The translations under genes were made by a program, and so were the position numbers. DNA of 64,000 nucleotides. It comes from Qipengyuania gelatinilytica (GTDB lineage: Bacteria; Pseudomonadota; Alphaproteobacteria; Sphingomonadales; Sphingomonadaceae). Where the stretch lies: assembly GCF_019711315.1 (NCBI RefSeq), contig NZ_CP081294.1:2046001-2110000 (forward strand). The letters run 5' to 3'. Shown in pieces: positions 1-64,000 of the stretch (the first letter of the stretch is position 1; each line of letters opens with the position of its first letter). The notes under the pieces were generated by a model, which searched no databases, had not been told where the DNA came from, and worked only from the letters and a program-made list of their open reading frames with translations.

Positions 1-1122
1 GAAATTGGTTTCGACAAAGGCAGTGACCGCCGCGTTCAGCGTGACAAGCGGGACATGGAGCAGCTGCAACACGATCCTGTCGTCCTGCCACTGGGGCGAG
101 ACGGGTTTGGGCGTGACTGCCGATGCCGTGCAGTCGACGAACAGCGCGTTTTCGGGGACCTCGACCTCTCCTTCAGCGAGGATCATACGTCCCGGCTCGA
201 TGCTCTCGACCCGACCCTTGCGAACGACATTGCCGATCGTCCTCAAGCGCTCGACTTCGCCTTCGGAGATGGTCGCATAGTGGAACATCTCGGGCTCGAC
301 CCCCGTGTCGATCCGCAGCATCGCGCCGTCTTTCTCCAGCTGGTGGAAGATACCGGCCACGCTTTCGGCCTTTGCCGCAGCCTTCATGATCGCGAGTTGC
401 CCGCCGACCGTGCCTTCGAAGAATTCCTCGCCCGGCTGGGTAATGATGCGGTTGATGAGCCAGCTTTCGCGCGGCTTGACCCAGGTGATCGCATCAGGCG
501 CAAAGCCCGCCTCGAGCAGCCAGACGCCGGCGTCCATCGCGGTCTTGCCTGCACCGAGGATCACGACGTGCGAGGGTAGCCCCTCCTCGGCGCGCCACAG
601 TTCGGGCAGCTTGCCGGGGACTTCCACGCGAACCCCATCGGCCACGGCAAACTTGCGCTTGTGGGTCGAAGGGACCGAGGTCGCGAAATAGGTGGTATCG
701 ACCAGCTTGCGCCGGACCTTCACCGTGGTCTCCTCGCCCGAGAAGATATTGCGGAAAGTGGTCTCGCCCAGATACTCGCAATTGGGAAAATAGCGCACGC
801 GGCCCGTCGGCAGCAGGTGGTCGCGCATGACCGACTGGAAGTAAGCGAGCACCTCTGCGCCGCTGGCCAATTCGTAAAAGCCCTTGTTGGGGCCTGCCTG
901 ATCGACCCGGTCGTGGCCCAGCGGGACGCTTTCCACGCCATAGGTCGCGCTGGGCTGGTGGAGGGCGACGAAGGAATAGGCATCGTTCCAGTGCCCGCCG
1001 GGCGCGGAATGCTTGTCGATTATGACGACATCGGCCTCTGGATCTTCGGCGATCAGGGTATCGACGAAGGACAGGGCGGTCGCGCCCGCGCCGATGACCA
1101 GATAATCGGTTTCGAGGGTCAT
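1..1122 (-). CDS. FAD/NAD(P)-binding flavoprotein (partial, 3' end beyond window)
   Basis: The frame runs leftward off the window edge without a stop; 374 codons are present. The start ATG at 1122 has a GGGAG ribosome site about 10 bases upstream. The N-terminus carries an FAD-binding Rossmann motif (VIGAGATAL, residues about 7-15), and a second dinucleotide motif (VILGAGKTAMDAG) lies near residue 183. This is the two-nucleotide-fold layout of flavin monooxygenases and related NAD(P)-flavin oxidoreductases. The substrate cannot be told. It starts 18 bp after the stop of the thioredoxin-like gene and is probably the last gene of the ispG operon. Confidence 0.8.
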   Translation of the reverse strand, partial: MTLETDYLVIGAGATALSFVDTLIAEDPEADVVIIDKHSAPGGHWNDAYSFVALHQPSATYGVESVPLGHDRVDQAGPNKGFYELASGAEVLAYFQSVMRDHLLPTGRVRYFPNCEYLGETTFRNIFSGEETTVKVRRKLVDTTYFATSVPSTHKRKFAVADGVRVEVPGKLPELWRAEEGLPSHVVILGAGKTAMDAGVWLLEAGFAPDAITWVKPRESWLINRIITQPGEEFFEGTVGGQLAIMKAAAKAESVAGIFHQLEKDGAMLRIDTGVEPEMFHYATISEGEVERLRTIGNVVRKGRVESIEPGRMILAEGEVEVPENALFVDCTASAVTPKPVSPQWQDDRIVLQLLHVPLVTLNAAVTAFVETNF

Positions 1123-1140
1123 CGGCGTATCTCCCTTTGT

Positions 1141-1629
1141 TTAGCTGGCGAGCCGCACCAGCTCGTCGTAGATTTCGTCTTCGCTGCGGCTGGCTGCATT
1201 ACGCCATGTGGTGGCGGTATCGGCATTTACCAGAGTTCCGAAGGGCGTGAGGACCAGAAGGTTCGGCGTGCCCGGAAGCTCTTCCAGCCCGAAACGGCGC
1301 GCAATCTCGAGATTATGCCCATCGCCCGTCTGCGGCATGCCGACATTGACGAAGACGAGCTCGTACTCCGCTTCGACCAGTTTCTGGAACCGCGGCGTTT
1401 CGAGCCAGCCCGCCAGCGCGCGGCTGTCGTGGCACCAGTTCGCGCCCATCACGAGCATGACGTGTTTGCCGCTCGACAAAGCGCGCTCGAGCGCCGCGTC
1501 GACATCGGCAGAGGCATCGGCCGTTACCGCGAACGACCGCGCTTCGGGATGATGGGCGACCGGCGCTTCGGGCGTGCTGGCGCAGGCGGAAAGGAGCAGG
1601 GCTGCTACAAGAACGACGGCGTTTTTCAT
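1141..1629 (-). CDS. Thioredoxin-fold lipoprotein with WCxxS active site
   Basis: 162 residues. I chose the inner ATG at 1629 because it opens a lipoprotein signal peptide (LLLSAC, Cys16) and overlaps the upstream stop as ATGA; a start at 1674 would bury that signal. The fold is recognisable from VMLVMGANWCHDS (Cys66, Ser69) and the later cis-proline segment LPGTPNLLVL. The second cysteine of the usual CxxC is a serine, so it should not act as a simple dithiol oxidoreductase. A thiol isomerase-like, monothiol or purely binding role is possible. It would sit anchored in the periplasm. Confidence 0.75.
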   Translation of the reverse strand: MKNAVVLVAALLLSACASTPEAPVAHHPEARSFAVTADASADVDAALERALSSGKHVMLVMGANWCHDSRALAGWLETPRFQKLVEAEYELVFVNVGMPQTGDGHNLEIARRFGLEELPGTPNLLVLTPFGTLVNADTATTWRNAASRSEDEIYDELVRLAS

Positions 1630-2366
1630 GCTTTCTCCGATAGAGTCCCGGGCTCCGGCGGACGGCCGAGCCAATAGCCTGCAGCAAGGCCTGCGCCCAG
1701 CCAGCAGGCCATCAGGCCGACCAATACGGAGTCCCAGATCATCAGCGCCCAGACAACCAAGTCGCCTTGGCCCATGGCGAGCGTGTGGTTGTATTCATGC
1801 AGCGGCTGGGCCGGGAGCCATGCCGCGAGTGAGAAGAAGCCCGCCATCGCTGCAGAAAACCAGCCCACGGTGTAAGCGCGTTTGAGCGTCATCGACTTGT
1901 CGCCATAGAGTGGGCCGACGAGGTAGATCAGGAGCGGAAGTGTGGCGATCTGGAACGCCATGTTCACGACATCCGGCACTCCGCTCTCGACGCTGCCAGC
2001 AATAAGGAAACCGATCACGCCCGCCGCGATATTGAGCGCGAGAGCGAAGAGGAAGCGCTTCCAGTCGACGGTGCGCGGATCCCACCAGCGTTTGCCTGCT
2101 CCGCCGAGAAAGCGCGCCGCGGCGAGAATGGCGATGAGCAGGCCGGCGATCTTGAAATAGGCAAAGAACCAGCGCTCCTCGCTCATTGCCTTCGCGCTGA
2201 AAGCTTCCTTGCTGTCGAACATGCCAAGCTGGATTTCCGCGACATGCTGCGCAAACTCGGGAACGATCGAAATCAGCGGGATGATCGGCGCGAGCCAGAG
2301 GAGCGAGATCCCCCCGAGAAAGGTGACCTTTAGCCCGTTTATCAAACGGGCGAGAATATCCTTCAT
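1626..2366 (-). CDS. Six-TM integral membrane protein, unknown function
   Basis: 246 residues with about six hydrophobic helices (roughly residues 14-38, 67-90, 105-126, 133-154, 164-186 and 204-235). I do not recognise a family. The start overlaps the ispG stop (ATGA) and its own stop overlaps the start of the thioredoxin-like lipoprotein (ATGA), so the three are translationally coupled. The pairing with an exported thioredoxin-like protein hints at a joint envelope role, but nothing in the sequence proves it. Confidence 0.7.
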
Positions 2367-3502
2367 TCCGCGGCCTCCGCATGCGGATCGAAGGCAGTCG
2401 CTTCACCGGCTTCGATCGCTGCGGCCTTTTCCTCGACCAGCTTCACGATGTGGTCGAGCATGTCGTCGCTCTCGATATGATGGTCCTTTACGCCCGAAAG
2501 GTAGACCATGTGCTTGCCCGAGCCGCCGCCGGTCAGGCCAATGTCGGTCTCGCGCGCTTCGCCGGGGCCGTTGACGACGCAGCCGAGGACCGAGAGGCTC
2601 ATCGGTGTCTTGATGTGTTCGAGGCGCTTTTCCAGCGTTTCGACCGTGCGGATCACGTCGAAACCCTGGCGCGAGCAGCTGGGGCAGGACACGACGCGAA
2701 CGCCGCGGGTCCTGAGGCCGAGGGCCTTGAGCATTTCGAAGCCGACCTTCACTTCCTGTTCGGGTTCAGCGGAAAGCGATACGCGGATCGTGTCGCCGAT
2801 GCCTGCCCACAACAGGCTGCCGATGCCGATGGAGGACTTGACCGTGCCGCCGATCAGCCCGCCCGCCTCAGTGATGCCAAGGTGCAAGGGGCAATCCACC
2901 GCGTCGGCCAGCCCGTGATAGGCGGCGACCGCCAGGAACACGTCGCTGGCTTTCACCGCGACCTTGTATTCGTGGAAATCGTGGTCCTGCAGCAGCTTGA
3001 TATGGTCGAGCGCGCTTTCGATCAGAGCTTCGGGGCAGGGCTCGCCATATTTTTCGAGCAGGTCCTTCTCGAGGCTGCCTGCATTCACGCCGATGCGGAT
3101 CGCACAGCCATTGGCCTTTGCGGCGCGCACGACTTCTGCGACGCGCTCGCTCGAACCGATATTGCCCGGATTGATGCGCAGGCAGGCCGCACCCTTGTCG
3201 GCGGCCTCGAGCGCACGCTTGTAGTGGAAATGGATGTCGGCAACGATCGGGACGTTCGCCGCCCTGGTGATCTTGTCGAAATTCGCCGTCGATTCCTCGG
3301 TCGGGCAGGACACGCGGATGATGTCCGCGCCCACATCCTCGCAGCGGCGGATCTGGTCGATGGTCGCGGCCACATCCTCGGTCGGCGTGTTTGTCATGGT
3401 CTGCACCGAAATCGGGGCATCCCCGCCGACGGGGACATTGCCGACCATGATCTGGCGGGACTGGCGGCGCTCGATATCGCGCCAAGGGCGTACGGATGAC
3501 AT
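2363..3502 (-). CDS. ispG: 4-hydroxy-3-methylbut-2-en-1-yl diphosphate synthase
   Basis: 379 residues from the ATG at 3502; the open frame extends further upstream, but the conserved protein begins at [14 protein letters not shown]. IspG converts MEcPP to HMBPP in the MEP isoprenoid pathway using a [4Fe-4S] cluster. The cluster cysteines are visible in CPSCSRQG (Cys273, Cys276) and [10 protein letters not shown] (Cys308), with the conserved Glu315 next to them. The TIM-barrel part shows [10 protein letters not shown] and RINPGNIG. The length matches the short bacterial form. It heads a leftward coupled operon and is divergent from the ZntB-like gene. Confidence 0.96.
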
Positions 3503-3537
3503 GGCGCGCGATATAGGGGAGGCTTGATGAAGGGGCA

Positions 3538-4575
3538 ATGACAGGCGCACCAACATTCGGCATGAAGTATCCGATGAACGAAGCAACAGACGAAGCAATC
3601 ACCGACAGCGCGCTTCTTTTCGGACGCATACTGGACGGCAAGGGCGGGGCGCGAGACATTGGCTGGGAGGAAGCGCAGGGCTGGGAGCCGGCCGCGCCGG
3701 GCGAGGTCATGTGGCTACACCTATGCCGCAATCGCCCGGGTGTGCAGGCATGGCTGGAAGATCAGCTACAGGTCCCGGAACCCACGGCAGAATTGCTCAC
3801 CAGCGACCAGACCCGCCCGCGTGCCTTTCGCGACGGTGAGACGCTTGTCGGAACCCTGCGCGGGATCAACTTCAATCCCGGTGCCGAACCGGAAGACATG
3901 ATTTCCATGCAGCTATGGTGCGACGGGCGGCGGCTGGTCACGCTGCGCCGGCATCCGCTGCAGACCCCGCGCGAAGTCGTTGCGCGACTGGACAATGGTG
4001 TAGGGCCGCTGGATGCGGGTGCCACGATCACGCTGCTCGCGGAACTCATGATCGCGCGGATGAGCCAGTCGATCGTCGACATGAACTTCGTGCTCGACGC
4101 GCTTGAGGACGAGGATCCCGAAAAGGATCCGGAAAGCATGCTGAAACGCATTTCCACCATCCGGCGCAATTGCCTTAGCCTGAAGCGCCACATGGCCCCG
4201 CAACACGAGGCGCTGGAGCAGATCAGCCGCGATTCGCCCGCGTGGTTCGAAGAGGAGGACCGGCGCGAGATTGCAGAAAGTATCGCGCGCCTGCGCCGCT
4301 ATCTCGACGATATCGACATCAGCAAGGAAAGCGCGCTGGTGCTGCAGGACGAACTGCGTGCCCGCAGCCTCGCCAGTAGCGAGCACGCAACCTACATGCT
4401 CACCATCGTGGCGGGCATTTTCCTGCCGCTCGGCTTCCTGACCGGGCTGCTCGGCATCAATGTCGGCGGCATGCCAGGCGTGAACGACCCGGATGCATTC
4501 TGGGCCGTGGTCGCCCTGTGCCTTCTCCTTTTCGTCGCGCTGATCGTGGTGTTCAGGCGATTGCGCTGGCTCTAG
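3538..4575 (+). CDS. zntB: CorA-family zinc transporter, ZntB-like
   Basis: 345 residues with the CorA layout: a long soluble N-terminal domain, a long helix, then two C-terminal membrane helices (about 283-305 and 321-340). The loop between them reads [11 protein letters not shown]. This is the ZntB version (GIN, with the VGG(I/M)PG tail) rather than the GMN of magnesium CorA, so zinc transport is favoured. The start is uncertain: ATG 3538 follows GAAGGGGC closely, and ATGs at 3562 and 3574 are alternatives. It is divergent from ispG with only 35 bp between the starts. Confidence 0.88.
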
Positions 4576-4578
4576 CCG

Positions 4579-6357
4579 TCAGCCTCCAGAGCGCTGCGAG
4601 GGAATGAATTCCTCGCGCACCGCCTTGGCGATCAATTCGAGCGGGATGATCCCCTGGCTGAGCAGGAAGTCGTTGAACGCCTTTTCGTTGAAGTCCGCGC
4701 CCAGCGCGAGTTCCGTCTCGACGCGCAGGTCGATCAGCTTGCGATAGCCGTAATAATAGGAACCTGCCTGGCCGGGCATGCGGAATTCGTAGCGATCGAG
4801 TTCCTGCTTCGTCATGCCGGGCGAGAACAGCGCTTCTTCGCGAAGCACGCGCTCGGCCTCGTCGCGGGTCATCAGGCCCAAGTTGAGGCTCGGGTCGAGG
4901 AAGGCGCGGGCAGCGCGCAGCAGGCGGAACTGCAGCGCGATGAACTGGCCCTCAATCGGCTCGTGCGGGAGCATTTCGGCTTCGGCATAAAGCGCCCAGC
5001 CTTCGACGTTCACGCTGTTGAAGGCGTAGAGCATGCGAGCGAGGCTGACGCCCTGTTCGACCAGTGCAGCAAACTGCATTTCATGGCCCGGACGCGCTTC
5101 GTGCGCGCTCAGCGTCCAGCTGGCGGCGGGGAAGTTGAAGTCGTCGTAGCGGTCATCCGGTCCGGCGGTCGGATTGCCCACGGTAAGGACGAAAGTGCCC
5201 TGTTCGCCGGTGTTCCCGATCAGGCGCGGCGGGCGCATGTGCGGGGCGGGCTGGGCGGCGCTTTCGGCCTGCGACGCAACGCGCATCTGCAATTCGGTGT
5301 CGGGCAGCGAGACGATCTCGTTCTCGCGGATCCTGGCTTCAAGCTCGCGGTTCACCCCGCGATAGAATTCCTCGATCTCGTCGTTAGGAACGCTCAGCTT
5401 TTTCAGGTTCGCCATGACCGAGGCCATGTCGGTCTCCTCCCAGCCGTATTTCTCGGCGATCTGCGGCGCGAGCGCTTCCATCTGGGCGCGCAGTTCATAA
5501 AAACCGCGGCGGGCCTGCTGCATGGATTCGCGCGGCGCCATGTCGATGCCGACCTGCTTGAGGCTGAGCGCGTAGAGTTCCTCCGGCAGGCGCGCGCTAT
5601 CGCGGCTGGCGGGGATCACGGTGGAGCGCGTCCATTCGCCGTAGTCGGTGAGCTGCGCCTCCATCGCATCGAGCGCCTCGTCCGCACCCTCGATCTCGTA
5701 TTTGCCGAAGAGGTCGCGAATGCCGGCGACGAAGGTCGGGATCTTGCCGATCGATTCCTCGACTTCGACCACATAGGGGCCCATCTTCCCTTCGCCGCGG
5801 CTTGCTTCGAAGCGACGCTTGGCAAGCTCTGTCATCGGTTCGGTATCGGGCCAGGTGCCGGTGTAGCGCTGTAGCAGTTCGAGAGCCTTGGCGCGGCGGT
5901 GTTCGGCGGTCTGGTCGGAGAGGAGCTGGCCGATATTCCCGAACATGCCCTGCGGTACCTGCGAGAAATCGAGCATGTACTTGTTGCCAAGCTCGATGCC
6001 CTCGATGTCCTGCTTCAACGAGCCGATGAGGATGTCGAGGTCCTGCAGGACATAGGGGTTGGTCTCGGTGGCCTTGGCGGCTTCGAATTCGGCGATCAGG
6101 GCCTTGGCAGCGGCGATATAGCGCGCGTCGCGGTCTGCCGACATGTCGTTGACCAGACCGTCGTACTGTTCATAGCCCGCCGAGGAGGCGCCAGTCGGGA
6201 AGAACTGCGCCTGCATCGCAATGACTTTCTGCGTGTAGGCGTTGCTGGTTTCGACCCAGTCCGGCGTGGCGGGTGCTTCCTGCGCGATGGCCGTGGTGGC
6301 GGGCAGGGCGATGGTCGTGGCGGTGGCGAGCGCAATGGCCGCGGCGAAGGTCTTCAT
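4579..6357 (-). CDS. Exported DUF885 family metallopeptidase-like protein
   Basis: 592 residues with a clear Sec signal peptide ending about ATTAIAQ. The DUF885 signature HEARPGH (His419, Glu420, His424) followed by NVEGWALYAE (Glu452) forms a gluzincin-like zinc site, so peptidase activity is likely. Length is typical for this family, which is often present in several copies in sphingomonads. The substrate is unknown. It is convergent with the ZntB-like gene, with stops 3 bp apart. Confidence 0.88.
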   Translation of the reverse strand: MKTFAAAIALATATTIALPATTAIAQEAPATPDWVETSNAYTQKVIAMQAQFFPTGASSAGYEQYDGLVNDMSADRDARYIAAAKALIAEFEAAKATETNPYVLQDLDILIGSLKQDIEGIELGNKYMLDFSQVPQGMFGNIGQLLSDQTAEHRRAKALELLQRYTGTWPDTEPMTELAKRRFEASRGEGKMGPYVVEVEESIGKIPTFVAGIRDLFGKYEIEGADEALDAMEAQLTDYGEWTRSTVIPASRDSARLPEELYALSLKQVGIDMAPRESMQQARRGFYELRAQMEALAPQIAEKYGWEETDMASVMANLKKLSVPNDEIEEFYRGVNRELEARIRENEIVSLPDTELQMRVASQAESAAQPAPHMRPPRLIGNTGEQGTFVLTVGNPTAGPDDRYDDFNFPAASWTLSAHEARPGHEMQFAALVEQGVSLARMLYAFNSVNVEGWALYAEAEMLPHEPIEGQFIALQFRLLRAARAFLDPSLNLGLMTRDEAERVLREEALFSPGMTKQELDRYEFRMPGQAGSYYYGYRKLIDLRVETELALGADFNEKAFNDFLLSQGIIPLELIAKAVREEFIPSQRSGG

Positions 6358-6435
6358 GGATTTCTCCCCTCTGTGTTGCGAGCAGGGGTGCGCCTTCGCC
6401 GCGCCTATTGCAAGTTGTCGCTAGACGAACGCGCC

Positions 6436-7077
6436 TTACCAGCGGACGAGCGGCGGGACCACATACCGTCCGACCACTGCGAGCAATGCCACCGGGGCGG
6501 TGTGCCAGATGGCGAGGTGCTCGATCGTGTCGATCGGGCAGGCGAGCCCGTAGGCGAAAGTCCCGATCGCGCCGGCGGCAAGTCCGGTGAGCGTGCCCGC
6601 CGCACCAAGCGAAACGGGCGCACCGCGGCGCAGCCACAGGATGAGCGCGGCGGCGGTAACGAGGCCGAAGCCCGTTCCTGCAAGGAAGCAGTGGAGGCCG
6701 TAGATATCGCTCGAAACTGCCGAAAACAGTCCGGTCATGCCCAGCATCAGCGCAGCGGAAATGGGCAGTAGCGCAAGCATTCCGGCAGACCAGCGCGCGC
6801 CGTCCTGCCTGTTGCCTACGCTGGGGCTGGCCATGCGAACGACGGCAAGGGCAGCCGCCGCGCCCACGACCGCGAACATCCCGTTGGCCATGAAGAAAAT
6901 GCCCGAGGCGCGGCCCTGCACGATGCCGCGCCACAGACCGTCGAGCAGCTCGACGAGGATCACCGTCGTCACCGCCGACAGGGCGACCAGCGCAATGCCG
7001 TCCCACAGGCGGATCGGCTTGACGGGAGCAAGATCGCTCGCGAGCTCGTCGATCAGGGAATTGGGAACCCGGTTCAT
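6436..7077 (-). CDS. nrsF: NrsF/DUF1109 family membrane anti-sigma factor
   Basis: 213 residues with six hydrophobic helices and a short cytoplasmic N-terminus. The two cysteine contexts (GLHCFLAG and LACPIDTIEHLAIWH) are the conserved DUF1109/NrsF pair. In Caulobacter, NrsF holds SigF inactive and its cysteines are needed for the response to metal stress. The gene follows the ECF sigma factor by 2 bp, as in the known pairs. I infer that it senses metal or thiol stress for the bufferin locus. Confidence 0.9.
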   Translation of the reverse strand: MNRVPNSLIDELASDLAPVKPIRLWDGIALVALSAVTTVILVELLDGLWRGIVQGRASGIFFMANGMFAVVGAAAALAVVRMASPSVGNRQDGARWSAGMLALLPISAALMLGMTGLFSAVSSDIYGLHCFLAGTGFGLVTAAALILWLRRGAPVSLGAAGTLTGLAAGAIGTFAYGLACPIDTIEHLAIWHTAPVALLAVVGRYVVPPLVRW

Positions 7078-7079
7078 TA

Positions 7080-7610
7080 CTATTCTGCCTTCTCTACGAG
7101 CGCGGACAGCTTCTTCAGTCCGCGATGGATATTCACTTTGACCAGGCTCTCGCTCTGGCCGGTCATTTTCGAGGCTTCGGCAATCGACAACCCCTCTATT
7201 TTGACCAGTTCGATGACTTCGGACTGCTTGTCGGGCAGGTGCACGAACAGGCGCTCCAGGCTCATCCGGGCCATCACGGCCTCTTCCTCGCTGTCTTCGG
7301 GCGCATCGTGATCGCCCAGCTCGTCTTCCGCCGAGCGGTAGACCTTGCGCAGGTGATCGACCCAGCGATAGCGCGCGATCGCGGCGAGCCAGGGGTAGAA
7401 TGCCCGGGCCGGATCCCAGGTGGCGCGCTTGGCATGCACCGCCATCATCACTTCCTGCACCAAATCGTCGAGCTGCGCGGGAGCGACGCGCTTCCTGTAA
7501 TAGCGTTCGAGCCAGATCTGCACTTCGGCGAGCAGCGCACGGTACATGCCCGCATCGCCTTTCTGCGCAGCGGACATCATGGCGGCCATTTCTTTCTCGT
7601 CGGCGATCAT
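7080..7610 (-). CDS. sigF: ECF sigma factor, SigF / ECF16-like
   Basis: 176 residues. Sigma region 2 is recognisable around LDDLVQEVMMAVHAKRATWD and FYPWLAAIARYRWVDHLRK, and region 4 around LPDKQSEVIELVKIEGLSIAEASK with the following SLVKVNIHRGLKKL helix. It lies directly upstream of nrsF and downstream of bufA1-doxX on the same strand (28 bp from the doxX stop), so it is probably autoregulated through the upstream SigF-type promoter. ATG 7610 is used; ATG 7589 is possible. Confidence 0.9.
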   Translation of the reverse strand: MIADEKEMAAMMSAAQKGDAGMYRALLAEVQIWLERYYRKRVAPAQLDDLVQEVMMAVHAKRATWDPARAFYPWLAAIARYRWVDHLRKVYRSAEDELGDHDAPEDSEEEAVMARMSLERLFVHLPDKQSEVIELVKIEGLSIAEASKMTGQSESLVKVNIHRGLKKLSALVEKAE

Positions 7611-7638
7611 GGCACCCGCTCCCGTCGGCTATTGCCTA

Positions 7639-8106
7639 TCACTGCGCGCGCCGCGAGGCGAGCAGGGCGTCGAGAGAGAACAGGCCCCCGCCGCGACTGA
7701 CGAGGATCGCGGCAAGCGCGACCCACAGGATATGCGTTGCCCACCATGCGTCGGGATAGACGAAGACCTGGATGACCAGCGTCATGAGGAGAAGCGAGAG
7801 CGCGGCGAAGCGGGTGAAAAACCCGAACACCAGGAGGATGGGGAACAGGTGCTCGGCATAGGTGGCCAGCGGGACGGCAAGGTCCACCGGCAGGGGAAGG
7901 CCGCTATATTCGTGTTCGAACAGGAAGTAGGTCGTGTCGTTGATCGACAGGGCAGTGCCTTCTTCCACCTTGGTCCGGCCCGATCGCCAGAAGATCCCCG
8001 CCAGCGCCGCGCGGGTGACGAGCAGCACAATGCCTTCGGGCAGCCTGGAGGAAAGCCATCCCGCAAGGCGGTCGTATAGGGTCAGTACGTTTTGCATCTG
8101 CGTCAC
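7639..8106 (-). CDS. DoxX family membrane protein of the bufferin operon
   Basis: 155 residues with four hydrophobic helices and the DoxX pattern (an early LARxALAGIFWRSGRTKVE-like segment, then LPVDLAVPLATYAEHLFPILLVFGF). DoxX proteins are regular members of buf operons (called BufD there). It lies 31 bp after bufA1 on the same strand. Its biochemical role is not established; a membrane redox or oxygen-related helper for bufferin function is an inference. Confidence 0.85.
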   Translation of the reverse strand: MTQMQNVLTLYDRLAGWLSSRLPEGIVLLVTRAALAGIFWRSGRTKVEEGTALSINDTTYFLFEHEYSGLPLPVDLAVPLATYAEHLFPILLVFGFFTRFAALSLLLMTLVIQVFVYPDAWWATHILWVALAAILVSRGGGLFSLDALLASRRAQ

Positions 8107-8137
8107 CTCGCGTGGTGCTGGCGAAGAGGGTGAGCGC

Positions 8138-8425
8138 CTAGCGCTTGATCGGCGTCAGCGAGCCCTTGCCCTTGGGCGTCTCGATATTCTCGCAAGTGCC
8201 TTTCTTCACGAGCTTCCAGGCGTTGCCCTGATAGTCGCGGGTGGAGGTTCCGGAGCAGCTGGTGCCGGGACCGGCGGCGCAGTCATTCTCGCCCGCCTTG
8301 GCGACGCCGTAGCATTTTTCCATCGCGGGCTTGCCCTGGGCGGCAGCGGGGGTGGCGGCGAGGCCGGTAGCGACACCGGCGGTAAGGGCGAGGCCGGCGA
8401 GGCTGGCGATCGATTTGCTGTTCAT
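8138..8425 (-). CDS. bufA1: DUF2282 bufferin precursor, BufA1 type
   Basis: 95 residues: a signal peptide to about AAAQ30, then a small secreted core with four cysteines (38, 49, 57, 78) in the DUF2282 pattern [17 protein letters not shown] ... [18 protein letters not shown] ... GTC. Bufferins are ribosomally made, periplasmic copper-binding peptides in which an MNIO enzyme converts cysteines to thiooxazole groups. This is the first gene of the leftward arm (bufA1-doxX-sigF-nrsF) and has its own GTAACC-N16-CGAATG promoter. No MNIO gene lies in its own arm. Confidence 0.9.
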
Positions 8426-8490
8426 GGCGATACTCTTCCAAATGGGTTTTCAGACTCTGTCCGGTGATGGGGGCGCCGGAACTGGCCTGT

Positions 8491-8518
8491 CATTCGGGAG
8501 CGATGTGCGGCTGGTTAC
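8491..8518 (-). promoter_or_regulatory. SigF-type ECF promoter for bufA1 arm
   Basis: On the minus strand: -35 GTAACC (8518-8513), a 16-base spacer, -10 CGAATG (8496-8491), about 66 bases before the bufA1 start. It has the same boxes and spacing as the divergent promoter at 8543-8570 and resembles the published Caulobacter SigF consensus as I remember it. Function is inferred. Confidence 0.75.
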
Positions 8519-8542
8519 GGCATCCTGAAAATTTCTTTTCCT

Positions 8543-8570
8543 GTAACCGCGCTGGCCGCTGCGGCGAATG
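8543..8570 (+). promoter_or_regulatory. SigF-type ECF promoter for bufA2-bufB-bufC
   Basis: On the plus strand: -35 GTAACC (8543-8548), a 16-base spacer, -10 CGAATG (8565-8570), 66 bases before the bufA2 start. It mirrors the minus-strand promoter in boxes, spacing and distance to the start codon, so both arms should respond to the same sigma factor. Confidence 0.78.
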
Positions 8571-8635
8571 ATCCCTCGTGCACCCCCGCACACCCATCCG
8601 CGCCGATGCGCACACAACCAAAGGGATTGAATGCC

Positions 8636-8926
8636 ATGAACACCGCCACTCGCAAGACCGCCGCAACTGCCGCTGCAGCTGCCGCTTTCGCCCTCAGCTC
8701 GCTCAGCGCTTTTGCCGCCGAACCGCCCGCAGGCAGCAGCGGCCGCGCGCTCAATGCCGACGACACCGTCCATTGTTACGGCGTCCACAGCTGCAAGGGC
8801 CAGGCCGACTGCGCGACATCCGAAAATGCCTGCAAGGGCCAGAACGAATGCAAGGGCCACGGCTTCAAGGCCATGAAGGCCGGCGAATGCCTGACCAAGG
8901 GCGGCACCATCGGCGATCTGGGCTGA
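8636..8926 (+). CDS. bufA2: Six-Cys bufferin precursor, BufA2 type
   Basis: 96 residues. The ATG at 8636 was chosen over upstream codons because it opens the signal peptide (hydrophobic to about AFA27) and has AAGGGA nine bases upstream. The mature part has six cysteines (47, 53, 59, 66, 72, 85) in [25 protein letters not shown] and GEC. This Cys/CKG pattern is the BufA2-type metallophore, distinct from DUF2282. It is followed at 95 bp by the MNIO gene, which presumably modifies these cysteines before export. Confidence 0.88.
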
Positions 8927-8933
8927 CCGGCTT

Positions 8934-8991
8934 GGCGGCCCGGTGACCGGGGCTCACCCCCCCCTTTCGTCCCTCCCGGCGCCGGGCCGCC
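8934..8991 (+). promoter_or_regulatory. Stem-loop between bufA2 and bufB
   Basis: GGCGGCCCGG (8934-8943) pairs perfectly with CCGGGCCGCC (8982-8991), giving a 10-bp GC stem that begins 8 bases after the bufA2 stop. There is no T-run, so it is not a classical terminator. It may slow RNase decay or partly attenuate transcription, giving more precursor than enzyme. Confidence 0.5.
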
Positions 8992-9020
8992 ATCACTTTC
9001 GATCAAGGAAAGCGCAGGAC

Positions 9021-9866
9021 ATGACCTCCATCGACCCCTTTTACGGCTACGGCCTCGGCCTTCGCCGTCCGCATTACGCCGACTTCCTCGAAGGCGATAT
9101 GCCGGTCGATTTCGTCGAGGTCATCTCCGAAAACTACATGGTCGAAGGCGGCAAGCCGCTGCGCATCCTTGAGGAAATTCGCGCGAAGCATCCCGTCATA
9201 CTCCACGGGGTCTCGATGTCGGTAGGTTCGGCCGCCGGGCTCGATGACGAATACCTGGCGAGGCTCAGGACGCTCGCCGAGCGGATCGATCCGCTCTGGG
9301 TCTCCGACCATCTGTGCTGGACGCGCACCAGCGCGCACAACAGCCACGACCTTCTCCCGCTGCCGCTGACGAGCGAAGCGCTCGATACGGTGTGCGACAA
9401 TATCGACCATGCCCAGAACATGCTCGGGCGTGTCATGCTGTTCGAAAACCCGTCGAGCTATCTCACCTTCCCCGAAGACGAGATGAGCGAATGGGACTTT
9501 CTTTCCGCCATGGCGCAGCGAACCGGCTGCTACCTGCTGCTCGACGTCAACAACGTCTATGTCAGCGCGCAGAACCACGACTTCGACGCACAGGAGTATA
9601 TTGCCGGCCTGCCGCTCGATCGCGTGCGGCAGGTCCATCTCGCCGGACACACGCCTGCGACACCCGAACGCGACATCGTGATCGACACACATGACCGCGA
9701 AGTCTGCGATGCAGTCTGGGACCTCTATGAGTGGACGGTGGCCCGCACGGGGCCGGTCGCGACGATGATAGAACGCGACGACGGCATTCCGCCGCTCGGC
9801 GAATTGCTCGATGAGCTGGACCGCGCGCGCAGCGTTGTCGGTCGTACGCTGCAGGCGGCGGCATGA
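9021..9866 (+). CDS. bufB: DUF692 multinuclear iron oxidase (MNIO), bufferin-modifying
   Basis: 281 residues from ATG 9021 (an upstream extension lacks family similarity). All DUF692 blocks are visible in order: ILHGVSMSVGS, VSDHLCW, DLLPLPLT, the FENPSSY acidic/Asn site, LLLDVNNVYV, VHLAGHTP, IDTHDREV and MIERDDGIP. The His/Glu/Asp residues in these blocks bind the iron centre. MNIO enzymes convert cysteine residues of a precursor to oxazolone/thioamide or thiooxazole groups. The stop overlaps the next gene's start (ATGA), as expected for a BufB-BufC complex. Confidence 0.93.
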   Translation: MTSIDPFYGYGLGLRRPHYADFLEGDMPVDFVEVISENYMVEGGKPLRILEEIRAKHPVILHGVSMSVGSAAGLDDEYLARLRTLAERIDPLWVSDHLCWTRTSAHNSHDLLPLPLTSEALDTVCDNIDHAQNMLGRVMLFENPSSYLTFPEDEMSEWDFLSAMAQRTGCYLLLDVNNVYVSAQNHDFDAQEYIAGLPLDRVRQVHLAGHTPATPERDIVIDTHDREVCDAVWDLYEWTVARTGPVATMIERDDGIPPLGELLDELDRARSVVGRTLQAAA

Positions 9867-10630
9867 GCACGCTCGCTGCCCGCCAGTCCGCTTTCATGGC
9901 AAGCCTGCTCGATGACGAGCGCGCCTTGCCCGAGGGATGGACTGCGCGTCATGCGGCGGGCCTCGATATCTATCGCAACAATTACCGCAGCGCGCTGGTC
10001 GAGGCGCTGCGTTCGACCTTCGAGCGGACCGAGCGGCTGGTGGGCGAAGCAAGCTTTGCGCGGGCTGCCGCGCATCACCTGATCATGCATCCACCCTCGA
10101 GCTGGACGCTGGACCTGGCCGGTGCTGGCTTTGCCGAGACCTGCGAGGACCTGTTTCCCGCCGATCCCGAAGTGGCCGAACTGGCCTGGCTCGGATGGTC
10201 GATGCACCTCGCATTCGTCGCACGCGATGCGAACGCGCTGTCGAGCGAAGGCTTTCTTCAACTGGCGGCCGATTTCACCGAGGAGGACTGGGGCGACTTG
10301 CGGTTGGTCTTCATGCCCGGCCTCACGCAGAGCGACACGACTCATGATCTCAAGCGGCTGTGGTCCTCACTTGCCACGACCGGAAGTTCGCCCGACATCG
10401 TACCCGTCTCCGAAGCTTCAACCACCATCGTCTGGCGCGAGGGCGAGAGGCCCGTATTCATTTCCGTGTCGCAGGCGGAAGGCCGCGCGCTGGCCGCGAT
10501 GATGGACGGCGCGAGTTACGGGGAAGCCTGCGAGGCGCTGGTCGAGCAGGAAGGGCCCGCAGGCATCGAGCTTGCGGGCACGATGCTCAGGCGCTGGCTG
10601 TTCGAAGGGATGGTGGAGGCGGTCGCCTAA
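9863..10630 (+). CDS. bufC: DUF2063 MNIO partner protein
   Basis: 255 residues. The N-terminal DUF2063 DNA-binding-like domain is recognisable from LAARQSAFMASLLD, DIYRNNYRSALVEALRSTFE and the following helix with GEASFARAA. In bufferin and related systems this protein pairs with the MNIO enzyme and delivers or recognises the precursor peptide. Translation is coupled to bufB by a 4-base overlap. Its stop overlaps the stop of the convergent SDR gene. Confidence 0.9.
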   Translation: MSTLAARQSAFMASLLDDERALPEGWTARHAAGLDIYRNNYRSALVEALRSTFERTERLVGEASFARAAAHHLIMHPPSSWTLDLAGAGFAETCEDLFPADPEVAELAWLGWSMHLAFVARDANALSSEGFLQLAADFTEEDWGDLRLVFMPGLTQSDTTHDLKRLWSSLATTGSSPDIVPVSEASTTIVWREGERPVFISVSQAEGRALAAMMDGASYGEACEALVEQEGPAGIELAGTMLRRWLFEGMVEAVA

Positions 10631-11589
10631 TAGGCGAAATTCTGCCCGACCATTTCCTCGCTCATCGTCCAGAGGCGTTCGGCCTTGTCCTTGTCGATCG
10701 CATAGCTGCGCACACCGCCGCCGGTGTCCTCATTGTCCTCGTCGGCGACATGGCAGTCTTCGCAGTAAAGGCCTCCAGCGCCTTCAAGCTCTTCGGCGGT
10801 CGCGACCCAGCAGGTCGTCGCCGCGCCTTGCGGGATGGTCTTGAAGGGATCCGGCTTCTCGCCGCGTTCCTCTGCCGCCTTCTGGATGCGCGCCATAAGG
10901 TTCTGCATATCCTCCTCGGTCATGTGGCGACCGAGGTTCGTGTGGATACCGCCCGGATGGAGCGCATAGGCGTGGATACCCTTGTCGGCGAGCCGCTCTT
11001 CCAGTCCGACGGCGAAGAGCACGTTGGCGGTCTTCGACTGTCCGTAGCTCTGCCATTTCTCGTAGGGGCGGTTCTCGAAATTGGGATCGTCGAAATCGAC
11101 CGGGGCAATGTGGTGGCCGCGGCTCGACAGGTTGACGATGCGCGGGCGATCGCCCTTTTCGACCAGAGGCATCAGCAGGTTGGTGAGCAGGAAGTGCCCG
11201 ATGTGATTGGTGCCGAACTGCATCTCGAACCCGTCGGCCGTCTTCGCCTCGTCACAGGCCATGACACCTGCATTGTTGATCAGCAGGTCGATCCTCTCGA
11301 ACCGGTCATTCGCCTCGGCAGCGGCCTTGCGCACGCTGTCGAGCGAGGCGAGGTCGCAGACCAACGTGTCGACCTTGGCACCGGTGCCTTCGGCGATCGC
11401 ATCGGCCGTGGCGGAGAGCTTGGTGGCATCGCGGCCCGACAGGATCACATGCGCACCCTTGGCCGCCATCGCCCGCGCGGTCTCCTGACCCAGCCCGGAG
11501 TAGCCGCCGGTCACCAGCACGGTGCGCCCTTTCAGGTCCTTGTCCGCGAGGACTTCGTCTGCAGTGCTCGAAAATCCGAATTCGCTCAT
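10627..11589 (-). CDS. Short-chain dehydrogenase/reductase
   Basis: 320 residues. The SDR hallmarks are all present: cofactor motif TGGYSGLG near residue 27, NNAG, the catalytic serine in NLSSRGHH, and YGQSK. The long C-terminal half with LHPGGIHTNL resembles retinol-dehydrogenase/WWOX-like classical SDRs. Substrate unknown. The start overlaps the S9 peptidase stop (ATGA), so the two form an operon. Confidence 0.9.
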   Translation of the reverse strand: MSEFGFSSTADEVLADKDLKGRTVLVTGGYSGLGQETARAMAAKGAHVILSGRDATKLSATADAIAEGTGAKVDTLVCDLASLDSVRKAAAEANDRFERIDLLINNAGVMACDEAKTADGFEMQFGTNHIGHFLLTNLLMPLVEKGDRPRIVNLSSRGHHIAPVDFDDPNFENRPYEKWQSYGQSKTANVLFAVGLEERLADKGIHAYALHPGGIHTNLGRHMTEEDMQNLMARIQKAAEERGEKPDPFKTIPQGAATTCWVATAEELEGAGGLYCEDCHVADEDNEDTGGGVRSYAIDKDKAERLWTMSEEMVGQNFAY

Positions 11590-13658
11590 TGATCGTCACT
11601 CCCGTTATCGTCTGCGGTCTGGTCGGTCCGGTAGCGTTCAAACCAGGCGAGGATGTTGTCGGCCTTGGCCACCAGTCGCGATGGGCGCGAGGCGATACCA
11701 TGCGGGCTTTCCGGCACGCGCACGAGCACCGTGTCGATCCCGCGCAGCTTCAGCGCCTGGTAGAACTGCTCGCTCTCGGTGATCGGGGTGCGTTGGTCTT
11801 CTTCGCCCGTCAACAGCATGGTCGGCGTGGTCACATTGCCGACGAGGCTGAGCGGCGAACGCTCCCAGTAATGCATCGGCACTTCCCACGGCAGGCCGGG
11901 GAACTGGTGGTAGGTCTGGAAGATATAGCTGTCCGCGGTCAGCGTCTTGCTCAACCAGTTGATCACCGGCTTGGCGGCCGCAGCGGCGTTGAACCGGTCG
12001 GTCAGGCCGACGAGATATGCGGTTGCGATGCCGCCTGCCGACCCGCCGGTCACGAAGAGGTTGTCCTCGTCGATGAAGCCCTTGGCGATCATCGCATCGA
12101 CGCCCGACATGTGATCGGCCGCATCGTCGGGGCTGGAATATTTGTGTTCGAGCAGCAGGCCGAAATCCTCGCCGTAGGAGGAACTGCCGCGGTGGTTGGC
12201 GTAGAATACGACATAGCCCTCGGCGACATAGCGCTGGATTTCGGCGGAGAAGTGCGGCCCATATGCCGCGTGGGGTCCGCCGTGGATTTCGAGGATCAGC
12301 GGATACTTCTTCGACGGATCGAAGCCCGGCGGTGTCACGTACCAGCCCTGGATCTCGGTACCGTCATGCGAGGAGGTGTAGGTGACTTCCTGCACCTGCC
12401 CCAGATCGCGGTGGGCAAGCAGGTCTTCATTGAGCGCGGTCAGCTTGCGCGTGCTGCGTCCCGACTTTGCATAAAGATCAGCCGGTCGATCATGCGAGCC
12501 TTGCGTCCATGCAAGCGCGCCATTGGCATGCACATCATATGTGCCGCTGGTGTAGGGCCTGCCGAGCGTCGTTCCGCCCAGACCGTCGGCCACGGTTTCG
12601 ACCCTGCTGCCCGAAGGCGACACGCGGCCGATCTTGCGGATGCCGCGGTCGTCGTAAGTGAAGTAGATGTGCCGTCCGCTCCAGCGGATATCGCTCACCT
12701 CGCGGTCGAGGCTCTCGGTCAGGTTCTGGCCGCCCGAGCCATCAAGGCCGCGCACGCAGACATCCACCTGCCACACCGGACGCTTGACGTTGGGCATGCA
12801 GATGAAAGCCACGCTGCGGCCATCGGGGGAGACTTGCGGTGAAGCTTCGAGACCGCCTCCGCTGGTCACCTGCTGCATCGCGCCGCCAGCCAGCGGCACG
12901 CGCCAGATATCGCCCTCGATGGTCTGCAATTCCCAGCCCTCGTTGCGATTGGCCGAGACGAGGATCGCCCCGCCGTCACGCGTCCAGGCGAGCGGGCCCG
13001 CATGGTCGAATTCGCCCGTCGTCAGCTGGCGAGGGGTGCCGCCGTCGGCGGGCACTACGAAGACGTGGCTGAAGGTCACGTCGATGAAACCGGAGCCGTC
13101 GCTGCGATACCGGGCGTGGTCGATCACCTTGACCGGCGGCGACCATTTCGCCCCTTCGGGTTTGGGCGGCGCCTTGGCGAGCGGCTTCGTGTCGCCGTCG
13201 ACGCGGCTGGTGAACGCGATCTGCCGGCCATCGGGCGACCATGCGAGATTGCCGGCACCGCTATCGAGTGCGGCGACCTGCTGGACCTGTCCGCTGTCCA
13301 TCCAGCGGATGAAGATCGCGCTGCGTCCGTCCTCGTCGCGGCCGCTATAGGCGATACGCCTGCCGTCGGGCGACCATTCGCCGCCGCTCGCGCCGTCCAG
13401 GACGAGCCGGTTGCTGCTCCCGTCGAGCGCGGCGAGCCAGAGCGCGCCCTCGGTCCGGTCGGTCATGATGTTGTTCGAGCGCCGCGTGTAGAGGACATGG
13501 CGGCCATCGGGCGAAATGCGCGGATCGTCCGCATATTCGAGGTCGAAAACGTCGAGCGAGGTGAACAGCCTTTCGCTCTCGCCGCCTTCGTCCTGGGCAA
13601 GCGCCGCCGGTCCCCAAGCGCCCGCCGCAATCGCGAGCGCACCGATCCATGCCTTCAT
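11586..13658 (-). CDS. S9 family (prolyl oligopeptidase-type) peptidase
   Basis: 690 residues from the ATG that opens a Sec signal peptide (about AALAQ). The N-terminal two thirds hold PD40/WD40-like beta-propeller repeats (for example SPDGRHVLY, SPDGRQIAF, SPDGRSVAF). The C-terminal alpha/beta-hydrolase has nucleophile Ser540 in GGSAGG, Asp621 in GEEDQRTP and His653 in ESPHGI. It should cleave short peptides in the periplasm and is translationally coupled to the downstream SDR. Confidence 0.93.
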   Translation of the reverse strand: MKAWIGALAIAAGAWGPAALAQDEGGESERLFTSLDVFDLEYADDPRISPDGRHVLYTRRSNNIMTDRTEGALWLAALDGSSNRLVLDGASGGEWSPDGRRIAYSGRDEDGRSAIFIRWMDSGQVQQVAALDSGAGNLAWSPDGRQIAFTSRVDGDTKPLAKAPPKPEGAKWSPPVKVIDHARYRSDGSGFIDVTFSHVFVVPADGGTPRQLTTGEFDHAGPLAWTRDGGAILVSANRNEGWELQTIEGDIWRVPLAGGAMQQVTSGGGLEASPQVSPDGRSVAFICMPNVKRPVWQVDVCVRGLDGSGGQNLTESLDREVSDIRWSGRHIYFTYDDRGIRKIGRVSPSGSRVETVADGLGGTTLGRPYTSGTYDVHANGALAWTQGSHDRPADLYAKSGRSTRKLTALNEDLLAHRDLGQVQEVTYTSSHDGTEIQGWYVTPPGFDPSKKYPLILEIHGGPHAAYGPHFSAEIQRYVAEGYVVFYANHRGSSSYGEDFGLLLEHKYSSPDDAADHMSGVDAMIAKGFIDEDNLFVTGGSAGGIATAYLVGLTDRFNAAAAAKPVINWLSKTLTADSYIFQTYHQFPGLPWEVPMHYWERSPLSLVGNVTTPTMLLTGEEDQRTPITESEQFYQALKLRGIDTVLVRVPESPHGIASRPSRLVAKADNILAWFERYRTDQTADDNGSDDQ

Positions 13659-13690
13659 GCATTGTCTCCCTTTGGCGTCGGGGTAGCACA

Positions 13691-13727
13691 AAGAAAAAGG
13701 GGCGCGAGACTTTTCGTCCCGCGCCCC
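13691..13727 (-). terminator. Rho-independent terminator of the channel gene
   Basis: On the minus strand, GGGGCGCGGGAC and GTCTCGCGCCCC form a 12-bp stem (one mismatch) around a short A-rich loop, followed by TTTTTCTTT. It lies between the channel gene stop and the S9 peptidase start. Confidence 0.85.
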
Positions 13728-13765
13728 AGTGAACCCCCCATCTCCCTGGGGTTGTTGGCTCTGTG

Positions 13766-15013
13766 TCAGGCGCCCGGCGGCAGCGGATCGTCGCTTGTCG
13801 GCGCGGCTGCCTTGCGGCGCTTGGGCTTGGGCGCAGAAGCGCTGCCCCCGCCAAGGTCGCTGTCCATCTGGTCGAGCTTGCGCGCCGCCCAGTCACGGCC
13901 ACCGAGGCCGAAGGCGAGTGCGCCTGCCACCGCGATGCCGGCGACAATGATGGTTACCACATCCTGCGGAATGCCGCCGCCAAGCTCGGTGAACTCCAGT
14001 CCCATGAAGACGAACAGGACGATCGTTGCCCAGCGGACAATGGTCGCCGCGGTCGAATTGCCCGCGTCACCGGCGATCACTCGCGCAAGCAGGTTCGCGA
14101 TGAGGAAGCCCACAGCGATAACGACTGCACCGAGAATTACCTTGCTGCCGGTTTCCAGAACCGTGTCGAGAATGGCCGTCAGCTCGGGAAAGCCTAGCAG
14201 GCGCGTCGCAGCGATGGCGAAGAACAGGATGATCGCCACCTGCGCGATGCGGGCGATGATACCGCTCGCAGTCGTGCCGTCTGCAACCAGTCCGCTTTCA
14301 GCCAGCGCCCGGTCGACACCGAGGCCCGGCAGCACTTCCTTGGCGATCTGCACCACGAACTTGCTGATCAGGTAACCGATGCCGAGCAGGATCGCGGCTG
14401 CGATAATGTTCGGAATGGCCGCGAAGATCATCCGCAGCATGTCCGATGCCGGATCGCTGATCGACTGGATCTGCAGTTGTTCGAGCGCCGCGATCGCCAC
14501 CGGAATGGCAATCAGGACATAGGCGATGGTGCCGATGGTCTTGCTGATCGCGGTGTTGCCGGTGACATTGTCCACCCCGCCGCGATTGGCCCATTTGTCG
14601 AAATCGACTGCCTGCAGCGTGGTGACCACGAGGTCGCGAACGATCCGCGCCACCATCATGCCGATGAAGAAGATCAGTCCGGCCCACAGAAGGTTCGGCA
14701 GGAAGTCGACGACATTCTCGAGCAGGCTGTTGATCGGTCCTGCGACCCCGCCCAGTTCGAGGATATTGAGAACGATGAGCAGGCCGAACAGCCAGATCAG
14801 CAAGGACACGATCTTGCCGAGCGATTCACCCAGCGAGGTCCCGTTGCCGGTCCCGCGCTTGAAGAAGTCGACCGTGTCGACAAGCTTGGCAAAAGCCCAT
14901 TTGGCCGCACGTGCGGCGAGCCATGTGACGACCAGCGCGATCACTGCGAAAAGGAGCTTCTCTCCAAGCTCCATCGCCAGTTGCTGGTCGAAGCGATACC
15001 TATCAAAGATCAT
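13766..15013 (-). CDS. TM-helix-repeat (mechanosensitive channel-like) membrane protein
   Basis: 415 residues. ATG 15013 has GGAGAGG upstream and is preferred to the longer frame from 15106. The protein has several copies of the conserved TM-helix repeat (PF05552 type), for example LLWAGLIFFIGMMVARIVRD, then similar helices near residues 195-225, 275-300 and 325-350. Proteins of this class are usually called mechanosensitive channel family, though no MscS beta domain is visible. The C-terminus is charged and Ala/Pro-rich. Confidence 0.8.
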   Translation of the reverse strand: MIFDRYRFDQQLAMELGEKLLFAVIALVVTWLAARAAKWAFAKLVDTVDFFKRGTGNGTSLGESLGKIVSLLIWLFGLLIVLNILELGGVAGPINSLLENVVDFLPNLLWAGLIFFIGMMVARIVRDLVVTTLQAVDFDKWANRGGVDNVTGNTAISKTIGTIAYVLIAIPVAIAALEQLQIQSISDPASDMLRMIFAAIPNIIAAAILLGIGYLISKFVVQIAKEVLPGLGVDRALAESGLVADGTTASGIIARIAQVAIILFFAIAATRLLGFPELTAILDTVLETGSKVILGAVVIAVGFLIANLLARVIAGDAGNSTAATIVRWATIVLFVFMGLEFTELGGGIPQDVVTIIVAGIAVAGALAFGLGGRDWAARKLDQMDSDLGGGSASAPKPKRRKAAAPTSDDPLPPGA

Positions 15014-15123
15014 GAAACCTCTCCCCGTTGGTTTCCGTAGCGTCAGGGCTAACACGCGTGTCGGATTTAACCAAAACGGCGCTTGGGGATTGAGTGGATA
15101 ACTCAAGGTGCTATCCCGGCGGA

Positions 15124-16224
15124 ATGAGAGGATTTTTCACCCAGCTCGCCGCTGTTTTCGCGCTCGCGATTGCCGCCTGTCCGGTACCGGCCCTGGCCGA
15201 TGATCAGGGTGGGCAATGGTCCATCGCGATCCACGGCGGGGCGGGAACAATCGCGCGCGAGAACATGAGCGCGGAGGCCGAAGCCGAATATCGCGCAGGC
15301 TTGCAGGTCGCTCTCGATGCCGGGGCAAAGGTGCTGTCGGAAGGCGGCACGGCAATGGATGCCGTCGAGGCGGTGATCCTGATCCTGGAAGACGATCCCA
15401 AGTTCAACGCCGGGCGCGGCGCGGTCTATACGTGGGAGGGCGGCCACGAACTCGACGCCTCGATCATGGATGGGCGCGACCGCGATGCAGGCGCGGTGGC
15501 GGGCGTTACCAACGTGCGCAATCCCATCCTGCTCGCACGCAAGGTGATGACCGACAGCCCGCACGTCATGCTCTCGGGCGAGGGCGCGGAGACTTTCGCT
15601 GCCGAACAGGGCCTCGACCTCGTGCCGGGCGAATTTTTCGATACGGAAAGCCGCCGCGAAGCGCTCGAGCGGATGAAGGCCGACAAGCTTTCGGCGATCG
15701 ACGTCGACATCAAGTTCGGCACCGTGGGCGCAGTCGCGCTCGATACACATGGCAATCTTGCCGCGGGCACCTCGACCGGCGGGATGACCGGCAAGCGCTG
15801 GAACCGCATCGGCGATGCTCCGGTGATCGGGGCGGGCACCTATGCCGACAACCGCAGCTGTGCCGTCTCGGCGACCGGCTGGGGCGAATATTTCATCCGC
15901 GTCGGAGTGGCGCATGAGATTTGCACGCGGCTGAGGCACCGCTTCGACATGGATGTCGTCGTGGCCCGTGTGACGACCCCGGTCGATCGGGACGGTAATC
16001 CGGAATATTTCGTCCATGCCTCGGAAATGATGCTGGAAGAAAGCGCTGTGCAGGAAGAAGCCGACGCAGTGATGGCCGAAGTAAAGGAACTCGGTGGCGA
16101 CGGGGGGATCATCCTCGTCACCCCCGAAGGCCATGCGCTCTACAGCTTCAACACCAGCGGCATGTACCGCGGTCGCGCCACCAGCGAAGGAGTCAACGAA
16201 GTCGCGATCTACGGCGACGAATAA
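15124..16224 (+). CDS. iaaA: Isoaspartyl peptidase / L-asparaginase (Ntn hydrolase)
   Basis: 366 residues with a signal peptide (about to PALA). Family signatures include IAIHGGAGTI at the N-terminus, NAGRGAVYTW, and the autocleavage site FGTVGAVALD, in which Thr200 becomes the nucleophile of the beta subunit. STGGMTGKRWNRIGDAP matches the substrate-binding region. It hydrolyses isoaspartyl dipeptides and asparagine; the signal peptide implies a periplasmic enzyme. ATG 15124 is the only start that gives a clean signal peptide. Confidence 0.93.
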   Translation: MRGFFTQLAAVFALAIAACPVPALADDQGGQWSIAIHGGAGTIARENMSAEAEAEYRAGLQVALDAGAKVLSEGGTAMDAVEAVILILEDDPKFNAGRGAVYTWEGGHELDASIMDGRDRDAGAVAGVTNVRNPILLARKVMTDSPHVMLSGEGAETFAAEQGLDLVPGEFFDTESRREALERMKADKLSAIDVDIKFGTVGAVALDTHGNLAAGTSTGGMTGKRWNRIGDAPVIGAGTYADNRSCAVSATGWGEYFIRVGVAHEICTRLRHRFDMDVVVARVTTPVDRDGNPEYFVHASEMMLEESAVQEEADAVMAEVKELGGDGGIILVTPEGHALYSFNTSGMYRGRATSEGVNEVAIYGDE

Positions 16225-16233
16225 CCTGCCCGA

Positions 16234-17166
16234 TCAGGTAAGCACGATCCTATAGAGCCGCCGGACCCAGCCGGTCAGCGTGCGGCCGATTTCGGCAAAT
16301 GCGGCATCGACCCGATCCCCGTCGATCGTGTCGCCGAGCGGGCTCTGGTGATAGGCGGCGAAGAACACGGGATCGCCAGTCGGGCTTTCGACGAAGCCGA
16401 TATCGCCGCGAAGATATCCCATCGTGCCGCCCCAGTCGCTCGAATTGCCGGTCTTGTCGCCAGCGACCCACGTGTCGGGAAGGCCTGCACGCACGCGGGC
16501 GAGGCCGGTTGTGCTGTCCACCATCCAGCTGCGCAATTCGGCTGCGCGCGCGCTATCGAGCGGGTTGCCGCTGCCCGAAACCAGTATTTTCGAGAGCGTC
16601 GAAGCCACGGCGATCGGTGTGGTGGTGTCGCGCTCTTCGCCGGGTGGCACGTAATTCAGCCGCGTTTCCACCCGGTCGAGCCGCGAGGAATTATCGCCAA
16701 GCTGTCGCCAGAATTCGGTTAGTCCGGCAGGACCGCCGACCCGGTCGAGGACGAGATTGGCCGCGAGGTTGTCCGAACTTTGCTGCGCAGCCTGGGCCAG
16801 CTCGCGCAAGGTGGCGCCCGTCTCGATCCGCTCGCCGGTAAAAGGCGTGTGGAAGATGAGATCGTCCTTCGTCCATGTCACTCGCTGCGACAGGTCGAGC
16901 TTGCCCTGCTGTTCCAGCGAGAGCGCCAGCGCGGCGAGCGAGGTCTTGAAGGTCGAGGCCAGCGGAAACCGCTCCGCGCCGCGATAGTCGAGGCTTGCGC
17001 CAGCTTCCGGCGCAAGAAAGGCCACGCCAAGCCGTCCGCCTAGCGCGCGCTCAATGATCCGCAGCTTGGCAGTGATCCTGCCTTGCGTGCTCTGGTCCAA
17101 CGGGACACAGGCCGCCCCGGCCAGCGCTGCCGCACCTGCGATCACGCTGCGCCGGTCGAACCTCAT
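16234..17166 (-). CDS. bla: Class A beta-lactamase
   Basis: 310 residues with all class A catalytic motifs: Ser71-x-x-Lys74 (STFK), Ser131-Asp132-Asn133, Glu167 and Asn171 in ETRLN, and Lys239-Thr240-Gly241. The N-terminus DRRSVIAGAAALAGAAC looks like a twin-arginine signal, possibly with lipid attachment at Cys20. It is likely a resident chromosomal enzyme: base composition is like its neighbours and no mobile element is near. The start overlaps the pheA stop (ATGA), so expression probably follows pheA; there is no ampR-like regulator beside it. Confidence 0.93.
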   Translation of the reverse strand: MRFDRRSVIAGAAALAGAACVPLDQSTQGRITAKLRIIERALGGRLGVAFLAPEAGASLDYRGAERFPLASTFKTSLAALALSLEQQGKLDLSQRVTWTKDDLIFHTPFTGERIETGATLRELAQAAQQSSDNLAANLVLDRVGGPAGLTEFWRQLGDNSSRLDRVETRLNYVPPGEERDTTTPIAVASTLSKILVSGSGNPLDSARAAELRSWMVDSTTGLARVRAGLPDTWVAGDKTGNSSDWGGTMGYLRGDIGFVESPTGDPVFFAAYHQSPLGDTIDGDRVDAAFAEIGRTLTGWVRRLYRIVLT

Positions 17167-18056
17167 CCGCGCTTCCTTGCCTGTGCATAGCTGCCGAGCA
17201 GGCGGACGTCATTGGTCTGGAATTCGAGTTCTTCGAGCGCGGTATCCACTCGCGGATCGCCCGGCGCGCCCTCGATATCTGCGTAGAACCGGGTCGCTGC
17301 AAAGCTTGCGCCCTTCTGGTAGCTTTCCAGCTTGGTCATGTTGACGCCGTTGGTCGCAAAGCAGCCCAGCGCCTTGTAAAGCGCGGCGGGCACGTTCTTC
17401 ACCTCGAAGATGAAGGTGGTCATCGCGGTTTCAGCCTCGATCCCCGCAGGATCGCGCGGTTCCTTGGCCAGCACGACGAAGCGCGTGGTGTTGTCATGGG
17501 CGTCCTCGACCTCGTTCTCGATGATATCGAGACCGTAAAGCTCGGCAGCCATCGGCGGAGCGATCGCGCAGAATCTGGGATCCTGCATCTCGGCCACATA
17601 GGCCGCGGCACCTGCCGTATCGGCATGGGCGAGCGCCACGATCCCGCGCTCCTGCAGAAACGCGCGCGACTGCCCGAGGGCCTGCGGGTGGCTGTAGGCG
17701 GCTTCGAACGGGCCGGGTCCGGTCGCCATCAGCGCGTGGGTGATGCGCATGAAATGTTCGGCCACGATCGACAGCCCGCTTTCGGGCAGCAGGAAGTGGA
17801 TGTCCGACACGCGCCCGTGCTGGCTGTTCTCGATCGGGATCATGGCGCAACCGGCACGGCCCTGTTTCACAGCGTCGAGCGCGTCCTCGAAACCCATGTA
17901 GGGAAGCGGCAGGCATTCGGGATCGAACTGCATCGCGGCCTGGTGCGAATTCGATCCGGGGGCGCCGCCAAAGGCGATGGCGCGTGCGGGATCGGTTGCG
18001 GCAGCCTGCCGCATGCTGTCGACCATTTCGATCGCGGGTCTTGCAAAAGTACGCAT
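17163..18056 (-). CDS. pheA: Prephenate dehydratase
   Basis: 297 residues; start ATG 18056 (the longer open frame has no similarity). It makes phenylpyruvate from prephenate for phenylalanine synthesis. Seen are IAFGGAPGSNSHQAA, the PIENSQHGRVSDIH loop, the catalytic NTTRF motif, and a C-terminal ACT domain with the ESYQKG regulatory signature, implying feedback by phenylalanine. It is monofunctional, with no chorismate mutase domain. It is followed in overlap by the beta-lactamase. Confidence 0.94.
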   Translation of the reverse strand: MRTFARPAIEMVDSMRQAAATDPARAIAFGGAPGSNSHQAAMQFDPECLPLPYMGFEDALDAVKQGRAGCAMIPIENSQHGRVSDIHFLLPESGLSIVAEHFMRITHALMATGPGPFEAAYSHPQALGQSRAFLQERGIVALAHADTAGAAAYVAEMQDPRFCAIAPPMAAELYGLDIIENEVEDAHDNTTRFVVLAKEPRDPAGIEAETAMTTFIFEVKNVPAALYKALGCFATNGVNMTKLESYQKGASFAATRFYADIEGAPGDPRVDTALEELEFQTNDVRLLGSYAQARKRG

Positions 18057-18189
18057 TAAGGCTGCTGCTATCGGCGGCTTTCCGGCACCGCAAGCGTAAT
18101 TGCGAGCCTTGCACTTGCGCGAGCGCGCCCACGGCACTAGAGCGACGCGCAACCAACAGATCACTCGGATTCTCGCAGGCAATCACGCA

Positions 18190-18876
18190 ATGGACGACCG
18201 TTTCAACACCGCATCCGGCTGGGTTCTCTTCTCCGGCATCGTCGCACTCGCCGCCTCGATCGGCGCAGGCATGTATTTCCATGCCGACAGCTACGAATAT
18301 CCCGAAGACAAGGACTTCGGTTATTTCGTGGAAGCTGAAGAAGAAGATGGCGGCGCCAACGCAGGGCCCGATCTCGGTACGCTGCTCGCTTCGGCCGATG
18401 CGGCTGCCGGCGAACGTGTCTTCGCCAAGTGCACCGCTTGCCACACGATCGACCAGGGCGGTGCCAACGGCATCGGTCCGAACCTTTACGGCGTGATGGG
18501 CGCGGCCATCGGTAGCCATGCTCCGGGCTTCGCTTATTCGTCGGCCTTGTCGGGCCACGGCGGCGAATGGACCTGGGAAAACATGGACGCGTGGCTCACC
18601 AGCCCGCGCAGCTTTGCCAATGGCACCAAGATGAGCTTCGCCGGTCTGTCCAAGGCTGAAGATCGTGCCAATCTCATGGAATTCCTGTCGACCTATGGCG
18701 GCGCACCGGCCAAGCCGGAACCGGCCGCTCCTGCCGCCGAGGAAGGCGCCGAGGGCGTAGCCGTCGCAGGCGAAGAGCCGAGCGAAGCCGAAGCCGCTGG
18801 CGCAATGGGCGCCGACGAGCCGGTCGCATCGGCCAACGCTGCAGGCGACAACGAAGGCGCGACCAAGGTCGACTGA
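18190..18876 (+). CDS. Membrane-anchored cytochrome c (c552/CycM-like)
   Basis: 228 residues: an N-terminal membrane anchor (about 11-30), an acidic linker, then a class I cytochrome c domain with CTACH (Cys81-His85) and axial Met148 in GTKMSFAGL. The last 55 residues are an Ala/Glu/Pro-rich disordered tail, longer than in typical CycM. It probably carries electrons to a terminal oxidase. Start ATG 18190 is preferred; it is divergent from pheA. Confidence 0.9.
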   Translation: MDDRFNTASGWVLFSGIVALAASIGAGMYFHADSYEYPEDKDFGYFVEAEEEDGGANAGPDLGTLLASADAAAGERVFAKCTACHTIDQGGANGIGPNLYGVMGAAIGSHAPGFAYSSALSGHGGEWTWENMDAWLTSPRSFANGTKMSFAGLSKAEDRANLMEFLSTYGGAPAKPEPAAPAAEEGAEGVAVAGEEPSEAEAAGAMGADEPVASANAAGDNEGATKVD

Positions 18877-18895
18877 TCTTCGTCTGAATGCTGAA

Positions 18896-18928
18896 ACGAA
18901 AAACCCCGCCTTCGAGCGGGGTTTTTTG
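18896..18928. terminator. Bidirectional intrinsic terminator
   Basis: AAAACCCCGC and GCGGGGTTTT form a 10-bp stem around CTTCGA with T-runs on both strands. It separates the convergent cytochrome c and rlmE genes. Confidence 0.9.
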
Positions 18929-18937
18929 TGCCTGGCT

Positions 18938-19597
18938 TCAGCCCTTGAAACCCTGCGCGATCACGTACCACTCGCTCGAGCCCTTGCGGCTGGCGGGCGG
19001 CTTGGCGTGTTTCACGGTCTTGAAATGCTTCTTGAGCAGGTCGAGCAGGTCCTTGTCGGTCCCGCCGGCGAGCACCTTGGCCAAGAAGGTCCCCCCCTTT
19101 TCGAGGTTCTCGATCGCGAACCATGCGCCGGCCTCGACGAGGCCCATCGTGCGCAGGTGATCGGTCTGCTTGTGGCCGACGGTGTTGGCGGCCATGTCGC
19201 TCATCACGAGATCGGCCTTGCCGCCCATGGCTTCCTCGAGCACGCGCGGGGCATCGTCGTCCATGAAATCCATCTGTAAGATGGTGACGCCCTCGATCGG
19301 CTCGACTTCGAGCAGGTCGATGCCGACGACATGCGCCTTGGGTACGACCTTGCGCGCGACCTGGCTCCAGCCGCCCGGCGCAATGCCGAGGTCGACGATC
19401 CGCTTCGCCCCGCGCAGCAGGCCGAATTTCTCGTCCATCTCGATCAGCTTGTAAGCCGCGCGGCTGCGATAGCCATCGGCCTTGGCCTGCTTGACGTAAG
19501 GATCGTTGAGTTGCCGCTGCAGCCAGCGGGTCGAGGATTCGCTGCGCTTTTTCGCGGTACGGACGCGCGTGTCCTTGTCCTTGCCCGATCTAGACAT
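18938..19597 (-). CDS. rlmE: 23S rRNA (uridine2552-2'-O)-methyltransferase
   Basis: 219 residues, full length for RlmE/FtsJ. YRSRAAYKLIEMDEKF carries the first catalytic lysine, VDLGIAPGGWSQV is the SAM-binding motif I, and the catalytic Asp and Lys occur in DLVMSDMAANT and GTFLAKVL. The basic N-terminus fits rRNA binding. It overlaps the upstream Ppx/GppA gene by 8 bases. Confidence 0.95.
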   Translation of the reverse strand: MSRSGKDKDTRVRTAKKRSESSTRWLQRQLNDPYVKQAKADGYRSRAAYKLIEMDEKFGLLRGAKRIVDLGIAPGGWSQVARKVVPKAHVVGIDLLEVEPIEGVTILQMDFMDDDAPRVLEEAMGGKADLVMSDMAANTVGHKQTDHLRTMGLVEAGAWFAIENLEKGGTFLAKVLAGGTDKDLLDLLKKHFKTVKHAKPPASRKGSSEWYVIAQGFKG

Positions 19598-20801
19598 CCT
19601 GTTCCCTCATGCGTTGCAGGGCGGCGCGGCTGCGATCGCCGTCGGCATCGGCGGCCATCAGGCTGCGCAAAATGCCTTCGCGAATGCCGCGGTCGGCCAC
19701 GCCCAGTGTCTGTGACGGCCAGATGTCGAGAATGCTTTCGAGGATCGCACAGCCCGCCACCACGAGGTTCGCGCGGTCATCGCCGATGCAGGGGAGCTGG
19801 CGGCGTTCGGGGCCGCTCATATGCGACAGCTTGACCGAAATTTCGCGCATGTCGCTGCTGTTGACGATCAACCCGTCGACTGCCTGCCGGTCGTATTGCG
19901 GCAGTTCGAGGTGGAGGCTTGCCAGCGTCGTCACCGTGCCGCTGGTGCCCAGCAGGCGGATCGGGTCGGGGCCCTTGGCAAATTCACGGATGCGTTCCGC
20001 AAAAGGCTTGAAGCTGTCGAGTACGGTCTGGCGCATGCGCTTGTACCGGTCGAGCCGCTCTTCCTTATTATCGTCGGAGCCGGTGACCGTGTCGGTCAGC
20101 GAGACGACACCCCAGGGCACACTCATCCAGTCGAGGATGCGCGGTACCGCGCCGCTCGGCTCGACCAGCACCAGTTCGGTGGAGCCGCCGCCGATGTCGA
20201 AGATGACCGCCGGGCCTGCGCCGTCCTCCAGCAGGACGTGACAGCCAAGGACCGCAAGTCGCGCTTCTTCCTGGGCGGAAATGATGTCGAGCATGATGCC
20301 CGTCTCGCGCTGGACCCGCTCGATGAATTCGGCGCCGTTGGACGCGCGCCTGCAGGCCTCGGTCGCGACAGAGCGCGCAAGGTGCACATGGCGGCGCCGC
20401 AGCTTCTCGGCGCAGACGTGAAGCGCGGCGAGTGTGCGTTCCATCGCTTCGTCAGACAGCCTGCCGCTGGCGGCAAGCCCTTCACCAAGGCGCACGACGC
20501 GGCTGAAGGCATCGATCACGGTGAAATTTTCGCCCGAAGGGCGTGCGATCAGCAAGCGGCAGTTGTTGGTGCCCAGGTCGAGCGCGGCATAGGCCTGCCG
20601 CCTTGCGCGTTGAGGGCTCGATGGCGGGGATTGAGGACGCGGAGCTGCGCCGTTCGGACGCGCAGCATTATCACGCTGCGGGGCTTTTCGGCCCTTGGAC
20701 CTGGAGGGGCGCTTGTAGCGGAAATCGGCTACCTTGCCGGACGTGCCGCCCCGTTGTCTTTCCTGGCCCCGTTTTGTGTCCGGCGGAATCTGATCCGCCA
20801 T
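19590..20801 (-). CDS. Ppx/GppA family phosphatase
   Basis: 403 residues from ATG 20801; the first 65 or so residues are a basic, Pro/Arg-rich extension. The ASKHA-type domain starts at YAALDLGTNNCRLLI, with the phosphate loop FDIGGGSTEL and conserved GTSGTVTTLA. Such enzymes hydrolyse polyphosphate or pppGpp; which one cannot be read from sequence. The C-terminal HD domain of long Ppx is absent. The overlap with rlmE is a common alphaproteobacterial arrangement. Confidence 0.88.
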   Translation of the reverse strand: MADQIPPDTKRGQERQRGGTSGKVADFRYKRPSRSKGRKAPQRDNAARPNGAAPRPQSPPSSPQRARRQAYAALDLGTNNCRLLIARPSGENFTVIDAFSRVVRLGEGLAASGRLSDEAMERTLAALHVCAEKLRRRHVHLARSVATEACRRASNGAEFIERVQRETGIMLDIISAQEEARLAVLGCHVLLEDGAGPAVIFDIGGGSTELVLVEPSGAVPRILDWMSVPWGVVSLTDTVTGSDDNKEERLDRYKRMRQTVLDSFKPFAERIREFAKGPDPIRLLGTSGTVTTLASLHLELPQYDRQAVDGLIVNSSDMREISVKLSHMSGPERRQLPCIGDDRANLVVAGCAILESILDIWPSQTLGVADRGIREGILRSLMAADADGDRSRAALQRMREQDV

Positions 20802-20977
20802 GGGGTATCTTTCGTTATTCCTCCCGCGCGAAACCACCTCGCGCGGGGACCTGGGGCCGATGCTAGCGGGAGGTTGCGCAAGGAGCAAGCTCGGGGTTGA
20901 CCTTGCGAGCGCGTGAAACTAGATGCGCGGCCTCTGATGCAGGCGTGAGGCGATTCTGGCCCGCCCGCATGAGCTGA

Positions 20978-21051
20978 TGCCCCGTCGTCTAATGGTAAGA
21001 CTACGGACTCTGACTCCGTCAATTGAGGTTCGAATCCTCACGGGGCATCCA
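20978..21051 (+). tRNA. tRNA-Gln (CTG anticodon)
   Basis: Cloverleaf by eye: acceptor TGCCCCG/CGGGGCA, D-arm with AATGGTAAGA, anticodon stem ACGGA/TCCGT with loop CTCTGAC (anticodon CTG), T-arm TGAGG-TTCGAAT-CCTCA, and an encoded CCA at 21049-21051. Confidence 0.96.
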
Positions 21052-21077
21052 CTGCTTTTCCAAAGAGAATCGGGAGT

Positions 21078-21096
21078 GTGGTGCTCAGTGCACCAC
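21078..21096. promoter_or_regulatory. Perfect inverted repeat upstream of molybdenum hydroxylase operon
   Basis: GTGGTGC (21078-21084) and GCACCAC (21090-21096) flank a 5-base loop, about 130 bases before the first gene of the operon and 27 bases after the tRNA. It could be an operator or the 3' processing/termination hairpin of the tRNA; no T-run follows. Confidence 0.4.
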
Positions 21097-21225
21097 GGTA
21101 TTCCAGCACCAATCGGCACGCGCTCGAAGTCCCAAGTTTTGCGGACCAGCGCCATCCGGACTTATAATTTTTCGCTTCCGGACACCTTTGGCCGCCTGAC
21201 GGTTTTAAGGGCAAAGGAGGCGCGC

Positions 21226-21731
<506 letters not shown>

Positions 21732-21735
<4 letters not shown>

Positions 21736-22715
21736 GGCCGTTCCAATACACCCGCGCGCCCTCGCTTGCCGAAGCTTCCAACCTGACTGCAGCGGAAGAT
21801 ACGCTTGCCATTGCGGGCGGAACCAACCTCCTCGACCTCATGAAGCTGCAGGTGGAAACGCCCGATCAGCTGGCCGACATCAACCAGCTGGGCCTTGCGG
21901 AGATCGAGGGCACGGAAGACGGCGGGCTGCGCCTCGGCGCGCTCGCCACGAATACCGAAACCGCCGTCCATCCGCGTGTGCGGGCCGATTATCCCGTGCT
22001 CTCGCGCGCCATTTTGGCCGGGGCGACGCAGCAATTGCGCAACAAGGCCACCAATGGCGGCAATCTGTGCCAGCGCACCCGGTGCTTCTACTTCACCAAT
22101 ATCGACCAGCCGTGCAACAAGCGCGAGCCGGGCAGCGGTTGCGGTGCGATCGACGGCATCGCCAAGCTTCACGCGATCCTTGGCACGAGCGAGCAGTGCA
22201 TTGCGACTTATCCGGGCGACATGGCCGTAGCGCTGAGCGCGCTGGGCGCGGAGGTGCAGATTTCGGGCGACAAGGGTGAGCGCAGCGTGCCTGTGCGCGA
22301 CTTCCACCTCCTGCCCGGCGATACGCCGTGGATCGAGAATGTCCTCGAACCGGGCGAGATCATCACCGGCATCGTTCTTCCGGCGCCCGTCAGGGGCACG
22401 CAAATCTACCGCAAGGTGCGCGAGCGTTCGTCCTACGCCTTCGCGCTCGTTTCCGTCGCCGCCATAATCGAGCTGACCGACGGCAAGTTTTCGCGCGCCG
22501 ATCTCGCCTTTGGCGGTCTCGCGCACAAGCCGTGGTTCGATCCGCGCGTCGGTGAAGCCCTGCTGGGCCAGCCTCCTTCGGATGCGCTGTTCGACAAGGC
22601 TGCCGATATCCTGATCGAAGACGCGCGCGGCTATGGCGAGAACGATTTCAAGATACCGCTTACGCGCCGGACGCTTCGCGCCGTCCTGGCCCAGGCGACG
22701 GAGGACGCAGCATGA
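21732..22715 (+). CDS. paoB: FAD subunit of PaoABC-like molybdenum hydroxylase
   Basis: 327 residues. CO-dehydrogenase flavoprotein fold with the FAD loop AIAGGTNLLDLMK and ATNGGNLCQRTRC. The insertion with the extra cysteines (CQRTRC, QPCNKR, GSGCGAI) matches E. coli PaoB/YagS, where they bind an additional [4Fe-4S] cluster. ATGA overlaps on both sides couple it to its partner subunits. Confidence 0.92.
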
Positions 22716-24901
22716 CGGTCCATTTCAAGCAGGACGAGCCCGACAATTCCAACCGTCTCGACGGGATGAAACAGGGCGTGATTGGCAAGCCCCTTCCGCG
22801 CATCGAGGGGCTGGCCAAGGTCACCGGGACTGCACCCTATGCCGCAGAATATCGGATAGAGAATTGCGCCGAAGGTGTGCTGGTCACTTCGACCATCACG
22901 CGCGGCGAGGTCACTTCCATCGACCGGGCAAGCGTGCTTTCCATGCCCGGCGTGATTGCGGTGGTGGATGATGAGAAGCTCTGCACCCGCGCGGCGCAGG
23001 GAACGGCGAACGAAGCGCCCATGCAGGGGCCGGCGCAGGTCTGCTACTGGGGTCAGCCGATTGCACTGGTAGTCGCTGAAACCTTCGAACAGGCGCGCGA
23101 CGCTGCCAAGCACCTCAAGGTCGAATACCGCGAAGATGCTGACGCACCCATCGATCCCGAAGCGGTCGAGCCCGAAGAGCAGGAAGACGAGACCGTTCAC
23201 CAAGGCGATCTGGCGCATGCGATGGCCGAGGCCGCGCACAGCGTCGATGTAACCTATACCACCAAGGGCCATGCCTCTGCCGCGATGGAGCCGCACGCCG
23301 CAATCGCCCAGTGGGACGGCGACAAGCTGACGGTCCACGCATCGCTCCAGATGCTCAACTACAACATCACCGAACTGGCCGATGCGCTCGATATGGAGGA
23401 GGAGAACATCCGCCTTATAGCCCGCTTCGTCGGGGGCGGGTTCGGGTCCAAGCTGGGGATCAGCGAAGAGGTCGTCGCAGCCGCGCTGGCGGCGAAACAG
23501 GTGGGTCGCCCTGTCCGTGTCGTGCAGTCGCGCCAGCAGGTGTTCCAGACGGTCATGCGCCGCAGTGAAACCACGCAGCACCTGCGCCTCGCGGCTGACG
23601 AAAACGGTAAGCTCACCGGCTTCGGCCACGAGGCGCTGGTGTCCAACCTGCCCGGAGAGACATTTGCCGAGCCCGTGCTGCAATCGTCGCACTTCATGTA
23701 TGGCGGCGAGAACCGCGAATTGATGCTCAATGTTGCCCGCATCCACCGCATGACGGCCGGATCGGTGCGCGCTCCGGGCGAGGCGGTCGGGATGCCGACC
23801 CTTGAAGGCGCGATGGATGTGCTCGCCGAGAAGGCCGGTATCGATCCGGTCGAACTGCGCCTGCGCAACATTCCCGAGCAGGATCCCGAGGAAGGCCTCC
23901 CGTTCTCCTCTCACAAGCTCGCGGAATGCCTCAAGCAAGGGGCCGAGGCTTTTGGCTGGGACAATGGTCCTCGAAAGCCGCGCCAGCGGCGCGAGGGCGA
24001 GTGGTGGATCGGCACCGGCATGGCCAGCGCTGCACGTGTCCACAATATCGCCGAGGCAAAGGCACGGGTCACGCTGAAAGCCGATGGCACGGCGCTGGTC
24101 GAAACGGACATGACCGATATCGGCACCGGGACCTACACCATCCTCGCGCAGGTTGCCGGGGAGATGCTGGGCCTGAATCCAGCGCAGGTTCTTGTCGAAC
24201 TGGGCGACACGCGCCATCCACGCGGCCCCGGCTCGGGCGGCAGCTGGGGCGCGGCATCGATCGGTTCGGCTGTGTACATCGCGTGCAAGGCGATCCGCGA
24301 AGAACTGGCCGCAAAGCTCGGCACGAGTGAGGAAGAACTCGAACTGCGCGAAGGCAAGAGCGCTGGCGGCGAGACGCTGACGGACCTTCTCGGCGGCAAG
24401 GACCTTGCCCGCGAAGGGCATTACGAGCCCGGCGATATCGAGGACGATTACACTGCGTCCGGCTTCGGCGCCTTCTTCGCCGAGGTGCGCGTCAACCACT
24501 ACACCGGTGAAACGCGCGTCGATCGGATGCTCGGCGCCTTCGGCTTCGGGCGCGTGCTCAACGCCAGGACCGCCCGTTCGCAATGCATCGGCGGCATCAC
24601 CTGGAGCATCGGAGTAGCGCTGACCGAGGCGCTGGAGTTCGATCCGCGCGACGGACATCTCGTCAATTGCGACCTTGCCGAATACCATGTCCCGGTCCAC
24701 CGCGACGTGCCCGATCTCGATGTCGTGCTAGTGGAAGAGCGCGATGGCGCGGCCAGCCCGATCCAGGCCAAGGGCATCGGTGAACTCGGCATGTGCGGCG
24801 GAGCGGCAGCCATCGCCAACGCGATCTACCACGCCTGCGGGGCCCGGCTGTACGATTACCCGATGACACCGGACCGTGTCCTCGCAGCAATGCCCGACTG
24901 A
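22712..24901 (+). CDS. paoC: Molybdopterin-binding catalytic subunit of PaoABC-like hydroxylase
   Basis: 729 residues, the length of E. coli PaoC rather than of full xanthine dehydrogenase. The xanthine-oxidase family features are clear: FVGGGFGSKLG, RAPGEAVGMPTLEGA, GSGGSWGAASIGSA, and the catalytic glutamate in GIGELGMCGG. It likely oxidises aldehydes or aromatic aldehydes with water as oxygen donor. The stop overlaps the next start (TGATG). Confidence 0.93.
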   Translation: MTVHFKQDEPDNSNRLDGMKQGVIGKPLPRIEGLAKVTGTAPYAAEYRIENCAEGVLVTSTITRGEVTSIDRASVLSMPGVIAVVDDEKLCTRAAQGTANEAPMQGPAQVCYWGQPIALVVAETFEQARDAAKHLKVEYREDADAPIDPEAVEPEEQEDETVHQGDLAHAMAEAAHSVDVTYTTKGHASAAMEPHAAIAQWDGDKLTVHASLQMLNYNITELADALDMEEENIRLIARFVGGGFGSKLGISEEVVAAALAAKQVGRPVRVVQSRQQVFQTVMRRSETTQHLRLAADENGKLTGFGHEALVSNLPGETFAEPVLQSSHFMYGGENRELMLNVARIHRMTAGSVRAPGEAVGMPTLEGAMDVLAEKAGIDPVELRLRNIPEQDPEEGLPFSSHKLAECLKQGAEAFGWDNGPRKPRQRREGEWWIGTGMASAARVHNIAEAKARVTLKADGTALVETDMTDIGTGTYTILAQVAGEMLGLNPAQVLVELGDTRHPRGPGSGGSWGAASIGSAVYIACKAIREELAAKLGTSEEELELREGKSAGGETLTDLLGGKDLAREGHYEPGDIEDDYTASGFGAFFAEVRVNHYTGETRVDRMLGAFGFGRVLNARTARSQCIGGITWSIGVALTEALEFDPRDGHLVNCDLAEYHVPVHRDVPDLDVVLVEERDGAASPIQAKGIGELGMCGGAAAIANAIYHACGARLYDYPMTPDRVLAAMPD

Positions 24902-25752
24902 TGCTGGTCGATATTACGATTGAGGCGGTGCGCGACGAGGACCACCTCGCGCTGGCCGCAGCGTGCCAGCCGGGTGTGGGCCTTTGCACCATCGTCGGGA
25001 TAGAAGGCAGCTTCTCGCGGCGTCTCGGTGCGCAACTGGCGGTCTTGCCTGACGGGACTGCCGTCGGCGATCTTGCCGATAGCTGCCTGGAAAACCAGCT
25101 GGCGAGTGACATGGCGCAATGCGCGGATCGGCGTGTCGAGCGTTATGGGCGGGGATCACGGACAATCGACTTCCGCCTGCCTTGTGGAGGCGGGCTCGAT
25201 ATCCTCATCGACCCATCGCCGGATCGTGCGGCCTGTCGCTCCGCTCTCGGAGCGCTGAGGGCGCGTCGCCCGGTCCGGCTGCCGTTCGATTGCGGAGACC
25301 ACCGGTTGGACCGCACATATCTCCCTTCGCTGAAACTTGTCGCCTTCGGGGAGGGGCCGGAGCTCGACGCCATGGCTTCGCTGTGTTCAGCCCTGAAGGT
25401 CGATGTCGAGGTGTATTCCAAGGACGACCTCACCCTTGGCCAAGCGGCTCGCAATGTGCACTTTGATCCCTGGACGGCCTGCCTGCTGCTGTTCCATGAT
25501 CACGAGTGGGAACTGGCCCTGCTCCAACAATCGCTGGCGAGCGACGCTTTCTACATCGGGGCGCAAGGCGGGGAAAAGGCGCGGTCCGACCGGACATTGG
25601 CGCTTGCCGCGCGCGGCGTTCCGGAAGAGCAGATCGCACGACTGACCAGCCCGGTCGGACTGATGCCGGCCTGCAAATCTCCGCGAACTCTCGCATTGTC
25701 GGCGCTATCCGAAATTGTCGGTCGCTATGAGGAAATGCGTGCCTTCGCCTGA
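24901..25752 (+). CDS. XdhC/PaoD-like molybdenum cofactor insertion protein
   Basis: 283 residues. The XdhC N-terminal domain begins near GVGLCTIVGIEGSFSRRLGAQLAV, and the C-terminal Rossmann-like domain shows LLLFHDHEWELALLQQSL and YIGAQGGEKARSDR. This family sulfurates and inserts the molybdenum cofactor into the catalytic subunit; PaoD has the same place after paoABC. It shares one base with the paoC stop. Confidence 0.9.
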   Translation: MLVDITIEAVRDEDHLALAAACQPGVGLCTIVGIEGSFSRRLGAQLAVLPDGTAVGDLADSCLENQLASDMAQCADRRVERYGRGSRTIDFRLPCGGGLDILIDPSPDRAACRSALGALRARRPVRLPFDCGDHRLDRTYLPSLKLVAFGEGPELDAMASLCSALKVDVEVYSKDDLTLGQAARNVHFDPWTACLLLFHDHEWELALLQQSLASDAFYIGAQGGEKARSDRTLALAARGVPEEQIARLTSPVGLMPACKSPRTLALSALSEIVGRYEEMRAFA

Positions 25753-26305
25753 GCCGAAGACCGGCGTGGTGCTCCTTGCCGCCGGGCAAGGGAGACGGTT
25801 CGGTGGCGGCAAGCTCACCGCCGATTTTCGCGGACGCCCCTTGTGGGAATGGGCCGCACAAACCGCAGAGAGTATTGATTCCAGCGAGCGCCTCCTCGTG
25901 ATTGGCCCCAAGAGCCCGATCGAGAGCCGCGAAGGATGGAGGCTGGTCGAGAACCCCGTGGCAGAGAGGGGTATGGGCACTTCGATCGCTGCAGGAGTGC
26001 GCGCGCTGGCCGATAGTGATCGCGTCGTGATCATGCTCGCCGACATGCCGCTTGTCTCGCGCAGCCATCTTGGCCTGCTCCTCGAAGCGCAGGGCGTAGC
26101 TTTCACGCTCTATCCCGATCGCAGTGCGGGATGTCCGGCAATTTTCCCGCGTTCTGTCTTCCCGCTGCTCGAATCTCTATCCGGTGATCGGGGGGCGCGA
26201 AGCCTCGACCTGGGGGACGCCGAGCTCATCGCGCCACCTCACGAACGACAGCTTGTCGATGTCGATGAGGTTTGCGATCTTCAGCGGCTAAGGTCCGCCG
26301 ATTGA
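25727..26305 (+). CDS. MobA/MocA-like nucleotidyltransferase
   Basis: 192 residues from ATG 25727; GTG 25739, which has GAGGA upstream, is an alternative. It shows the nucleotidyltransferase motif VVLLAAGQGRRFGGGKL and the metal-binding VVIMLADMP. MocA-type enzymes attach CMP to molybdopterin to give the MCD cofactor used by PaoABC-type enzymes. Overlapping the XdhC-like gene, it completes a self-contained maturation operon. Confidence 0.88.
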   Translation: MRKCVPSPEPKTGVVLLAAGQGRRFGGGKLTADFRGRPLWEWAAQTAESIDSSERLLVIGPKSPIESREGWRLVENPVAERGMGTSIAAGVRALADSDRVVIMLADMPLVSRSHLGLLLEAQGVAFTLYPDRSAGCPAIFPRSVFPLLESLSGDRGARSLDLGDAELIAPPHERQLVDVDEVCDLQRLRSAD

Positions 26306-26350
26306 GCGATGGTGAGGCAATTCGGCAGGTGAAAGGAAATAGTGGCAGCT

Positions 26351-26380
26351 GCTGGCTGGCTTCTCCCGAAACCAGCCAGC
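26351..26380. promoter_or_regulatory. Stem-loop between convergent genes
   Basis: GCTGGCTGG and CCAGCCAGC form a 9-bp stem with a 12-base loop, located between the convergent MobA-like and PfpI-like genes. There is no T-run, so it is only a possible Rho-type or weak terminator. Confidence 0.35.
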
Positions 26381-26422
26381 TTGCTTACGGCTTGATTTCA
26401 TGGCCGTTCACGGCCGGGCAGT

Positions 26423-27109
26423 TCACTCCGCGCGGGCGAGCGCTTCGAGCAATTTTTCCGCAGCCGGCTCGCTCGAAGGCGGATTCTGGCCGGTAATCAG
26501 CAGGCCATCCTGCACGACATAGGGTTCGAATACACCGTCCTTGGAAAACTCGCCGCCCTGCTCCTTCAGCACGTCCTCGAGCAGGAAGGGCACGACGTCG
26601 GTCAGGCCAACCGCTTCTTCCTCCTCGTTGGTGAAGCCGGTGACCTTCCGGCCCTTCACGATCGGGTCCCCTTCAGGCGTGGCGACATTCTTGAGCACGG
26701 CAGGGGCATGGCAAACGAGCGCCACCGGCTTGTCCGCCGAAAGCGCGCCTTCGATGATAGCTTTGGATTCGGCGCTTTCGGCCAGGTCCCACAGCGGACC
26801 GTGGCCGCCCGGGTAGAACACCCCGTCGAACTTGGAGACGTCGATATCGGCAAGCTTGTGGGTCGATGCGAGGTGGGCCTGCGCTTCCTCGTCATCCTTG
26901 AACCGCTTGGTCGCATCGGTCTGCGCGTCGGGCTCGTCGGACTTGGGGTCGAGCGGGGGCTGTCCGCCGGCCGGGCTTGCCAGCGTGATGTCGTGGCCCG
27001 CATCCTTGAGCACATAATAGGGCGCCGCAAATTCCTCGAGCCAGAAACCGGTCTTCTTGCCGGTATCGCCCAGTTTGTCGTGGCTGGTGAGAACCATGAG
27101 GATTTTCAT
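26423..27109 (-). CDS. DJ-1/PfpI family protein (type 1 glutamine amidotransferase-like)
   Basis: 228 residues from ATG 27109, with AAAAGGAC upstream. The nucleophile elbow VCHAPAVL has Cys133-His134, and the conserved Glu in GFWLEEF is present. The segment FYPGGHGPLWDL is typical of the Hsp31/YajL-like branch with glyoxalase III or deglycase activity. A methylglyoxal stress role is inferred. An imperfect promoter probably lies in 27110-27295, shared divergently with tetR. Confidence 0.88.
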   Translation of the reverse strand: MKILMVLTSHDKLGDTGKKTGFWLEEFAAPYYVLKDAGHDITLASPAGGQPPLDPKSDEPDAQTDATKRFKDDEEAQAHLASTHKLADIDVSKFDGVFYPGGHGPLWDLAESAESKAIIEGALSADKPVALVCHAPAVLKNVATPEGDPIVKGRKVTGFTNEEEEAVGLTDVVPFLLEDVLKEQGGEFSKDGVFEPYVVQDGLLITGQNPPSSEPAAEKLLEALARAE

Positions 27110-27295
27110 GCGCGTAGTCCTTTTATCGAGGGAATTGCGCCCGTCGCAATCGAAGCGGGCTTCGTGATGTGAACACGCCAGCGGCAGTTCGGTTTCGAAA
27201 CGCAATTTTCCCTATCGTGCGGAACCCTTCGCGTGACGGTGTTTATCCAAGGAGAATGGGTCGCTCCGCGCGGTTGGCAGCAGGCCCATGTCGAT

Positions 27296-27317
27296 TTATT
27301 CAACAGGCATTGAATAA
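27296..27317. promoter_or_regulatory. Palindromic TetR-type operator
   Basis: TTATTCAA (27296-27303), a 6-base spacer and TTGAATAA (27310-27317) make a perfect 22-bp palindrome 42 bases before the TetR start. Its place and size fit autoregulation of the efflux operon. Confidence 0.75.
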
Positions 27318-27359
27318 TCTGACGCCGGGCCTTATGTTGCAACGCACAAGGAGCGGTGA

Positions 27360-27989
27360 ATGGCTGAGCGACGCGGGCGGGGACGCCCCAAGGATACCGA
27401 TACCGACACCAGTGCGGCGATATCTCGCGCCGCGCTGCAGCGCTTTGCCGCGCAGGGTTTCGAGGCCACCTCGCTGCGCGAGATCGCCGGCGATGCCGGG
27501 GTCGACGTTGCCCTGATTTCCTATCGCTTTGGCGGAAAGCAGGGCTTGTGGAAGGATATCGTCTCGCAGGCCGGAGCCGACCTGCGCGAGGCGCTCGAAC
27601 AGGCTCCCGGCAATAGCGACGAGGCAAGCGCGCAGCAGCGGCTCGGCCATTCGGCCCGCGCGTTTCTCGCCTACCTCCTCGACCGGCCCGAGGTCCCCCG
27701 CCTGCTGCTGCGCGATATCACCATCGACAGCGACCGCTCGCAATGGCTGCTCGAAACGCTTTCGCTGCCGCTGCACCGGCACTTCATCGATCTGGCTCAG
27801 GCGGCGGCTGAGGAGCGGGGTGACGCACCCGCGCATCTCGAGTTCCGCGTGGCGAATTTCATCTACTCCGCCGCCAGCACCGTCGCCCGGCGCGAACGCC
27901 TCGGCAAGCTGGTCGGCGGCATGGAAGACGATGCGCAGTTTGCAGCCGCGCTGGAAGAGGTTCTCGTCGAGGGAGAGCTTATGCCGTGA
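27360..27989 (+). CDS. TetR/AcrR family repressor
   Basis: 209 residues. The N-terminal HTH spans about 20-60 (AALQRFAAQGFEATSLREIA, then DVALISYRFGGKQGLW), with a helical ligand-binding C-terminus resembling the CecR/DUF1956 group. AGGAG precedes the ATG. Its stop overlaps the GTG start of the MFS pump (GTGA), so it probably controls its own operon by binding the palindrome at 27296-27317. Confidence 0.9.
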   Translation: MAERRGRGRPKDTDTDTSAAISRAALQRFAAQGFEATSLREIAGDAGVDVALISYRFGGKQGLWKDIVSQAGADLREALEQAPGNSDEASAQQRLGHSARAFLAYLLDRPEVPRLLLRDITIDSDRSQWLLETLSLPLHRHFIDLAQAAAEERGDAPAHLEFRVANFIYSAASTVARRERLGKLVGGMEDDAQFAAALEEVLVEGELMP

Positions 27990-29671
27990 CCGAACGCGAT
28001 ACCCTCGTCGACCATGTGGGCGGCTATCGGTTCAAGCCGCACGAGATGCCGATCCTCCCCGGCTCTCCGGCCAATCCCGATCACCCTCCTGCGCGCCGCG
28101 CGGCCTATCTCGCCATCGGTGTCTTTATGGCGCTGGTGGGCGGTGCGCAAAACGGCTTTCTGCTCGCCAATTCCCCGGCGCTACAGGCCGAGTTTGCGCT
28201 GACCCCGGTCGAGGCTGGCTGGCTGACGGTGGCCTTCTACTCGACCTATGCCACGATGAGCATGCTGCTGTTCCGCGTGCGCCAGGAATTCGGCATCCAG
28301 CCTTTCGTGCGCTGGGCCATGGCGGGACTGGTCGCGGCCAATTTCGTGCAAATGATCGGTCCCGGCTACTATCCCGAACTCGCCGCGCGTGCGGTTGCGG
28401 GCATCACGGCCAGCGGGTTGTCGGCGCTCGCCATCTATTACCTCATGCAGGGCCTGCCCCCCGCCATGCGCGTCGGCGGGCTGGTCATCTCGCTCGGCCT
28501 GACACAGGTCGCTTTCCCGCTGACCCGTGCGCTGTCGCCAGCGCTGCTGGTCGATGGTGACATCAGCCATATCTTCCAGTTCCAGTTCGCGCTTTCCTTG
28601 CTCGGCCTGGGGATGGTCTACTGGCTGCGCCTGCCGCCGGGCATCCGCAAGCAGACCTTCGAGAAGCTCGATATCCCGAGCATCGCCCTGTTTGTCGTCG
28701 GTGTCGCCGCGCTCTGCGCCTTCCTCATCCAGGGCCGCATCCAGTGGTGGGACACGCCGTGGCTCGGCTACGCGCTGGCCGCCAGCATCCTCGCGCTGGG
28801 CGGGTGCTTCCTGATCGAGGCCAACCGCAAGAGCCCCATGCTCGACCTCAGCTGGCTGTCGAGCCGCTCCATCCTCGCGCTCGCGCTGATCGGGGCGACG
28901 GTGCGCATCCTTGTTGCCGAACAGGGCTTTGGGGCGAGCGGGATGTTCACCGCGCTGGGTTACGGCAACGAGCAGCTGACAGGCTATTTCTGGGTGCTTG
29001 CCGGTGCGACATTCGGCGGCATGGCGCTGTCGGTTGTGCGGCTGGACCCCAAGGACCTCACCCGGCCCGTGCTCTTCGCGATTCTCGTCATCTGCATCGC
29101 CGCCTTTGCCGATACGCGCACCGGCGTAATGACGCGGCCGCAGGACCTCTACCTCACGCAGGCCGCCATCGCCTTCGCGGCGGTCTTCGCGATGGGGCCG
29201 ATCATGATGGAGGGCATGCTGCGCGCGCTCGCGGCAGGTCAGAGCTACGTCATCAGCTTCATCGCGATATTTTCGCTCTCGCAATCGATCGGCGGCCTTG
29301 CGGGAATTTCCTTGCTCTCCGCCTTCCATACCGTGCGGTTGAAGACGCACCTCATCGACGCGGGCAGTACTCTCACGCTCGCCAACCAGCAGCTCGGCCA
29401 GGCTCTCGGCAATGCCGCACAGCGCGCCGCGCCGCTCCAGGGCGATCCTGCGCTCCAGCAACAGGCCGCCGCCGCGAGCGTCTCGCAGGAAGTCGGCCGC
29501 GAGGCCGCAGTGCTCGCCTTCAACGATGTTTTCTTCCTCATCGGCACGCTGTCGGCGGTGACGTTCGCCTTCGTCTTCGTGCCGTGGCTCATCAACAAGA
29601 TCCGCGGGCGCAACCCGCTCGCCAAGGAACTGGCCTTCATGGAGGCCATGCTCGCAAGGACCAGACAATGA
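27986..29671 (+). CDS. MFS multidrug efflux permease, DHA2/EmrB-like
   Basis: 561 residues with about 12-14 membrane helices, GTG start coupled to tetR. The first helix region, then GWLTVAFYSTYATMSMLLF, and the paired HlyD and outer membrane genes mark it as the inner-membrane pump of a tripartite EmrAB-TolC-like system. A large periplasmic insertion (about residues 455-510, Gln/Ala-rich) precedes the last helix. Substrate unknown. Confidence 0.88.
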   Translation: MTERDTLVDHVGGYRFKPHEMPILPGSPANPDHPPARRAAYLAIGVFMALVGGAQNGFLLANSPALQAEFALTPVEAGWLTVAFYSTYATMSMLLFRVRQEFGIQPFVRWAMAGLVAANFVQMIGPGYYPELAARAVAGITASGLSALAIYYLMQGLPPAMRVGGLVISLGLTQVAFPLTRALSPALLVDGDISHIFQFQFALSLLGLGMVYWLRLPPGIRKQTFEKLDIPSIALFVVGVAALCAFLIQGRIQWWDTPWLGYALAASILALGGCFLIEANRKSPMLDLSWLSSRSILALALIGATVRILVAEQGFGASGMFTALGYGNEQLTGYFWVLAGATFGGMALSVVRLDPKDLTRPVLFAILVICIAAFADTRTGVMTRPQDLYLTQAAIAFAAVFAMGPIMMEGMLRALAAGQSYVISFIAIFSLSQSIGGLAGISLLSAFHTVRLKTHLIDAGSTLTLANQQLGQALGNAAQRAAPLQGDPALQQQAAAASVSQEVGREAAVLAFNDVFFLIGTLSAVTFAFVFVPWLINKIRGRNPLAKELAFMEAMLARTRQ

Positions 29672-30777
29672 CCGACCCGAACCCTTCGAAAACCGAAACC
29701 ATGACCGAAGACGCGCCCGCGCCTGAGCAGGAAACCGGGTGGTCGCCCAATCCCTCGCGCCGCCGCATCGTGGTGGCTGTCGGAGCGATCCTGATCGGCG
29801 TGCTCGTGGCGCTGTTTGCCTGGGGCCTGCCACCTTTCGCAGGCGGCGACGAGACAACGAACAACGCCTATGTCCGCGGGCGCACCACGGTCGTCAGCCC
29901 GCAGGTTGCAGGCTACCTCGTCGATGTGCCGGTGGTGGACTTCCAGCGCGTGGAGAAGGGCGATCTGCTCGCCCGGATCGACGATGCACCCTACCAGCAA
30001 AAGCTCCAGCAGGGCGCGGCCAACACGGCAGCGCAGCAAGCCACGCTGGCCAACAGCGCACAGAGCCTGCGCTCGGCTCAGGCGCAGCTCGAAGCGCAGG
30101 ATGCCGCCGTAGCTGCCGCCCGCGCGGGGCTGCAGAAAGCGCAGGCCGACATGAACCGCATCGCCGAACTGGTCGATGAAGGCTCGGTGTCCTTACGCGA
30201 ACGCGACCAGGCCCGTGCAGCGCTGCAACAGGCTCAGGCGGGCGTGAGGCAGGCGCAGGCGCAGCGCGCCATCGCGGCGGAAAACGTGCGCTCGGTCACC
30301 GTCGGGCGCGGCGCGCTCGAAGCGCAGGTGGCTGGCGCCGAGGCGACCAAAGGCCTCGCCGAGTTCGAGCTTTCCCGCACCGAGATCCGCGCGCCGCGGG
30401 CCGGACGCCTGAGCGAGGTCAGCGCGCGCGTGGGTCAGCTGGTCACTGCCGGGACCCAGCTCATGTATATCGTGCCCGACGATTTGTGGGTGGTCGCCAA
30501 TTTCAAGGAAACGCAAACCGCGAACATGGCGGTCGGCCAGCGCGCCACGCTGGAGATCGATGCGCTGGGCGGCGTGGAACTCACCGGCCGCGTGCAGAGC
30601 ATCGCGCCGGCGGCCAGCAGCGAATTCAGCCTCGTGAAGCCCGACACGGGAGCAGGCAATTTCGTGAAGGTGCCGCAGCGCATCGCCGTGCGCATCGTGC
30701 TCGACAAGGGGCAGGAGGCGGCAAGGCGGCTCGGCCCGGGCATGTCGGTTATCGCCACCGTCCATACGGAGGATTGA
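29668..30777 (+). CDS. HlyD/EmrA family membrane fusion protein
   Basis: 369 residues; start ATG 29668 in ATGA overlap with the pump. One membrane anchor (about 34-55) is followed by the biotinyl-lipoyl half-motif around NNAYVRGRTTVVSPQVAGY, a long Ala/Gln-rich coiled-coil hairpin (about 105-200), and the second half RTEIRAPRAGRLSEV. It bridges the MFS pump to the outer membrane channel. Confidence 0.92.
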   Translation: MTDPNPSKTETMTEDAPAPEQETGWSPNPSRRRIVVAVGAILIGVLVALFAWGLPPFAGGDETTNNAYVRGRTTVVSPQVAGYLVDVPVVDFQRVEKGDLLARIDDAPYQQKLQQGAANTAAQQATLANSAQSLRSAQAQLEAQDAAVAAARAGLQKAQADMNRIAELVDEGSVSLRERDQARAALQQAQAGVRQAQAQRAIAAENVRSVTVGRGALEAQVAGAEATKGLAEFELSRTEIRAPRAGRLSEVSARVGQLVTAGTQLMYIVPDDLWVVANFKETQTANMAVGQRATLEIDALGGVELTGRVQSIAPAASSEFSLVKPDTGAGNFVKVPQRIAVRIVLDKGQEAARRLGPGMSVIATVHTED

Positions 30778-30779
30778 TC

Positions 30780-32150
30780 GTGAAGCGCATATCGTTTGCC
30801 CTTTTGGCCACCACCGCGCTTGCCCTCTCCGCCTGCGCACCCGCGCTGCAGGAGGCCCCGATCGGTAGCGCCGTCGCCCCGCCGACCGAATGGCGCACAG
30901 ACCTCGGTGTGACCGCCCCCATCGAGCGTGACTGGTGGGACGCTTTCGGCGACCCGCAGCTCTCGGTCCTTGTCGAAAAGGCGCGGTCCAACAATGCGGA
31001 CCTGCAGGTCGCCGCAGCCCGCGTCGAAGAGGCGCGCGCGACCGAACGGGGCTCCAGAGGCTACCTCCTGCCTTCGGTGGGTGCGGGCGTAGAAGGCGGG
31101 GTCCGGCGCGAGGTTTCCCCCTTCGGGCAGGCGCAGACGTCCGTCGCTGCGCAGCCTGCCTTTCGCGCTTCCTACGAAGTGGATCTGTTCGGCAAGAACG
31201 CCGCCCGCATCGATGCCGCCGAGGCGGGTGTCGCTGCCAGCGCTGCGGGCGCGGAGGCGGCGCGGCTGTCGGTGAGCGCGGCAACCGCTACCGGCTACAT
31301 CACCCTGCTGGCGCTCGACCGGCGGCTCTCGGTGCTGGAAGAAACGCTGGCCAAGCGGCAGGAGGCGGTGAAATTCGCCCGCGACCGGGCCGAGGTCGGC
31401 TATACTTCGCAGCTTCCCCTCAGGCAGGCCGAAGCCGAGTACCAGGCCACCGCGCAGCTCGTCCCGCAATTGAAGGCGCAGATCGCGCGGCAGGAAAACG
31501 CGCTTTCGGTGCTGACCGGCGAACTGCCGGGCGCGATCACGCGCGGCGGGACATTGGAGGATTTGCGCAGGCCACCTGCACCTGCGACCCTGCCGTCCGA
31601 GCTGCTGCGCCGTCGTCCCGATGTGGCAGCGGCGGAATATCGCATCGCCGCGGCCGACGCGAAAATGCGCATGGCGCGCGCCGACTTCATGCCCTCGATA
31701 GATTTGGGCGCAGCGGCGGGGCTGGTGCTATCCGACCTGCTCGCCGATCCCGTGGGCGTCTGGTCGCTGGGCGGCAGCATCCTTGCCCCGATCTTCCAGG
31801 GCGGCAAGCTGCAGGCGCAGCTCGACGGAGCCACGGCGCAGCGGGACCAGGCAGCTTGGGCTTACCGCTCCACCGTGCTCAATGCGTTCAGGGAGGTCGA
31901 AGACCGCATGGCGGTGCTCGCCAACCTGCAGGACCAGGAAGCTGCGCTCGAAGCCCAGCAACTGGCCGTGGCCGACGCGTTGCGCCATGCGCGTAACCGG
32001 TACCGCGCGGGCTACACACCCTATATCGAGCAGGTCGATGCACAGCGCGCCCTGCTTGGCGTGGAACTGGCGCTGATCCAGGTAAGGGCCGATGAGCTAA
32101 CTACAGTGATCGGACTCTACCAGGCTGTGGGTGGATCGCCCGAGTCATAG
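30780..32150 (+). CDS. NodT/OprM-type outer membrane efflux lipoprotein
   Basis: 456 residues, GTG start 2 bases after the HlyD stop. Lipoprotein signal LALSAC, then two tandem outer-membrane-efflux repeats; typical landmarks are WWDAFGDPQLSVLV and LLRRRPDVAAAEYRIAAADA, and the coiled coils run through both halves. It completes the tetR-MFS-HlyD-NodT operon. Confidence 0.93.
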   Translation: MKRISFALLATTALALSACAPALQEAPIGSAVAPPTEWRTDLGVTAPIERDWWDAFGDPQLSVLVEKARSNNADLQVAAARVEEARATERGSRGYLLPSVGAGVEGGVRREVSPFGQAQTSVAAQPAFRASYEVDLFGKNAARIDAAEAGVAASAAGAEAARLSVSAATATGYITLLALDRRLSVLEETLAKRQEAVKFARDRAEVGYTSQLPLRQAEAEYQATAQLVPQLKAQIARQENALSVLTGELPGAITRGGTLEDLRRPPAPATLPSELLRRRPDVAAAEYRIAAADAKMRMARADFMPSIDLGAAAGLVLSDLLADPVGVWSLGGSILAPIFQGGKLQAQLDGATAQRDQAAWAYRSTVLNAFREVEDRMAVLANLQDQEAALEAQQLAVADALRHARNRYRAGYTPYIEQVDAQRALLGVELALIQVRADELTTVIGLYQAVGGSPES

Positions 32151-32490
32151 AACGCACAGAGCAGGTGGTTCAGGGACGGGTGACAGCTTTGGGGCCGGTT
32201 TCTGCCTGTCGAAAGACGCGATCTCTTGGCCGGTAAGCTTCGCACCAATCATTCAAAAGCGATTCGCGAATCCTAACCCGCGTATTAACCCAGGGCGGCG
32301 GCTCAATTCCCTGTTAACCATAAGTTGACGCAAATGCGTGAAAAATAATGCATTTTTGGCCCGTTTTCGGTGTTTTCGTAGGGGGTCGTTAAGAATTTGG
32401 AGGCAAAAGCGACAGTGACGAAAACCATAGCTGGGGGGTGAATCCGCAAGGGGCGGAAAAGCCGAACGGCCACGGGGACGGACTGGACAA
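32151..32490 (+). promoter_or_regulatory. Long 5' region before RTX metallopeptidase, with a CtrA-like site
   Basis: This 340-base gene-free stretch is AT-richer than its surroundings from about 32250 on. It contains TTAA-N7-TTGAC at 32314-32329, one mismatch from the alphaproteobacterial CtrA box TTAA-N7-TTAAC. No terminator for the efflux operon is visible. The promoter itself could not be fixed. Confidence 0.3.
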
Positions 32491-35337
32491 ATGGTACAGG
32501 TTAAAGAGCACAAGCCCTTCACGCCCGAGACGGTCGAACCGACCGGCGGCAACGGCCGTGGTAATGGCGGCGGCAACGGTGGCGGCAATGGCGGCGGTAA
32601 CGGCGGCGGCAATGGCGGCGGTAACGGCGGCGGCAACGGCAACGGCAACGGCAACGGCGGCGTTAACGGCAATGGCTCGACCAACGGCAACGGCTCCACC
32701 AACGGCAATGGTGGCGGCAACGGCGGCGGCAATGGCAATGGCGGCGGCAACGGAAACGGCAATGGCAACACAGCCACCGTCGACGTAACCGCTGGCGACA
32801 TCTCCACCACCGCGACCCTGGCGGCTGGCGAGACGGTTTCCGACATCATCGACACCCGCGGCGACCAGGACTGGTATCGCGTCGAGCTGACTGCCGGCAC
32901 CACCTACCAGTTCGGCACTGCCGAAGGTGCAGTCTCGCCGCTGAGCGACAGTGTGATCGCCATCTATGATGCCAACGGCAATCTGATTACCGGCAATGAC
33001 GATGCCAACGGCTCGCTCCAGGCGAGCCTGCTCTACACGGCAGAGACCGACGGCGTCTTCTATATCGCGGTGTCGGGCTACACCGACCTGACCGGTTCCT
33101 TCGATCTCACGATGACCGAAGTAAATCTCAACGATACCTTCGGAGCCGACGCGGCCACGGCTGGCACCATCGCGATCGGCCAGACGATCTCAGACCAGCT
33201 CGACTTTACCGGCGACCAGGACTGGTATGCCTTCGATATCACCTCGACGCAGGCGATCACCTTCTCGACAGCGGCAGGTGTGGGCGCAGGCGCCGGCGAT
33301 ACGGTCATCACGATCTACGATGCGGCGGGCAATGTCCTTGCCTCGAACGACGACAACGGCACCGACTTCTATTCGACGCTCGAATTCGCAGCTTCGGCTG
33401 GCACCTATTACGTAGCCGTCAGCGGTTACCAGGACAGCGTGTCGGGCAGCTACGCGCTGACCGCCGACCTCAGCCGCGAAGCGGGCGACGGCGATGTCTC
33501 GCAGATGGCCGAATACATCGCTTCGACCTGGTTTGCCGACATGGGCGCAAACGGTGCGATCTGGTCGCTCGACGCGACGCGCACGATCACCTTCGACCTC
33601 AGCGGGCTCGATGCGGGCATGCAGGACGCCGTGCGCGACGCGCTCGGCGCATGGGGCGATGCGGCAGGCATCACCTTTGTCGAGCAAGTCGGCGGCGCGC
33701 TGACCTTTGCGGACGGCGCTTCGACCGAAACGCTGGTCAACAGCGCAGGCGGCGAAATCCTTTCGGCCCTCGTGTCGCTCAATGCCGCTACGATGGGTAC
33801 GGGCGACGCTGTCTACCAGGCGATCATGCACGAGATCGGCCACGCGCTGGGCCTCGGTCATGCGGGCAGCTATGCCAATGGCGATGCGGTCTCCTACACT
33901 GCGGCCGACCTGATCTTTGCCAATGACAGCAGCGCGTGGTCGGTGATGTCGGGCTTCAGCAATGCCACGAACGAGCTGTTCGCAGCCAGCGGCTTCTCCA
34001 ACGTCGCCGCGATTACGCCGATGATGGCCGATGTTGCCGCAATCCAGCTGCTTTACGGCGCACCGTCGAACACCCGTACGGGCGACGACACCTATGGCTT
34101 CGGAAGCACGGCAGGCGCCCTGTTCGATGCATCGGTCCACGGCAATGCGGCCTATACCATCGTCGATAGCGCGGGCGTCGATACGCTCGATTATTCGCAG
34201 TTCGGCGCGGACCAGGTGATCTCGCTGTTCGCGGGTAATTTCATGAACATCGGCGGCCTTGTCGGCAATGTCGCGATCGCAGCCGGCACCGTCATCGAGA
34301 ACGCCATCGGCGGCTCGGGCAACGACACGATCGGCGGCAACTACCAGGCCAACGTGCTGCAGGGCCTTGCCGGGAACGACATCATCAGCGGCTGGCTGGG
34401 CGACGACACCGTCGATGGCGGTGACGGCGACGACTGGCTCTATGGCAATGACGGCAACGACACGCTGACCGCTGCTGGCGGCTTCAACCGCATGTTCGGC
34501 GGCCTCGGCGACGACGTCCTGCTGGGCGGTGTCGAATTCGACAAGCTGTTCGGCGGCGAAGGTAACGACCAGATGTTCGGCGGCGCAGGCGATGACCTCA
34601 TGATGGGCGGCAATGGCGTCAACTATCTCGAGGGCGGCATCGGCAACGACCGCATGCTCGGCGGCGCGCACGCCGACACGATGCTGGGCGGCGACGGCTG
34701 GGACAAGCTGCGCGGCGGCGACGGCGACGATGTGCTGATGGGTGAGGGCGGCAACGACCAGATCACCGGCGGCCTCGGCAACGACATCCTCGACGGCGGC
34801 TTCGGCTTCGACTTCCTCAATGGCAAGGAAGGCAATGACACGCTGATCGGCTTCAATGGCGAAGACCTCCTGATCGGCGGCGCGGGCGATGACATCATCG
34901 ACGGCGGCCGTCATGCCGACCGCATCGTCGGCGGTATCGGTTCGGATATGCTGACCGGCGGCGAAGATGCAGACACCTTCGTGTTCGACAATTACGACGG
35001 CGTCGACACGATCACCGACTTCGAAAGCGGTGTCGACGTGATCGAGCTGGCGCGTCCGGCCTTCACCGAAGTGCGCTTCGGCACGCTGTACGAATCGGCC
35101 TTCGTCGCGGGGACCGAGGCGCAGGACGTCAGCGACCGCATCATCTACGACCAGGCTACCGGCAATATCTATTACGATGCCGACGGCAGCGGCGCAGGCG
35201 AGAAGGTCCTGTTCGCACAGGTCGCCGCCGGCACGATCCTGTCGGCCAGCGACTTCTATGCGACCGGCAACTCGCCGACCTTCGCAGACGCTCCGAAGGT
35301 CGATCCGCTGCTCGGCGCGGACGCTGTTATCGTGTGA
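32491..35337 (+). CDS. Serralysin-like RTX metallopeptidase with PPC domains
   Basis: 948 residues. Order: a short N-terminus; a Gly/Asn tract (about 19-93); two PPC (pre-peptidase C-terminal) beta domains (about 97-210 and 212-330); a metzincin catalytic domain with HEIGHALGLGH (zinc ligands His447, His451, His457) and a Met-turn SVMSGF near 486; about 25 RTX nonapeptides (about 601-831); and a C-terminal type I secretion region. There is no Sec signal. Calcium would fold the repeats outside the cell. The start ATG has only a weak ribosome site. No type I ABC exporter is present in the window. Confidence 0.9.
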   Translation: MVQVKEHKPFTPETVEPTGGNGRGNGGGNGGGNGGGNGGGNGGGNGGGNGNGNGNGGVNGNGSTNGNGSTNGNGGGNGGGNGNGGGNGNGNGNTATVDVTAGDISTTATLAAGETVSDIIDTRGDQDWYRVELTAGTTYQFGTAEGAVSPLSDSVIAIYDANGNLITGNDDANGSLQASLLYTAETDGVFYIAVSGYTDLTGSFDLTMTEVNLNDTFGADAATAGTIAIGQTISDQLDFTGDQDWYAFDITSTQAITFSTAAGVGAGAGDTVITIYDAAGNVLASNDDNGTDFYSTLEFAASAGTYYVAVSGYQDSVSGSYALTADLSREAGDGDVSQMAEYIASTWFADMGANGAIWSLDATRTITFDLSGLDAGMQDAVRDALGAWGDAAGITFVEQVGGALTFADGASTETLVNSAGGEILSALVSLNAATMGTGDAVYQAIMHEIGHALGLGHAGSYANGDAVSYTAADLIFANDSSAWSVMSGFSNATNELFAASGFSNVAAITPMMADVAAIQLLYGAPSNTRTGDDTYGFGSTAGALFDASVHGNAAYTIVDSAGVDTLDYSQFGADQVISLFAGNFMNIGGLVGNVAIAAGTVIENAIGGSGNDTIGGNYQANVLQGLAGNDIISGWLGDDTVDGGDGDDWLYGNDGNDTLTAAGGFNRMFGGLGDDVLLGGVEFDKLFGGEGNDQMFGGAGDDLMMGGNGVNYLEGGIGNDRMLGGAHADTMLGGDGWDKLRGGDGDDVLMGEGGNDQITGGLGNDILDGGFGFDFLNGKEGNDTLIGFNGEDLLIGGAGDDIIDGGRHADRIVGGIGSDMLTGGEDADTFVFDNYDGVDTITDFESGVDVIELARPAFTEVRFGTLYESAFVAGTEAQDVSDRIIYDQATGNIYYDADGSGAGEKVLFAQVAAGTILSASDFYATGNSPTFADAPKVDPLLGADAVIV
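32545..32768 (+). repeat. 12-nt tandem repeat coding Gly/Asn tract
   Basis: Degenerate repeats of GGCGGCAAYGGY encode GGNG-type units near the N-terminus of the RTX peptidase. Runs of exactly repeated 24-mers make the tract prone to length change. Confidence 0.85.
34294..34983 (+). repeat. RTX nonapeptide array in metallopeptidase
   Basis: Roughly 25 calcium-binding GGxGxDxhx units with several degenerate ones, 27-nt period, ending at ADTFVF. Confidence 0.85.
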
Positions 35338-35370
35338 TCGAGCCCAGACGTGGGGGCTCTTGAGCCGGAA

Positions 35371-35398
35371 GGGGCGACGGGAAACCGTCGCCCTTTTT
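35371..35398 (+). terminator. Intrinsic terminator after RTX metallopeptidase
   Basis: GGGCGACGG and CCGTCGCCC form a perfect stem with a GAAA loop, followed by TTTTT. It separates the two RTX genes into independent transcription units. Confidence 0.9.
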
Positions 35399-35457
35399 CG
35401 TGATACATTGCCCGTTCACCGGCGACTTGGAATGCTCTGACTTCAAAGGAGCGCACC

Positions 35458-37083
35458 ATGACAAAGACAACGACGCACCAGGAAATTCTCGGCACCGACT
35501 TTGCCGACAACATCTTCGGCACCTTCTACGCCGATGACATCTATGCCTTCGACGGCGCCGACAATGTGAGCGGCGGGGGCGGGGCCGACCTGATCGATGG
35601 CGGTGCGGGCGATGACCTGATCTTCGGCGATAGTGGCAGCGACCTGCTGTATGGCGGCACCGGCGCGGACGAGATCTATGGCGGTGATGGCTGGGACCTG
35701 ATCCTGGGCGAGGACGGTGACGACGACCTGTTCGGCGGCAATGGCAGCGACGTGCTGCGCGGCGGCTGGGGCTGGGACCGGCTGGCAGGCCAGGCGGGTG
35801 ACGACTTCCTTTATGGCGAGGCGGGCGACGATATCCTCGTCGGCGGCGACGGCTGGGACGACCTGCTCGGCGGTGAGGGCAATGATACGCTGATCGGCGG
35901 CACGGGCGAAGACTATCTCGCGGGCGGCCTCGGCGCCGATGACATGTTCGGCGGAGACGGCGATGACCTCATCTTCGGCGGCGGCAATGACGACACCATG
36001 TACGGCGGCGCCGATTCCGATGCGCTGTTCGGCGATGGCGGCAATGACACGCTCTACGGCGACACGGGCGACGACATCCTGACCGGCGGCTGGGGGCACG
36101 ACATTCTCGAAGGCGGCGCGGGCAATGACGACCTCGATGGCGGCACGGGTGCCGACAGCCTCTATGGCGGCGATGGCGACGACATCATCTTCGGCGGGGC
36201 CGGAAACGACTGGATCGTCGGCTTCACCGGCGCGGACGAAATCGACGGCGGCGACGGTGCGGACGAAATCTACGCAGGCGCGGATGCCGACACCGTGTTC
36301 GGCGGCTGGGGCAACGACATCATCTTCGGCGAGGCGCAGGACGACGCGCTCGAAGGCGAGGGCGGCAACGACCGGATCGATGGCGGCTCGGGCGACGACG
36401 TGATCGGTGGCGGCAATGGCGCGGACTTCCTCGTCGGTGGTTCGGGCTTCGACCTCATCTACGGCGATTCCGCCCGCGATGCGCTCTACGGCGGCTACGG
36501 CGACGACACGCTCTATGGCGGGGAGGGCGACGACAGCCTGTTCGGCGAGGAGCAGAACGACACGCTCTATGGCGAATTCGGCAATGATTTCGTCTCCGGG
36601 GGCAATGGCGACGATATCCTGTTCGGCCAGTACGGAAATGACCGGCTCATCGGCGGCGCGGGCAATGACCTGATCATCGGCGGCCGCGGCAATGACGAGA
36701 TGACCGGCAATGGCGGCTTCGACACCTTCTTCTACGGCGGCGTGCCGATCGGCGGTGAGAGCGACACGATCACCGACTTCACCAGCGGTGAGGACACGAT
36801 TGAATTCGACGCAGCCGCTTTCGGCTTTGCTGCGGGCGGCGAACTCGACCTTTCGGCTTTCCAGCTTGGCACCAGCGCCGACGATGCCGACGACCGCTTC
36901 ATCTACGACCAGGCGAGCGGGGACCTGTTCTTCGATGCCGACGGGAATGGGGCAGGTGCGCAGTTGCTGATCGCCAACCTCGGTGCAGGAACCGCCTTCG
37001 CGGCGGACGACATCTATCTTTACGAACCGGCCAAGGCGGCCGGGGCGGAGATGCTGGCGAGCGCGGACATGATGCTACTTTGA
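35458..37083 (+). CDS. RTX calcium-binding protein made almost entirely of repeats
   Basis: 541 residues; AAAGGAG six bases before the ATG. After a 38-residue start with degenerate repeats, about 43 consecutive GGxGxDxhx units follow without a break (about 39-425). A 115-residue C-terminal cap is similar to that of the neighbouring peptidase (DRFIYDQASG versus DRIIYDQATG; FDADGNGAG versus YDADGSGAG). No enzymatic domain is seen. It is likely a type I-secreted, calcium-folded surface or matrix protein. Acidic residues dominate. Confidence 0.88.
   Translation: MTKTTTHQEILGTDFADNIFGTFYADDIYAFDGADNVSGGGGADLIDGGAGDDLIFGDSGSDLLYGGTGADEIYGGDGWDLILGEDGDDDLFGGNGSDVLRGGWGWDRLAGQAGDDFLYGEAGDDILVGGDGWDDLLGGEGNDTLIGGTGEDYLAGGLGADDMFGGDGDDLIFGGGNDDTMYGGADSDALFGDGGNDTLYGDTGDDILTGGWGHDILEGGAGNDDLDGGTGADSLYGGDGDDIIFGGAGNDWIVGFTGADEIDGGDGADEIYAGADADTVFGGWGNDIIFGEAQDDALEGEGGNDRIDGGSGDDVIGGGNGADFLVGGSGFDLIYGDSARDALYGGYGDDTLYGGEGDDSLFGEEQNDTLYGEFGNDFVSGGNGDDILFGQYGNDRLIGGAGNDLIIGGRGNDEMTGNGGFDTFFYGGVPIGGESDTITDFTSGEDTIEFDAAAFGFAAGGELDLSAFQLGTSADDADDRFIYDQASGDLFFDADGNGAGAQLLIANLGAGTAFAADDIYLYEPAKAAGAEMLASADMMLL
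35572..36732 (+). repeat. Uninterrupted 43-unit RTX array
   Basis: 27-nt period, coding about 43 nonapeptides in perfect register. Most units keep GGxGxD; a few have replaced glycine or aspartate (for example GEAQDDALE, GDSARDALY). Confidence 0.9.
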
Positions 37084-37096
37084 TCCGTGCGGGACG

Positions 37097-37783
37097 TCAG
37101 CGCCCGCGCAGGAACATGTTGATCGTCAACCGCCCTGTGGCCGGGTCCTGCGTCAGCTCATCCGGCCTCGGGATCACGCCCGAGTGCAACAGCCTTCCGC
37201 GATACAGAACGAGCCTGTCGGGCCTCGCCTCGACCTCGCCGATCAGTTCGTAGCGGTCCCCGTCGCCGTACCAGTAGGCCTTGTCCGGCATGCCGTATTC
37301 GCGCTCGTCTTCGCCAAGGCCCGCATCATAGGCCGGCTCGCGCGCATCTGTAATCGTTTCGAAGCCGGTGCGGCGATGGCGATAGAAGGCGGTCCCGCCG
37401 GTCTCGGGCCCGAGCAGGTAGAACATGATCGCGACCAGCTCGTCGCTGGCATGGTCGTAATGCGGAATGCGCTGGAGCGGCGAGAGTTCTTCGGGGGCGC
37501 GCGTGACCAGCGAGAATGTCGAGACTTCAAGGCTCACGCCCTTCCTGAAACCGAACACCTGCTGCAGCGCCTGGAACATGAGGTCGCGCCGCCGGTCGAG
37601 GAAATCGGGTTCCGCCCATGCGCGAAGGCCCGGATAGGACGCACCCGCCGCCTGGTATTCGGCCGAGCGGCCCCTCTCCAGCAAGCGGTCCACATCGCCG
37701 CTGAAATTGTCGATGACGACTACCGGCTCGCGCTCGCGTCCGAAGCGGTGAACTGTGATCTCGGGCTGGTCGGGGGCTTGCAT
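37097..37783 (-). CDS. DUF6445 family, 2OG-Fe(II) dioxygenase-like
   Basis: 228 residues. A double-stranded beta-helix enzyme is suggested by HYDH (an HxD pair) about residue 108, a distal histidine in RLLHSGVI and a following arginine in GRLTINMFL: the iron triad and 2-oxoglutarate pattern. PVVVIDNFSGDVDRL at the N-terminus is typical of the family. Related proteins often accompany tryptophan halogenases, but none is seen here. Convergent with the RTX gene. Confidence 0.75.
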   Translation of the reverse strand: MQAPDQPEITVHRFGREREPVVVIDNFSGDVDRLLERGRSAEYQAAGASYPGLRAWAEPDFLDRRRDLMFQALQQVFGFRKGVSLEVSTFSLVTRAPEELSPLQRIPHYDHASDELVAIMFYLLGPETGGTAFYRHRRTGFETITDAREPAYDAGLGEDEREYGMPDKAYWYGDGDRYELIGEVEARPDRLVLYRGRLLHSGVIPRPDELTQDPATGRLTINMFLRGR

Positions 37784-37870
37784 CGCGCGGAGGCTGCCCG
37801 CTCAGCCGCCTCGCGTCAATGATTGCAGGATCGTGGCTGGACCGCTTCGCGCAAAACGCCTAGACAGCAC

Positions 37871-39913
<2,043 letters not shown>

Positions 39914-39965
39914 TTTGAGCACGGCTCGTCGGCTGAAAAATTTTATATGCGAGGAGGCTCATTTC

Positions 39966-41075
39966 GTGACCGCTTGTATGTACCTAAGTCCCCCATTGGT
40001 GGTTGCGGAAAAAAGTGGAGTGTTGCCCGTGGTCGTCGCTGACACTTTGGCCACCCTTGTCGATCCTCAAACTCGAAAACCTATCCTTGGATCGGAGACG
40101 ACACCGGCAAGATTTGAAGCTGCTGAGCCCGGCTCTACCAGTCGTGTACATCTAGTGCGAAAGCTAAACGTCCATGAGCGGTTTGCTTGGGCATGCGCTG
40201 GGGATGGTGAAAATATCGCGCGACTTCGAAAAGAAATAATCCATCAATCAGCAGATTTGACCGAACTTGAGAGACCAATGCGGAGACTCGGGGATATCGT
40301 TAACTCACTTGGGGTCGTGAGTTTGGTTGGTGCTCATGTTCGGGGTGGGGAAATCAATGTCGTAACGCCAAACATCGATAGGAGGCATCACCGGAACATT
40401 GGCATGTACGAAGCCACCGGGTCAGGGGCGGCGGATCTCACAGCTAAGGTTGAGGGCTATGCTAACGATTTAGACCATGAGGATTGGACCTACGTATCCC
40501 CATTCTACAAAACAGCAGGTCTCGTTGCAGCTTTGAATGGAACTAGGCTGGCTGAAGAAATTGTGGGGCAGCACCGAAATAGTTGGGGCGGCTATTTGGA
40601 ATGGGCGTTTTATACACCAGAAGGATGGAGGCGGGGGCCAAGGACCCTGAACCTTTTTCGCTTTTTGGAGGCAGACGAAGGTAAGATTATCGGTGGTGGC
40701 AATGTAGCCAAATGCATCATGTACGAACCCGGACACGATTCGGGGCGGATCCTGTCGACGGCCCCAGAAGCCTTTCGCGAATTTATCTTGTCCCCGGCTC
40801 AAGAAGCTGGTGAGAAACCTTTTGACGTGGAAGAATTTGATTGGTCAAAATGGACGCCCGAGTGGGTAAATCTGACGATAGTGTGCAAGGTTCACGACAA
40901 GGTTAGAGATGGTAAGCATCTTCACACCTATTTATCGCGATCTCTGGATATGACCGAAATCGAAGAAAAGTTTGAGTTCAGCTATAAAGATGGCATCGTG
41001 CGATGGATTTTCGATGAGAATTGGAGCCGTGATCTTAACGCAAGCCTTGAGGCAGGTTTGTCGAGGTTCGAATAA
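39966..41075 (+). CDS. Unrecognised protein with Ntn/proteasome-like features
   Basis: 369 residues. GTG 39966 was chosen because GAGGAGG lies 8 bases upstream; a TTG at 39915 would also keep frame but has no ribosome site. The gene is clearly AT-richer than its neighbours, with codons unlike thiC, which suggests transfer. No family is recognised with certainty. The pattern GVLPVVVADTLATL ... ERFAWACAGDGENIARL ... YEATGSGAADLTAKVEGY resembles the strands and helices of proteasome/HslV-type Ntn hydrolases, and the chosen start places Thr at position 2. This is inference only. Confidence 0.55.
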   Translation: MTACMYLSPPLVVAEKSGVLPVVVADTLATLVDPQTRKPILGSETTPARFEAAEPGSTSRVHLVRKLNVHERFAWACAGDGENIARLRKEIIHQSADLTELERPMRRLGDIVNSLGVVSLVGAHVRGGEINVVTPNIDRRHHRNIGMYEATGSGAADLTAKVEGYANDLDHEDWTYVSPFYKTAGLVAALNGTRLAEEIVGQHRNSWGGYLEWAFYTPEGWRRGPRTLNLFRFLEADEGKIIGGGNVAKCIMYEPGHDSGRILSTAPEAFREFILSPAQEAGEKPFDVEEFDWSKWTPEWVNLTIVCKVHDKVRDGKHLHTYLSRSLDMTEIEEKFEFSYKDGIVRWIFDENWSRDLNASLEAGLSRFE

Positions 41076-41096
41076 GTAAAGTGAGGCAGTAACTCC

Positions 41097-41416
41097 TTAG
41101 AAGGTTTCATTTTTTCGTCTTGAGATGGCAAAACGCATAGCAGACACGGACTGAGGAAAGCCCGATATTCGGAGGCTGCAATGCCCATACAGGACGTGAG
41201 CTAACCCGCAGGAACCAGCTTCTCCACCAGCGCCCTGAGCTCGCTCGGCGTGGTGTGGCCGGCGACGATCTCGCGATAGCCGATGCCTGCCTTGCGGGCA
41301 TTTCGTCCTACCGCTGCGCTGCTTGAGGACCAACTTCCTTCTTCACCGGCGCAGCGCTGGCCTTCGTTGTGACCGACTTCTTGCGACACGCGCGACCCTG
41401 CCCCCACGTCACTCAA
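41097..41416 (-). pseudogene. Possible degenerate gene remnant
   Basis: Two short overlapping minus-strand frames each look protein-like in part: a Lys/Ala-rich stretch in one frame (KKSVTTKASAAPVKKEV, about 41330-41400) and IGYREIVAGHTTPSELRALVEKL in the other (about 41208-41290). This is as expected if a small gene was broken by a frameshift. No start with a ribosome site was found. The whole gene-free stretch is 41076-41489. Confidence 0.3.
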
Positions 41417-41489
41417 ACAACATAGGCCCCTGTTGAAATCCGGTGCGGCTTTGATCTAGGGCGTTAGCTCCGTTTGGGGGGCGACGACT

Positions 41490-42347
41490 ATGAAGAGTTC
41501 CGTTTTTCTGTTCGCATTTCCTGTGGCTCTTGGAGTAACCGCTTGCTCCGCATCTGCGCAAACCGAAGACCAGTTTGCCGCAGAGATGAGAAGTCGGGTC
41601 ACCTCATTGGAGGGTATCGATGGCGCCATTACTTCCCGCGAGGATGACCCGCTGGAATTGAAGCTGGTGGATCCTGACGGGAATGAACGACTGATCAACC
41701 TCCACCGGATTTGGACCTTCTGTCAAAACAATACCGCGGCGGATTGCGCGACCGTGAAAGAAGAGTTTCTCGAGAAGATAACGGCGGCAGTTCCCGAGAT
41801 GTCGAGGGAAACCCTGCGTCTGATCGTGCGTGACCGCGAATATTTTAGATACGTCAATAGTCTCAAAAACCCTGAAACCGGAGAGTCCCCATCGGTTATT
41901 TATCGCCAGATCGGTTCGGACCTTTTTGCACTTCTCGCAAATGACGGTCCTGAAACGATAGCCCTGGTAACCCAGGACCATCTTGAAGAACTCATGCTCT
42001 CGGAAGCTGAAGCGTGGGACATGGCTGAACGGCAGACTGCCGACGTCCTGCCGAAGTTGCCCAAGGCCGACGACATCAGGAATACCGGCGTTGCATTCGA
42101 GGATTTCGAATATCTGGGCAGCCTGATACTCGACCTGAAAAGCTGGGCCGCAATTTCGGACGAGGTGGGCGAGGACATGGTCATGACCGTGGTTTCCGAT
42201 CAGTTCGTCCTGTTTGGCACTATGCCCGATGGCCCAGACCTCGCTTCGTTCCGGCAGACGGTGGCCGACGATTGTCGAATGCAGCAGCGCTGTATCTCGC
42301 CAAATATCTATCGCTTCCGGCAGGGACGTTGGGAAGCAATCCGGTAG
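41490..42347 (+). CDS. Exported DUF1444-like protein
   Basis: 285 residues with a signal peptide; Cys19 in GVTAC could be lipidated, or cleavage could follow SASAQ. The central part (IYRQIGSDLFALLANDGPETIALVTQDHLEEL, then SEAEAWDMAERQ) resembles the DUF1444 family by pattern, which has no known activity. GC content is lower than in flanking genes, and it may belong with the AT-richer insert after thiC. Confidence 0.65.
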   Translation: MKSSVFLFAFPVALGVTACSASAQTEDQFAAEMRSRVTSLEGIDGAITSREDDPLELKLVDPDGNERLINLHRIWTFCQNNTAADCATVKEEFLEKITAAVPEMSRETLRLIVRDREYFRYVNSLKNPETGESPSVIYRQIGSDLFALLANDGPETIALVTQDHLEELMLSEAEAWDMAERQTADVLPKLPKADDIRNTGVAFEDFEYLGSLILDLKSWAAISDEVGEDMVMTVVSDQFVLFGTMPDGPDLASFRQTVADDCRMQQRCISPNIYRFRQGRWEAIR

Positions 42348-42404
42348 GATATTTCGTTCGGAGAACGCTTTCCTACTCCGCCAAAATCTGCCTTATCCTT
42401 CCGG

Positions 42405-42974
42405 ATGAGCACCGACAAAAGCACCGCCCTCACCACCACGCCCGCAATTCGCCCAAAGCACAGGCACGACGGCTGGACTGTCGAGCGCCAGACCACATTC
42501 CTGCGCGAGCTGGCTGCCTCGCATTCGGTCCGGAAGGCGGCCAAGGCGGCGGGGATGAGCCGGCAATCGGCCTATGGCCTGCGCGCGCGGTTGAAGGGGG
42601 AGCCGTTCGACCTTGCGTGGAATGCCGCGCTGCGCTGCCGCTTCGATGCGCTGGCGGAAGCGGCGATGGACCGGGCCCTCAACGGGGTGGAGGTGCCGCA
42701 TTTCTACAAGGGCGAGCTGGTCCACATCTCGCGCCGCTATGACGAGCGGCTGACGGTGGCGCTGCTCGCCATGCAGGAGCGGTTTCGCGGGCCGCAGCAT
42801 TACAGCTCGCATCCTGCCGCCATGTTCGAACCGCAGGAATTCGGCCCCTTGCTCGAGCGCGTGGAGAGCGGTCCCGAGACCTGGCAGGATGAAATCTACG
42901 CCCGCCTCGAAGACAATCTGCCGGAGGTGGACGAGGATGAGGATGAGGATTTCGAGGATTGGGAGGCGGATTGA
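42405..42974 (+). CDS. Helix-turn-helix protein with acidic tail
   Basis: 189 residues. WTVERQTTFLRELAASHSVRKAAKAAGMSRQSAYGLRAR is a clear HTH of the resolvase/terminase-small-subunit type (near residues 24-62). The last 25 residues are almost all Asp/Glu. No neighbouring phage gene supports a terminase role; a DNA-binding regulator is more likely. It is followed by a pair of 13-bp direct repeats. Confidence 0.65.
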   Translation: MSTDKSTALTTTPAIRPKHRHDGWTVERQTTFLRELAASHSVRKAAKAAGMSRQSAYGLRARLKGEPFDLAWNAALRCRFDALAEAAMDRALNGVEVPHFYKGELVHISRRYDERLTVALLAMQERFRGPQHYSSHPAAMFEPQEFGPLLERVESGPETWQDEIYARLEDNLPEVDEDEDEDFEDWEAD

Positions 42975-42984
42975 TCTTGCGCGC

Positions 42985-43079
42985 GTGTCAACTTCGCATG
43001 GCCCTGCAAAAAGGCCGGATTTGTGTGGGTTTCAGCCGGGGAGGACCGGGTGAAAGGGTGTCAATTGTGTCAACTTCGC
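42985..43079. repeat. Pair of 13-bp direct repeats
   Basis: GTGTCAACTTCGC occurs at 42985-42997 and 43067-43079, with a shortened GTGTCAATT copy just before the second. They lie in the 160-base gap after the HTH gene; binding sites for that protein are a possibility. Confidence 0.5.
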
Positions 43080-43136
43080 TGCTGCGAATTGGCGACAATC
43101 GGGCCGCGATAGACTAGGCTGCGCGGCCAGTAGACG

Positions 43137-43700
43137 ATGGCCGACTATCTGATCTTTTTCGCCCTCGTGCTGGGCATCAACCTGCTGCCCGCCTTCGGGC
43201 CGCCGACCTGGTCGATCATCGCGCTTTATGCCTTCAACAGCGATCTCGAACTTGTCCCGCTGGTGCTGCTCGGCGCGATTGCCGCTGCAAGCGGGCGTTT
43301 CCTGCTGGCGCATGCGACACGGCTGCTTGGCGCGCGATACCTGTCGGACAGGATACAGGCGAACCTCGATGCCGCGCGCGAGGCGCTGGAGAAACGCCGC
43401 CGCAACAGCCTGCTCGCGCTCGGCCTCTTTGCGCTGTCGCCGGTGCCATCGGCGCAATTGTTCGAAGCGGCGGGACTGACGCGCCTTCGCCTCCTGCCGT
43501 TTACTGCCGCCTTCTTTGCGGGCCGCATCGTGAGTTATTCGATCTACGGCTACACCGCGCAAGGCATCCGCTCGACCAGCATGGGCGAGGTGTTGCGCGA
43601 AGGGTTGGGCAGCGCATTCGGCATCGCGATCCAGGTGGCGATGCTTGCCGCACTGGTGCTGCTGGCACATATCGACTGGCGCAAGCGCTTGGGGCTTTAA
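43137..43700 (+). CDS. Small membrane protein, VTT/DedA-like
   Basis: 187 residues with about five hydrophobic segments. LLALGLFALSPVPSAQLFEAAGL and the following FFAGRIVSYSIYG resemble the core of VTT-domain membrane proteins of the DedA group, but the assignment is by pattern only. Function unknown. Confidence 0.6.
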   Translation: MADYLIFFALVLGINLLPAFGPPTWSIIALYAFNSDLELVPLVLLGAIAAASGRFLLAHATRLLGARYLSDRIQANLDAAREALEKRRRNSLLALGLFALSPVPSAQLFEAAGLTRLRLLPFTAAFFAGRIVSYSIYGYTAQGIRSTSMGEVLREGLGSAFGIAIQVAMLAALVLLAHIDWRKRLGL

Positions 43701-43781
43701 CTTGCGCGCCTTGCCCCCTTCCATCCCGCCCGATCGTCCCCATGTCGGTTGGAGAGAGAATAGAAAGAGGAGCGAAGCGCT

Positions 43782-44126
43782 ATGCAGGTCCAGTTTAATT
43801 CCGACAGCAGTGTCATGGGGACGGCAAACGTCGCCGAACGTATCGAAGCCAACGTCCGTGACAAGCTGTCGCGTTTCTCCGAACGGCTGACGCGGGTGGA
43901 AATCCACGTGCGTGACGAGAACGGGCCCAAGCACGGGGCCGACGACAAGGCCTGCATGATCGAGGCGCGCCCGCGTGGTGGTCGTGCCATCGGCGTGACC
44001 GAGCATGCGAGCAAGGTGGACGATGCGGCGAGCAAGGCCGCGCGCACGCTCGCCCAGCGTCTCGAGCGCCACTTCGGCAAGGAAAGCCGCCACGGCCATG
44101 ATCCGCGTCCCGACAAGGTGATGTAA
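43782..44126 (+). CDS. hpf: HPF/RaiA family ribosome-associated protein
   Basis: 114 residues. Short-form hibernation factor pattern: an N-terminal beta strand with NVAERIEANVRDKLSRFSERLTRVEIHVRDENG, a middle strand KACMIEARPRGG, and the helix SKVDDAASKAARTLAQRLERHFGK. It would bind the 30S decoding site in stationary phase. The long-form C-terminal dimerisation domain is missing. Confidence 0.82.
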   Translation: MQVQFNSDSSVMGTANVAERIEANVRDKLSRFSERLTRVEIHVRDENGPKHGADDKACMIEARPRGGRAIGVTEHASKVDDAASKAARTLAQRLERHFGKESRHGHDPRPDKVM

Positions 44127-44171
44127 ACAGCAAAGGGCAGGGTGGCGCCGCCCTGGTGCGGCGCTGCCTGC

Positions 44172-44618
44172 CTACGCTTCGGCGCGGAGCCTCCACCACA
44201 TGATGCCCCACGCCGCGATCGTCAGGGCAAGCAGGCCGATCTTCGGGTTCACCACCTGGTAGTTCAGGAACATGGCGCCGTGCAGCGCGAGGTAGATCGC
44301 GATCAGCACCAGCCCCGCCTTGCGCCGCGCGGCGAGATAGAGCGCAGCGCCCGACGCCAGGATCACGCCCATCACGGCGATCAGGCCGAAATAGAAGGCA
44401 ACGCTCCACGCCATGAACGCCTGGGGTTCGTGTTGTGCGAGGAAGGTCCTGGTTTCGCCCAGCGCTTCAGCCATTTCGCCCATTGCCGGCCACCAGCCGA
44501 GTTCTGCCCCCAGCATGGCGCTGCCGACACCAAGGCGTACCAGCCCGAAGGCGAGAAAGCCCGATGCGAGCAGGACGGCAAGGATGCGGAGCCACTTTGA
44601 CGCGAGGGAAGGAGTCAT
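44172..44618 (-). CDS. Small four-TM membrane protein
   Basis: 148 residues, about four hydrophobic helices (roughly 9-30, 68-95, 98-118, 124-142). No family recognised. Convergent with the HPF gene (45 bp between stops). Confidence 0.6.
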   Translation of the reverse strand: MTPSLASKWLRILAVLLASGFLAFGLVRLGVGSAMLGAELGWWPAMGEMAEALGETRTFLAQHEPQAFMAWSVAFYFGLIAVMGVILASGAALYLAARRKAGLVLIAIYLALHGAMFLNYQVVNPKIGLLALTIAAWGIMWWRLRAEA

Positions 44619-44649
44619 GGTGTATTGCTAAGGTAATGCACCCGAGCAG

Positions 44650-45114
44650 TCAACCAGCGCGTTCGAGGTCCACCACGATTCGGTCGAGCGATTGCAGGAA
44701 GCGCGAGCGGTCGGCCTTGCTGAAGGGCGGCGGGCCGCCTCCGATACCGTCCATTCCGGCGCGCAGGTCTTCCATGATCGCGCGGGTCGCGACTGCCGAA
44801 CCTATACTGGCAAGGTCGAAAGGCTTGCCGTTGTGCGCAAGGACCGTCGCCCCTGCCTTCAGGCAACGCTCTGCCAGCAGGATATCGGCAGTGATCACCA
44901 CGCTGCGCGGACCGGCATTCTCCGCAATCCAGTCGTCCGCCGCATCGAAGCTATCGCTCACCACCACGCGCTTCACGCGCTCGCTGACCGGCACTCTGAA
45001 AGGCGAGTTGCTGACCACGCGGACATGTGCCTTGTAGCGCTGGGCCACGCGATAGATCTCCTCCTTCACGGGGCAGGCATCGGCATCGACGAGAATGGTG
45101 ACGGGGTCGCTCAT
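44650..45114 (-). CDS. yaiI: YaiI/YqxD family protein (DUF188)
   Basis: 154 residues from ATG 45114. ILVDADACPVKEEIYRVA and VVSDSFDAADDWI plus VITADILLAERCL are the DUF188 signatures, a PIN/NYN-like fold with acidic residues that could bind metal. Function is unproven. Divergent from the cold-shock gene. Confidence 0.9.
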   Translation of the reverse strand: MSDPVTILVDADACPVKEEIYRVAQRYKAHVRVVSNSPFRVPVSERVKRVVVSDSFDAADDWIAENAGPRSVVITADILLAERCLKAGATVLAHNGKPFDLASIGSAVATRAIMEDLRAGMDGIGGGPPPFSKADRSRFLQSLDRIVVDLERAG

Positions 45115-45338
45115 CCAGCAATCGTTAGGCGTTTCGCGCCGCACGTGCTACCGCGCCGCCGCTGACGTCGAAATTTGCGACGGACTTCGGATTTTGACGA
45201 CGCCGCTTGCCGCAGAGCCTTCGCGCTCATGGCCCCGGCGAAAACCAGACGACGACTTCCTTTCTTCGGACGATTTTAAGCACGACCGCAAGCGCATGTC
45301 GCGCGGCGGAAACTCTACGTTCTCGAAAGGAACATCCT

Positions 45339-45551
45339 ATGGCCAAGACTGGCACCGTAAAATTCTTCAACGCCGACAAGGGCTATGGCTTCATCCAGCC
45401 CGACGACGGTTCGGCCGACAGCTTCGTGCACATCACCGCGGTGCAGGCTGCGGGCATGCAGACGCTCGATAAGGAACAGCGTCTCAATTACGAAGTCGAG
45501 CAGGGACGCAACGGCAAGGAAAGCGCCGTGAACCTCTCGGCTGCGGACTGA
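45339..45551 (+). CDS. cspA: Cold-shock domain protein
   Basis: 70 residues. RNA-binding motifs KGYGFIQ (RNP1) and FVHI (RNP2) are intact, with the family's usual length. GAAAGGA precedes the ATG by about 7 bases. The 225-base upstream region has room for a long leader. A strong terminator follows. It is a nucleic-acid chaperone. Confidence 0.95.
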   Translation: MAKTGTVKFFNADKGYGFIQPDDGSADSFVHITAVQAAGMQTLDKEQRLNYEVEQGRNGKESAVNLSAAD

Positions 45552-45567
45552 CCCCGCATGCGATGAT

Positions 45568-45606
45568 GCGCACCGGGCCGGGCCTCCCGGTTCCGGTGCG
45601 CTTTTG
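45568..45606 (+). terminator. Terminator of the cold-shock gene
   Basis: GCGCACCGG and CCGGTGCGC pair (9 bp), with an inner GGG/CCC helix in the loop and TTTT after. Confidence 0.8.
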
Positions 45607-45638
45607 AATTCCCGATTTCCCAGCGGAGCCATCCACGC

Positions 45639-45854
45639 ATGAGCCAATCCTACGAATTCTACTGCAGCCGCGCGGACGAAGCAGCTGCAGACGCAGAGGC
45701 TGCAACGCTAGCGAATGTACGTGAGCGTGCGTTGAGATCGGAAGCGACATGGCGCGGGCTTGCCGAGCAGGCACGGGCGGTTGCCGAGCAGCGCCAGAAG
45801 ATCGAGGAAAAGAAGGCCGAAGAACGCGCTGCACTGGAAGCGCAAGCCAACTGA
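45639..45854 (+). CDS. Small coiled-coil protein
   Basis: 71 residues, Ala/Glu-rich and mostly helical (SRADEAAADAEAATLANVRE...). No signal peptide. Similar short proteins of unknown function are common in sphingomonads. Confidence 0.6.
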   Translation: MSQSYEFYCSRADEAAADAEAATLANVRERALRSEATWRGLAEQARAVAEQRQKIEEKKAEERAALEAQAN

Positions 45855-45885
45855 TCCTGGAAGTTTCAGCCTACCTCATAGTCCA

Positions 45886-46455
45886 CTAGGAAAACGGCTG
45901 CTTTGTCAGCCGAACCAAACTCCAGTCGTAGCCCAATTCCTTCACCCGGCTTTCCAGCAGGGCGCGTATTTCCTGCGAAGGCTGCGGTTCGCGGGTCAGC
46001 ATCCAGAGATATCGGCCAGTGGGCTCACCGACGATCGACCAGCTGTACATGCCGTCGGCATCCAGCGGACCGCGGTCAAGCACCCAGTAATCGCCATAAA
46101 AGGGTCCGAAGAAGCTGACCTTCAACTTCGCACCTTCGCTGTCCTCCACAATCTTCGCGCGCCCGGTCGACTGCTCGAACTCGCCATCGAGCGAGCCTTT
46201 GAAGCATGAGTTCACGACGCGAATCTTTCCGTCATCGCGGAGCGAATAGTCTGCCGTCACCCCTTCGCAGTCGCGCTGGAAGGGCGCCTCGTAGCGGCCG
46301 TATTCGTACCACTTGCCGAGATAGGCATCGATGGCCACTGCCTTGGCTGGCTGGGGGACGGCCGGGTTCCCGACGGGGCCGGGTTTTCCGACGCATGCTA
46401 CCAGAGCGATACTGGTTGCGAGGAGGGCGAGATAGGCGCGCTTCGGCAAGGTCAT
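45886..46455 (-). CDS. blc: Bacterial lipocalin, lipoprotein
   Basis: 189 residues. Lipobox ALVAC (Cys21), then the lipocalin motif YLGKWYEYGRYEAPFQRDCEGVTA-like region with the GxW signature and a later TREPQ segment typical of Blc. It binds fatty acids or lysophospholipids at the outer membrane under stress. Confidence 0.92.
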   Translation of the reverse strand: MTLPKRAYLALLATSIALVACVGKPGPVGNPAVPQPAKAVAIDAYLGKWYEYGRYEAPFQRDCEGVTADYSLRDDGKIRVVNSCFKGSLDGEFEQSTGRAKIVEDSEGAKLKVSFFGPFYGDYWVLDRGPLDADGMYSWSIVGEPTGRYLWMLTREPQPSQEIRALLESRVKELGYDWSLVRLTKQPFS

Positions 46456-46647
46456 GACGGGTCAACCGCAGCTCGCAGGCGCAGTTCCGGCTTCTCGCAA
46501 ATGCGCCTCATCTCGCCAGCGGCTCGTCTCGACATAATATTGCCGAAATTCGAAACATCCGCAGCGGCCCAGCGTTCGTATCTTGAAGCACCAGCCGGGT
46601 GAGCCGGCTGTCGTTATGCTTAAAAATACACGCAAAAGGGAATTATC

Positions 46648-47217
46648 ATGAACAAGCTGACCATTGCGCTCGCCTCTGCCGCATCGCTGGCAATTGCTGC
46701 CTGCGGTGAAGCACCGGCCGAAGAAGATTACGACACCACTGCAGACACGACCGCGAACGCCGAAGCGCAAACCGGCACCATTGTCGAAGTCGCCCAGGGT
46801 AACGAAGATTTCTCGACCCTCGTGAGCGCCGTCACGGCAGCTGGCCTTGGCGAAACGCTGTCGGGTGAAGGCCCGTTCACCGTCTTTGCACCGACCAATG
46901 AAGCGTTCGGCAAGATCGACGAAGCCACGCTGACCGAACTTACGACCAACGACACCGAAACGCTGGGTGCAATCCTCCAGTACCACGTTGTCCCGGGTAA
47001 CGTCGACGCAGCCACGCTGACGCAGGCCATCACCGAAGCCGGTGAAGGTGGTTACACCATCGATACCGTTGGTGGCGGAACGCTGACTGCCAATGTGGTC
47101 GATGGCAACGTCGTCCTGACCGATGCAGCAGGTGGCACCTCGACCGTCACCGCGACCGATGTTCCAGCCTCGAACGGCGTGATCCACGTGATCGACACCG
47201 TCCTGATGCCGCAGTAA
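46648..47217 (+). CDS. Fasciclin-domain lipoprotein
   Basis: 189 residues; lipobox AIAAC (Cys19), acidic linker, then one FAS1 domain with GPFTVFAPTNEAF and the second conserved block ASNGVIHVIDTVLMP. It mediates adhesion or matrix contact at the surface. GGGAATT precedes the ATG, and the gene is a single unit with its own terminator. Confidence 0.93.
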   Translation: MNKLTIALASAASLAIAACGEAPAEEDYDTTADTTANAEAQTGTIVEVAQGNEDFSTLVSAVTAAGLGETLSGEGPFTVFAPTNEAFGKIDEATLTELTTNDTETLGAILQYHVVPGNVDAATLTQAITEAGEGGYTIDTVGGGTLTANVVDGNVVLTDAAGGTSTVTATDVPASNGVIHVIDTVLMPQ

Positions 47218-47236
47218 TCGCGGCTGATAGACGCCA

Positions 47237-47275
47237 AAAGAAAGGCGGCCCTTCGCGGGGCCGCCTTTTTCTTTG
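47237..47275. terminator. Bidirectional terminator after fasciclin gene
   Basis: GGCGGCCC and GGGCCGCC pair around TTCGCG, flanked by A-run and T-run. It serves both the fasciclin gene and the convergent downstream gene. Confidence 0.9.
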
Positions 47276-47298
47276 GGCAGATGTGTTTGCGACCGACC

Positions 47299-47895
47299 TT
47301 ATTCGCGTGCTGCCAGGGCAGCGGTCACATCGATGGTCTTGGCATTGCCGGTGCTCGGCTCGCGCGGCGAGGCTTGTGCTTCCGGTTGGTTAATCACGGC
47401 AGGCTCGGCAAGCGCCATGGGCGCTTCGGCACGCGTTGCACGCTGGCCGGTGTATGCTGGCGGTGCAGCCTGCTGGCGCTCTTCCAGGCGGACCTGGTAT
47501 TCGGCGCGGCTGCCGGTGAAGGCGAGCAGCGCTTCTTCGCGAGCGAGCCGTTCGGCATCGGCGGAGGCATAAAATTCGCCATACTCGCCCGCCATTTCGA
47601 CGCGGTCACCGCCACGCTCGTCCCACCAGGCATCGTCGCGCGACCCGCGCATCCGGCCATGAAGCGCAAGCTCGGCTACTTCGATCGTGCCGTCGGGCGT
47701 TTTGAGGGGATAGTGGTCGGGCGGGCGTTCGCCGGTGCGTAAATCGGCATTGCCGGCGGTCACCACCTGCGCTTCGGGTAGCGTATCGTAGCGATCGCGT
47801 TCGAGGATGCGGCTGTCGCCGATTGCAGCGCCGCTGAGGGCGCCTGCCATGGTAATCAGGACCACCGCACCCGCAACATGGGGGGCGTATTTCAT
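47299..47895 (-). CDS. Exported protein of unknown function
   Basis: 198 residues from the inner ATG 47895, which opens a hydrophobic N-terminus (YAPHVAGAVVLITMAGALSG). The rest is charged with Ala/Pro-rich tail and no recognised domain. Confidence 0.6.
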   Translation of the reverse strand: MKYAPHVAGAVVLITMAGALSGAAIGDSRILERDRYDTLPEAQVVTAGNADLRTGERPPDHYPLKTPDGTIEVAELALHGRMRGSRDDAWWDERGGDRVEMAGEYGEFYASADAERLAREEALLAFTGSRAEYQVRLEERQQAAPPAYTGQRATRAEAPMALAEPAVINQPEAQASPREPSTGNAKTIDVTAALAARE

Positions 47896-48108
47896 CGTCT
47901 GTCTCCGCAAGATGCGTCTTGCTGTCCAAACGCTCGACCACTGGCAGGCGTTCCTGCGGCACCGGCTCCCCGGGTTTCACCCCTCCTTAAGGACGCGCGG
48001 TAAAGGCGATGCAATGGTTTGCCGTCACAGTTAATGCCACAGTGAGAAATTGCCGCTATGGAATGCGCGTGAGCCCCTTCAGGGGAAGATTCAGAGTACG
48101 GACGAGCG

Positions 48109-49014
48109 ATGCACGAGCTACAGAGACTTTTCGCGACCCAGGAGGGTGAACAGGCCTGGGAAGCAGAAATGCGCCAGTCGTTCCACGAGGGCGATCTGGA
48201 GAACCTGCGCAAGTATCTGGTCATGTCGCTCGAGGCCCTCGACACGCCGCTCGCGCAGCAGTGCCTTGCCACCAATTCGCGCAGCATCGAATTCGAAGGC
48301 TGGGACGATCTGGCCGATGCGATCGAAATCAACGAAGGCGATCCGATCACCGGCGTGACCATCGCGATCGCCAACGATCCCGACAAGGCCTTCGACAAGG
48401 GTCAGGAAATCCGTCCCTACATGCTGCTCGGCATCTATGGCGATGAACCTTTCTCCTTCAGCAAGGCCAACACGCCCCAGCTGCTGGCCGAAGCCGCCAA
48501 TCCGGAAGGTCCGGCATGGGCAGGCTATGACGAGGACATCGAGGTCTTTCTCGATTGCGAGGGCCTCGACGCGCTCAACACCGCGCTCGTCTTTCACAAG
48601 GAGCGCCACTTCTTCCGCGACGAAGCACCCGAACAGGCGCCGCGCCGCTATGTCGAGTTCGTGCTCGCCTGCTGGTGGCGGGCGCTGCTCTTCCACGAAG
48701 CGGTCCAGCATACGAGCCGGTCGCGGCCGCTGCCCGGCGGTGTCCCGGTACTGGCCGGCATGGTCGACATGCGCCCCGAAGTGATGATGGTTCACGGCAT
48801 CGAATGGCGCGAGACACTGGGCGCAAATGCGGAAGCGCTGGCAGGCGCCGAAATGCCCGAGATGCTTCCCGAAAGCATGATCAGCCGCAAGGAAGTGGTG
48901 GAAGAGAAGGCCCCGACCGGCCTCGACCTTCGCCGCCGCGTGGCCGAAGCCGAGCCGGAAGAGGAAGTGCCGGAAAAGAAGAGCCTCGTGGGCAGGTTGT
49001 TCCGCAAAGGCTGA
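48109..49014 (+). CDS. Conserved cytoplasmic protein, unknown function
   Basis: 301 residues, acidic, no signal or membrane segment. VFHKERHFFRDEAPEQ and LACWWRALLFHEAVQ are distinctive but not assignable. The C-terminus is a Glu-rich linker ending in a basic tail. The start ATG 48109 follows a weak site. Confidence 0.6.
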   Translation: MHELQRLFATQEGEQAWEAEMRQSFHEGDLENLRKYLVMSLEALDTPLAQQCLATNSRSIEFEGWDDLADAIEINEGDPITGVTIAIANDPDKAFDKGQEIRPYMLLGIYGDEPFSFSKANTPQLLAEAANPEGPAWAGYDEDIEVFLDCEGLDALNTALVFHKERHFFRDEAPEQAPRRYVEFVLACWWRALLFHEAVQHTSRSRPLPGGVPVLAGMVDMRPEVMMVHGIEWRETLGANAEALAGAEMPEMLPESMISRKEVVEEKAPTGLDLRRRVAEAEPEEEVPEKKSLVGRLFRKG

Positions 49015-49080
49015 CCCCGCGACGTTGACAGCCGACCTCGTGCTGCGCACCAGCGGGTGCATGGCGGACGGACAGACTTC

Positions 49081-50844
49081 GTGACAGCGGCTCTCGACAA
49101 GGCAGAATTGGCCCTTCGCTCCGGTAAGGTCGCCGAAGCCTGCGCGATCCTTGAAGGCGCGTTGTCGAACCAACTCTCGCAGGGCGAGAGAGCCGAGGCG
49201 CTCTCGATGCTCGGCATGGCCCGCCTGTCCGGCGGAGATCCCGCAAACGCATTGGCACCTTTGGCAGAAGCAGTCTCGCTCGACCCGGGCGAGGGCATGT
49301 TCCGCTACAATCACGCAATGGGTCTGGAGGCCGCAGGCAAGATAGCCGAGGCGATCGCAGAACACCGCGAGGCGGTGAGGCTATCGGACGGAATGGGCCC
49401 GCTCGTGATCGCGCTGGTGCGGGCGTTACTCAAGGGTGGAGCCTTCGCCGAAGCGGCCGAGCGGATTGCCCCGCTTGCCGCTGCACCCTCGGCACCGCTG
49501 CAAGTGCGCCAGCTTCATGTCGAGGCGCTGCGCGGAAGCGGCGACTTGCATGGCGCATGGGACGCGGTCCAGCCCCTGCTGGCTGAGGATCTCGGCTCCG
49601 CCAACGCCGCGCAGCGCTCGGCAGCCTTGCTGGCAGCGCGCATTGCGACCGATGCCCAGTATTACGATCAGGCGGAAGAGCTGGCGAGCGGTCTCCTCGC
49701 CGCAGCCCCGGGGGACGCTGCGGCTGCGGCTGTCCTTGCGCCGCTCGTTCTCTGGTCGCAGGGCAGCGAGGCCGCTCGCGGAGTGATCGAGCAAGCGATT
49801 GCGGCAGGGGGACCGAGCCCGGAGCTCCTGATCCAACTGCTCGGTTTCGGAAAGGATGTGCCGGAGAGCTCGGTCGATGCTGCGCTGGAGATGGCTGGCA
49901 ACGAGCGGCTTCACCCCTATCACCGTTCCCAGTTACACATGGCCTTGGCCCAGCATTACGGCCAGAAGGTCGATGCCGGGAAGGCTTGGGAACACGCGGT
50001 AACCGGCAACCGCTTGTCGCCATCGGGGGCGCGGCGTGACTGGCGCGGGCTGCTCGATGCCCAGCTGGCGATCTACCGCGATACGTCCGATGTTCCGCAA
50101 CCGGATGGCGACCCGCGCCACTTCTACCTGTGCGGCGCGCCGCGATCGGGACAGTCCCTCGTCCAGTCGATCCTGGCAGCTTCTCTGGACGTCACCTCGG
50201 TCGGCGAACGCGGCGCGCTGCTGCCCCATTTGCTCGACCCGAGCCGGCAACTCGCCGCAATGCCCCGGCCAGAGCGCGAGCGCCTGTTTTCACAGCTGTC
50301 CGAGGCCGATACACGCGGGATCGCGCGCCTTGCCGCCTCATCGGGCTGGATCGTCGACAAGAACCCCGTCCAGCTGGTCGTCGCCGGTTCGCTGGCACGC
50401 ATCCATCCCGGCGCCGTCTTCGCGGCAAACTTCCGCGACCCGGGCGATGTTGCCGTGTCCATTTTCCTTCGTGGCTTCTCCCCGTTCTACGATTACGCGA
50501 CCAACCTCGGCGCGATCATCGACCATCTCGAACTGCTCGCCGATGCAGTGGCAGGCTGGCGCGGGGAGGGGCTGGAAATCCGAGCGCTTTCGCACGAAGC
50601 GCTTGTCGCGGACCCGGCAGGCCAATCGCAGGACCTCTTCGACTGGCTGGGTGTCGAGTGGCGCCAGGACTACCTCGATCCTGAAAGCCGCAAGACACCG
50701 GTGCCGACCTTCAGCGCAGCGCAGGTGCGCGAACCCATCCGCGAGGGCGTGTCGCAAGGGAGCACGCCTTATGCCGAGCATCTTGAACCTCATGCGGCAC
50801 AGCTCGATCGCATTCGCGAGAAGCAGGCGGCTTTGCTCTCCTAG
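49081..50844 (+). CDS. TPR-containing sulfotransferase
   Basis: About 587 residues. N-terminal TPR-like helices (about 1-300; for example AEACAILEGALSN, NALAPLAEAVSLDPG) precede a sulfotransferase domain with the 5'-phosphosulfate loop CGAPRSGQSLVQSIL and the 3'-phosphate motif FRDPGDVAVSIFLRG. It would transfer sulfate from PAPS. Both GTG 49057 and GTG 49081 are in frame; 49081 is preferred for its upstream GGCGGACGG. First gene of a chain of five. Confidence 0.82.
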   Translation: MTAALDKAELALRSGKVAEACAILEGALSNQLSQGERAEALSMLGMARLSGGDPANALAPLAEAVSLDPGEGMFRYNHAMGLEAAGKIAEAIAEHREAVRLSDGMGPLVIALVRALLKGGAFAEAAERIAPLAAAPSAPLQVRQLHVEALRGSGDLHGAWDAVQPLLAEDLGSANAAQRSAALLAARIATDAQYYDQAEELASGLLAAAPGDAAAAAVLAPLVLWSQGSEAARGVIEQAIAAGGPSPELLIQLLGFGKDVPESSVDAALEMAGNERLHPYHRSQLHMALAQHYGQKVDAGKAWEHAVTGNRLSPSGARRDWRGLLDAQLAIYRDTSDVPQPDGDPRHFYLCGAPRSGQSLVQSILAASLDVTSVGERGALLPHLLDPSRQLAAMPRPERERLFSQLSEADTRGIARLAASSGWIVDKNPVQLVVAGSLARIHPGAVFAANFRDPGDVAVSIFLRGFSPFYDYATNLGAIIDHLELLADAVAGWRGEGLEIRALSHEALVADPAGQSQDLFDWLGVEWRQDYLDPESRKTPVPTFSAAQVREPIREGVSQGSTPYAEHLEPHAAQLDRIREKQAALLS

Positions 50845-50908
50845 CGCTGGACGGCTTGCGCGCGCGCCGCGTCCCGCTAGGTTGCGCTCGCGCAAAGGGA
50901 GACCAGCC

Positions 50909-51832
50909 ATAGTCAGCATCCGCGCCCGCCTTGTCGATTTCGCCCTGCCATTGCTCGGCATCAGGAAGTTCTTCGCCGAGCCCGACAAGCTCCTCGGCCG
51001 TATCGCGAAACTTCGCGAGCAGAAACCGATCCGCCCGCGCGGCAAGTGGCACAAGACCTTCGACATTTCCGAGGATAGCTCGCACGGTTATCCGGTGGTG
51101 ACGATTGCACCGAAGGGCGGCGCACGGCCCGGCGCGCCGCATCTGATGTATTTGCACGGCGGCGGATACGTCATGGATATCGCGGCGGTTCACTGGGACG
51201 CCGTGGCGTGGCTGTGCGAAGAGCTGAGAGCTTCGGCGACCGTCCCGATCTATCCCTTGGCCCCCGAGGTCACGGCCGAGCGGACGATGGCCGCCATGCG
51301 CTCGCTCTATGCCGGGCTGGCGGAACGCTATGGCGCAGACAATCTGACTGTCATGGGAGACAGTGCAGGCGGTGGGATGTCGCTCGCGCTTGCGCAGAAG
51401 ATCGACGCGGACGGCGGCGACCTTCCGGCAAGCCTCGTGCTATTCTCGCCCTGGGTCGATGCGACCGCGTCGGGAGAGGGGCAGAAGGAAATCGAGAAGC
51501 GCGACCGGATGCTGGCGGTCGCGGGGCTGGAAGCATGCGGCAGGCTCTATGCAGGCTCGCTCCCGCTCGACGACACCCGCGTCAGCCCGCTGTTCGGCAA
51601 ACTCGACGGCCTGCCTCCGATGGCGATCTTTTCCGGCACGTCCGACATCCTGCTGGTCGACGGGCAACGGCTGGCCCAAAGGCTGGAGCAAGTCGGCCAC
51701 AGGGACTACATCTACCGCGAGTACGAGCGCATGTTCCATGTCTGGATGCTGCTACCCGTCCCCGAGGGGCGGAAGGCCCTGAAGGAGACGGCCGCGTTCA
51801 TCAGGAAACACCACGGAGACCACAGCGAATGA
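50909..51832 (+). CDS. Alpha/beta hydrolase, HSL-type esterase (apparent AUA start)
   Basis: 307 residues. HSL/carboxylesterase features: oxyanion motif HGGG (His83), nucleophile Ser152 in GDSAGG, and the later acidic and His residues in SGTSDILLVDG and ERMFHVW. No ATG, GTG or TTG fits the N-terminus well. AAAGGGAG lies 7 bases before ATA 50909, the best placed start; a TTG at 50882 lacks a ribosome site. The stop overlaps the next gene (ATGA). Confidence 0.85.
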   Translation: MVSIRARLVDFALPLLGIRKFFAEPDKLLGRIAKLREQKPIRPRGKWHKTFDISEDSSHGYPVVTIAPKGGARPGAPHLMYLHGGGYVMDIAAVHWDAVAWLCEELRASATVPIYPLAPEVTAERTMAAMRSLYAGLAERYGADNLTVMGDSAGGGMSLALAQKIDADGGDLPASLVLFSPWVDATASGEGQKEIEKRDRMLAVAGLEACGRLYAGSLPLDDTRVSPLFGKLDGLPPMAIFSGTSDILLVDGQRLAQRLEQVGHRDYIYREYERMFHVWMLLPVPEGRKALKETAAFIRKHHGDHSE

Positions 51833-52260
51833 TCAGACAAGCCCTTGTCCTCGCGGCCGCATCCATATCGCTTTCGGCATGCCAGTCTGGCGACGGAGAG
51901 CCGGGTTCCGGCCCGACCGACGCATTCGATGCGATCGGCGCGGAGGAGACAATCCATTTCACCGGAACCGAACCGTTCTGGGGAGGCGAGATTTCCGGCA
52001 CCGAGGCGCGCTATTCGACACCGGAAAACCCGGATGGCACCGCGTTCGCTGTCCAAAGGTTCGCGGGCAACAACGGACTGGGCTTTACTGGCGCAATCAT
52101 GGGCGCTCCGTTCGATCTTACCATTACGCCCGGGGACTGCTCCGACGGGATGAGCGACCGGACCTATCCCTATACCGCGACCCTGCTGCTTGGCGGCAAC
52201 CAGCGCAATGGCTGTGCCTATACCGACGTTCAGGGTATTGCCGGACCCGAGAACCCGTGA
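51829..52260 (+). CDS. Lipoprotein with COG3650-like domain
   Basis: 143 residues. Lipobox SLSAC (Cys18). HFTGTEPFWGGEI and the C-terminal GDCSDGMSDRTYPY resemble the COG3650 envelope domain. Function unknown. Coupled to both neighbours by 4-base overlaps. Confidence 0.75.
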   Translation: MIRQALVLAAASISLSACQSGDGEPGSGPTDAFDAIGAEETIHFTGTEPFWGGEISGTEARYSTPENPDGTAFAVQRFAGNNGLGFTGAIMGAPFDLTITPGDCSDGMSDRTYPYTATLLLGGNQRNGCAYTDVQGIAGPENP

Positions 52261-52616
52261 GCGAAGCTTCGCCGGCCGGGCCAGGCTGGAAGGCGTTTTT
52301 CTGGGCGGCTTCCGCGTACAATATCGTGATCGGCCTCGGCGCATTCTTCGATGCCCGCTGGGCTTCGCCCGACGCGGTGGGGGCGGTGCTTATCTTCTGC
52401 TTCGGCATCGTCTACGCCCTCGTGGCGCGCGACCCGAGGCGGTTTGCGCCGGTGCTGGTCGCAGGGATCGTCGGTAAGGGGATGGTGGTCGCGATGCTCG
52501 CACCCCAGAACTGGTTCGGGAACGGGGAGGCCGCGATCGGACTTATCGTCGCAGGCGATTTGCTGTTCGCCATCGGTTTCGCCTGGTTCCTCTTGAAGGA
52601 GAAACGCAATGCGTGA
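52257..52616 (+). CDS. Small four-TM membrane protein
   Basis: 119 residues, GTG start in GTGA overlap with the lipoprotein stop. Four hydrophobic helices cover nearly the whole protein. No family recognised. Confidence 0.65.
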   Translation: MSEASPAGPGWKAFFWAASAYNIVIGLGAFFDARWASPDAVGAVLIFCFGIVYALVARDPRRFAPVLVAGIVGKGMVVAMLAPQNWFGNGEAAIGLIVAGDLLFAIGFAWFLLKEKRNA

Positions 52617-53061
52617 GGTCCCTTCACGTGCACGATTGCTCGGGCTTGCCGGCCTGCTGCCGCAGATCGCCTGCCTGCTCGCGGTCTATCTCGGTCCGGC
52701 GGAGTGGCGGGAGACGGCACTCGTTACAGCTGCGCTCTATGCTGCGCTGATCCTCAGCTTCCTGGGCGGCACATGGTGGGGCCTCGCCGCCGGAGCGCCC
52801 GCTGCCGAGAGACGGTCCGCGCTTGGCTGGCTGTGGCTCGCAGCCGTGCTTCCAAGCCTCGTCGCGCTGGCCGCCCTCGCGCCGTTCGCACTCGGTTATA
52901 CGGGCGCGGAACCGTCGCTGATGATGCTCGGAGGTGCGCTGCTCGTCGCGCTCGCGGTCGACGGGAGGCTGAGCAGCCTCGCCCCGCGCTGGTGGCTCAG
53001 CCTTCGCGTGCCGCTATCGATCGGGCTGGGCGTGCTGACCTTCCTGATCGCGCTGGGCTAG
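52609..53061 (+). CDS. DUF3429 membrane protein
   Basis: 150 residues, about five helices. ALYAALILSFLGGTWWGLAA and the final LRVPLSIGLGVLTFLI are the DUF3429 landmarks. Overlaps the preceding gene by 8 bases and is the last of the chain. Confidence 0.82.
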   Translation: MREVPSRARLLGLAGLLPQIACLLAVYLGPAEWRETALVTAALYAALILSFLGGTWWGLAAGAPAAERRSALGWLWLAAVLPSLVALAALAPFALGYTGAEPSLMMLGGALLVALAVDGRLSSLAPRWWLSLRVPLSIGLGVLTFLIALG

Positions 53062-53387
53062 CTTTCGACGCCCGCCTTTTCGAGTTCGGGGCCAAGCCGT
53101 CCGGTCAGCCACAGCCACCACATGCGGAAATCCGCAGCTAGGCTCCACAAGGGGTAGGTGAAGGTCGCGGGACGGTTCTTCTCGACCCCGAAATGCGCGA
53201 TCCAGGCAAAGAAGTAGCCTGCCACCGGCAGCGCGACGAACATCCACCACGTGCCGGTCAGCGCCGCGGCGATCGCGATCACGACGACCAGCGAGGTGCC
53301 GAAGTAGTGCAGGGCCCGTGTCGCGGGCTTCGAATGCTCGCGCAGGTAGAAGGGCCAGAACTGGGCAAAGCTCGTGTGTTCGCGCAT
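53058..53387 (-). CDS. Mpo1/DUF962 family protein
   Basis: 109 residues with two or three membrane helices. LHYFGTSLVVV and AWIAHFGVEKNRPATF match the histidine-containing motifs of yeast Mpo1, an iron dioxygenase in 2-hydroxy fatty acid breakdown. Convergent overlap with DUF3429 by 4 bases. Confidence 0.85.
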   Translation of the reverse strand: MREHTSFAQFWPFYLREHSKPATRALHYFGTSLVVVIAIAAALTGTWWMFVALPVAGYFFAWIAHFGVEKNRPATFTYPLWSLAADFRMWWLWLTGRLGPELEKAGVES

Positions 53388-53404
53388 CAGTCTGGCCCTT
53401 AACC

Positions 53405-54829
53405 TTAATAGACGCCAGGGTTCTCGTGCTGGACTACATTGGGAATTGCAGGCTGCAACAATTGCCTTGTGCTCGTGCGCTGCGCAGCGGTGTCATCCTT
53501 GGCGGTGATGGCCGTGCAGCTGCGTCCGGCAAGGAAATCGAGTGCGACCGAGATCGAAGCTTCGTTCGGATCGCCGAGCTGCGTGAAAATATCGTCGCCC
53601 GCCCGGCAGGTGTTCGGCATGACGCTCGCCAGGCCGCCATAATAGTCACCATCGCCATCGGCATTCACCGTACGGAAGGTGACCGCGCGAAGGCGATCAT
53701 CGCAAGCAGAGCGGTCGAAGCCATCCTGGCCCACCGGTTTGCCATAGGTATCTTCGCCGATGAGAGCGATATTGTTGCCCAGGTAGGGGATCATCGAATT
53801 CGCAACGAGTTCGCTGGCCGAAGCCGTGCCCAAGCGTCCGATCACGGCGAGCTTCATGGTCTGGATCTGTTCGGGGCGTTCCTGGAACAGATGTCTGCGA
53901 TCATTGCTCGATTTGCTAGAGCGGTAATTGGTATCGGAGAATACCTGCCCCTCGAGACCTTCACCCAAGAGATCGCCAAGCAGATTTGCCACATCGACAA
54001 GGCCGCCGCCATTGTAGCGAAAGTCGAGGATCACCTTTTCGATCCCCTGGTTGCGGAACTGCTGGAAGGCTTCTTGCAGCTGGGGGCCGGCATCCCGCAC
54101 AATGAATGTGCGCAAATTGATGTAAGCCACGTCCTCGGTCCCGTCGTTCAGGATGACCGCGCCATAGCGGTCGGATAGCGGGTCGAGCGAATATTCGGCT
54201 TTGGTTACCGTGACATTCTGTTGCACGCCGGTCGGGCTCTGGATCACGAAGCTACGCGTCACCCCCGGATCGGAGGGGCCGAGCGCCTGGCTGACAGCTG
54301 CCGGACCACCGCTTGCCATCAGGCTGGAAACCGACTGGCCTTCGATCTGGAGCAGTTCGGTGCCTCGATCGAAACCCTGCGAAAACGCGGGCGCATTCTC
54401 GAAGGCCTCGGCGACGAAAACGCGATTGTTTACCGTGTCGTAGATCAGGCGGATGCCAAAGCCGGCGTTCGATCCATTGGCGATGAGATCGTTTTCTTCC
54501 TCGATCGAGGTGATGAAGGTGAAAGTCTTGCCGATGCCGTCCGGATCGAACACCGCATTGCCCGGCGCAGTGACTGCATTGAGGTAGCTCTGCAGGTCGT
54601 TGTAGGCCGACTTATCGACGCTGGTATCGAGCAGGTCGGGGAACAGATACCAATCCTCCAGCACCGAAAGTGCCCAGTCCTGGCGTTCCGATAAGGAGCA
54701 GGCTGCGCCGCCGACACCGCCACCTCCGCTACCGCCGCCGAAGGTTCCCCCTCCGGAACTGTCTCCGCCACCGCAGGCGGCAAGCGACAGGGCAAGCGTT
54801 GCTGAAAGGAATGCGCGACCCGATTTCAT
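53405..54829 (-). CDS. S41 family C-terminal processing peptidase, lipoprotein
   Basis: 474 residues from ATG 54829 (GGAGAACAGG upstream). Lipobox LAAC followed by a Gly-rich linker. A degenerate PDZ-like region lies around residues 100-190. The S41 core shows VAYINLRTFI, VILDFRYNGGG, the catalytic Ser in GTASASELV and Lys in TYGKPVGQ. It would act on periplasmic proteins. Confidence 0.9.
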   Translation of the reverse strand: MKSGRAFLSATLALSLAACGGGDSSGGGTFGGGSGGGGVGGAACSLSERQDWALSVLEDWYLFPDLLDTSVDKSAYNDLQSYLNAVTAPGNAVFDPDGIGKTFTFITSIEEENDLIANGSNAGFGIRLIYDTVNNRVFVAEAFENAPAFSQGFDRGTELLQIEGQSVSSLMASGGPAAVSQALGPSDPGVTRSFVIQSPTGVQQNVTVTKAEYSLDPLSDRYGAVILNDGTEDVAYINLRTFIVRDAGPQLQEAFQQFRNQGIEKVILDFRYNGGGLVDVANLLGDLLGEGLEGQVFSDTNYRSSKSSNDRRHLFQERPEQIQTMKLAVIGRLGTASASELVANSMIPYLGNNIALIGEDTYGKPVGQDGFDRSACDDRLRAVTFRTVNADGDGDYYGGLASVMPNTCRAGDDIFTQLGDPNEASISVALDFLAGRSCTAITAKDDTAAQRTSTRQLLQPAIPNVVQHENPGVY

Positions 54830-55077
54830 ACCTGTTCTCCCCTCTCCGCGCCTGGTTTTCACGGAGGAATTCGGTGGGATAAGACTGCCCAATGAACACA
54901 TGGTGAGCAACCGAATTGTCAAATGATGCCCTCTCCTGGGTGCTTTCGGTGGAAAACAGGGCGGTTTCGACGTGAAAACGGTGCAAATTGCCCCCTGCGC
55001 CATAGCAATTTGCGGATCGCTATGCCTAGCTTGCCCACCCAATGCGCAGATTGGCGCGAGAATCTTGGAGTAAAGAA

Positions 55078-55659
55078 TTGAGTACGGGTGTACCCTCTTG
55101 GGTCCAGCAGGCAGTCGGAAGCGCAGTCGCAAAGCCGCTTACCTTCGGCGAAGTCGCCGAGGAAAAGTTGCTCGGCAAATCCGGTTTCGCGCTTAGCAGT
55201 CCGGCCTTCCGCCACGGCGGCGAACTCGATCCCAGCTTCACCGCAATTGAAGACGATGCGGTCGCGCCTCCGCTTGAATGGACCGCTCCCCCTCCGGGTA
55301 CGCAGGAGCTCGCACTGGTCGTCGAGGACACGACCGACGGCAAGGTCCACTGGCTCGTATGGGGCCTCAAGGGCCAAAAGGGCGCTCTGTTCGAAGGCGA
55401 GGCTCCGCCGCGCACCGGCAAGAATGGCCAGGGCAATTCCGAATGGCTCCTGCCCGATCCTCCGCTGGGCGTCGAACATACCTACGTATTCCAGCTCTTT
55501 GCGCTCGACCTGCCGATGACGCTGATGCCCGGCGCGACGCATGAAGAGCTGGTCAAGAACATCAAGGGACACGTCACGGCTGCCGCGATCCTTGCTGCCC
55601 GTTTCGAAGGGCACGAGGTCGAGGAGCTGGACGCAGAAGACTTCGATATCGAAGATTAA
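55078..55659 (+). CDS. YbhB/YbcL (PEBP-like) protein, TTG start
   Basis: 193 residues. TTG 55078 was chosen because GGAG lies 7 bases upstream and the longer frame starts in non-coding sequence. PEBP fold markers: FALSSPAF, APPLEWTAPPPGTQELALVVEDT, VHWLVWGL, and the C-terminal helix GATHEELVKNIKGH. Function in bacteria is unclear. Confidence 0.88.
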   Translation: MSTGVPSWVQQAVGSAVAKPLTFGEVAEEKLLGKSGFALSSPAFRHGGELDPSFTAIEDDAVAPPLEWTAPPPGTQELALVVEDTTDGKVHWLVWGLKGQKGALFEGEAPPRTGKNGQGNSEWLLPDPPLGVEHTYVFQLFALDLPMTLMPGATHEELVKNIKGHVTAAAILAARFEGHEVEELDAEDFDIED

Positions 55660-55691
55660 TGATAAGATTAGCCAACTGAAAGGAACCTGAA

Positions 55692-55943
55692 ATGGCTGGC
55701 AAGAACAACGCACTGCAGAAGCCGGTGAATCTTTCGCCGCAGCTTGAGAACGTGGTCGGCAAGGGTCCCATGACCCGCGCCCAGGTCACGTCGAAAGTGT
55801 GGGATCACATCAAGGCGAACAACCTTCAGGATTCGAAGGACAAGCGCATGATCAATCCCGACGACAAGCTCGGCGCAGTCATCGGCAAGGAACAGATTTC
55901 CATGTTCAAGATGACCGGTGCCGTCTCGAAGCACATGTCGTAA
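55692..55943 (+). CDS. SWIB/MDM2-domain protein
   Basis: 83 residues, GAAAGGAACC before the ATG. The entire protein is one SWIB domain: MTRAQVTSKVWDHIKANNLQD, then RMINPDDKLGAVIG and FKMTGAVSKHM. In bacteria mostly found in chlamydiae and alphaproteobacteria; chromatin-like DNA binding is proposed but not shown. Confidence 0.93.
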   Translation: MAGKNNALQKPVNLSPQLENVVGKGPMTRAQVTSKVWDHIKANNLQDSKDKRMINPDDKLGAVIGKEQISMFKMTGAVSKHMS

Positions 55944-56348
55944 TTATGCGGAGCGGCGGCGCCACGGCCAGTCCGTGACGCCGCCGACCCACAGGGCCAG
56001 CCAGACAAGCACGGGCTGCGCGATCATGCGCGGTATGTGATAGGCAAGCCCAAGTCCCCCGCTATCGCGCGCCATATCCATGGCGAAATGATTGATATTC
56101 GCGGGGAAGACGCAGAATGCGTACAGCGCGAGGCCGATTGCGCCCGCTTTCTTCAAATTCACGGACCACGGCTGGACCAGCGCTGCTGCGCCGATCAGCT
56201 CTGCTATTCCGGTCCACAGCACGACCGCCTCAGGAGCGGGGACCCATTCCGGCATGATCGTGAGGAAGGGCTCGGGATTTGCGATATGGGCATATCCTGC
56301 CAGCGCATAGAAGGCCGCCAGCAGCCAGCACAGCGCGATACGGATCAC
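55944..56348 (-). CDS. DoxX-like membrane protein (GTG start)
   Basis: 134 residues, four helices. GTG 56348 overlaps the DUF427 stop (GTGA). ALAGYAHIANPEPFLTIMP and LWTGIAELIGAAALV match the DoxX-like group. It is adjacent to the SWIB stop (convergent, no gap). Confidence 0.82.
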   Translation of the reverse strand: MIRIALCWLLAAFYALAGYAHIANPEPFLTIMPEWVPAPEAVVLWTGIAELIGAAALVQPWSVNLKKAGAIGLALYAFCVFPANINHFAMDMARDSGGLGLAYHIPRMIAQPVLVWLALWVGGVTDWPWRRRSA

Positions 56349-56635
56349 TCTTCGGTGACCTCGACGCCGTTCCAGAAAGCTATGCGATCCTTGATCTGGG
56401 CCGCCTTTTCCTTGGGCGAGGGGTAATACCAGGCGGCGTCTTCGTTGATCGCCCCGCCCGCATTCACCGAATGATACTGCGCCGTTCCCTTCCATGGGCA
56501 GAATGTGGTTTTCTCGCTTGGGGTGAGGGCGCTGCGGGCAACATCGGAGGCGGGAAAATAGTGGTTCCCTTCCACCACGACGGTGTTGTCGCTGCGGGCG
56601 ATCTCTTCCCCGTTCCACCGGGCCACGACGGTCAT
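56345..56635 (-). CDS. DUF427 family protein
   Basis: 96 residues from ATG 56635 (GGAAAGGGACAGC upstream). RWNGEEIARSDNTVVVEGNHYFP and FCPWKGTAQYHSV are the DUF427 signatures. It is coupled to the DoxX-like protein. Function unknown. Confidence 0.92.
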   Translation of the reverse strand: MTVVARWNGEEIARSDNTVVVEGNHYFPASDVARSALTPSEKTTFCPWKGTAQYHSVNAGGAINEDAAWYYPSPKEKAAQIKDRIAFWNGVEVTEE

Positions 56636-56716
56636 GTGCTGTCCCTTTCCATTGCCAGCGCTTTCGTTAGAAGAGCCATCGAAAAGCCCCAGGGTTCCGA
56701 ACGGGAGAGAATTCGC

Positions 56717-57994
56717 GTGTCCACCAGCTATCGTTTCGCCGTACTTGCCGCCTTCGGCCTCGCTGCGTCCCCTCTTGCCGCGCAGGAAACGCCCGAAGAA
56801 GTCGCGGCGGCCGCGCTGGAAGCCGCACCCGTCTGGGACGGGCATAACGATGTTCCGATCCAGCTGCGCGCCCGCTTTGGCAACGAGATCGGCGATTTCG
56901 ATTTCGTCGACACGCTGGATACCGAGACTGCCGAGCGCAAGGCCATGCACAGCGACATCGTCCGCCTGCGCCAGGGCAAGGTCGGGGCGCAATGGTGGTC
57001 GGTCTATGTGAGCGCATCGCTGGACGAGCCCGAGGCTGTCCAGATGACGCTGGAACAGATCGACGTCACCAAGCGCCTGATCGCTCAGAACCCCGATGCG
57101 CTGCAGCTCGCGCTGACTGCCGATGATGTGGAGGACGCCATTGCCAATGGCAGGATCGCATCGCTGATGGGGATGGAAGGCGGCCATTCGATCGGCAACA
57201 GCCTCGCCGTGCTGCGCCAGATGTATGATCTTGGCGCGCGCTACATGACGCTGACCCACGGGCGCACACTCGACTGGGCGGATAGCGCGACCGATGCGCC
57301 GCGCCATGGCGGATTGAACGAATTCGGCATGGACGTCGTGCGCGAGATGAACCGCATCGGCATGCTGGTGGACCTGAGCCATGTCAGCGAAGCAGCGATG
57401 CACGACGCGCTGGACGTCGCCCGCGCACCGGTGATTTTCAGCCACTCGGGCGCGCGCGCCGTGACCGGTCACCTGCGCAACGTACCGGACAGCGTGCTCG
57501 AGCGACTCCCGTTGAATGGCGGTATCGTGATGGTCGTCGCACTGCCGTGGTTCATCAACGAAGACCTGCGCAACCACGCCGCCAACCGTGCCGCCGAACA
57601 GGCCCGGCTCGAGGCGCTTTACGCCGGCCTCCCGGACGAAGTCGAAGCGCTCATGGCGAAATGGGATGCCGAGAACCGCGAGCCCGTCTCGACGATTTCC
57701 GACATGGCCGATCATATCGACCACATCCGCGAAGTAGCGGGGATCGATCACATCGGCATCGGCGGGGATTATGACGGCATGCCGCACGGGCCGGTCGGGA
57801 TGGAAGATGTCACCGGCTATCCGGCTCTATTCGAAGAGCTTGCGCGGCGCGGCTATTCGCAGGCGGATCTCGAAAAGATCTCGATGCGCAACATGCTGCG
57901 CGTGATGCGCGAGGCGGAAGCCTATGCCGCCAGCCAGTCGGGTGCGGCGCCGATCGAATATCCGGCAGGCGCAGACCGCGACCCCAAGGACTGA
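56717..57994 (+). CDS. Membrane dipeptidase (peptidase M19), exported
   Basis: 425 residues; GTG 56717 with GGGAGAG upstream opens a Sec signal (about ASPLAAQ). The binuclear zinc site is complete: HND in WDGHNDVP, Glu in GMEGGHS, His in VDLSHVS and IFSHSGAR, Asp in GIGGDYDG. It cleaves dipeptides, including D-amino acid containing ones, in the periplasm. Confidence 0.93.
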   Translation: MSTSYRFAVLAAFGLAASPLAAQETPEEVAAAALEAAPVWDGHNDVPIQLRARFGNEIGDFDFVDTLDTETAERKAMHSDIVRLRQGKVGAQWWSVYVSASLDEPEAVQMTLEQIDVTKRLIAQNPDALQLALTADDVEDAIANGRIASLMGMEGGHSIGNSLAVLRQMYDLGARYMTLTHGRTLDWADSATDAPRHGGLNEFGMDVVREMNRIGMLVDLSHVSEAAMHDALDVARAPVIFSHSGARAVTGHLRNVPDSVLERLPLNGGIVMVVALPWFINEDLRNHAANRAAEQARLEALYAGLPDEVEALMAKWDAENREPVSTISDMADHIDHIREVAGIDHIGIGGDYDGMPHGPVGMEDVTGYPALFEELARRGYSQADLEKISMRNMLRVMREAEAYAASQSGAAPIEYPAGADRDPKD

Positions 57995-58013
57995 TCGCTA
58001 GGCGCAGCTGGGA

Positions 58014-58205
58014 TTAGTCGTCATCGGCCGTTTCGGGCAGGTCGGAACGGTCGGTGGAGGCCATTTCCTCCAGCTCGTCCTCGGTCATGGATTCGTACAT
58101 CTGCTTCGAGGCGCCCTGAAGGTCGCTTTTCGAAGTCTCGCCCCTTTTAGCCGACAGGGCAGCTCCTGCAGCCTGTTGCTGCGCCTTGCTGGTCGCTTTG
58201 GGCAT
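58014..58205 (-). CDS. DUF3008 small protein
   Basis: 63 residues: PKATSKAQQQAAGAALSAKRG then SDLQGASKQMYESMTEDELEE, the DUF3008 pattern. It follows the DUF2945 gene by 4 bases in one operon. Such proteins are typical members of the alphaproteobacterial general stress response. Confidence 0.9.
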   Translation of the reverse strand: MPKATSKAQQQAAGAALSAKRGETSKSDLQGASKQMYESMTEDELEEMASTDRSDLPETADDD

Positions 58206-58209
58206 GGCG

Positions 58210-58437
58210 TTAGTCCTGCGCTTCGAGTTCGCTGCCGCGCTTGAGCACTTCGTCGCCGTCTTCCTGCTTGATCAGGTAGGCCGGATTGTCTCCGTCACCG
58301 TCCTTGGTGACCTCGGTACCCTGAAGGGTGCGGGTTACCTCGCGTTCGAAACGCTCCTTGATCTGGCCCTTGCCTTCGCCGTCGCCCCAGTTCCATTTGA
58401 CGTATTGGTCGGTCTGGAAGCTGTTGGAATTGCTCAT
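58210..58437 (-). CDS. DUF2945 (HVA1/TUDOR-like) small protein
   Basis: 75 residues. YVKWNWGDGEGKGQIKERF and GDNPAYLIKQEDGDEVLKR are the family's landmarks. It heads an operon with DUF3008 and has a GGAAC-type promoter candidate at 58470-58495. Confidence 0.92.
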   Translation of the reverse strand: MSNSNSFQTDQYVKWNWGDGEGKGQIKERFEREVTRTLQGTEVTKDGDGDNPAYLIKQEDGDEVLKRGSELEAQD

Positions 58438-58469
58438 CGGGTTACTCCTGCAATCGTGTCTGCAATAGT

Positions 58470-58495
58470 AACCCGATGATGCCTGAATGTGTTCC
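58470..58495 (-). promoter_or_regulatory. EcfG-type stress promoter candidate
   Basis: On the minus strand: GGAAC (58495-58491), 17-base spacer, GGTT (58473-58470), about 33 bases before the DUF2945 start. It resembles the GGAAC-N16/17-CGTT general stress consensus with one mismatch. Confidence 0.55.
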
Positions 58496-58533
58496 GCAGA
58501 CTGGCGAAGCTATGCCCCTGCCAGTCGCAGAGT

Positions 58534-58854
58534 TCAATTTTCGATGACGCTGATACCGTCTCGGGTGGTGGTCTTGTCCTCGAGATTGTCGACGCCAGCA
58601 TCGTCGCCTTCGTCCGGCACTCCGACGATGCTGTCCGTGCCGTCAGCCTCTTCGTCCATCGACCGGATTTCGCCGCTCACCGTGGCTTCTTCCTCTACAT
58701 CGCCCTGGGTCATGGCGGGTATGATCCAGACGATCGACATCAGGAGGACAGCCAGGATCAGGCCACCGGCCAACACCCAGCGCACCACGCCCTCTTTCGA
58801 GCCGCCGCTTGCTTCGGTGTCGGTGACGTGAATTTCATCGCCTTCTTTGTGCAC
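58534..58854 (-). CDS. Single-pass membrane protein, acidic
   Basis: 106 residues: an acidic N-terminus, one helix (about 23-48, VVRWVLAGGLILAVLLMSIVW), and a long Asp/Glu-rich outer part. Orientation and role unknown. A GGAAC-type promoter candidate is upstream. Confidence 0.65.
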   Translation of the reverse strand: MHKEGDEIHVTDTEASGGSKEGVVRWVLAGGLILAVLLMSIVWIIPAMTQGDVEEEATVSGEIRSMDEEADGTDSIVGVPDEGDDAGVDNLEDKTTTRDGISVIEN

Positions 58855-58898
58855 GTAAAATACTCCCTATGGCCGCGATCCCGCAGCGTTTAGCCAAT

Positions 58899-58925
58899 CC
58901 TACGGCCAGGAAGGTACAATGTTCC
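58899..58925 (-). promoter_or_regulatory. Second EcfG-type promoter candidate
   Basis: On the minus strand: GGAAC (58925-58921), 16-base spacer, CGTAGG (58904-58899), about 45 bases before the gene at 58854. It has one mismatch to CGTT. Confidence 0.45.
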
Positions 58926-58942
58926 GCCTTCCCTGACCACAA

Positions 58943-59767
58943 TCAATCGCGCAAAAGATCGTTGATACCGGTCTTTTCGCGGGTCTGCGCATCGACGGTC
59001 TTGACGATCACGGCGCAGGCAAGGCCGGGGCCGCCGTTCTTGCCGGGCAGGGTGCCTGGCACGACCACCGAAAAAGGCGGCAGGTGCCCACGGATGACCT
59101 CGCCCGTGTCGCGGTAGACGATCTTGGTCGACTGGGTGATGAAGACACCCATCGAGACCACGCAGCCTTCGCCGACGATCACGCCTTCGACGATTTCGCT
59201 GCGCGCGCCGATGAAGCAATTGTCGCCGATGATGGTGGGGTTGGCCTGCATCGGTTCGAGCACGCCGCCGATGCCTGCGCCGGCCGAGATATGGCAGTTC
59301 TCGCCGATCTGCGCGCAGGAGCCGATGCTGGCCCAGGTATCGACCATGGTGCCCTTGCCGACATAGGCGCCGATGTTGACGAAGCTGGGCATCAGCACGC
59401 AGCCCGGCGCAATATAGGCGCCTTCGCGGGCCACGGCCCCCGGCACGACGCGGAAGCCCGCCTCACGGAAACGGGCATCGTCCCAACCGGCAAACTTGCC
59501 CGGCACCTTGTCGAAGGCCGGATGGCCTGCGCTGCCGCCGTCCATCACGCGGTTGTCGTTGAGACGGAACGACAGGAGCACGGCTTTCTTGAGCCACTGG
59601 TTGACGATCCAGCCACCCTTGCCGTCGGGCTCGGCCACGCGGCCTTCACCGCTGTCGAGCATCGCCAGCGCTGCATTGACCGCTTCGCGCACGTCGCTCG
59701 ACTGCGGCGTGACGTTGGCGCGGTCTTCCCACGCGGCTTCGATGCGGTTTTCGAGGTCGGCGCTCAT
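58943..59767 (-). CDS. dapD: 2,3,4,5-tetrahydropyridine-2,6-dicarboxylate N-succinyltransferase
   Basis: 274 residues from ATG 59767. The left-handed beta-helix with hexapeptide repeats covers about residues 105-220 (for example [37 protein letters not shown]). It transfers succinyl from succinyl-CoA to THDP in lysine/diaminopimelate synthesis. The upstream region is taken up by the large structured element at 59820-60089. Confidence 0.97.
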
Positions 59768-59819
59768 GCTGGTCTCCGTTTGAACTTGCGGAGCGGTCGT
59801 TAGCAGCGTGGGCGCGCGA

Positions 59820-60089
59820 GGGTCCAGAGCCCCGGCCCGCAATGATCTAGATCGCCCGGAAAAACTTGTTGGCAAGGAGTGCTGCGCTGTCGCGTAGCAA
59901 TTGCTACGCGCAAGCAAACGACGCTGCCCAACAAGTTTTTCCGGGCGACCGCCGAAGGCGGCGGGCGAATTTGCTTACGCAGCAGCGTTGCTCGTCGCTA
60001 ACGATGCTAAGGCATCGCGCGCTTCTCGCGCCTAGCTGCGCAACCAAATTCGCTCCGTCTAGACCACTGCGGGCCGGAACTCTGGACCC
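59820..60089. repeat. 270-bp element of nested inverted repeats (cloverleaf-like)
   Basis: Outer arms: 59820-59851 pairs with 60058-60089 (32 nt, few mismatches; GGGTCCAGAG / CTCTGGACCC at the ends). Inside are three side arms. Arm A is a perfect 21-bp repeat, 59852-59872 with 59928-59948, whose centre is the perfect 20-bp palindrome 59891-59910. Arm B is CCGCC-GAA-GGCGG at 59949-59961. Arm C is 59965-59984 with 60034-60053 (17 of 20 match), centred on CGATGC-TAAG-GCATCG (60002-60017). It lies between two minus-strand genes and abuts the stop of the upstream one. It codes for nothing convincing. Confidence 0.85.
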
Positions 60090-61174
60090 TAATCCATCCC
60101 TGCCGCGACCGCGAATTCATAGGCGCGGTCGACCAGCGGTCCGACACGTTCGCTCATCGATTTGGCGTGGGCGGAAGACGCGGTGCCGTCGATCACGCGC
60201 TTCTTGATGCCCTGCATGATCCCTGCAAGCCGGAAGAGGTTGTAGGCGAAATACCAGTCCATCGGCGGAACCGGATAGCCGGTCTTCGCGACATAACGCT
60301 CGACCGCCTCGTCCTGCGAAGGGATGCCAAGCTCTTCCAGGTCGAGGCCCTCGAGGCCGGCACGCCCGTCATGCGGGTTGTGCCAGTTGAGCATGAGATA
60401 GCTGAAATCCGCGATCGGATCGCCGAGCGTCGACAGCTCCCAGTCGAGCACGGCGAGGACCTTGTTCTCGTCCTTCTCGAAAATCATGTTGTCGAGGCGA
60501 TAGTCGCCGTGGACGACGCTGCTTTCATGCTGCGGCGGGATGGTCTGCGGCAGCCATTCGATCAGCCGCTCCATCTTGGGCATGTGCTCGGTTTCGGAGA
60601 GCTTGTACTGCTTCGACCACCGCGCGATCTGGCGCGCGCAATAGTCGGTCGGCTTCCCGTAGTCGCCGAGGCCGATCTCGTCCGGCTTGCGCAGGTGGAG
60701 CTCGGCCATGGTGTCGATCATGGCATTGTAGATTTCGCGGCGTTCTTCGGGCGTGTTGTTCGGCAGCGAGCCGTTCCACAGCGAGCGGCCATCGGCCAGT
60801 CCCATGACGAAGAACTTCGAACCAATGACCTCCGGATCTTCGCAAAGCCCGTAAGTCTTGGGCACAGGGAAGCCCGTCGGCCCGAGCGCGTGCATGGCCT
60901 TGTATTCACGGTCCACCGCATGCGCGCTCGGCAGCAATTTGCCGAAGGGCTGGCGCCGGAGGACGTAAGAGCGGCCGGGGGTGTCGATCCGGTAGGTCGG
61001 ATTCGACTGGCCGCCCTTGAACTTCGAATAGGAGATCGGGCCTTCGAAGCCATCGACATTGGCTTCGAACCAGGCTGTCAGCTTGTCCATGTCGAGCTGG
61101 TCGCGCTCGGGCACGTCGATGGTGCCGACCATTTCCTTGTCGAAATCGATTTCGGGCATGCCTGTTTCGCTCAT
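60089..61174 (-). CDS. Phosphotransferase (APH/ACAD10-like)
   Basis: 361 residues from ATG 61174, sharing one base with the ADH stop (TGATG). The kinase-like core shows KGGQSNPTYRI, the catalytic VVHGDYRLDNMIF and metal site VLDWELSTLGDP. Aminoglycoside-phosphotransferase fold members next to acyl-CoA dehydrogenases are thought to phosphorylate hydroxyacyl-CoA intermediates, so resistance is unlikely to be its role. Confidence 0.88.
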   Translation of the reverse strand: MSETGMPEIDFDKEMVGTIDVPERDQLDMDKLTAWFEANVDGFEGPISYSKFKGGQSNPTYRIDTPGRSYVLRRQPFGKLLPSAHAVDREYKAMHALGPTGFPVPKTYGLCEDPEVIGSKFFVMGLADGRSLWNGSLPNNTPEERREIYNAMIDTMAELHLRKPDEIGLGDYGKPTDYCARQIARWSKQYKLSETEHMPKMERLIEWLPQTIPPQHESSVVHGDYRLDNMIFEKDENKVLAVLDWELSTLGDPIADFSYLMLNWHNPHDGRAGLEGLDLEELGIPSQDEAVERYVAKTGYPVPPMDWYFAYNLFRLAGIMQGIKKRVIDGTASSAHAKSMSERVGPLVDRAYEFAVAAGMD

Positions 61175-62259
61175 CAGTCGAACACCACCACGCTGCGGGC
61201 GGAATGGCCGCCCTTCATCTTTTCGAAGCCCTCGTTGATCTGCTCGAGCGGGATTCGCTCTGCGATGATCGTATCGAGGTCGAGCAGGCCGCGCATGTAG
61301 AAATCCACGAGGCGCGGCAGGTCGACCGGGAAGTGGTTCATCCCCATGATCGCACCCTGCAGCTTCTTGCCCGAAAGCAGGTCCATCGCGCCGAGGCCGA
61401 CCTTGCAGTCGAGCGGCATCATACCGAGGATCGTGGCCGTGCCCCCACGACGAAGGACCTTGACCGCGAGGTCCGCGGACGCCTGCCGGCCGACAGCCTC
61501 GATCGCGTGATGCACGCCGCCGCCGGAGATCTTCATCACCTGCTCGACGGCATCGTCGGCCATGGCATCGACGGTGTGCGTTGCGCCGAGAACCTGCGCG
61601 AGTTCGCGCTTCTCGGGCAGCGGATCGATGGCGATGACCTTGCCAGCCCCTGCAATCTTGGCAGCGTTGATGGTGGCAAGGCCCACGCCGCCGCATCCGA
61701 CCACGGCGACGGTCTCGCCCGGAACGACGGAGCAAGCGTTGAAGATTGCGCCCGCACCGGTCGTCACGGCGCAGCCGATGACCGCGGCACGATCAAGCGG
61801 CATATCCTTGTCGATTGCGACACAGGCGTGCTCGTGGATCAGCATCTGCTCGCAGAAGGCCGACAGGTTGAGCATCTGGCCAACCGGCTCGCCACCGTTT
61901 CGCGTGATGCGCGGCGGCGCAGTCTGGCCGCGCCGTGTGTCCGCACCCATGCAAAGGGCCATCCTGCCGGTCACGCAGAATTCGCAGTGGCCGCAGAAGG
62001 CGGAGAGGCACGACACGACATGGTCGCCCGGCTTCACGGTCTTCACTTCGCTGCCGACCGCGCGCACGACGCCTGCAGCCTCGTGACCCGGGATGGCGGG
62101 CAGGGGATGCGGGTAGGTGCCTTCGATGAAGTGGAGGTCCGAATGGCAAAGCCCGCAGGCCTTGGTGTCGATGAGGACCTCGTGCGGGGCCGGATCGGCG
62201 AGTTCGACCTCGCCGATCGTCAGGCCGCCGACCTGCTCGAGAATTGCAGCCTTAGCCAT
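61174..62259 (-). CDS. Zinc-dependent alcohol dehydrogenase (MDR family)
   Basis: 361 residues. Catalytic zinc ligands in CGLCHSD (Cys38) and GHE (His59), a structural zinc lobe with four cysteines in SAFCGHCEFCVTGRMALC, and the NAD fold VVGCGGVGLATINAA. Sits between the phosphotransferase and acyl-CoA dehydrogenase genes with one-base overlaps on both sides, pointing to one fatty or branched acyl degradation route. Confidence 0.92.
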   Translation of the reverse strand: MAKAAILEQVGGLTIGEVELADPAPHEVLIDTKACGLCHSDLHFIEGTYPHPLPAIPGHEAAGVVRAVGSEVKTVKPGDHVVSCLSAFCGHCEFCVTGRMALCMGADTRRGQTAPPRITRNGGEPVGQMLNLSAFCEQMLIHEHACVAIDKDMPLDRAAVIGCAVTTGAGAIFNACSVVPGETVAVVGCGGVGLATINAAKIAGAGKVIAIDPLPEKRELAQVLGATHTVDAMADDAVEQVMKISGGGVHHAIEAVGRQASADLAVKVLRRGGTATILGMMPLDCKVGLGAMDLLSGKKLQGAIMGMNHFPVDLPRLVDFYMRGLLDLDTIIAERIPLEQINEGFEKMKGGHSARSVVVFD

Positions 62260-63593
62260 CAGCGCGTCGCTCCCATGTCGCCCGAGCTCAGGTTCGAACT
62301 GCCGTCGTTCGGTGCCTTGCCGTCACGCAGTGCGTTGGCGGTCGGGCCTTCCTGCGGCATGTGCTTGGCAAACTCCATGCGCGCGATCGAGCGGGCGTGA
62401 ACCTCGTCCGGACCATCGGCGAGGCGCAGCGTGCGCTGGTGCGCGTAAGCATTGGCGAGGCCGTAATCGTCCGACACGCCGCCACCGCCATGGGCCTGGA
62501 TGGCATCGTCGATGATCTTCAGCGCCATGTTCGGCGCCTGCACCTTGATCATGGCGATTTCCTGCTTGGCAGCCTTGTTGCCGACCTTGTCCATCATGTC
62601 GGCGGCCTTGAGGCAGAGCAGGCGGGTCATGTCGATATCGATACGGGCGCGCGCGACGCGCTCTTCCCAGACCGAGTGCTTGTAGATCGGCTTGCCGAAT
62701 GCCTCACGCTCCTGGAGGCGCTTGCACATCTTGTGCAGCGCTTCCTCGGCGACGCCGATGGTGCGCATGCAGTGGTGGATACGGCCCGGGCCAAGGCGGC
62801 CCTGCGCGATCTCGAAACCGCGGCCTTCGCCCAGCAGCATGTTTGTGGCCGGAACGCGGACGTCCGTGAGTTCGACTTCCATATGGCCGTGCGGTGCATC
62901 GTCATATCCGAAGACGGGCAGGTGGCGGAGGATCTTCACGCCCGGCGCATCCATCGGCATCAGGATCATCGACTGCTGCGCATGGCGACCTGCCGAGAAA
63001 TCGGTCTTGCCCATGACGATCGCCACCTTGCAGCGCGGATCGCCAACGCCCGAGGACCACCACTTGCGGCCGTTGATGACGTATTCGTCACCGTCGCGCT
63101 CGATGCGGGTTTCGATGTTGGTGGCATCCGAGGAGGCGGTGAAAGGCTCGGTCATGAGGAAGGCCGAACGGATTTCGCCGTTCATCAGCGGGGTGAGCCA
63201 CCTGTCCTTCTGTTCGCGCGTGCCGTAGCGATGGAAGACTTCCATGTTGCCGGTGTCGGGTGCGGAGCAGTTGAAGACCTCGGAAGCAAAGCCGATGCGG
63301 CCCATTTCCTCTGCGCACAGCGCGTATTCGAGATTGGTCAGGCCCGGGCCTTCAAAATCGAATGTCTCTTCCACATGGTGGTGGCCGTCGTTGCGCGGCG
63401 GCATGAAGAGGTTCCAGATGCCCTCGGCCTTGGCCTTGGCTTTCAGGTCTTCGACGACCTGGATGACCTTCCAGCGGTCACCTTCGGCGTCCTGCGCCTT
63501 GTAGGTCGGGACGGCGGGGCGGACATGATCCTCGATGAAGCTCTTCACCCGGTCGCGCCAGTATGCTTGCCGTTCTGTGGGCTGGAAATCCAT
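62259..63593 (-). CDS. Acyl-CoA dehydrogenase
   Basis: 444 residues. ACAD family signatures: the FAD-contacting block [55 protein letters not shown], and the C-terminal [14 protein letters not shown]. This is the ACAD10/11-like group often paired with a phosphotransferase. First gene of the three-gene leftward operon. Confidence 0.94.
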
Positions 63594-63678
63594 CTTCTAA
63601 TCCTCTCTCTAAATCGGTTGCTTCACGAAACTGGCATAGGAGCCAGCGCCTCGCCAAGCGGATTCTTGCTTCAGTTTG

Positions 63679-64000
63679 TCAGGGAACGATGGTCCCTGCG
63701 TCGATGTCCCCGCGTGCCGCAGCGTCAAGCGCCTGCTTGCGGCGTTTGGTCAAAGTCTCGACACGCGCCTCGTGTTCGGCCCGACTGATCGGGAATCGAC
63801 CGAGCCAGAAGGCCGCGACGATCGCGAGCACGATGGCCGCAGCGCCGTAATAGGTGATCATGTGTGTCAGGACCGATGCGTCGACATCGCCTGCACGGGC
63901 TCCGTCGGGCAATTGCGAGGCGGCCACGATCTGGCCGGTCAGGAAGATGCCGAGGCCGGTGGCGCATTTCTGGATGAGCCAATTGCCCGAATAGAACGCG
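63679..64000 (-). CDS. MFS transporter, C-terminal part (partial)
   Basis: The frame comes in from beyond the right edge; 107 codons are present. FYSGNWLIQKCATGLGIFLTG, then a second helix (MITYYGAAAIVLAIVAAFWLG) and a short basic tail fit the end of a GPH/MelB-type MFS carrier. Substrate unknown. It probably belongs to the same leftward direction as the acyl-CoA dehydrogenase operon (85 bases between). Confidence 0.7.
   Translation of the reverse strand, partial: AFYSGNWLIQKCATGLGIFLTGQIVAASQLPDGARAGDVDASVLTHMITYYGAAAIVLAIVAAFWLGRFPISRAEHEARVETLTKRRKQALDAAARGDIDAGTIVP

Follow-up and report, generated by a model that had tools for sequence, protein, structure and literature searches.

Insertion sequences of the IS427 and IS1031 subgroups of the IS5 family duplicate TA or TNA on insertion, use a YTAR target, and have ends that start with G. 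REP/RAYT systems, which use an IS200-like mechanism, are not known to leave a target duplication. Among short dispersed bacterial repeats, Correia elements have terminal repeats, a target duplication, and TA at their ends, according to the excerpt consulted of PMC2229807. The element described here lies in a stretch of 64,000 nucleotides of the Qipengyuania gelatinilytica genome (the window). We conclude that it is probably a nonautonomous, MITE-like mobile element that inserts at TA or TNA, with inverted hairpins that work in folded, single-stranded form, either as DNA or as RNA. That it is mobile is close to certain, and we are hardly less confident of its insertion at TA or TNA.

The element sits between a phosphotransferase-family gene (APH) and dapD, both on the minus strand (Table 1). 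On that strand it forms a four-way junction, in which the 32-bp outer stem P1 opens, P2, P3, and P4 follow, and P1 closes, with no unpaired bases at the junction. The inverted repeats comprise an outer pair (59819-59851 and 60058-60090; 33 nt, 88% match), the perfect 21-bp arms of P4 (59852-59872 and 59928-59948), the arms of P2 (59965-59983 and 60035-60053; 19 nt, 89%), and a central palindrome (59886-59900 and 59901-59915; 87%). The minus-strand fold reaches -208.2 kcal/mol, compared to -130.3 (SD, 5.2) in shuffled sequences (n = 100; z = -14.95), and the plus-strand fold also departs from shuffles (z = -11.4). The mismatches of P1 in this copy are all G.U on the minus strand, where the stem is uninterrupted. 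The original prediction of a cloverleaf of nested inverted repeats at 59820-60089 is thus confirmed by repeat search and fold, and the repeat coordinates agree with its claim that the arms adjoin with almost no spare bases. Open reading frames cross the element as ORF extensions (59866-60207 on the plus strand and 58943-59917 on the minus strand), and such frames could be misannotated as false genes or false N-terminal extensions.

Table 1. Features of the element and its surroundings, in window coordinates
Feature	Position	Strand	Basis or remark
Whole element	59820..60089	- (taken as sense)	270 bp, G...C ends; limits set by the empty site of relatives
Outer stem P1, 5' arm (sense)	60058..60089	-	Inverted-repeat search and minus-strand fold
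Outer stem P1, 3' arm (sense)	59820..59851	-	Inverted-repeat search and minus-strand fold
Hairpin P2, long stem and tandem G.A core	59962..60057	-	Covariance models R1 and R2 match the minus strand
Small hairpin P3	59949..59961	-	CCGCC-TTC-GGCGG on minus; GAA loop on plus
Hairpin P4, inverted homologue of P2	59852..59948	+	R1 matches the plus strand
Target-site TA adjoining the upstream gene	60090..60091	.	With element G (60089), forms the TAG stop codon of that gene, minus strand
Second target-site copy	59818..59819	.	GA on plus (TC on minus); one substitution away from TA
dapD, tetrahydrodipicolinate N-succinyltransferase, downstream, outside the element	58943..59767	-	Pfam PF14805, PF14602
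Phosphotransferase-family gene (Pfam APH), upstream; TAG stop ends inside the element	60089..61066	-	Pfam PF01636

Sites that lack the element reveal how it came to lie here. Both flanks were joined without the element and searched against 60 genomes of the genus. A single continuous match over nearly the whole query was obtained in 43 of them, and one more genome (G012) gave a continuous match starting at query base 155. In thirteen genomes, either a single flank matched or the other one lay elsewhere or about 2.5 kb off; two had no match, and only the genome of origin was split by the 270-bp element. In the 30 of the 43 contiguous genomes whose junctions were read, an intact TAG stop codon occupies the insertion point. 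Most relatives carry the empty junction GGATGGACTAGCGCG, in contrast to GGATGGATTA, the 270-bp element, and TCGCGCG in the window; where the window has TCGCGCG after the element, most relatives have CTAGCGCG. The window element is thus an insertion into the TA of the upstream TAG stop. TA was duplicated on insertion, its distal copy is now one base off, and in this lineage the first G of the element restores TAG. The element had been predicted to abut this stop codon; it even supplies the G (60091-60089, minus strand).

A second locus (L014) is filled in 3 and contiguous in 54 of the 57 matching genomes (60 searched). Where the element is lacking, stop and start codons overlap there as TRATG; the filled site reads TAA, 266 bp, TA(A/G)TG (six junctions read), and the duplication is a three-base TNA. 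Target duplications had been proposed as a check on copies of the element, and at these two loci TA/TNA duplications occur together with empty sites. The suggestion of a nonautonomous, MITE-like mobile repeat is supported by the empty sites, the duplications, and the dispersed copies described below. Indeed, the element has the general traits of MITEs, being short and noncoding, with terminal inverted repeats, dispersed copies, and a target duplication with an empty site. The other suggestion, a structured RNA in the dapD leader, is unsupported, because in 43 of the 60 genus genomes the two genes adjoin in the same way and the element is lacking. The constraint on the folding of a specific strand is real, but it is a property of the mobile element and not of a dapD leader.

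The original prediction looked to dispersed copies as a sign of mobility. In its own genome the element occurs once (blastn and two covariance models), and copies are found in relatives. With blastn, related copies were detected in 4 of 60 relatives, all at other loci. Covariance model R1, built on P2 from five copies (the window copy and relatives), matches P2 of the window copy at 59945-60064 on the minus strand (121.5 bits) and finds clear members in 9 of the 60 genus genomes, plus one weak match; there are 13 matches in G073 (two truncated or partial) and 6 in G074. Across the family, R1 matches 80 of 397 genomes (36 of 96 genera) and scores as many as nine matches in a genome. A pattern search of named genomes for the core motif returned at least 116 stretches, 80 of them listed. 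The matches listed, as judged by record titles, include Gammaproteobacteria, Zetaproteobacteria, Acidobacteria, Acidimicrobiia, Verrucomicrobia, Chitinophagales, Myxococcales, Thermodesulfobacteriota, Eremiobacterota, and others. Searches outside the family used a covariance model of the core, R2, which in the window copy matches P2 with 72 bits (G000:C1:2105975-2106044, minus strand, corresponding to window positions 59975-60044). R2 matches 69 of 398 Pseudomonadota genomes (37 of 212 genera) and 30 of 149 genomes from the phylum of an acidobacterial MAG, with at least 33 copies in each of two genomes. It does not match everywhere, since only 3 of 296 genomes from the phylum of a Chitinophagales MAG are hit.

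The copies lie mostly at different loci, with shared flanks in only six pairs among 94 loci. A phage or plasmid origin was considered and rejected: the exact core pattern is absent from viral_contigs, the window copy has no match in phages, two own-family copies have none in plasmids, and one gammaproteobacterial copy matches four plasmid records in part. We found no name for the element in the titles and abstract openings of open-licence literature (including PMC10969869, PMC2229807, PMC3852290, and PMC3116915), which, given that scope, is weak evidence.

The ends and the length of the element are well defined. Own-family loci number 147; at one of them the downstream sequence is too short, and a clear outer stem is present at 112 of the remaining 146. 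Ends were called in 94 copies without use of the flank letters, and they reveal the pattern Y-TA|G...C|TA-R. TA is found on the 5' side in 56 of the 94, on the 3' side in 58, and on both in 37; Y occupies position -3 in 82 and R position +3 in 81. Length is 266 to 269 bp in 76 of these copies, whereas their terminal repeats are of different types (GAGC, 54; GGGTC, 17; GACC, 13; others, 10). Stop codons are frequent targets: among the genes that run into the element, 78 were called with confidence, and 40 of these end in a stop formed exactly at its edge, TAG in every case. The idea that the outer stem is copied out of the target flank, which came from the uvrB copy (L007), was rejected because copies in G073 share arms at different loci.

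An inverted repeat lies near 73 of 99 loci taken from the core-motif search and from the R2 searches of Pseudomonadota and of the acidobacterial phylum (some of them again Sphingomonadales). Its span falls mainly into two classes, about 265 to 300 bp and about 145 to 170 bp, and shorter spans are inner stems. The class of about 145 to 170 bp carries a single hairpin, for example in Acidobacteria and Chitinophagales. One copy (L214; G073 C18:51263-51425) is a one-hairpin form made from P4 alone, and other modular derivatives (L035, L199, and L031/L032) include internally deleted copies and copies in which the small hairpin has been replaced. The derivatives suggest that the hairpins are exchangeable modules. 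The acidobacterial genome G970 has at least 94 matches to the terminal repeat, and it contains very short palindromes with little beyond two terminal repeats (C206:59836-59891 and C25:49037-49130).

In an alignment of 84 full copies with 92 pairs, 7,319 of 7,713 paired cells hold standard pairs, and many positions of P1 use all four Watson-Crick types. Stem sequences change from copy to copy and pairing is kept; the stems are maintained by compensatory change in a dispersed family of nearly fixed length. The two large hairpins are homologous to each other. R1, a model of P2, also matches P4 of the window copy on the plus strand (59845-59965; 41.8 bits, E = 1.1e-6), and in many copies it likewise detects P4 on the strand opposite to P2; in a Thiodiazotropha copy (L144), the two hairpins score 61.8 and 60.3 bits.

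The imperfect pairs show on which strand each hairpin is constrained. Counts of G.U against A.C in the 84 copies are 80:73 in P1, 186:21 in P2 (stem, 92:14; core, 94:7), and 17:65 in P4 (stem, 13:46; core, 4:19). In 30 nonredundant copies (<75% identical) they are 29:23, 74:9, and 7:27, respectively (Fisher test of P2 versus P4, 1e-12). In the cross-phylum set, P2 gives 36:11 (41 of 53 hairpins used) and P4, counted on its own (opposite) strand, gives 7:0 (7 hairpins). As the signs are opposite within one element, they are not due to a mutational strand bias. Thus, the single-strand constraint acts on one strand in P2 and on the other in P4, and the two hairpins are an inverted, homologous pair. 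P1 is strand symmetric, as expected for terminal repeats. We are confident that the hairpins are under single-strand selection, and the wobble signature fits RNA and single-stranded DNA (ssDNA) equally well.

The core of P2 contains three blocks of tandem G.A mismatches, with one or two Watson-Crick pairs between blocks. The G and A letters of these blocks are present in 73 to 83 of the 84 copies, and a fourth site is GC/AA in some copies and GA/GA in others (A in 54 and C in 30 on one side; G in 55 and A in 29 on the other). Own-family P4 cores, inspected by eye without counting, have no tandem G.A blocks. The P2 core, with three to four blocks, recurs across phyla in the core-motif search. 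An alignment of 65 chosen cores has 87.8% paired cells and a covariation of 0.543, compared to 0.171 when shuffled and at most 0.123 in slid controls; the invariance in this alignment is owed partly to the exact-pattern search by which the cores were collected. The triloop of P3 fits GNA in 61 of the 84 copies, read on the antisense strand in 51 and on the sense strand in 10; this loop type is known for very stable DNA mini-hairpins.

We consider it somewhat probable that an IS5-type enzyme moves the element. The TA/TNA duplication, the YTAR target, and the G-starting ends are those of the IS427 and IS1031 subgroups. A DDE transposase of this type, acting in trans on the ends, would account for both the G...C ends and the TA/TNA target. 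Candidate relatives were seen among genes with PF13340, which we take to be an IS5-type transposase domain. In G204, transposon-like PF13340 genes lie within repeats that have GAGCCTG... or GAGCCTGATCC... ends and T.A flanks, and in G193 a PF13340 repeat has the terminal repeat CTAGGCTGTGGTGAC, generally resembling the GCAGCCCGTGGTGAAAG ends of elements in acidobacterial G970. The ends of both are related to the element ends but not identical, and PF13340 is absent from four of eight carrier genomes and below threshold in a fifth. Among the matches listed in the genomes tried, many of them draft assemblies, no autonomous insertion sequence with the same ends was found, and the terminal repeat of G073 occurs in element copies or fragments. 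Twenty acidobacterial stretches around single or paired terminal repeats, among the matches listed, include none with a second end at the distance of an insertion sequence, and 28 long ORFs from 15 of them match no transposase family in Pfam. In two gammaproteobacterial symbiont loci (L066, from about 6341, and L144), a shared ORF looks like an IS91/IS801-type transposase.

It is unlikely that the element is instead REPIN-like, that is, an inverted hairpin pair moved as ssDNA by a tyrosine transposase (RAYT/IS200 type) in trans. In the portion consulted of PMC3116915, REPINs are characterized by inverted hairpins that fold as single strands, compensatory stems, and a spacer of constrained length, and the strand-specific wobble would fit recognition of ssDNA. 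However, the TA/TNA duplication at a symmetric YTAR target and the long terminal inverted repeats fit a DDE enzyme better. Moreover, when 2,899 ORFs from core-motif and R2 loci were clustered, every cluster stayed within 9 loci, and by eye the 14 clusters shown include no recognizable, widely shared transposase (pairs >92% identical left out). The original description of the element as REP-like therefore holds as an analogy, for the inverted hairpin pair; as a class assignment it conflicts with the TA/TNA duplication, which does not fit REP/RAYT, and with the lack of a linked transposase at the loci seen. A MITE derived from IS630/Tc1-mariner, with a strict TA target, is a rather improbable source. 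TA on both sides of 37 of the 94 copies, and on one side of many more, would be expected of it, but the three-base TNA at L014 and the G-starting ends fit the IS5 subgroups better.

It is also improbable that the element is a host cis-acting structured RNA (a dapD leader, terminator, or mRNA stabilizer) whose copies are kept for regulating their neighbors. Single-strand selection with G.U wobble would be in keeping with such an RNA, as would an old copy (L277/L284) that two genera share between pyruvate dehydrogenase E1 genes (L277, approximately 1012 to 1279; by Pfam, E1_dh on one side and lipoyl and Transket_pyr on the other). Flanks there are 73 and 78% identical and the element is 67% identical; 23 doubly changed pairs are kept, against 5 doubly broken, with 20 single breaks and 6 single wobbles. 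The L200/L282 copies have 10 kept doubles, 2 doubly broken pairs, 13 single breaks, and 5 wobbles, and L039/L237 (98% identical) have one kept double and no breaks. In three pairings of L012, L014, and L019 (flanks, 90 to 95%), there are 1 to 2 kept doubles, 5 to 7 single breaks, and 3 to 5 single wobbles. All of these counts come from pair lists that pool predicted structures and are biased toward kept pairs. The structure of the old copy has been retained in situ; the young ones look nearly neutral, as single breaks outnumber kept doubles in L012/L014/L019. L277/L284 is a candidate case of co-option, as an RNA element of its operon, and individual copies may be co-opted by their hosts as RNA.

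As an account of the family, however, regulation of neighbors is contradicted by several observations. The element is not conserved upstream of dapD, and its neighbors differ between copies, as the few flank-sharing pairs indicate. An orientation bias relative to host genes, seen with loose gene calls (28 sense versus 11 antisense), was not upheld by stricter calls (16:9, P = 0.23; 12:5, P = 0.14; cross-phylum, 11:11), in which it is not significant. A known structured RNA family finds no support in Rfam 15, which gives no match at the gathering cutoff in the window region (four subthreshold matches, to three unrelated families of microRNA and viral type) and none for 17 of the 80 listed core-motif loci. 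Finally, it is very improbable that hairpin-templated repair keeps the palindromes perfect without selection: arms do match within a copy and differ between copies, and compensations are few in young shared copies, but such repair would remove G.A mismatches, which persist nearly invariant in the core, and could not yield the opposite wobble bias, with its unequal GU and AC counts, in P2 and P4 of one element.

We thus return to a MITE-like element with folded hairpins. The window copy entered the TAG stop of the upstream gene, with TA duplicated and TAG restored by its own first G. The hairpins would be functional parts, most simply one folded single-stranded module per half, and the module may be recognized or protected as ssDNA, for instance at replication forks, or as RNA. 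With an inverted arrangement, each strand would always bear one folded module. We give a role as ssDNA about even chances and regard a role as RNA as a realistic possibility, short of even. More speculatively, these elements could be a cross-phylum mobile class whose heritable identity is the folded single strand itself: a hairpin of three to four tandem G.A blocks, borne on both strands as an inverted pair and read by a widespread putative factor, with stems and terminal repeats free to turn over while pairing and total length are kept. We consider this doubtful, although possible.

The selection of both halves as folded single strands is not expected of plain MITEs, and it offers a direct way to study how small elements in bacteria exploit the structure of ssDNA or RNA, whether for their movement or for being tolerated. 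The family, for which no name was found, resides in stop codons and intergenic regions from Alphaproteobacteria to Acidobacteria, Verrucomicrobia, and Chitinophagales, and its single- or low-copy members escape sequence-based repeat finding.

Overall, the features of this element overlap only partially with those of the systems that it most resembles. Like IS5-family MITEs (IS427/IS1031), it has a TA/TNA duplication, G-starting ends, and terminal inverted repeats and carries no gene of its own; unlike them, it has no same-ended partner among the insertion sequences found, and one structured core is common to many different terminal repeats. The TA/TNA duplications also set it apart from REP/RAYT elements, which are not known to have a target duplication. 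The element is distinguished from REPINs by the duplication at YTAR, the long outer inverted repeat, the tandem G.A core, and the absence of a linked transposase at the loci seen. It resembles REPINs (RAYT-associated REP doublets) in having two inverted hairpin units as the replicating entity, an extragenic location, compensatory stems, and constrained length, and differs in size (about 270 bp, compared to REPIN genomic stretches of about 80 bp), as far as the part consulted of PMC3116915 describes them. Correia/NEMIS and ERIC sequences are likewise short dispersed elements whose transcripts fold as long stem-loops, but they are about 100 to 200 bp long in the text consulted of PMC2229807, shorter than our typical copies; an inverted core-hairpin pair with strand-specific wobble is not described for them in that portion of the source. 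From the 127-bp enterobacterial ERIC consensus, our element differs in length. The Caulobacter CIR is, like our element, an alphaproteobacterial intergenic repeat with two hairpin arms; CIR is contrasted with end-pairing elements in the same excerpt (PMC2229807), whereas here an outer stem encloses all. We conclude that this is a known kind of entity, a small nonautonomous mobile element, with unusual features: a nearly fixed length combined with free stem sequence, frequent insertion into stop codons, inverted hairpins constrained on opposite strands, and a G.A-block core that crosses phyla.
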